In this document: piece after piece, positions 1-34,793 of the stretch
How the letters are laid out: the number at the start of each line of letters is the position of its first letter
Numbering within the stretch: the first letter of the stretch is position 1
DNA from: Thamnocephalis sphaerospora
Lineage: Eukaryota; Zoopagomycota; Zoopagomycetes; Zoopagales; Sigmoideomycetaceae
Direction: 5' to 3'
Assembly: GCA_003614735.1 (NCBI GenBank)
Contig: KZ992528.1
Location: 1-34,793 of the forward strand
Length of the DNA stretch: 34,793 nt
Translations under genes and position numbers: made by a program
Notes under the pieces: generated by a model
What the model saw: the letters and a program-made list of their open reading frames with translations, nothing else
Databases searched by the model: none
Told to the model about the DNA's origin: nothing

Positions 1-320
1 GGCATGTATCGCACCGGTTGGCGATACGCGCTTGCCTGTGGACGGAACAGCGTAAGTGTGGCAATGCGTCCGTAGAGTCCCAGCTCGGCCACCTGCTGCA
101 GTCCGTCGGCCGTCACGGTAAACACCTCCAGGCGCGTAGTGTGCCTATCGGCCACGCCCTCGGCGCGCTTAGCAGTCCGTCCAACGCCAGAGTCGACCAC
201 CTACGCCCGAGCAGCTTACCCTACAATGAGATTGATGTCATGCGGCCCTGTAAAGTTACCGCGCACGGCAAATCGCGTACTGGTCGCCGCGTGTGCCGTT
301 GCCACGTAGCTGTATGCCAT
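1..320 (-). CDS. DDB1: DDB1 orthologue, N-terminal part, cut by the window start
   Basis: DDB1 is the beta-propeller adaptor of CUL4 ubiquitin ligases and a UV-damage binding subunit in the nucleus. Two exons are visible: 320-220 and 144-1, with a 75-base intron at 145-219 (GTAAGC donor, CTAAG branch-like site, ATAG acceptor). About 81 codons can be read. The product starts MAYSYVATAH, followed by a GNFTGPHDINLIVG stretch and, after the splice, TRLEVFTVTADGL and ELGLYGRIA. These match the conserved start of the first DDB1 propeller in order and spacing. The ATG at 320 is chosen because it fits the family start; an in-frame ORF reaches 473, but its extra 51 residues have no family support. The rest of the roughly 1100-residue protein lies outside the window. 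SF3B3 and CPSF160 share the fold but fit this start less well. Confidence 0.9.
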
Positions 321-934
321 TGCGCTCTTGCTCTGTCGTCGAGTAGCGGGGTAATGCTGGTCAAAAGAGAATGGGAGGCGGACGTGGGTTGAGCGTGCGC
401 AAACGAGTGAATGTTGTTGCTGACGTTGGCGCAAGGTTCTAAAGTGAGTGCTACCTAATACTTGCTGACTCAAGGCAGAAAAAGCGTTGGCAAGTGCATT
501 ACACGGAGGGTCGGGATATTCTGTTCAAAGGCGTTGCACTGTACGTCCACATAAGGCAGCTTGTATGATGGTAGCAGTATCATCGCCGTAAGCACAGGAC
601 ATTCTCAACGCCTGGCAACTGGTATGGCTCAAAACACTGGTTTAGTTGGGTTGGCGGGTATTCGTCAGAGTGTCGTAATCAAACAGTAAAGCAAAGAATG
701 GCGGACAGGGCGAGTGGTGGCGGCAGGACGGGATAGCGTCAGCGCGCAGCGGTAAATGGCCGCTAAAGGTGGCAGGCTGCCGAGCGGCAAGCAGAGGCGA
801 CGTGGGGATGCGGCAAGGAGTGCACAAACAACGGAGAAGGAACGAAAAAGAGAGTAAGGATAGTGGCGGCGCAGACAACGCTCGCCGCAAACCGGCGCAC
901 ACGTTTACAGACATGGTCACGACTGCCGCAGCAT
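321..934. other. Spacer between DDB1 start and F-box gene end
   Basis: This spacer holds the upstream region of DDB1 and the 3' flank of the F-box gene, both on the minus strand. Short ORFs on both strands have no recognisable domain. I see no tRNA, repeat or clear TATA box. Confidence 0.6.
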
Positions 935-3586
935 CTAGATGGTGTCGCGCTCAAAGGGTAGCTCACCCGGGCGGACGACCACCAGGCCTGGTCGTGCCTG
1001 GTCGCAGTCGCGCAGACACGCTCGGCTGACGCCAGAGCAGCCGGCTACGCCCAGCCAGTGCAGCCGCGGAAGACGAGTGGCCGCGTCGCGCACGGCAATG
1101 TCGCCGACACCGCTGCAGTAGGCCACACCAAGCACGCGCAGATCGCGACAACCGTCCACCACCGCAATCACACCTGCATCTGTAATGCCACCGCAGGACG
1201 TCAGATCAAGCTTGCGCAGTCGCGGGCACCAGCGCGCAATCTCAGCACAGCCAAAGTCCGACACGGATGCATTCCAGGCGACGGACAGCTGCAGCAAGCG
1301 CGGGCAGTGCTTGGCAATCTTGGAGACGACAATATCGGTGCGACCACCACCAGCCAAATTCAGGTAGGTAAGATTGTGCAGCAGCGGAGCAAGGCGCTGA
1401 AGGTCGTAGTTGCGTGCACCCTTGCAGAAACCAAGGTCGAGCGCACGCAGCGAATGACGCAGATAGGGCGCGGCACGCGTCAACTGTCGCGACAGACCCG
1501 GCGCGCAGCGGTACTGCTCGTCCATGCGTGCCAAATTCAGTCGCCGCACAAGATGCGCACACGCGTTGGGTCGTGCCTGTCTGGAGGCCGATGTTGTGCT
1601 CGCCACCATGCTCACCGCCACATTCACCGGTTCCGATGATGGTGACGACAACAGCGGTGTGGTGCTACTGCTACTGCTGTTGTTGCTGTTGTCGTTGTCG
1701 CTGCTGCTGCTGTCGACCGCAGTGCTAGAGGCGAGTGCTACTGCCAATTGTGCTGTGGCAGTATCGACGCCCGCCAAGGGCGTTGGCATAGCTACGGTCT
1801 GTTCGTCTCCCGTGAGCGCAGTGTTGCCAGCCACGACCGTGTCCACCAGACGCTCAAACGCATGCAGCGTAATGAGCACGGGCGATCGCAGCATGGTGTG
1901 CGAGGCCAGCGCATGCCAGCGTCGTGACACAACCGCACACTGGCGCTGAACGCTGCACGGCAGATAGGAAAGAATCGTCAGCATCACTTCCACCGGACAC
2001 CGGTCAACGGGCGCCAGATGAAGCGTCGGCGTGGTCGTATTGGCGGTCGACGTGGCCGTGGTGGTGGCGGTTAACGTGGCATCTGCTTCTGCCGCGACAT
2101 ACTCCATCGTCACATCGCCATCACCGCCAAACTCTATAGCACGCACAGGGTCAGACTGGCACCTTGGCTCGTTACCGCCGTAAGCGTGGCACTCGGTGGC
2201 ATCCGCCCTGTCCTCAACGGGTGTGCCGCTGACGGCAGCGCCGCTGTCGCTGTCCAGTTCCATAAAGGTAGGAGACATGGTGGTGGCAAGGGCCAGCGGA
2301 GAGGGACGAGCGGTCACCGTGCCCGCGATGGATGCAAAGCCGATGCTTCCAAGTGTGGCATGATCCTCACGCGCAGAAGTAGTGCGAGCGGCCATCGTCA
2401 CTCCCGGCAGTCGCGGCTGCATATCGTGTGAATAGGCAAACGGATAGAGTGCCGGTGATGCGGGTGATAACAACGGTGAGGATGCATGTGAAGGCGACCG
2501 CTGTGCAGGTGACATGGCCGATGCGAGCGACGCGTTCGACGCGGAGCGCGATACACTGGGCGACGAAAGTGGATAGGGCGATCGTGGCAGGTCCTCAAAC
2601 ACGGGCGTGTGTGGTGTGGACGAGCCGTTGGCACTGTAGAGGGAAAAGGACATGGGCGATCCGCCCTGGTCTAGCGCAAAGTAGGTGGGCGACGGGCAGA
2701 GCGCGAATCGCTGTGGCGGCAGCTGCGTGGCGTGTGTAATGTCCAGCGGGCCGGGCACAAAGTGGATCGCGGGAGTGGAGGGACCGGCGGACGCCGGCGT
2801 AGGATTGATGGACGCGGCGCCCGCGCCGTTGTTGGCAGCACCGCCGCTGCTACTGCCGCTGCAGCTGTTGCCACTGCCGTTGCCACCGCTGCCGACGGTG
2901 CTGCTGCTGGCGGCCGACGAAGATGCGTCGACAAACTGTGATACTAGATGTGATGTGCTCACAGCCGGAAGCGCCATGCTGTGGCTACTGTTGTGTCCAG
3001 GCACGTGCGCCGAAGCAAGACTGCTACTGCTGCTACTGCCGGTAATGCAGACGCCCACGCCGTGGATCAACATGCCGTGGGCCGCGTCGCCATACAGGCG
3101 GTCTGCCGTGCTGGCGCTAGCCATGTCAGCGTCTGCGCTGACGGCCATTGAGGCGGCTATCCGCGCGGCGGCCGCATCGCGCTCGATGACGGTGCTGCTA
3201 CGTGTGGGCGGCCGCATCGCGCTGCTCATGCTGCCTAGACCAGTGGCCGACAGATCGTCCTGCGCATGAGTTGGTGCAACACCTGCGCCCGCCACGGCAG
3301 TCGCCTGTCCGGATGGCGCAGCCCCCGCGATGCCAGCGCCGGAAGACGAAGACGCGGCCGACGTTGACGACGCGGCCGTGGTGCTGGTGCCGGCATTGTC
3401 CAGCTCAAAGTCATCCTTGGTCTTTCGGCGCCGAGCCACGCGGCGCTCCAGCTCAAGACCCATGTCGGGCTGGCGGATGTTCTTTCGCGGGGCCAGCGCG
3501 CCTGGCTGTCCATTTCCGCCGGCACTGCTGGCCGTCGTGGCCGCCGACACGGTCTGCATCGAGCCTGCACTCCGGGCGTCCATCAT
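935..3586 (-). CDS. F-box/leucine-rich-repeat protein (AMN1/FBXL-like)
   Basis: Probable substrate receptor of an SCF ubiquitin ligase: the F-box would bind Skp1 and the LRRs a target. It is a single open frame of 883 residues, starting at tandem ATG codons 3586 and 3583. Residues 1 to about 520 are low complexity, rich in Ser, Ala, Thr and Gly. The F-box lies near 525-570 (CPVEVMLTILSYLP, then CAVVSRRWHALA). A Ser/Asn/Asp-rich spacer follows, then about six Cys-containing LRRs in residues 690-870, for example LRALDLGFC, LRKLDLTSCGGITDAGV and LRVLGVAYCSGV. The pattern is that of the GRR1/FBXL2/AMN1 class. The protein ends soon after the last repeat. The exact orthologue cannot be decided, since the N-terminal half is not conserved sequence. 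Confidence is high in the F-box and LRR call and low in the target. Confidence 0.9.
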   Translation of the reverse strand: MMDARSAGSMQTVSAATTASSAGGNGQPGALAPRKNIRQPDMGLELERRVARRRKTKDDFELDNAGTSTTAASSTSAASSSSGAGIAGAAPSGQATAVAGAGVAPTHAQDDLSATGLGSMSSAMRPPTRSSTVIERDAAAARIAASMAVSADADMASASTADRLYGDAAHGMLIHGVGVCITGSSSSSSLASAHVPGHNSSHSMALPAVSTSHLVSQFVDASSSAASSSTVGSGGNGSGNSCSGSSSGGAANNGAGAASINPTPASAGPSTPAIHFVPGPLDITHATQLPPQRFALCPSPTYFALDQGGSPMSFSLYSANGSSTPHTPVFEDLPRSPYPLSSPSVSRSASNASLASAMSPAQRSPSHASSPLLSPASPALYPFAYSHDMQPRLPGVTMAARTTSAREDHATLGSIGFASIAGTVTARPSPLALATTMSPTFMELDSDSGAAVSGTPVEDRADATECHAYGGNEPRCQSDPVRAIEFGGDGDVTMEYVAAEADATLTATTTATSTANTTTPTLHLAPVDRCPVEVMLTILSYLPCSVQRQCAVVSRRWHALASHTMLRSPVLITLHAFERLVDTVVAGNTALTGDEQTVAMPTPLAGVDTATAQLAVALASSTAVDSSSSDNDNSNNSSSSSTTPLLSSPSSEPVNVAVSMVASTTSASRQARPNACAHLVRRLNLARMDEQYRCAPGLSRQLTRAAPYLRHSLRALDLGFCKGARNYDLQRLAPLLHNLTYLNLAGGGRTDIVVSKIAKHCPRLLQLSVAWNASVSDFGCAEIARWCPRLRKLDLTSCGGITDAGVIAVVDGCRDLRVLGVAYCSGVGDIAVRDAATRLPRLHWLGVAGCSGVSRACLRDCDQARPGLVVVRPGELPFERDTI
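1662..1715. repeat. Imperfect CTG/TTG trinucleotide tract inside the F-box gene
   Basis: The tract encodes, on the minus strand, a run of Ser, Asp and Asn residues in the linker between F-box and LRRs. The codon mixture (AGC, AAC, GAC, AGT) suggests an aged microsatellite held in frame. Confidence 0.8.
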
Positions 3587-3603
3587 GGCTTTCTATATGT
3601 GAC

Positions 3604-3640
3604 TGTGTGTGTGCACCCGTGTGTGTGTGGGTGTGGGTGT
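3604..3640. repeat. GT-rich microsatellite
   Basis: Interrupted runs of GT lie just upstream of the F-box gene start codon, probably in its 5' leader. Confidence 0.8.
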
Positions 3641-4902
3641 GACTGCGCGGATCGACGCGGCGTAGACGGTCGGACAGGGTAAAAGGCGCGTATCTACGCA
3701 AGAAGCCAGGTCGACGCAGCGGTCAGCGGAGGACGGACAAGAGCGAATGCGCTGGGCAGGATTCCAAAGGCGAAACAAGTGCCACGGAGTCGTTGCCGGT
3801 ATGCATACACGCACATCTACCCCCACGCCCTACGCTCTCGCCAGCCCACGCATATAGGCCGCACTCTTTCAACGACGGAGCGATTCCACTGCAACGCATA
3901 TATGCATAGCTCGTCACACGGCAGGTCGCGCACCCACACGCACCCACACGGGCTGCTCGCTGTGAATAGTCTGGGGCGCTGCAGTTGCACTCGCTGCCAC
4001 GCAGGCCACCGGGCCCAGTACCCAAGGCGTGCTGGACAGAGCGCATCCACCGGCCATGACGCACCCGAAAAGGGGCGTGCCCAGGTGTCGCCCCTTTGTG
4101 CCAGCGCACTAGACGCATGCATACACGCATGGCGTGGTGCGGACCACACATCACTTACCACTCGCGCCAGAGCAAATGAAAAGAGGCGGGTAAAGCGTGA
4201 ACAAAGTGAGCGTATGCTAAAGCAGCATACGCAACAGCAAGGAGGTGATGAACTGTAGACGCGTAGGCGGCCTGTAACAGCCGAATCCCAGTGGCGGCAC
4301 AGTAAGAGTGAATGAAGCAGGACGGAGCAGACTGGAAAATGGTGCAAGACGGCAGGAAAGCAGTAACGTAAAAATGCCCTCGCACGAGTGAGGGCGGTGG
4401 GAACGACGCTCTCACACACCCGCACACACTCACGCACGGGAAGCGCGGGATGCGAATGTGAACTGGCACACACGCACGCACTCGCAGCGAAAAAGAGGAT
4501 GGACCAAGGCTGGCGAGTAATTGCTGGCAAGGCAGTAAAAGGAGGCGAGTGTGCGGGGCAAATGCAAAGGGAAAACGAGGGCAAGGGAAGAGGACGGCAA
4601 AAGACGCCGGAACAGACGGGCGGGTGGGACGAGACGCCGCAGTGTGAGCCAGCAGCAAGCGAGACAAGACGCCGTCGTGGCGATAGTGGTTTGAGCAGAA
4701 AGAGAAATGGCAGGCGGGACCGTTCACGACGTGGTTAAAAAGGCAGACAGGCAGACAGAACAGCGAAAAGCAACCTCGACCAAAGAGGCAGAGAGTGAGG
4801 AAGGCACCGGCAGAATCCAAGGTTGTCGAGAACGGAGACAGAGCGAAACGAATCGCCAGTCTCCAGACCGATATGGCCAGAGAGAGCAAGTCCGCTCACA
4901 CA

Positions 4903-4919
4903 GTGTGTGTGTGTGTGTG
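4903..4919. repeat. GT dinucleotide microsatellite
   Basis: About eight uninterrupted GT units sit within the purine-rich spacer. Confidence 0.8.
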
Positions 4920-5329
4920 GATGCGAGAACAGTGTTTGACCGTCAGAGACAGCGTAAGAGCGCATGCATGTAGAAAAGGGGGCGCCTCTATTCAAACAAC
5001 AGTCCGCCGACTTACCCGACGTAGACGGCAGCCACGCGTGCACTCTGTTGATGCCGGCGGAAAGGGAGCAGGCCAGGCCAGGCGCCAGAGCGTAGGCGAG
5101 TGGGCGACACGAGCGTGGTCGACGCGCGAAAAGCAAGCGTGCCAGCGAGGAAAGAGCAAGCAAGCGAGAAAGAGAGAAGCAAGGACAAGGCGTAGGAAAC
5201 GGGGCCGGATGGGACACGCGGGGCAGCAAGTAGGAGAAGAAGGATGGTCGCAAGGCCGATCCAACCGCCACGCCGTCCAGGAGGCAGCCAGGGAACACGA
5301 ACAATATTGCCTGGGCAAGGAGAGGCAAC

Positions 5330-5359
<30 letters not shown>
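5330..5359. repeat. TAG trinucleotide microsatellite
   Basis: About ten uninterrupted copies of the three-base unit lie about 320 bases upstream of the quinone oxidoreductase start. In-frame TAG on one strand argues that the tract is not coding on the plus strand in that frame. Confidence 0.9.
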
Positions 5360-5360
<1 letters not shown>

Positions 5361-5679
5361 ATAGTGGCCATCGTGATAGCAGCAGAGAGGACGACCGAGT
5401 GCGCAGCAAGGGCCGCAGCACAATGCCAGTCCAAGCAGATGATGGCGCCGGTCGGGTCGTCCAGCCGCATGCTCCATCTGTGCACTGCGCTTTGCGAGTA
5501 GGCGGTCAGCAAGGACACTGCCATGGCGCGGGTGCGATCCAGTGCCAGTGACCGGCTGCTCGGCAAAAACGGTGATGCTTGCCGGCCGTTGGGTGTGTTT
5601 CTTGTTCGCGTGCATGCGCACTGCGCACACCTGCCCTGTTCATTCTGCCTGCACTTGCATATCCCCATTCTGCCGCACC

Positions 5680-6959
5680 ATGAAAGCAATCTACCTGGAC
5701 AAGCTAGTGGCGTCACCCGACGAACTGCGCGTGCGTGACGCGCCAGAGCCTACGCTGGCTCCTGGCCAGGTGCTCGTGGAGGTGTTTGCCGTGGGCGCAA
5801 ATCTCTTTGACATTCTTATGGTAGGCTTCGGCAGCATGTCACCATGGCGCAATGCCACTCACGTGTCTGCATCACGCTGCATATCCTACAGGTCCAGGGC
5901 AAATATCAGATCAAGCCCAAGCTGCCATTTGCTCCGGGCAGCGAGGTAAGCATGCGGGATAGTCGACGTGTCCACAGCGCCGCTGACACGTGCTGCTTAC
6001 GTCGCATCGATGAGTTTGCGGGTGTGGTGTTGCGAGTGCATCCGGACGTCACTCGCTTCCGTGTGGGCGATCGCATCTTTGGCGCGGCCTCCTACGGCTG
6101 CTATGCGGAACGCGCGGCAGTTGACGCTGACCGGTGCCTGCCCGTGCCTGGCAACTTGTCCTTTGACGAGGCCTGCGGTCTTTACATCACCTGGCCGACC
6201 AGCTATGCGGCGCTAAAACTGCGGGCCAAACTGCAGCCGGGTATGTGCGCGTGCGCATGCGTGCGGTGTAGAAACGCTTGCTCATGCATGGCCAGCAGGC
6301 GAAACATGTCTGGTGCACGCAGCGGCTGGCGGGGTTGGACTGGCCGCGGTGCAGCTGGCAAAGGTAGGCGTGCCGCTTGGGGCATACGCTAGCGCCCACA
6401 GACCGCTGACCCACCATGCTCCTTGGCATATGCTATGCAGGCACTTGGCGCCACTGTGATTGCCACCGCTGGCTCCGAGGAGAAGCTGGAGGTGGCACGC
6501 CGGTACGGTGCCGATCATGTGGTCAACTATCGCGATCCAGAGTGGCCCAAGCAAGTGCGTGCGCTGACGCCCAAGGGACGTGGCGTGGATGTCGTCTATG
6601 ATCCTGTGGGTCTGCTGTCCTCGTCGCTCTCGTGCGTTGCCTGGTCCGCGCGCCTGATAGTGATTGGCTTTGCCGCGGGCCAGATCGAAAAGATCCCTGC
6701 CAACCGCATTCTCCTCAAAAATGCCTCACTGATCGGTCTGTTCTGGGGAGCCTACGAGAAGAACGAGCCCAAGGTGTTTTTCGGCATCTGGAACGAGCTG
6801 CTGCCGCTGTTCGAGTCGGGTCGGGTTCGTCCTGTGCTCTACAATCAGCGCTTCATCGGTCTCGAGACCATGCCGGCTGCGTTGGCGGCAATTGCCGGTC
6901 GTCAGTCCCATGGCAAGGTGGTGGTGACGGTTCGCAAGGAAGATCGCGGTCGTCTCTGA
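5680..6959 (+). CDS. Zeta-crystallin-type quinone oxidoreductase (MDR superfamily)
   Basis: Probable NADPH-dependent quinone or enone reductase of the medium-chain dehydrogenase family, cytosolic or mitochondrial. Five exons: 5680-5820, 5892-5945, 6015-6240, 6299-6363 and 6441-6959, giving 334 residues, normal for the family. All introns are GT-AG, 58 to 77 bases. The start MKAIYLDKL is the usual family start. Exon 1 ends in NLFDILM and exon 2 continues VQGKYQIKPKLPFAPGSE, a family hallmark that supports the splice. VGDRIFGAASYGCYAE and SYAALKLRA follow. The Rossmann segment is near residues 143-160 (AAAGGVGLAAVQLAK) and is followed by ALGATVIATAGSEEKL and GADHVVNYRD. No catalytic or structural zinc ligands are visible, as expected for the zeta-crystallin/QOR branch. 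Family call is very secure; substrate is not known. Confidence 0.95.
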
Positions 6960-7833
6960 GCACCCAGCATGTTTGCATGCGCTGCCATTCGCTTCTCGCG
7001 GGTCAGCATGGCCCGTGAATAAAGCAAATTCATGATACGCTTCTGCATGCCTGCTACAGCTATGTGGCCACATGCGGCAGGCCGCTTGTCCAGAGCATCT
7101 ACGACGTCAGGCGCGTTTCAGCTTGCGTTGCACATGCACATCACCTGCATCAACTGTTTTAGCCACTGTAGCCCTGCTTCCTTCCGTAGTGAGGAGGCAA
7201 GCAAGCGGGTGATCGCTGGCCATCATTACCGTGCTGCCCCGTATAGGAACAACTGAAACGCTGCATGCGGGTTTCACGACAGTTGTAAGCACACACACAC
7301 ACCGCACAGCAGCGCATGCATGTAGACGCGCGGGCGGTAACAGTCTAGGCAGGAGCGCGGTGTCGCAGGCACGGCGGTGCAAAGATGCTGCGGCAGCATG
7401 GCGCGCTTCGGCCATAAAACAAGCGATGCGCGTACACCCAGAGACCTTTCCACCGTGTCCTTGCCCACCTCTCCATCTTTGATTGCTTAGCTCGCCTGGC
7501 GCGTGCATTATCTCGTTCACTCTCGCTTTCTATCCGTCGCTGGTCGGCGGTGCTGTTTCTACTCGCACTTATCCTCGCCTAGCCATTCCTGCCTCTCTCT
7601 CTCTCTGGCTGGTTTGCTCCATTGCTATCCTGCGCACCCATCGCTATCCATCTAGTGCGCGTGTATTTTTGCCGATTGTGCAGAACCGACTGCGTTGTCC
7701 CTATCTCCGCCCGCTCTTTACCCTCTCGGTACGCGTAGAACACGCTGCGTACCTGCTTTCTCCTTGTTGTTTCTGCATTGCTGACTGTTGAGCGGTCGAG
7801 CAGGCATTCCTATCCCACTTATCCTTTGAATCC
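6960..7833. promoter_or_regulatory. Spacer: 3' flank of the oxidoreductase and leader of the secreted protein gene
   Basis: The first part holds a polyadenylation signal. A CA run lies near 7288-7302. A 16-base string at 7311-7326 also occurs at 4959-4974. From about 7440 the plus strand becomes pyrimidine-rich, with a CT run near 7592-7604, which looks like a leader or promoter of the next gene. The small ORFs show no domain. Confidence 0.5.
7018..7023 (+). terminator. AATAAA polyadenylation signal of the oxidoreductase gene
   Basis: A canonical AATAAA lies 59 bases after the stop codon, in the right place and strand. Confidence 0.65.
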
Positions 7834-9941
7834 ATGGTTGGCAATATGCGCCTGTGTATTTGGACAGTTTGTGCAGTGGCATTGCCAATGCTGCTGGCAT
7901 CGCAAGCGTCTCAGCCGGCAGCAGCGATGGCAGTCCGTGGTCATCGCCGCAGCATGGCTGATCGCATTGTAGACTTGTATCGTCGTGAAAACGAGGAAGG
8001 TCAGCCTATTCCTGGTGGTAAGTATATACCATGTTTGCATGCAGGTTCAAGCGAGCACTGCTAACCGTGCCTTTCTACAGTAACGCAAAAGGACTTTTAC
8101 TCTGATGGTTCGCCGGCGCCAGTGCTAGAGCTGCCGCCAGACTACCACGCCTCCGCTGCCGAGTCGGAGGCCGGCAGCACAAGCACGCCGGATGCTACAA
8201 AGGAAACAGCTGTCACGGCCAGTGATGCGGCGCAGACGTCAAGCACCAGCACCACATCCACGACGAGCACGCCCACTTCGACGTATGAGGCGTCGCCATC
8301 CGACACGCCTAGCGCCACAGCGACATCGGCTGCGCAGTCCAGCGTGCCCAATACGGCCGCCACGACGTCGGCGGTGCCGAGTGGCACAGAGTCTGTTACG
8401 CCCTCCAGCACGCAAACCACCGCGTCGCCATCGTCAACGAGCAGCACGGCAGTGCCGACGGCTCCTCCGGCTGCTTCGGCGGCTACTACGGCACAGCCTG
8501 CGCCCACTACCGTCTCGGTCCCGGGTGTTGGTGACTTGCATCTGTACAATCCGGCAGGTGCCCAGCAGCAAGGCCCAGTCAGCATTGCTCCTCATCAGCC
8601 GATCGTCTTTCTGTTTGGAAAGCCGGGTGGCAATACGGTAAGCGGTCAGCTTTACTACGCCAGCCAGCCAATTGTTCTGCAGCCGCCGACTACCACCGCT
8701 AGCCCTTCAACTGCGCCGTCTGCTTTGCCAGCACCCTCTTCCTTGAGCACCACGGCCCAGCCGACTCAGACACCGCTGAACAGCACACCAGTTCCATCGA
8801 CCACGACGACTACCACGACGGCGCCAGCGGCTACCACTACAGCCAGCACGACCAGCATGACCAGCACGACCAGCACCACGGCAGCGGCTACTACTACTAC
8901 TACGGCTGCAACCACCACCACCACCACCACCACAGCCACTGCCCCGACCACAACTGAGCTAGTTGCTGACTCAATTTTGCCATACCAGAATATGATCAAC
9001 CCGGCCGACCTCCCGCCGCCACCGCCAGCTCCGTCCACCACTGCGAGTGCCACCGCCACCGCGCCCGCCTCAACCTCAACAACTGCGCCTGCCGAGACCG
9101 CTGCACCTACTACATCGAGTGCGCCGACAGAGACCACGCCATCCAGTACGGCTGTCGATCCTGTTGCTGCCGCTGAACCGACATACAGTCCTACAAGCGA
9201 CTCAAATCCCGAAGATCCCATGGCCACGGTTGCACCAGTGCAGCCAACGGCAGAGACTGTCGATGAGGGAAATCCGGTAGGTAGTCGCAATGCTGCAAAC
9301 CTGTGAATAGGATGCACCGGCAAAAACACCTACTAACCACAACACGTCGCACTAGTAAACAGAGTCAGGCCATCGATGACAATGCGCAAACTCAGACGTT
9401 GGCACGGCTGATCCGCCGGAAGGGCATAACATACAGCGAAGCGCTCAACTCGACCCGCTATCAGATAGACAATCTTTCTATGCACAGCACAGTTTCTGAG
9501 GCAGATATGTTTCGGCAGTCCAGCGTTGGAATGGACCGCTCACCGGGTTACGACATCACCAACGACATTCAAGACCCGTCCAAAGCCAATCTATTTCCCT
9601 CGGAAACACCACAGACTGGTGCACCCGCCTACAATAGCACCGGCAACGGCACCGCCTACGGCAACGTGTCGATGAATGCCAACAACACGGCAGCCGGCTA
9701 TGCTACAAAAAGCGAAAACACCGTTCTTGTGGATGTCAACGCAGAAAAAGACGCCATCGCGAAAGCGGTCGACGGTGCGTACATTGCGGCTGACCAAGCG
9801 CTGCCCACCGAGCACATGCGCCGACACGTACCAGAGCTGCCAATGCCCCCGCCCCCTTCCATCCCCTCCACGTCGCCGCCGCCTCAGTTGCAGCGGCGGC
9901 GCCGGCGGCGTTATCGGCAGCCACGCCACGCCATGCCCTAA
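7834..9941 (+). CDS. Secreted Ser/Thr-rich mucin-like protein, unknown function
   Basis: Three exons: 7834-8017, 8081-9276 and 9363-9941, giving 652 residues. The introns have CTAAC branch-like sites and CAG acceptors; the second skips a nearby TAG that would give a stop. Residues 1 to about 32 form a signal peptide (charged start, then CIWTVCAVALPMLL, then small residues). A short conserved-looking part follows, then about 380 residues of Thr, Ser, Ala and Pro with pure Thr runs, expected to be heavily O-glycosylated. After the second intron the protein changes character: less Thr-rich, with several N-glycosylation sequons in residues 550-600. It ends in a Pro-rich piece, a run of six Arg and a short tail. 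No GPI signal or TM helix is seen at the end. A cell-wall or adhesive surface role is inference only. A 66-base in-frame GT-AG stretch near 9829-9894 could be a further intron. Confidence 0.75.
8888..8934. repeat. ACT/ACC trinucleotide tract coding for polythreonine
   Basis: Runs of ACT and then ACC codons encode threonine blocks in the mucin-like region of the secreted protein. Such a tract is prone to length change between strains. Confidence 0.85.
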
Positions 9942-10578
9942 CCTTGTCATCGCCTCACTCGACTCCAATCTTGTTACGAATAATGAACATGCCCGTTGTG
10001 ATAGCTGCTACATACCAAGTGTACTTTTGGAGTGCTTTATACGGCAATGTTGCATGCTCAGGCTAAAAAGCTGCGAAATGATTTGAAACGTACGTATGCT
10101 ACGGCCGACTTGAAGCGCTAGACATGGCAAGCTATCGTAGTTCCACTGAATGAGCGCATTTTAGGAGCGAATCTCGACATCTCAACAACTCACCGCAAAG
10201 TCGTCGACATTGCACCATTTTTGGGCTACGAGTATCAATGGCAGCCTTGTATCCTATCCTACACAATATAGTCTTCACCCATCATACCATCAGCGGCCAA
10301 AGCTAGAAAAGCACCTAGGCCTTCTCGTTGTATACATCTTGTAAACCTGCAGCAGCTGTACAGCGATAATATTCGAAAACGCGCACATTGCTGATCAACA
10401 GTTTGCATAGATGCCCAAGCACGATAATGTACGTCCACAATGAATTTTAATTCAGCATCACGAGACGAGCACAGTGGGATTGGAAATTGAAACTAGAGAA
10501 CGCGGTAAAGACAATAGTCGACCGGAAAACGTCGTAGAAATCAAAAAAAAAGATCACCAAAAGGCGACTGTATCACTC
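9942..10578. other. Convergent spacer, secreted-protein gene and ABC transporter gene
   Basis: This is the 3' flank of two convergent genes. It is more AT-rich than its surroundings, as expected for 3' UTRs and poly(A) sites. No canonical plus-strand AATAAA follows the secreted-protein gene. I see no gene here. Confidence 0.6.
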
Positions 10579-13500
10579 CTACTCGTCCTTGCGCTCCAGC
10601 GACTGCTTCTGGACCAGCGCATAGTACAGACCCTTGTTGCGGATAAGCTCGTTGTGCTTGCCGCTCTCCAGAATGCGACCATCCTTGAAGACATAGATGA
10701 TGTCGGCATCCTGAATGGTCGACAGACGATGGGCAATGGTGATGGTGGTGCGACCCTCGGAGGCGCGATCAAGAGCCTCCTGCACAATCTTCTCCGACTC
10801 GGTGTCGAGCGCCGAAGTGGCCTCGTCGAGCAGCAGCAGACGCGGGTTGCGGAGAATGGCACGGGCAATGGCAATACGCTGCTTCTGACCACCAGAGAGC
10901 TGGGTACCACGCTCGCCAACCGGGGTGTCGAAACCGTCCGGCAGCGAGATGACAAAGTCGTAGATGTTGGCATCGCGTGCAGCCTGGTGAATCTCTTCCT
11001 CAGTGGCGCCCGGCTTGGAGTAGGCAATGTTCTCGCCAATCGTCAGATCAAACAGCACCGGCTCCTGACCGACCAACGAAATCTCAGAGCGCAGCGCCGG
11101 CAGCTTCCAGTCCTTGACGCTCACACCGTCCACGGTGACATCGCCAGACTCGGCGTCGTAGAAGCGCTCGATAAGGCCAATCATGGTGGACTTGCCGCAA
11201 CCAGACGAGCCGACCAGAGCGATCGTCTTGCCAGGCGTCACATCCAGGTTCAAGCCACGCAGAACCTTGACGTCCTTGCGAGCCGGGTAGCGGAAGCGCA
11301 CGTCGCGAGCCTTGACCTCACCGGTGAAGTTGCTCACAGTCTTGCCCTCCTGGTTGGTCGGGTCAATGGCCGAGACGCGGTCAAGCAGCTCAAAGATCTC
11401 CACGGCAGCAATGCGTGCCTTGGCGATATCCGGGGCAAAGCCAGATGTCTGACTGACAGCCATGGCGGAGAAAATAACGGCAAACATCACCTGCATCATC
11501 TTCTGCACGTCGTACTCGCCGTCCAGCACCAGGCGCGAGCCGTAGTAGAGAGCAACCGAGTAGATGAAGAAGAGCAGGCACTGCGACGCGGCAAAGGTGA
11601 CAGCAGACACAAACGCGGTGCGCACCGACATGGCGTGCGGACCCTCGATGGCGGAGCTGTACAGCTCGCGGAACGTGTCCTCGCGGCCAAGCGACACAAC
11701 CGTGCGCATGTTCTCCACAGCCTCGCAGGCAATGTGGGCCGAGTGCTCGTACGCACTCTTGGTCTTCTTGTTGAGGTTGAGCTGCATGCGCACATTGAGC
11801 ATGTTGGCGAGACCGAGCACAGGCACACAGGCAAGCACCACCAGCGTAAGCTTCCAGCCGTAGACAAACGCAATGATAAGACCAGTCAGCAGCGTGCTGC
11901 CCATCTGCACAAACGTGCCAATCAGACGACCGGCAATGCCGTTGACCATCTCAGCTTCGGTAGACAGCTTGGCGCACAGCACACCAGTGTTGTTGAGCTG
12001 GTCGTCAAAGAAGCCCATCTCCTGGCGAAGGATTGCGGCAAAGGTGACCTTGCGGATGCGGTGGACAAGGCGTTCACCGCTGTAGACAAACAGGCCAATG
12101 CGGCAGGCCACAGCAAAGAAGGTGATGATGCCGAGAACGACAAACATGAGCGACCAAAAGTTGGAGTCCGACTTCATCTTCTCCGGATCGCTTTCAAAAG
12201 TAGACAGCGAGTTGATGACCTTGGTGAAAATGACAGAGAAGACTGGCATAATAGCACCATCAATCACCGAACCGGCAAGCGCAGGCAAGATAAACTTGAG
12301 CTCGGGCATGTTCATGCGCACCACGCGCATGAACGGAGTCGGCTTCTTGCTGTACTCCTCACGCTGGCGCTCCTGGGCCTCCTTGACCTCCAGCTCGGAC
12401 ATGACGGTATCCTTGGTCTTGGTGTAGCCGAGCGGCTTGCCAAGCGGCTGGTCGACATCGAGTGCTACTTCATCGCTAACGTCATCCTCATCGTCAGCCT
12501 CGCCGAGCAGCTTCGCCTCCTGAGCCATGTCGCGGTCCTTCTCCATACGCAGCTGCTGAGCCTGAACCAGCTTGCTGTACAGACCGCCACGTGCAATCAG
12601 TTCGTCGTGCTTGCCAACTTCAATAATCTTGCCGCGGCTCATGACCACAATCTTGTCCGCATCGCGAATGGTCGACAGACGGTGAGCAATGGTGATGGTG
12701 GTACGGCCTTCGGCGGCACGGTCGAGCGCCTCCTGCACCAGCTTCTCAGATTCAGTGTCGAGGGCCGAGGTAGCCTCATCCAACAGCAGAATACGCGGGT
12801 TGCGCACCAAAGCGCGTGCAATGGCAATACGCTGCTTCTGGCCACCGGAAAGGAGTGCACCCTTCTCGCCGACCAGTGTGTCGTAACCCTCCGGAAGCGT
12901 CATGATAAAGTCGTGCACGTTTGCAGAGCGGCAGGCAGCCTCCACGTCTTCCTGGGTCGGCTGGCGCTCCGGATCTAGCCCGGACGAGCCCCAAAGAATG
13001 TTCTGCTTGATTGAGGCCTGGAACAGAACCGGCTCCTGACCGACAAGACCAATGTGCTGGCGGAGATAGCGGAGGTTGATGTCCTGAATGGGCGTACCGT
13101 TCAGCTTGATGGAACCGGACAGCGGGTTGTAGAAGCGCTCGAGCAGGGCAACCATGGTAGACTTGCCAGAGCCGGACGAGCCGACCAGAGCGACCGTTTG
13201 GCCAGGCTCGACATCCAGGTCAAAGTCGTACAGCACCTGCACATCCGGACGCGACGGATAGGCAAAGTTGACACCGCGCACCTCCAGCTGGCCGGTGATC
13301 TCCGGACGCAGACCGCTCTCATCGTTGTAGTCGATCTGAGACTGGCGGTCAATCACGGCAAAGATCTTGTAGGCAGCGCCCTGGGCCGTCTGGATCGAGC
13401 TGAGCGGCGTGGCTGCCATACCAATGGTCATGGTACCAATGATCAGGGCAAAGAACACGTTCAACACGCCCTGGATGTCCATTTCGCGGTCAAGGATGAG

Positions 13501-14757
13501 GCGCGAGCCATACCAGAAGCCAAGGCCGTAGGCGCAGAACAGCACACCGAGCATCGTGCCGACAGACAGACCAAGACCAAGTGACTTGCTCTTGCCCTCC
13601 TTCAGCGCCATATCGAGCTTGGACTCGTAGCGAAGCACCTCGCGCTCCTGGCCACCAAATGCAGACACAGTCTTGATACCGGCGATAACTTCCTCAGCGA
13701 CAGCACCGGCCTTGGCGTAGGCGTTCTGACCACCACGGACAGCCTTGCTGACGACGTGGCCCATGATAGCACCAGCGGTGGCAAGCACCGGGAACACGCA
13801 GAGCAGCACAAGTGCCATCTTCCAGCCCTTGGTGAAGGCGATGATGAAGCCAGCCAGGAAAGTGCACACGCTCTGAATCACCATGCCGACCTTCTCGGAG
13901 GTACCTTCTTGCACCAGGTTGACATCGCTGGTGATGCGCGAGGTGAGGTCACCGGTGGATGTGGCATCAAACCAGGCAATTTCCTGGCGGATAATGGCAG
14001 AAAAGTAGTCGTGGCGCATGCGCGAAGTCTGGTTCTCGCCAGAGACCATCCAGAGCGACTGCTGGCCGTAAGCGACGACAAAGGTGACAACGCCGAGAAT
14101 GACAAAGTAGATGACAAACTTCTTGACCTCGTCATCAAAGTGATCGCGTGCCGCGTTCATATCAACCGGCTTGCCTATCGCAGCTAGCCCCTGGGCAGTG
14201 CCATAGTCGGTGAATGCGGCCAGCAGACTGGAGAAAATAATGGTCATGACAGGAATGGCAACACCAAGCAGCAGGGAGCAGATGGCGGCCAGAACAATGA
14301 GCAGCTTATCGGTAGCAGTGGCGAAACGGAACAGCTGCAGCATGGACACCTTCTCGTCAGGCTCCTTCTTGACTTCCTCCTCATCTTCAAACTTGGGGTG
14401 CTTGCGGAAGCGCGCAAAAAAGCCGCGCTTCTTCAGCTGCTCCTCATGCTGCTTGCGGCGCTCCTCACGCTGACGAGCCTTCTCGCGTGCCTCGGCGGCC
14501 TTGCGTGCCACCACCTGATCTTCAGTGAGCATTGCAGAGCCCGTCGACAGCGCGGTGGCCGTCTTCTTCAGATCGGTGGTCCGCTGCACTTCCTCGTGCG
14601 CTATCTCGGCAGACGAGCCGGACGATTCGGTGTTGACCTGCGTCGCAGCATCGTCGAACGTCACACCGCCAGTGTGCGTTGCCTCGGACATTTCCGTGTA
14701 CTCTTCGGTGACAAAGACATGCCGGCCACTGGTCGAGTGGCTGTTATCGGCAGACAT
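10579..14757 (-). CDS. Full-size ABCB-type multidrug transporter (P-glycoprotein-like)
   Basis: ATP-driven exporter of the ABCB1/MDR family with TMD-NBD-TMD-NBD layout in one polypeptide of 1392 residues, without introns. The N-terminal 145 residues are hydrophilic and include a charged, probably helical stretch at about 80-115 (AEAREKARQREERRKQHEE). NBD1 has Walker A GSSGSGKST near 524, signature LSGGQKQRIAIARAL near 635, Walker B ILLLDEATSALD near 657 and the IAHRLST switch. NBD2 has GSSGCGKST near 1182, LSGGQKQRIAIARAI near 1289, LLLLDEATSALD near 1311 and IAHRLST. Both ATP sites therefore look intact. An acidic linker lies around 745-775. Membrane location may be plasma membrane or vacuole. 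The substrate cannot be read from sequence; drug efflux, peptide pheromone or sterol export are all possible. The start is the first ATG with a coherent N-terminus. Confidence 0.97.
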   Translation of the reverse strand: MSADNSHSTSGRHVFVTEEYTEMSEATHTGGVTFDDAATQVNTESSGSSAEIAHEEVQRTTDLKKTATALSTGSAMLTEDQVVARKAAEAREKARQREERRKQHEEQLKKRGFFARFRKHPKFEDEEEVKKEPDEKVSMLQLFRFATATDKLLIVLAAICSLLLGVAIPVMTIIFSSLLAAFTDYGTAQGLAAIGKPVDMNAARDHFDDEVKKFVIYFVILGVVTFVVAYGQQSLWMVSGENQTSRMRHDYFSAIIRQEIAWFDATSTGDLTSRITSDVNLVQEGTSEKVGMVIQSVCTFLAGFIIAFTKGWKMALVLLCVFPVLATAGAIMGHVVSKAVRGGQNAYAKAGAVAEEVIAGIKTVSAFGGQEREVLRYESKLDMALKEGKSKSLGLGLSVGTMLGVLFCAYGLGFWYGSRLILDREMDIQGVLNVFFALIIGTMTIGMAATPLSSIQTAQGAAYKIFAVIDRQSQIDYNDESGLRPEITGQLEVRGVNFAYPSRPDVQVLYDFDLDVEPGQTVALVGSSGSGKSTMVALLERFYNPLSGSIKLNGTPIQDINLRYLRQHIGLVGQEPVLFQASIKQNILWGSSGLDPERQPTQEDVEAACRSANVHDFIMTLPEGYDTLVGEKGALLSGGQKQRIAIARALVRNPRILLLDEATSALDTESEKLVQEALDRAAEGRTTITIAHRLSTIRDADKIVVMSRGKIIEVGKHDELIARGGLYSKLVQAQQLRMEKDRDMAQEAKLLGEADDEDDVSDEVALDVDQPLGKPLGYTKTKDTVMSELEVKEAQERQREEYSKKPTPFMRVVRMNMPELKFILPALAGSVIDGAIMPVFSVIFTKVINSLSTFESDPEKMKSDSNFWSLMFVVLGIITFFAVACRIGLFVYSGERLVHRIRKVTFAAILRQEMGFFDDQLNNTGVLCAKLSTEAEMVNGIAGRLIGTFVQMGSTLLTGLIIAFVYGWKLTLVVLACVPVLGLANMLNVRMQLNLNKKTKSAYEHSAHIACEAVENMRTVVSLGREDTFRELYSSAIEGPHAMSVRTAFVSAVTFAASQCLLFFIYSVALYYGSRLVLDGEYDVQKMMQVMFAVIFSAMAVSQTSGFAPDIAKARIAAVEIFELLDRVSAIDPTNQEGKTVSNFTGEVKARDVRFRYPARKDVKVLRGLNLDVTPGKTIALVGSSGCGKSTMIGLIERFYDAESGDVTVDGVSVKDWKLPALRSEISLVGQEPVLFDLTIGENIAYSKPGATEEEIHQAARDANIYDFVISLPDGFDTPVGERGTQLSGGQKQRIAIARAILRNPRLLLLDEATSALDTESEKIVQEALDRASEGRTTITIAHRLSTIQDADIIYVFKDGRILESGKHNELIRNKGLYYALVQKQSLERKDE

Positions 14758-16214
14758 GTTGCTTGGCTATTCGCACAGGACGGTTATTCGCAAACGAACG
14801 TGTCCCACAGGCAAGCGTGGGAAGCGCAGTGACACTGGTTAGTTGCTGGTGTGACGTGCGGCTGGGCGGTGTTCTCACCTTTTCAAAGTATTGAGCGTCC
14901 TCTGGAACACCAAGGCAGAAACACGCAAAAGAGAAAAGAGCTGCGCGCTAGCAGGGCAGCAACTAGAAAAAAGGAAGCGCAGAGGCGCGTATGTATAATA
15001 GAAATTTAAAGCGTCGCAGCAGTGAGCAGGCACTAGGGGCGAGCGTACACTAAGCGGCTGAGATATACTAGAGGGGAAAGGGAAGTAGAAAGTGCGCAAG
15101 CACGAGTATGCACGGTACGAAGTATACTGGCGATTGCCTGTGCTTCCTAGCGGCACGCGCCTTTATAAACCGCTGCGCATCGGCACCCTGACGTTCAGAG
15201 GCGAGGCCCAACCAGTGCAATCGGGCAAATTAGGCCGTATGCCCACCAATGAGAGTGCGCCCCGAGCTCCGTCCGGCACGGGAAAAGGAAATTTACTGCA
15301 TCCCCGAGTTCGCCGAGCGCCAATCTACCCACACAGCACGAGACCGCCGCGACTTCTGGCCCAAAAGGTAGCCAGGCTTCCATGCGCGCAGCGCCAAAAG
15401 TATTGTCGGCATTGCACGGTAATAGACGCTATCGCCAGCGCAGATCCCACGTGCAGCGTCCATGCAAGTCATCCAGAAAAGAAGCGCAAACGCTTGTTTA
15501 GCCTGCCCGGCGGCTCGCATGCTAGCACTGCTTCGTTCGCGCGTTCTATGTACAGGCGGCCAGTGGGACGGAAAAAGATCGGTTCGGCCACACGCCTATT
15601 GTCCGCCGCCTTGAGCGGTATCGCAGGCCGCACCCCAGCTATATGGCGTGATGGTCTTGGCACGCACACACTAGTCGGGCAACCTGCAAGATTCGCCGAT
15701 CGGCCAAATGCCCCCGGAGTCGCGGACTATCTTTGCCGGTGTGCTACTAAATTGATGAAAGCACACGGAGCACGCTTAGTGTAACCACCGCATGCTATCG
15801 CATCCCGTCGTTTGGACACTTGTTCTTTGACACATCGATAAGCCGCTGAGACAGGGCAAGCGGTGCCGAGTCAGATGGCCGTCACCACCGTCATGTGAAA
15901 GCAGCTCTACTATAATTATCGCCGTTCCAAGACGATGGCCAGCGTGTGGCTACCCCACGCCATCTAGCACTGCTGCCAGACTACGTGTGAACTCGGTAGA
16001 TATCACACTGTTTCTGCTTGCGCCTCGACGACCTCGCTGGACGTCGCTGATGTTGATAGAGCGCATGTGTTTGGTGTGCTCCAGCTGAGATCAGCAGCTC
16101 GTGCACCGTGCGTACGATCAATCTCGTGGTCTATCGCTTTCTTTGGACATTACTCCGGAGCACAATCACCGGCCTGCCTATGGCGCTTTTATTATTCCGT
16201 AGTCGTACCGAGGC
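14758..16214. promoter_or_regulatory. Upstream region of the ABC transporter and 3' flank of the Mgr3-like gene
   Basis: This is a 1.46 kb spacer between two minus-strand genes. Its left end should hold the transporter promoter; TA-rich stretches lie at 14993-15010 and 15060-15070, and a palindromic CACGTG lies at 15448-15453. A plus-strand ORF of 230 codons (15092-15784) shows no domain and no family resemblance. No tRNA-like T-loop was found. Confidence 0.5.
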
Positions 16215-17914
16215 CTACGCTTGTTTTGGCGCTGCAGACAGCTGGCCTGTCTCGCCAGCAGGCGCAGCCATTTCCTCTTCCTCCAGCTGAGCACGCAGCA
16301 TACGCATCTTGTTGGCATATTCAAACTCGCTTTCTCTATCCGACGCCCGCTTGGCCGACGTGTGTGCCCGTGTGTACAGCTGAAGCGCAGTCTCTTGATT
16401 GCCGCGGATCTGCAACGCACGTCCCAGTAAGTTTCATCGCCGAAACTAAATGTTAGCAAGTGCTCACACGTCATCGCATTACAGGGCCAGCCTACCTCTT
16501 GCATCAGGGCCAGATTGCCTAGGATCAGCCCAGAACACGTGTCGCACTCCCGCTTGCCGACGCCTGCTTTGGCCAGGGCCAGTCCCTTGCGCGACCACTC
16601 TTCCGTGCGCGTGTCATCTCCACGTGCAGCGTAGATTTCAGCTAGCCGTGCCATGACCTGCGCGTCCAGACACGTCCATGTTGTGCTGCACGGAACCACC
16701 GGATGCGTCCAGAATCCGGCCGTAGCTGCCTTGGAGGAAAGCTGACGCGCACCAAACTGTGCCGCACGGAGAGCACCCGAGTAGAGCGTAAGTGCATTAT
16801 CAAACTGACGCTGCGTCGCCATCAGGTTGGCCAAAGCCAAAACACAGCGCACAGCTTCAGGCGAGCTGTGGTCTCCGTGTGCTTCGGCTATTTCGGCCAC
16901 TTGGTCGTCGGACCGATGCGCTGCAAGAGCGGCCATCACGTCATGGTCCAGTAGGTTCGCAAGGCGCACCGCATTCCAAAGCACGTATCCAGCTTCATCC
17001 GGCGCATCCATACGCGCCAAAACTTCGCCGAGGCGTCGCGACACGGCAACAAAACGCGACACAGCCAGCGATCTGTCGTTGGCCGCCATGCTGGCTTGAT
17101 CGGCAACAGCAGCACCCCATGCATCCAGCACTTCCCGGTACAGCTCTGCAGCCTCGTCCAGACGACCCTGACGCTCAATCGTGTAGCCCAACCAGAAGCG
17201 CAAGCCCAGTATCACGTCCAACAGCGATGGATCAGCGCTTGGCAGGCCAGATTCCTCAAGCATTGCAAACGCCTTGCGCAAATAGCGCTCTGCATCGGCC
17301 GGCGACGGCACCAATGTTTCGAGCATGTAAGCATTACGCAGCTCACTGCGCAGCTGGCCTGAAAACCGCCGGTCTGTTGGCGAGCACTTTTCGGCATAAG
17401 TATGCAATCCCAGCCAGATGATGCCGGTCAGGGTAGCGGTCACGGCGCCTACAATCGCAGCCACCTGCAGAACAAAGCGTGGTGCGCGTACCAGCGCCTT
17501 GCGTGCGCGCGTTACTGCATCCTCGGGTGTCGGCCGCACAAAGGCACCTTCCGGTCTCTTTGCCTCGACCAGCTCTGGCAGCACGTCTGCCAAACGAAGC
17601 GGCCCGCTTCCGGCATCCTCCTCAAGCTGCTCATTTTTCTGTCGCGGAAAAGAACGTAGGAACCGGCCTGGCGAGTACGTACTACGCGCCGACTGTTCAC
17701 GACCCAGCAAGTCTTCGTCAACTGGCCTCTTGCTTGGCCCATCATTGCCAGAGGCAAAACCTCGCAGCTGGTAGGCGCGTGGTCCAGCGCGGATCGACAC
17801 TTGGCTAGCGCCAATGACGCGTAGTGGTGTCGGAGCAATGCCACGCAGCACCAGTCGCCGTGCTGACAGCAAACCAGTCTGCTGGCGGCGTGCAACCTGC
17901 GCAAAGGAATGCAT
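16215..17914 (-). CDS. Mgr3-like mitochondrial inner-membrane TPR protein
   Basis: Probable adaptor of the i-AAA (Yme1) protease, which in yeast recruits substrates with Mgr1. Two exons: 17914-16496 and 16409-16215, with an 86-base intron, giving 537 residues. The first 55 residues are Arg-rich without acidic residues and end in RGFAS, like a mitochondrial presequence. A hydrophobic helix lies near 145-167. The C-terminal two thirds are helical TPR-like pairs (for example FDNALTLYSGALRAA; VMARLAEIYAARGDDTRTEE), then the ECDTCSGLILGNLALMQE motif typical of this family. The splice joins this to IRGNQETALQLYTRAHTSAK, completing a TPR; reading through instead gives non-TPR sequence. A start codon at 17914 is used, since the frame upstream has no ATG. 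The family call rests on architecture and the Cys motif. Confidence 0.8.
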
Positions 17915-18151
17915 GGTCGCCAAAGGTAGGAAGCGTGGCGCTTCTGGCAGACAGTGGAATCAAGGGACAGACAACAAACAAAAGACGTCAGTGCACGGAG
18001 AACTCTCTTATCGGGCAGCTGTCCTTTAACAGTGCACAAAGGCAACGTAAAATAACGGATTAGCAGAGAAAGCAGTCAGGCAGAAAGCCAAGTAAGCGCC
18101 GTAGTATTGAATATCAGTGTACAGAGGGTGGAAGAGCAGTGAGAAACGAGG

Positions 18152-20486
18152 TCAGCGCGCACTGCCACTTGCAGCAGAACGTGCACGTCGATGGCTAGTG
18201 GCAGACATCGAGTGAGCCGCGTCGTGATCCGGATGTACCTCCGGGCCGTTCACGTCATCATGACTTGTACGCTGCGCTAGCGGCGGCATGCTACGGCGCA
18301 GCTCAGCCACATTGGTAGGCATACTCATCGGACCAAACTCGGCCGCAAAGCTAGAAGAGCGATTGCTGCGCGACGGCACTGCAATGGCGGGCGTAGAAGG
18401 CATCTTGCGAAGTGCAGCCGTAACAGCATCCTGATCGCCATCACCGTCGCCAGCTGTCGATTTTCTGCCATTGGCGGCGTCGCTCTTGGAACGTAGACGG
18501 CGCTGCGTGGGTGTCTGCCGCCGCTCAAGTGCAGCATTGGGCAAGGTGTTGGCAGTTGCACCTGGAGCTGAATGTCCAGATGCCGCTGCAGTGTTCTTGC
18601 CGCATTTTGCGTTGTCAGCAGCCGCGCTTCTGTCAGGTCGTGGCACCTCCTCGACGCAGTCCACGGCAAACACCTGGTGATAGTGATCGACGGCCAGCCG
18701 AACAAAGGATCCTACAGAACCACGGTTTTCACCAGAATACGCAATCTGCATGTCCTCGATGGGATTGGGCCCGTGCACCAGGTTAGGCGCCCAGACAATG
18801 GCCAGGTTGTGGCTGGTCATCAGGTTGAAATGGGCATTCTGAGCCACCTGGTACAGCAAGCCAAACACATAGCGCACAAGCAGAAAAGCTGTGCGAGGCA
18901 TAGGAGCCAGGAGCGTCTGCTGCACATAGCGGATCTGAACGTCAAGCTCTTGCGACACAGGCAACTGGCGAATCGCCTCGTAAGTAGACGTCGAAAACAG
19001 CGGAACGGGCAGTTCGTGGAAGAAGAGCTTCAGCAGGACTGCAATGGTGCTGCTATCCTGCGTCTCCAGATCCACCAAATCGCCTGCGTGATGGATGCTG
19101 TATGTCAGCCATTGCTGGTCTACGCAGACACAAACGTATCCGCGCTACACTTGCCATTGTCAAAGGCAGCTCGTAGCTGCTTGAGGTCGCCAGAGCTAGC
19201 GGACTTTCGGAAAATACCTTCATCTTCTAGTGCTGTTGGCATGATGCCAAGTAAAATAGCCGTACGTGCATCACCATGAGCAATGGACGTACAGATACAC
19301 ACGGTTAAGCGACATCCACCTACCATACTTGCGCAGCACCTCGACGCACTCTACCACCACAAGTGGGTAGCCGTGCGCGCCGTCTTCACCCATGATCTCA
19401 TCAAGCGGGCGCTTGAACATGCACGGCTGCTTGATGCTACGTGCGGGAGGATAGGTGACGGACGATTCGTACTTGAGATTGTATCTAACGCAGCACAGCG
19501 TGTTAGACTATCCCGACTACCATGCAGCATTGCATCTGCTTACTGGTAGACCGCCGGCGGCAGTTCAATCTGGCGTAGCGGAATCTCAGTTGCCAGGCCA
19601 GACAGCGTCGAAACGTAGGTGAGCTTGCGTGCAAACTTTGGACTGATGACAGCTTTCATCATATCCATCAAAAGGCGAACCCAGATGGAAGGATGGACCA
19701 CATACAGACGCTTGAGATTCTTCTTATACCTAGCAGTGTGTCCGGAATTAAATGCAACGTGGCCGATGCAAACCAGCAGGGCATGCGTCGGTTAGGCAAC
19801 ATGCAATATTAAATGGAGAACCTGTTGCGACCCGAATGACCCGTAGCCGCATCATCGGTTACCGGCGTGGCCGATGATGTCAGTCGCACTTACTTGCGCC
19901 CGAGCTGATTGTAGGCCCTAAAAAGCCAGGACCACCCCGGCCGAAACCGTGCCCCGCCTGAAAATAGCACCACCGTGTAGTCGTTTTCCACAAACTGGTC
20001 CAGCTTGGCAAGGATATGACTAGCAGCAACCGTGGTAAGCAAGTCAGAACACCGCCAACAAGGTGTTCACAGGCCGTGTGCCACGCAGGCCTGTGCGATG
20101 CCCCGTCCCCCGGTCTGCCATGACGCTGGCCGCTCACGTACTCGAGAAGAACGTCATAGTCGGCGGTCTGTGGATCCGGAAGATGACATGCGCAAAAGAT
20201 GAGCATCGGCCGTCCTTCGTAGTCGGCACCTGGTGTCGTCGTCGTCATAGCCCAGCTGTGTAATTAGCCGTCTACGAGCATCGTCGGCAGATACAGTCGC
20301 TGCGGTGCACTCACCCGCCTGGTAAATGACTTTGGCATCTACAAATGCCTTGAGTGCATCCACGTCATTCAGCTGCGAAGGGATGGCCATGTCTGCGCTG
20401 TCGCCAGCGGTACCCGTGCCGCCCGCAGCCGTCGCTTCGTCTTCGGCGTACCAGCCAAAGGAGAATGAACGGGGCCAGATGGGCAT
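18152..20486 (-). CDS. p50RhoGAP-type protein: CRAL-TRIO (BCH) domain plus RhoGAP domain
   Basis: GTPase-activating protein for Rho/Cdc42 with a lipid- or protein-binding Sec14-like domain, as in ARHGAP1. Seven exons: 20486-20315, 20229-20142, 20019-19894, 19729-19544, 19484-19324, 19232-19151 and 19097-18152. Together they give 586 residues with all phases consistent. CRAL-TRIO spans about 50-195: DYEGRPMLIFCACHLPDP, AKLDQFVENDYTVV, WSWLFRAYNQL, YKKNLKRLYVVHPSIW, KLTYVSTLSGL. RhoGAP follows at about 215-425: FKRPLDEIM, LEDEGIFRKS with arginine finger near 253, LLKLFFHELPVPLF, SHNLAIVWAPNL. The last 160 residues are Ser/Arg-rich and disordered. Intron 19098-19150 has a weak GTGTAG donor. The first exon is uncertain: starts near 20580 or 20387 are possible. 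Confidence 0.9.
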
Positions 20487-21051
20487 GGTAGCCGTCTGCT
20501 AGCACGCCAAGAACAATGTGTTTGGGGGCTGGCGCTGTCGCACCGTCCAGGTCGTGATCGGAGACGCCGCAGTCGGCCAAATGCTGCGAGAAAACCGTCG
20601 CTGCTACCGCGGTGGCGTTGCTGGCGCGGTCAGGTTAAGCAATGACGTGGGCTGTCCTCGTGGCCGTCGTAGAACGAGTCGAAAGGAGTGAAGCGCATAG
20701 AGACACACAGCACAGCGCTTGCAGCCAAGGCCGCCGATGCTTTGTCTAAACACAGCCATACCAGCACACCTCGTGGTGCAGCCAGTGGGTTGAACGAGTG
20801 TAACGCGCCTGCTCGAATACGAACACAAGCCACTGCCCTTGTTCTAGCGCCGCTGACCCTGTGGCGCCCTGTCGCTTGCTCCATCTTTCATCGTTTGCGC
20901 CACTGTCTCTGCCATCGCTTTAATATCGTCCAGCAGCCAGCACCATTGCAAGCTAGACGGCCCAGATTGATTCTGCGTCGATATCATAAGCGGTGCTACG
21001 TAACCATCACTTGTCTTTCCACCCACAGACGTTGCTGCCGACGCAACGGCC
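20487..21051. promoter_or_regulatory. Divergent promoter region, RhoGAP and membrane protein genes
   Basis: The region lies between two divergently transcribed genes. ORFs on both strands (such as plus-strand 20688-21239, 183 codons) lack any domain and one overlaps the real signal-peptide exon. A missed first exon of the RhoGAP gene could lie in the left part. No clear core promoter motif is seen. Confidence 0.5.
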
Positions 21052-21894
21052 ATGTCTGCCATATTTCTACTGTGGCTGCCTCTGCTGTGGCTGCTGCAAA
21101 ACGCCTCCACCGCCTCCACCACAGGCCTACCGTCCTCGTCGGCCGTATCCCTGCACCGAGTAAGTGGTCTATGACTGTTTACTCGTGCAAACTCCGCCAG
21201 ATGCTCACGTTCGGATCTAGAAACAATGGCCTTCTGTAAAGCTTCCAGATGTGCTAAATGGTGCACCAGGTCCCACGCTGCTTGAACAGGGCGACGTTAG
21301 CCACTGCCTTCTTACACTCTACTGTGCGCCAAATAATAATACGCTGGTGCAGCTTGGCGATAATCTGACCGTCACCTGGAACGTACGCTCAGCGCGTCTT
21401 GGTGAAGCGCCAGCTGCCACTACGCCCATTATCCTAGCGCTTATTGATCCGCAAACGCAAGCGGTGCTGACGACCAAACGTGTGATCAACAATGATTCTG
21501 GCTCGCCCAACGCTTCCATTCCCATCACACAAGCGCTGCTGGGTCAGCAGGACAAGCGTCCGCTGAGCCTGGTGGTTCGATCCGATGGAACAGCTGCATC
21601 ATCATCATCGTCTGCATCATTGTCATTGACTGTCAGTAAGTAACAGTACGCCACTGATGATGCACTATCACACGCTTAATCAGTGTCTACGCTAGCAGCT
21701 AAAGCAAGCAAGGACGGTGGCTTATCAACCAGCACCGCCTCGCTCACAGATGGCGCCATCAGTGCCATCGTCATTGGCGTTATTGCATTTTTTGTATTCG
21801 ATGCCATTGTCATTGCTGTAGTGCTTATTCGCCGCCGACGTCGACATCGGCAAAAGTGGAAGCAGCTACACACGCAGCAGCAGCAGCTACACAC

Positions 21895-21927
<33 letters not shown>

Positions 21928-22030
21928 GGCCCATGTACCCACGGCTATTCATGCAGAAGATATCTACAGTCTGCCGCATAGCAATGCGCAGACTGGCCCT
22001 ACACACCATCATCACAAACTAGCTTCGTAA
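21052..22030 (+). CDS. Type I membrane protein with signal peptide, small ectodomain and polyglutamine tail
   Basis: Three exons: 21052-21159, 21221-21635 and 21684-22030, giving 289 residues. Exon 1 is a classical signal peptide (MSAIFLLWLPLLWLL, then small residues). The ectodomain, about residues 37-175, contains LGDNLTVTWN and other beta-strand-like pieces with N-glycosylation sequons, ending in a Ser run; this resembles the extracellular Kre9/Knh-like or Ig-like domains of fungal surface proteins, but weakly. One TM helix lies near 198-223, followed by an RRRRRHR stop-transfer block. The cytoplasmic tail has a polyglutamine run, a duplicated QLHTQQQQ unit and HHHH near the end. The acceptor of intron 1 may instead be at 21241, removing seven residues. 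The layout suits a surface sensor or adhesion receptor; no function is known. Confidence 0.75.
21862..21923. repeat. CAG tract with a duplicated unit, coding for polyglutamine
   Basis: CAG codons in two blocks are separated by a repeated CAGCTACACACG unit. It encodes the Gln-rich cytoplasmic tail of the preceding membrane protein. Confidence 0.9.
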
Positions 22031-22797
22031 TGTCTCTATCCCTTTCCAAACTAGGCAAAGTGTATTAACCACGATGACATGATGGCAAATATTGCCGATA
22101 TGGGCAACGGCGAATTGGCAAGACACCGCGCGTGAGGCGGATATGCACCCTTTATCAGGTTTGCGGTGAAGGCACGCTTGACGATGGCTGGCCCTGCAGC
22201 ACAGCCGACGGCGACCGCACCGCTGCAGCCGCTCGCGGCCCAGAGGACAATCTCGTGTACGAAACAAAGCATCGGTTTTCTTGCCACCTGTTGCCCGCAC
22301 CGGGGCAAAAAGTACGAGCATACGCACATAGGCAGGTTAAATAGATGGATAGCACGGGCGCGGCACTGCATGCGCCCAGCGAATGCGCAGGGTAAAGAAA
22401 GGTGCGCAGAGCGAGTGGAAAAGCAACGGTGTGTAAAATGGACAAGCACGCAGCAAAGTGGGGAGAGAAAGAGGTGGGAACAGACATGAGCAGGCGAGGG
22501 TAGTCATGGTCCTGCGAATGTGCAAATGCGAGCGCCAGTAGCGACGACGGAAAGGGAGCAACAAAGTGCATACGTGCGCCAGTGCGCATTAGCGGAGACG
22601 GCGAGTGTGATGGACCAAACACGAGTCATAAATGCAGAAGATCGCGACCGTTAGGTCAAAAAGAGTGCTGCAGCCACAGAAGCACGCCAGATGTGGCACG
22701 ACGCAGCCGTGCGATGGCAAAGGGCACAGACAACGAAAAGATAGGAAAGGTAGGCGGCGGATGCTGCGCCAGCAGTGACGGCAGCGGCCAGCTGTCG
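22031..22797. other. Convergent spacer between membrane protein and DEK_C-SWIB genes
   Basis: This is the 3' flank of two convergent genes. Short ORFs on both strands are Ser/Leu/Arg-rich and carry no domain. No canonical poly(A) signal is clear. I see no gene or repeat. Confidence 0.6.
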
Positions 22798-24403
22798 CTA
22801 CTCTGTCTTGAGATCGCCGATGGGCGTAGGAGGCAGGCCTGCTGCAGCGGCCGCGGCTGCCGCTGCCACCGCATGCAAGTCTGTCACGGCGCTGCTAGCG
22901 GTCGCCAGCGGATCACCGGGTGTTGTCGGACTGAGCGGATGATGGTGGACATGGGGCACGTGCGCCATGTTGGGCTGGCCGACGGCGGACAAATGGTGGA
23001 CATGGTGGTTCAGATGCTGGCCAGACGTCACCGGCGAGCCAAGCAAGCTGGCGGCATCCGAGGAGCCTCCGGTCGATCGGCTGGGCGATACCGTGGATGC
23101 ATCGGTGCTGGCACCGTTGCTCATCACACTAGGTGGCCCTTCAATCTTGGTCATGTGCGCCGACAAATACTTGTTCATCTCAAAACAGTTGAGCCGCTCG
23201 AGACCGTTGAAGACCGCCCGCAGCTTGTCGTCGGTGGTAAAGTAGCGCTTGTCGTTTGGGTCCTGCAGGTTGTACTTGCGAATGTGTTCCCAAATGGCAC
23301 TGACGACATGCGTACGGCCTGCTTCGGGCGCACCAACCACGGCCATCAGTTCTGTAGAGAGCGCCATCGGCTTGGTGAGCGGTGTGGCTCGCTTGCGGCG
23401 GTTTGGATCCAGATTCTGCGGCGGCTTCTTGCGCGACTTGGCCTTTTTCGACACTCGCTTGGGCTTTTCTTTCTCCTCATCCACCACCTGGCTGGACAGG
23501 TTGCGGCGACGTGCGGCATCGCTCAGCTTGAGGTCTTTGGCTCCCATGGGAGCTGGCGTGCCCGTCGGACTGCCACCAACCACCGCCACACCCATGGGCG
23601 TGGATACGTTGGGCGGCAGCATGTACTGGGGCGGCACAGGCGGCGGCAGCACCATGTTTGAATGCTGAGCTAGCGCTGCTGCCATCGCACTGTGCTGGTG
23701 CGGCGCGCCGGCCGAGAAGCCCGGCTGGTGCAGCGTGTGCGGAAACACGCCCGGAAGACCTGGCGGCGGCAGGCCATGGGATGTGACGGGCAATGGCAAA
23801 ATGTGCTGCTGCGGCTGCGGCTGCTGCGGCTGCTGCGGCTTACCAGGCTGCATGCGGTGCATTCCCGGCTGGCTGAGATTGGGAAGCTGGTGTGGGAGCA
23901 TAAAATGCTGCGGCTGCGGCTGGCTCGGCGGCGGCAGGTGTTGCGGCTGGGCTGGCTGCAGATAGTGCGGCTGCTGATGCTGCGGAGGCATTTGCTGGTG
24001 GTGCGGCGGCAGAGCCAGATTACCGATGCCGGTGACCGCGTGGATGTTGTTTAGACAGGCCATGATCAGTCCGTCAATCTCCTGCTTGCGCTCGTTGAGA
24101 TCGACGCCATTCTCGTACTCTAGCTTGCGGCGCACTTGCTTTGCCGTCACCGTGTTGAGATCAGCTGTCGCGAGGATCTCTACGTGAGTGTACGTGCGTG
24201 CGTGCGTGCGTGCGTACGTGCGACGGATGGTGAGTAAATGCGGACCGACGTAGATGTATGCGCATGTGGACGATAAGCCCCGTGACGCTAGCGCAACATG
24301 CATGCCGTATTGGGAACGGGCCACCGCCCACATGTCATGCGTCGCCGCACGTCTGCGTACCTGTAATCTGGCGTGCCAAATGCTGCTGAGACAGTGAAGC
24401 CAT
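22798..24403 (-). CDS. DEK_C and SWIB/MDM2 domain protein (UAF30/Spp27-like)
   Basis: Nuclear chromatin-associated factor; relatives are the UAF30/Spp27 subunit of the RNA polymerase I upstream activating factor. Two exons: 24403-24361 and 24179-22798, with a 181-base intron, giving 474 residues. The splice (phase 1) completes the DEK_C domain: MASLSQQHLARQIT joins EILATADLNTVTAKQVRRKL. Residues 60-240 are rich in Gln, His and Pro. A basic stretch near 250-280 (KPKRVSKKAKSRKKPP) could be a nuclear signal. SWIB lies near 278-358: MALSTELMAVVG, VVSAIWEHIRKYNLQDP, FTTDDKLRAVFNG, and the MNKYLSAHM end. The tail has Ser/His-rich and nine-Ala segments. The usual fungal and plant proteins have short linkers, so the long QHP-rich linker is unusual. 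Role in Pol I versus Pol II transcription is not decided. Confidence 0.9.
24191..24222. repeat. TGCG tetranucleotide microsatellite in an intron
   Basis: About seven units of the four-base repeat lie within intron 1 of the DEK_C-SWIB gene, 12 bases from the acceptor side. A change in length here could affect splicing of the first exon. Confidence 0.85.
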
Positions 24404-26201
24404 GGCGGCGATATATGTTGGATAGAAAGGCTGCCGGAACGGCGGTCGTTGAGGTTGCCGTACAGATGCGTGGTAATACCGCGGCTGCTACGTGCCCACA
24501 CACGTACACACACACGACGCTGCGTGTGGTAAATCGTTTCAGGCGTGTGCTGCGCATTGCGCGTACGTCAGCATGTGCTACTCCTCGGCGCGCGACTGTG
24601 TCTACCGGCGACAACCGCCCACCACAACGCTACACTGTGTCACCGCCGCCATCGAACCATCGAGTGGCTGCTAAACGCGACAACACAACCGCGTATCTGC
24701 CGCAGAAAAGGCGAGACGACGCGTGCAACGGCGTTTCGACACCGACACAAGATCCAACCGCGCCGCCATTGCCACACGTACGACGGTCGAAGCACGCGTG
24801 AGGCAACGCGTCAACGCAACAGCAGCGCACCCGAGCGTAGACAAACAATGACAGCCGCGCACGCACCAATCTATAGACGTGGTCGGCGCAGCAAGGCACA
24901 AACAACAGCAGTACGCGGCTACGCTGCAGGCAGTGCGCTTGAAAAGACAGGCAGCAGGCCGGCGGCCGTGTATGCGTGCAAGCGTGGTGTAGCCGCGGCG
25001 GCTGCAGCTGGGCACCGTAATAATTGGGCAAAGCGCGAAGCATGAATGGCCAAGTGATAAAAAGGGGCAGCACCCGCGCCACTTGACCCGCGCCGCCGCT
25101 AGACTTACCGACGAGATACGTCAGCCGGAAAGTGCACCTACCGAGGGGAGCGGTGCAGAAACGACGGAGTTTATGTAGGGAGGGGCGGCGGTGGCGGTGA
25201 TAGCGGCGGTGGTGGCGGTGGCGGTGGTGGCGACGGTGGTGGTGGTGGCGGTGGGGTGGTAGGAGCGCTAGTCACTGAGCGAGGGTGGGCAGTTCTGGTC
25301 AGCGTAGGACCAGGGACACCTATGTTTGCGTTATGGTGGTGGGTGAAACTCGGCGGTTCCCTAGAGAGGCAGGCTGCCGCAAGGTAGGATGGATGGGAGC
25401 CGAAAAGGTTGGGAAGGCGTCCAAGCAGAGGCCACCAAGGAAGGAAGAAAGAGAGAAGGCGCAAGTCAGGAGGGTACAAACTCAGAGAGGAGGCTGTGTG
25501 GGTGGGGTGTGTATGGAAGTGTCTGTGTGCGTATGCGGTCCAAAGAAAGACCAAACGACCGAAAGAGAGAGAAGAAAGAGTGCGCGAGGGGAAGAGGCAG
25601 GAAGCGTGCGTGGAACAAGAGCAATGCCGTCAGCCCTTTTTAAACGATGTGCCTCGAAAAGACTTTTTATGCGTCCGCCAATCGGATGCGTGCTCATCAC
25701 CCGTCGCCACCCTCTCACCACCGGTACAGTGGGTCCAGTTGCTCAAATGGGCACACGCACGCACACGCCAGCCGCTGTCTTGGGCAACGTGCCGGCCGAT
25801 GCGCAAGCAGCCAGCAGTAAGCGGCCGGCAGACGCGCGAACAGGCGGACAGGCGGACAGGCGGTGTGGACGGTCGGAGACGCCGGCCACACGCACGGCTA
25901 CGGAAACCGCATGATCGGCCGGCCATTGGCTCCGACCAGGTGACCAACCGTGCGCCTAACATCGCCGACGGCACAGTCATCGAGCGCCATCGCTAACCCT
26001 ACGTAATGATAAAGGCGACATGCTGTCTGTCACGTGCAAGTATAGGTCGCCGACGGGGGCAAGCAGCAGATGCGGCGAAGGCGCCAAGACGTGCCGCCCA
26101 GCCCAGCGGCGCCAACACCGTTAGGCTAGAACGCTGCGGTGTAAGACGAAAGGTAACGTGCAACTAGCCCAATATATCGCCGCAACAAAGGCCTGCGCAG
26201 C
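24404..26201. promoter_or_regulatory. Long divergent upstream region of the DEK_C-SWIB gene and the large repeat gene
   Basis: A 1.8 kb region without a supported gene. The plus strand is purine-rich from about 25360 to 25640, so it is pyrimidine-rich in the sense of the minus-strand gene. A GGT/GGC tract lies at 25184-25260. An AATATATCG stretch near 26170 is just upstream of the large gene start. Plus-strand ORFs (such as 25285-25914) are Arg/Gly/Glu-rich low complexity and not credible. Confidence 0.5.
25184..25260. repeat. GGT/GGC trinucleotide microsatellite
   Basis: A nearly unbroken tract of GGT and GGC triplets is about 75 bases long. It is not inside a supported coding exon. Confidence 0.9.
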
Positions 26202-29200
26202 ATGCGTGGCCTGCTGAGCGACCGGCACACTTTCCCCTCTTCGCCCCGGTCATCTCTCCAGTCGCCACCTGCCGCACCGGCTAGCGCCAGCATGTTCAAC
26301 GTGCTCTCCGACACCAATCGGCTCAGATATCGAAGCTTATCGGTATGCCTTGAGAACCTGCATCGGTCGGTCCGACTGCGCCAGTTGCACTATACGCTTG
26401 CTTCGGGCGAGTGCAAGTCGCCGCCGGCGGTATTCCTCAAGCCGAATGCTACCGCCACCGCCGAGTTTACCAGCAGCATTCTGGGGACATCCACGTGCGG
26501 CGCGCTTGCTTATAAGCTCGCGACAGTCTTGGCCAACGATGAGACTGCATCGCCAGCCGCAAATGTAGGTCATCCTGCAGCGGCATCACAGCAACGCCAA
26601 CCCACCTGGTTGGTCATTGCCTGGGATGTCCTGGTTGGAGACAGAGACGGCTTTACCGTGCACTTGGTGGAAACCACCGACGATACCGGCAGCCATGCGA
26701 TGAGCAACGAAACGCTGGCCACGCTGCTGGATCGACTCTGCGTCAGTACCGCGCACACTAGAAATGCCTCCGATACACGTCTGCCTGGCGTGCCGCCTAT
26801 GCACCGCACCAATGTGGTGCTGCAGAATAGCTACATGCTAGAGGATGGCCTATGCTTTACCATACACGCGACCATGAGCAATGTGCGCTCTGCGGAGTTG
26901 CGTATATCGCTGTACGAGGAAAGCTTTGAAAGCAGCACGGTGCAGCTCACCGATCCTATTCCTTTGACCACGCTCCTAGCAACATCTCAGCCGCCCAAAC
27001 GGTTGCCTCTGGCCCCAATCCCGGTGATACCAAGTATCGGCACACATCAACTTATGGATATACCACCTCTCTCTTTGCGCTCAGCTGCCAAAAATACGGC
27101 ACGGCCAGTACAGCTGTCCCAGCCAAGCCAGACGGGCAGGGTAACAGACAAGAGCAGTGTGCGGCGACATCAGGATCTCACACTGGTCCTGCATAATCGG
27201 AGCACGGAAATTCAGTTTACAAATCCAATCCTACACAGTCCACATGCCAACTGTTCGCCATCACCACCAGATAATCTATCGCCTAATGCATCCTTTAGCA
27301 TGAAGACGGCACCGCAACCTGATGTGTGCAACTGTGGCGTCCTGCTCTACCGTATAGCGATACGCCGGCCTGGAGCAGAACCAGAGCCCAGCCCGGGCTA
27401 CTATCTCGCTGTTGCCTGGAAATTGTCCAGAAATCCGAGTGACTGGCTGGTCGACATTGTACAGCTGGATCCGGCTCTTGATAAACAAAAAGCGCAAACT
27501 GTAGTGGCCAAGCAGATGTTTGGATTGCTTGGCGCAGAGTTGCATCGGGGTGGATCCGGACGGCCGCGCTGGAAAGGCTGTCTGATGGCGCGCGGCCGTG
27601 GTCTGGTAGTCTGCGAACTGCAAGCGCATGTCACCAGCGAAGCAGCAGGCCGCGTTGACATAGCACTGCGGACGCACACAGCATCCGTATCCTCCATGCC
27701 GCGTACTCTGCCGCCGCCACTCTGGATTCCCGCTGTAGGCTTTCGGTAAGTCTGCGCCACGTCAAATTGACCCTGCAAGGATTACTAACCGGTATAGCGC
27801 ACCGGTACCAGTCATGCTACCGTGCCAGGTATCCTCGCTGTGAAGCAGGCGCTCCAATACATTAACGATAATCGCAGAAAGGCGGTGAATGCGGCAAACG
27901 ACAAGGGCACAAAATTCACACCGGCAATTGTGCTGGTGGAAAACCAAATTCCTTCACTGTGCTTGCGTCGCTACGCCATCGACGAGTCGCTCAGCTACAA
28001 CATCGCCTTTGATGGGGAAAATCCAAAGAACATCGCCAATGCGTTGTCCAGCGGTCAAACAGAGGATGCACCGATGATCATGCCATGCGAGGCTGAAGCG
28101 CTGGCTACGCTGAACCAGCAGACACAACACATATTGTCTGGATACTGCATCTACCAGCTGGAAAACACCAACGCTAAAAAGGACGAGCACGCTTCGCTGG
28201 CTCGTTCTTTGACGCTAGGCCAAGGGTCTGTTCCGAATTCACCTGCCGAGAACATCTTGGCGCAGGTGCGCAGCGGAGACTTTTTGCTAGTCAGCTGGAC
28301 ACCGACCGAGGCACAGAAATCCGCATACAGCGTCGAACTAATGCAAGCTAGCACAAGCTTTTCAGTTGCCTCACCATCCTGGCAGTGCGCCATGTTGCTA
28401 ATAAACGCACTTGGATTGGCAGTGCGTGGGCAGTGTGTTGTTCGCACATCACCTCCGGGACCGTCAAGAATAGGCCAGCCTACGACAAGCAGCATCACCA
28501 AAGAAACGACACTGGCAGTAGGATACTACAGCCTTACCAAAATACCTGTCATCTCTGTGGACCTCACCATGCCGGGCTTGATCGTAAGTGGTGCAACAAC
28601 GTCTACTCGTTAGGAGCTACGCTGGCGATCGACATGCGCTAATGTGGCGGCGAGCCAGCCAGGAGATATTCAAGAGACCATGATGGCACCTTTTCCAGAC
28701 AAAGGCAAGTGGCTGACTATCACAGCTTGCACCGCTTGCTAAGCTGCGCTAATACCACATTATATGCAGCCGGCGAGCCGCTTTTGCCAAACGTGCGCAT
28801 CGTTGTGGAGAATGCACACGCCAAACTGGTGCTTACCAATGCACAAACCTACACCATTTCGTGCGTGCCGATCGATGCGGACGTGCGCCTGCGCGCAAGC
28901 ATTGGCTATGGTGGCACGCGCATCTTCCAGTATGGCGCCGCATCGCTGCGGCAGATTGGCGTGCTCACGTTCGATCTGCAGACCGCACAGCAGTCAGGAC
29001 CTACATCCTGTCTAGTGCTTGCATGGCGTCAGTCGGCAGAGTTTGGTCGCGACTTTTTTGTGTACAGCAATGTAATGCAGGAAGACGACAGCAAGCAGGG
29101 TGCCAACACGCTTAGCGTCGTCAATGTGTACAGCCGCGTGTTCAATCAAAAGGACAGTGTATTTATACAGCAGATGGATGGCGTGCTCGCCTCCAATGCC

Positions 29201-32055
29201 AGCCTGCACTACGCCATAGCCACTTCTATTCGACATGTAACTCGTGGTCGCCAAAATGAAGAAGGCGTCGAGATTACTGTGCGCCTTACAGACGATGTGC
29301 CAACAGTAAGTAGTAGAGTCGCCACATGCACACTACCGTTCTCGCGCCCATCTATTAACCGACTTGTCATACACCTGCCTGCAGTGCAATGAGGAAGTGC
29401 AGCAGCGTGATGGACAAGGTTAGTGAACATGCACTTGGCAGCTTAACGCTAGCTTACCATTGGCGACGGCTAGATCTACATGAACTCCAAGTCCAAGTGC
29501 AGAATCTACATTCGGGATTGCAGCTGGCGGATATTCGTCTCTTCCTGACAGCCGGCAAGGAGGTGCAAAAGCCGCAGTCGACAGCACGTCCAGGTAAGAT
29601 TGCGCTGGCTCGCATTCAGCCGGCTGGACACGATGCCAGTACCGCCATGTCCGGCCTTTTGCTGGCCAAATTTGTCGGTATGAGCGGCGAATCGTTGGAC
29701 GGTGATGCCTATTTCATCGCCGGCTGGACAGTGTCGGAAACTACCGATACTGCTGAGACACGCCAGTTTTTTGCACAGCCACTTGCATCTCTTCCCTCGC
29801 CTATGGAGAGTTTGGAAAAAGGCGATATTGTACCGGAAAGTCTTTTGGACCAGATGCTACAACAAGCACATTCGGCCGGTGAACAAGCGCAGCAACACCA
29901 CGTTCTCTCATCTGACCTGCCAGACGCACTTATTCAAATGACAATGAATCCGCAAGGGCCGCCAAAGCTGGAAATAGTAATACGCTCGTCGTCAAACACG
30001 TCCAGCCGCAAACCCATCATGCCTTCCAGGTTTTCCAGCCTAGGACCAAAGAGTCTGAGACGCGCTACGACCATCAAGTCCATGGCGCCATCGGTCATGA
30101 CCACAACAGAATCAATATACATCGTAGCGGGCGACGAAGAGGACGAATACTTGCCAGAGGACGGCGTTTGGTCAGACGACGATTGCGTCAATCTGCTGCC
30201 AACAAGCGACATTAACCGTAGGCACGCTAGCATCATACCCGGCAGTCCGTTGTTCAATTTTGGAGCATTGCCAGAGCCATCTAATGACGCAGGCGACTCT
30301 TCAGGCAGTGCCAAGAGTAGCAGTGCTTCTGAAATCACTAAGATCCGCACGGACACAAAAGGGCAAGAGAGCAGCGCAGACGGAGCGCATCTGCTGGCAG
30401 CTGTACCGTTGCCTGCAGAAAAAGAGTGAGTGCCGACATGCCAGCATGGCTATAGTGCACGCGCTAAAACCATCTTCCTACATCGTGAATTGCAGCCACA
30501 CTGTCGGTGGCGAAAAAGGCGGCAGATCATCTGCTTTGCATAATTTGGAAGCCAGCGATGCTGCGCTGTACCTCTTGCTTGATTCTACCAATCTGCTAGA
30601 GCCGGCACCATTGGCGCGCTCCTCCAGTGACGGTCCGTCGACATCGTCCGTATCCTTGGATCGGTTCTCATCAGAGAATAGCGGTAGGTGCTGCCATAAC
30701 CTGTCGTTTATTTACGCCTCGGCTGACATGTAGCGTAAGGTGCAGGTAACAGCATATCCTCCCCGCTTTGCACAAGACCGGATTCAAGAGCTAGCGTTGA
30801 GCTGCCAGCAAGTGAGCCAGCACTACTCGTGGATACCCAACACACTTTAGGAAACAGCACCACCACCGATTTATCAGCTGCTGCAACTCGCACAGTCAGC
30901 ATCGCCAGTCGTGTAAATTCTGTTACTGTCGAGATTGCCGACGCAGTGGCAGATGCATCATTACTTTGTATTGGCAGTTACCCCGCTCTAGGCCATGCCA
31001 TCGAACTACAGGCCGACTCGACTACTGCAAACACAAGCAAGTGGATGCTTGCGCCAGACAACTGCCAGCAATCCGACATTAGCTACGTGTACCGTCTGAC
31101 GCCGACAGCCACATACGACAGCTCAGGTACTTTGCTGCCATCACCTGTGATGTTGGTCATGCGCATACGTGCCGAGGACAGCACCGGCAATTCTGTGCAA
31201 AGCAAAACATTTCAGTTTGGAGCTGTTCTATTGCAAAAGCATGCCATCCTAGACCCTGAACACGCCGACTATGTAAAGCGTGTGCACGCCACCAATGTCC
31301 AGTGCGTCGTAGTGAGCGAAAATCACAAACAGTGCTTTGAACTGGATGCTACACGCAGCCTGCTGATCGACGCCCAGACAACCATAGCATCATCACAAGA
31401 GAGCGGCAGCACAGACTTGCTACGCATCACACTACGCACGGTCGCATCCGCTAGCGGCCTGCCACCCACACCACCGAATGCCGCCAACCTAGCAGCATTG
31501 CATAGAATCATGTCGCCACCGCAGCAACTTGGCCGCACTACGGTGCAGCTGACCGTTTACAACAACCATCCGATGATCGTGTTACGACCTGTGGCAGCGC
31601 TGGCCAGCAGTCCACACAGCACAGCCGTCTCGACTATCCATCCGCGCCACTCAATCACCGTGCCACTTGTGCTGCCGCAGCCGTCTACCAACGATGTTGG
31701 ACTGTCCGGTAAACCCGCGGCAGTGAAAGAAGCATTGACACTGTGCACACTTCACTGGCCCGACGGTCAACCACTTTCAGCACCACTGGAGCGGCTTCAC
31801 ATTGGTCGGCAACCGAGGCAAGTGTCCAACACGGCGTCGCTGGCAGATGTGTGGGATGTTTGGCTAGGAGCCATGCAAAACACCACCAGCATTGGCACAG
31901 CAGCTGCGCCATCCCACGGCCAGTGTGTGCGGCGTGAATATGCATTCGCCGCAACGCCAGATACACGCCTTGTCGTGGGCATCGCCTGGTCGCCGCCTAC
32001 AGCAGCGTGGTCTTCAGCCTCGGTGGCCGTAATGCTTAGCCACTGGCAAACCTAA
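26202..32055 (+). CDS. Large protein of about seven diverged tandem beta-rich units, possibly cytolysin/lectin-like fold
   Basis: Eight exons: 26202-27745, 27812-28583, 28659-28704, 28770-29305, 29385-29418, 29474-30425, 30496-30683 and 30746-32055. All phases agree, giving 1793 residues; intron 3 is GC-AG. I recognise no named gene. Units begin at about residues 43, 322, 550, 790, 980, 1413 and 1620 with related strands (LENLH, LHNRS, VENQI, VENAH, VQNLH, EIADA, VYNNH). Each has a later hydrophobic strand, with Trp in six: VIAWDV, AVAWKL, LVSWTP, VLAWRQ, IAGWTV, VMRIRA, GIAWSP. A GxLxY-like strand precedes it in several. Residues about 1170-1350 are acidic and Ser-rich, probably disordered. 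No signal peptide or TM helix is seen, so it is probably intracellular. The pattern weakly resembles the actinoporin/fungal lectin superfamily; membrane-damaging activity is not shown. A start at 26292 is an alternative. Confidence 0.75.
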
Positions 32056-32096
32056 TACCCTCATCACACTGTGCGCCATACGTGTCGCCTTGCATT

Positions 32097-32102
32097 AATA
32101 AA
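32097..32102 (+). terminator. AATAAA polyadenylation signal of the large repeat gene
   Basis: The signal lies 41 bases after the stop codon of the large gene and 33 bases before the end of the convergent NAA30 coding region, so cleavage probably falls near or inside the neighbour's 3' UTR. Confidence 0.65.
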
Positions 32103-32135
32103 CGCCCGTTACTTGCATAAGCGTGTATTCGCCAC

Positions 32136-32968
32136 CTAGACGACACGCAGCACGTCCGACGTGGATAGCGCTGATGTTGGGTCGTCCGCTGCTTCTACAT
32201 CGTCCGCCGCCTCCAGCAATCCTAGCCGCAGCCCCGTCCACAGCTTTAGTCGAAACGCGTCCACACCGTTCAGGTAGTAGCGATGCAGGCGTTTGTCGCG
32301 CACAAATCCCAGTTGCTCATAGAGATTGAGCGCTCCCTGGTTGTGACACTCGGTTTCAAGAACCACCTAATGTCGCGTAGCATGCCGCACATGCCACGAG
32401 GCGCCGTCCGTTAGTTTGGCAGCAGCTAGCATGTGCCACCGCTCGCAAGCGTACCTCGTCCGCCTGCTGCGCAATCATGGCATCAATGGCACGGCAAACT
32501 AGCTGACTGCCTACGCCATTGTTAATCTCTACCGCCTGCCTAACTTTTCTACCCGCTCCATCTTACCGATACCGCGCTTTCGGCATTGCGGAGCCACCGC
32601 AAGCATGCCAATGTAACCGCGACGCGCACCGCGATGCTCGTCCAGCTTGCACACTATCACGCCCACCGGCCGACCGCGATCTTGCTCCCCGCTGGGTGCC
32701 TCGTCTGCATTCCAAGCCTAGCCACCACCAGCAGCGCCGTCAGCAGCGGACCACGTATATGCGCCGTACGGAAGCAGTCGCATGGCAGCAATGCACCCAC
32801 CAGAAAACAGAGCGAGGGCCAGCCGTGGATAAAGTAGCGGTACGTATAGATGCTGTATGGCTCCGAGAGGTCTGCTTCTAGCAGCGTGATAATGTCAGCC
32901 AGCTGGCGCTCATCGCGATACACCGTGTAGACAATCGAGCGGTCAGGCTGGCCGCGTGGCTGTGCCAT
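32136..32968 (-). CDS. NAA30: N-alpha-acetyltransferase catalytic subunit of NatC (NAA30/MAK3)
   Basis: Acetylates N-termini such as Met-Leu and Met-Ile co-translationally, as catalytic subunit of NatC in the cytoplasm. Four exons: 32968-32801, 32717-32567, 32510-32455 and 32366-32136, giving 201 residues. Family landmarks in order: [19 protein letters not shown] and LCFL at the end of exon 1; [11 protein letters not shown] and GYIGMLAV in exon 2; the acetyl-CoA loop, read across the exon 2/3 splice as CRKRGIGSQLV, an RxxGxG-like motif; then, across intron 3, [22 protein letters not shown] and [15 protein letters not shown]. The fit to NAA30 over its whole length is very strong. Exon 2 starts with a short insertion ([16 protein letters not shown]) relative to other members. 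The C-terminal tail beyond the family core is acidic. Confidence 0.96.
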
Positions 32969-33406
32969 GGTGTCTACAGTCAAACCGGACAGAAAGAGAC
33001 AACGGTGAACGTGGTGGTCGGCTGAGCTTTTTTTGTCACTGGCGCCTGCATGTCCTGTTCTCTCCTTGCTGCACGCGGCGTCTCACCGTTGCTGCCTCGC
33101 TTTCTTCCCTGGTCTACATCCGCCCGCGCCAGCCCACCGTCCTCCTTGGCTCTCCTGCGCTTCCACTCTGTTTCTCGCTAACGTGACCCTTTGCGCTTGC
33201 TCTAGCCGCTCATTTACGTTTTTCTCTCTGTCGCTGCATTCCGCACCGCCACCGACGTTTGCGCGCTGTCCTAGTCCACGCTACTGCCGGCTGCAGTTGA
33301 CGCTGCACGCTCGCGCTGTCTCCTACTTGTCTTGCGCTGCGGACCCGTCTGAGGCGCCTACACGCCACTGCTCTTGCACGCTTTGCACACAACCTAGGCC
33401 ACCACC
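32969..33406. promoter_or_regulatory. Divergent promoter region of NAA30 and a small membrane protein
   Basis: A 438-base spacer. The plus strand is strongly pyrimidine-rich (Ttttttt near 33030, then CTCTCC and TTTCTTCCC stretches), which suits the leader of the plus-strand gene. The overlapping plus-strand ORF at 33033-33593 is in another frame and not supported. Confidence 0.5.
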
Positions 33407-34080
33407 ATGTATGTCGAGGAAGCCGGCGCTGGCTCGTCGCCCTCTCTCCTGGCCACCGACACCCTATCGGCGGACCACCACCATGACCACCACCCACTGG
33501 ACAGTCGCTCCGCCAGTCACCGATCTACCTCCACCGCCATGCCCAAGACGCCAGCACTGCGCGTACTGCAGAGCGGTGGTGACATCCAAGTGATCAATGT
33601 GCACTTTGGTGAGTACGCGCCATGTCACCGTTGGCAGCAGTGACATTGCCCCAAGCTGACCTACTGCATACAGAGACGCACAACGACGCACACGTGCTCA
33701 TCAAGCTGCTGGGCTTTTGTGCCATCATTATTCTACTCCTTGTGACGGTGTTTGTCTTCTTTGGTTCGGGAACAGCGCTGGACGCAGGATCATCGTTTGC
33801 CAGCAGCAGCAACAGCAGCCAGTCGTCCGTGTCGCGCGTCATCTTTGCCAACTATCGCGGCATCGTAGCGGCTGTCTGGCTGATCTGGTACGGCGTCTTT
33901 TGTTTCTGGTGCTGGTTTGCCCGCTTGGCCTGGGGCGACGTGACCGTGCCGGAAAAGTGCGTCGTAGGCTTTCGCCGCGTACGCGAGCGCAGCGTCATCT
34001 GCTGGCTGCCCAACGATGGCACGTCCGCCGCGTCAGGGCGCTGGCAGCTGCGGGTGGCCCGCCCCGTTTCTCGGCGGTGA
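33407..34080 (+). CDS. Small protein with two TM helices, unknown family
   Basis: Two exons: 33407-33608 and 33674-34080 with a 65-base intron (GTGAGT donor, CTGAC branch-like site, ATACAG acceptor), giving 202 residues. The ATG has a favourable CCACC context. The N-terminal 65 residues are polar with a His/Asp cluster (DHHHDHHPLD). The splice joins VINVHF to ETHNDAHVLIKLL. Hydrophobic helices lie at about 77-97 (LLGFCAIIILLLVTVFVFF) and 127-148 (IVAAVWLIWYGVFCFWCWF), separated by a Ser-rich loop. The end is Arg-rich with two Cys. No signal peptide. I do not recognise the family. With only two helices it may be an adaptor or a subunit of an organelle membrane complex; that is guesswork. Confidence 0.7.
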
Positions 34081-34655
34081 TGCATTTGCGCGTGAATTCA
34101 TCTGCGTGTTTCACTTTATTCTATCATCTATCCGTACTGGCCTTGTTCAGGCAGCATCACGTGGTTTAACACGACACGAGCAACATTCTAGCACATAGTG
34201 TCTGTCGTGAGGGTGATGTATGCGGGGTGGGAAGCCGCCGTGTGCTGTCTGTGGCGCTCTACAGAACGCGCAAGCAGCCGCCGTCACACGTACGGGCATT
34301 ATTGGCCTCCATGCGCGTGGGCATCGTCGGATCGTACGTTCGGCGTTATGCCTAATGCCGCCATCGCCGCGTATGCGCCAACGATGGTTGGGCAAGCGAA
34401 CATTCTGGTGATTTCCGATAGAGTGCTGGCGTCATCCGCCACGTTATCAGCCGCCAGTTGGCACGTTTCCGTACTCGATGCTTTATCTTGTTCTGCTTTT
34501 CCCCTGCGTGACGTTCTTTCTTGCCGCGCCCACCAGCGTTGGCCCCTTTTTCTGCGCAGCGCTTGAACACCACCCTCCAGCACCAGCACCTCGTCCTTCT
34601 CTTCTCGCCAGCGCTGCCAACCATCGCCGCGTGTTCCGTCTCAATCGCCACGGTG
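34081..34655. promoter_or_regulatory. Spacer and upstream region of the last gene
   Basis: This is the 3' flank of the two-TM protein gene and the leader of the next gene, both on the plus strand. It turns pyrimidine-rich after about 34480. ORFs on both strands (for example plus-strand 34198-34566) show no domain. Confidence 0.5.
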
Positions 34656-34793
34656 ATGCTACCAATTGTTGCCCAGCTTGCACTCGCTGCTCTGCAGGCC
34701 ATCGCCCAAGTGGCCGTCATCTGCTCATTTGGCCATATTCTCGCACGCAAGGGCTATCTGAATCATGCGCTGCAAAAAGGAGTAGAATAATGA
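34656..34793 (+). CDS. Probable PIN-like/ECM3-type membrane carrier, first exon, cut by the window end
   Basis: Only about 42 codons are visible. From the ATG at 34656 the product has one hydrophobic helix (LALAALQAIAQVAVICSFGH) followed by ILARKGYLNHALQKG. The helix plus the ARKG-xL-x(4)-QK motif is the usual start of fungal auxin-efflux-carrier-like (ECM3/PIN-like) membrane proteins. An in-frame stop follows at 34788, so the exon must end before it; the only near donor is a weak GTAGAA after codon 42, at 34782. The ORF begins upstream at 34521, but the helix fits better as the N-terminus from 34656. With so little sequence the family call is moderate. Confidence 0.5.

Follow-up and report, generated by a model that had tools for sequence, protein, structure and literature searches.

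A gene of the fungus Thamnocephalis sphaerospora encodes a chain of about seven diverged units with a predicted cytolysin/lectin fold

The known proteins of the cytolysin/lectin fold are single-domain pore formers and lectins. A locus in the little-studied fungus Thamnocephalis sphaerospora raises the question of whether one gene carries this fold in several tandem copies, and what such a chain would do. The window, by which we mean the whole stretch of DNA analysed (34,793 nucleotides, contig KZ992528.1), had been predicted to hold an eight-exon gene for a 1793-residue protein made of about seven diverged copies of one beta-rich, actinoporin-like unit.

The gene is real. Joined in frame, the eight exons (Table 1) gave exactly 1793 codons and a stop, which bears out both the exon count and the claim that all seven splices keep frame; about 66 stops would be expected by chance over the same length at this composition. 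Codon usage correlated with that of the neighbouring ABC gene in frame (0.54) but not out of frame (0.01 and 0.08). The public annotation of the same gene, THASP1DRAFT_28960, is one hypothetical protein of 1701 aa with three local differences from the eight-exon model: it starts at Met31 (26292), most exon 3 residues are missing from it, and it does not include the first 50 residues of exon 8. An exon 2 start at 27798 broke the frame, and 27812 was used instead. The intron 1 acceptor at 27811 was backed by the paralog C12, which reads continuously across this point with no intron, and the splice position of intron 1 was supported by related loci. That two or more adjacent genes were fused by wrong splicing was already a weak reading and is very improbable. 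Exon 3 (46 bases) and exon 5 (34 bases) are indeed very short, and THASP1DRAFT_28960 disagrees at exon 3, but the paralogs C12, C383 and C108 have units 2-6 in identical order, unit 1 is also present in C12 and C108, units 2-4 of C12 lie in a single uninterrupted frame, a splice position is shared and the public model is likewise one protein.

Table 1. Exons, repeat units and other features of the gene (positions in the window).
Feature	Positions	Strand	Residues	Remarks
Exon 1	26202..27745	+	1-514 and two bases of 515	
Exon 2	27812..28583	+		intron 1 acceptor at 27811
Exon 3	28659..28704	+		46 bases; uncertain; GC-AG intron downstream
Exon 4	28770..29305	+		in-frame join
Exon 5	29385..29418	+		34 bases; public model agrees
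Exon 6	29474..30425	+		in-frame join
Exon 7	30496..30683	+		in-frame join
Exon 8	30746..32055	+		includes stop
Unit 1	26331..26921	+	44-240	HMM E 2.6e-37; among HMM seeds
Unit 2	27168..27680	+	323-493	modelled; actinoporin-fold sandwich
Predicted helix ahead of unit 3	27822..27899	+	519-544	helix 4-29 of model
Unit 3	27921..28583	+	552-772	HMM E 6.5e-13; not an HMM seed
Unit 4	28787..29299	+	794-964	HMM E 2.1e-22; among HMM seeds
Unit 5	29479..29994	+	980-1151	HMM E 1.4e-27; among HMM seeds
Ser/Thr-rich acidic linker, units 5-6	29995..30915	+	1152-1414	from composition
Unit 6	30916..31449	+	1415-1592	diverged
Unit 7	31534..32052	+	1621-1793	most diverged

Profile self-comparison, the check proposed with the original prediction, revealed tandem repeats. 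Tandem copying of one domain was clear for units 1-5; unit 1 matched unit 2 at E 1.2e-16, unit 4 at 2.8e-10 and unit 5 at 5.8e-12. The comparisons of unit 3 with unit 4 (E 4e-4 over 15 columns, probability 35%) and with unit 5 (E 0.0071, probability 5%) were weak. For units 6 and 7 the same claim was supported but weakly. Against the units of the paralogous loci C112, C113 and C62, unit 6 reached a profile E of 7.4e-6 over 159 columns and unit 7 one of 2.5e-5 over 78 columns; against the all-unit profile unit 7 reached 3.5e-4 over only 16 columns. Profile scores were near the shuffled level for unit 6 against units 2-5 and 7, and for unit 7 against units 2, 3, 5 and 6. When units 6 and 7 were aligned jointly, the paralog rows settled on unit 6. 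By these profiles, five of the tandem copies in the chain are certain and two are probable.

All seven opening strands and the related later strands on which the repeat had been recognised were present. Their spacing had been given as 74 to 144 residues; measured start to start it is 70 to 141. In unit 7 both strands exist, but the pairing with GIAWSP, 141 residues away, is probably wrong: the profile alignment pairs a strand at LERLHIG, 77 residues away, like most other units. The linker between units 5 and 6, which is interrupted by introns 6 and 7, looks disordered from its composition. When linkers were compared between paralogs, only short shared pieces were found (best E 0.014).

Structure prediction and fold comparison for units 2 and 3 yielded a beta-sandwich with actinoporin/fruit-body-lectin topology, in agreement with the cytolysin/lectin fold first proposed. 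The unit 2 model was confident. Unit 3 gave a fair model of the same fold at lower confidence (mean pLDDT over five models 69.0, 66.1, 59.6, 58.8 and 56.9; only the top model was used). Profile homology to unit 2 (E 1.2e-16, 3.2e-6 and 1.2e-10 for units 1, 4 and 5, respectively) supports carrying the fold to these three units. The closest folds to the unit 2 model were the pore-forming actinoporins, with likeness to Fav, sticholysin II, FraC, equinatoxin II and bryoporin; the alignments of unit 2 showed about 10-15% identity. Unlike actinoporins, the protein has about seven units per chain, no Pfam match, and a unit 1 without a demonstrated N-terminal helix. The fruit-body lectins XCL, ABL, SRL and BEL, as well as Nakanori, were also similar in fold, and no Pfam FB_lectin match was listed for the exon pieces and units queried. 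The fold-matched lectin chains had 141-202 residues, and to our knowledge the known members of these lectins are all single domains. Aegerolysins (ostreolysin, pleurotolysin A, RahU), which are shorter single domains, matched the fold more weakly. No account of such arrays of the cytolysin/lectin fold was found in the literature searched.

The tie to known proteins is the predicted fold alone, because no sequence search reached them. When 5 exon pieces, 13 units and 8 units were queried against Pfam, with filters that drop most matches above 0.1, neither PF06369 (Actinoporin), PF07367 (fungal fruit-body lectin) nor Aegerolysin, which we take to be PF06355, was among the families listed at E <= 10. 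Matches of exons and units were scattered and below cut-off (best E 0.0061). In the genome, PF06369 was found at 0 places in a search whose control also matched nowhere and which is thus uninformative, and PF07367 at 0 places in one whose control matched in 1 of 14 genomes, below cut-off. The unit profile had 0 matches in a sequence search of the PDB. Exon 1 gave 4 weak PDB matches (best E 0.062) that were not credible, and three weak matches of the query A3 to viral envelope or coat chains (E 0.34 to 1.2) were taken as chance.

The HMM search detected at least 51 units on 16 contigs of the T. sphaerospora genome, at a cut-off of E 1e-3 that left out 17 of 68 matches. No unit below this value was found on C250 and C162, and the paralog unit table excludes C93c, C93d and the second C62 piece, whose boundaries were unclear. 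A genome search with exon 8 returned one place outside the window (E 0.03) with an internal stop, which was not counted. There are many related genes in this genome, and the single-unit fold has therefore been strung into long chains there. Unit order was common to the paralogs for 23 of 24 units and was retained in four diverged genes. Since the paralogs share it, the chain is older than the gene duplications, which upholds the suggestion that it is old.

Beyond this genome, the matches listed in protein-database searches included THASP1DRAFT_28960 itself and, as a relative of unit 4, one JGI protein of 187 residues. The search with the unit profile had no protein among the matches listed. 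As a control, the same profile gave very strong scores to the window protein and to many frames of the paralogs. Since no T. sphaerospora paralog was returned despite this control, the negatives say nothing about other species.

What such a chain does is a matter of more tentative reading. We lean, at somewhat short of an even chance, towards a soluble, leaderless, multivalent scaffold binding membranes or glycans, with no demonstrated pore-forming helix. Several sandwiches of one chain would simultaneously engage glycans or the headgroups of membrane lipids, strongly through multivalency and with loops that differ between units; the protein would not act by an oligomeric pore built from single monomers. 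The chain would probably act on the membranes or wall of the growing fungus itself, or be kept in store for defence and recognition in the way of mushroom cytoplasmic lectins. Binding may have been lost in some units.

That the protein perforates membranes in defence seems unlikely. The helices before some units would then insert as in actinoporins, the chain being a covalently linked oligomer. The nearest folds are pore formers, a helix is predicted ahead of unit 3, and in several paralogs unit 1 is preceded by a helix-like N-terminal segment, so that membrane insertion is conceivable. However, the unit 3 helix was predicted from rows that themselves carried N-terminal helices, was not superposed on the actinoporin helix (the alignments to rows 1-42 begin at model residues 29-36), and had a hydrophobic moment not significant against shuffles. 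The helical-looking N-termini of C93, C189, C435, C71 and C397 had moments of 0.39 to 0.51, but these were equalled by 3 to 20% of shuffled segments. The best of the 13 segments tested stood at 0.028 against shuffles and none was decisive. The N-terminus of window unit 1 gave no helix signal, its moment being below the shuffle mean.

Still less probable is that the chain serves as a mechanical or structural spacer, its units having retained the fold but no binding. The strong divergence of units 6 and 7 would suit it, as would the finding that 22 of the 25 most conserved columns are core positions. However, the first turn also carries a conserved N-x-H motif (N in 45 of 50, H in 33 of 50), and the long-kept unit order in four diverged genes, together with the large family, suggests selected, distinct roles.

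Secretion or display, with action at contact with other organisms, appears more doubtful again. The expansion of the family fits a role in interaction, and the study in which T. sphaerospora was sequenced, most of whose fungi are mycoparasites, names it among mycoparasitic early-diverging fungi (PMC6784888). Against this, inspection of both start versions (residue 1 or Met31) showed no hydrophobic leader, and the whole protein has a single marginal hydrophobic window, inside unit 3. These features are no more than consistent with an intracellular location.

A large chain-forming family unseen by Pfam makes the superfamily wider than its annotation. It is possible, if speculative, that an early-diverging fungal lineage turned a single-domain fold into giant arrays with their own loops at each position, reading foreign or self membranes and glycans. 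The protein is a candidate natural multivalent binder of lipids or glycans that can be tested as such, and it is informative about how fungi come to employ a toxin-like fold for different purposes.

Units were cut at corresponding positions in the window gene and its paralogs, one profile was built for each position, and the profiles were compared using hhalign. Among units 1-5, eight of the ten pairs gave E-values between 1.2e-16 (units 1-2) and 5.6e-5 (units 2-3). The two weak pairs were units 3-4 (4e-4, over 15 columns) and units 3-5 (0.0071); unit 3 matched unit 1 over 165 columns (1.3e-8) and also had its own structural model. Column-shuffled controls, five for each of the 21 pairs (105 in all), were always below 1% probability. 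Against units 1-5, the best E-values were 0.0041 for unit 6 and 0.00098 (18 columns) for unit 7. A profile made solely of units on C112, C113 and C62, contigs of the same genome, gave 7.4e-6 for unit 6 (159 columns) and 2.5e-5 for unit 7 (78 columns). With a profile of all 51 units found in this genome, the E-value was 5.2e-5 for unit 6 and weaker for unit 7, at 3.5e-4 with just 16 columns aligned. Across these four comparisons, none of the 40 shuffled controls exceeded 1.2% probability. On the strength of the E-values and controls, therefore, units 1-5 can be taken with certainty as copies of one domain at the level of sequence profiles, and units 6 and 7 are probably further copies. The original prediction of about seven copies thus stands for five units and is probable for two, and its GIAWSP segment in unit 7 is, judging by the profile alignment, probably not the equivalent strand. 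A single viral structure prediction in BFVD matched unit 2 at E ≤ 0.001 (A0A4D6EIA8, Pandoravirus celtis, 165 residues, E = 2.4e-5).

To survey the family, an HMM built from 20 seed rows was run iteratively on the frames of the window and of 17 contig stretches from the same genome, 18 regions in total. At E ≤ 1e-3 it recovered 51 units, spread over 16 contigs from which 19 of the seeds had themselves been drawn; 17 weaker matches (of 68 in all) were left uncounted. As lower bounds, there were six units on C113, five each on C105 (the window), C108 and C12, four each on C112, C383 and C62, three on C189, two each on C125, C27, C333, C362, C435, C71 and C93, and one on C397. The units on C113, like those on C62, may belong to one gene or to several. 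A JGI sequence, P0002 (187 aa; three member sequences, longest contig 4111), was a close relative of unit 4, and for this reason related genes may exist outside the T. sphaerospora assembly.

In the long genes on C105, C12, C108 and C383, the best match of 23 out of 24 units was the unit in the corresponding place of another gene, against a mean of 3.7 and a maximum of 12 in 10000 trials of random choice. The match of window unit 6 was weak (E = 0.013), and unit 7 was the sole exception. Since the frame carrying unit 6 ends soon beyond it in C12, C383 and C108, unit 7 seems to be peculiar to the window gene, further exons being possible in the other three. Given the common unit order, the array is, as read from sequence, older than the separation of the four genes. 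In the Ser/Thr-rich acidic linker between units 5 and 6, residues 1192-1203 (IYIVAGDEEDEY) resemble IYILAGEEYVDY of the C383 linker; the likeness is not significant (E = 0.12) and is possibly a short motif.

The assembly of this member of Zoopagales (Zoopagomycota) comprises 14.46 Mb in 594 contigs, and the gene is already deposited as THASP1DRAFT_28960, a hypothetical protein of 1701 aa for which no functional information was found. The eight exons originally predicted do join into exactly 1793 residues, with six GT-AG introns and, as modelled, a GC-AG intron 3. Both models treat the whole stretch as a single protein. The model is uncertain in three places, since residues 1-30, the greater part of exon 3 and the first 50 residues of exon 8 are missing from the public version. 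Around intron 3 (28584-28769) the residues of the two models differ. Intron 1 was assessed by comparing the end of unit 2 across 11 related loci. A GT occurred at the same codon position in all 11; the frame stopped immediately in nine, as expected of an intron, and 13 codons further on in C108, which is also intron-like. In C12, the eleventh, the open frame continues with PGGTRYITSAG opposite AVGFRHATVPG of the spliced window, which supports a putative acceptor at 27811.

Other features of the window
Feature	Position	Strand	Remarks
Full-length ABC transporter	10582-14766	minus	One 1395-codon frame; two membrane and two ATPase parts by Pfam
Gene with DEK_C and SWIB domains	22801-24567	minus	
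Long Thr/Ser/Pro-rich frame	8065-9303	plus	No Pfam match

The ABC transporter has two close paralogs, on C247 and C41 (74% and 71% identity).

The comparisons establish the repeats and common unit order of the window protein, together with, in structural models, its predicted cytolysin/lectin (actinoporin-like) fold. In the literature searched, mostly outside subscription journals, we found no description of tandem or multi-domain actinoporin-fold arrays and no paper with the phrase “actinoporin domain”; six papers in it name Thamnocephalis, among them PMC6784888. Within that literature, we regard this as a known fold in a new architecture, in a family of sequences that no Pfam model covers. 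Passages of PMC9526159 report actinoporin-like proteins in fungi, with target-cell recognition proposed there, and a preference of bryoporin for membranes with animal sphingolipids. Fungal cytoplasmic lectins and other nematode-active proteins are described in PMC6238071 and PMC10512399.

No hydrophobic leader was found in the window protein. Pore formation by this protein is kept as a weak possibility because of a predicted helix ahead of unit 3 and the helix-like segments with which several paralogs begin. Such a start, with the pattern GIxEGxQIAEKLVEAGxFVWDKTR, precedes unit 1 in the loci L036 (C189), L031 (C93), L038 (C435) and L039 (C71), at the position of the actinoporin inserting helix. 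Known relatives bind sphingolipids or sugars. Conservation lay mainly in the strands: mean information was 1.37 there vs 0.91 in loops, and of the 25 best conserved positions 22 fall in strands. Loops varying on a constant sandwich scaffold, about seven per chain, suggest that the window protein would act by multivalent binding.
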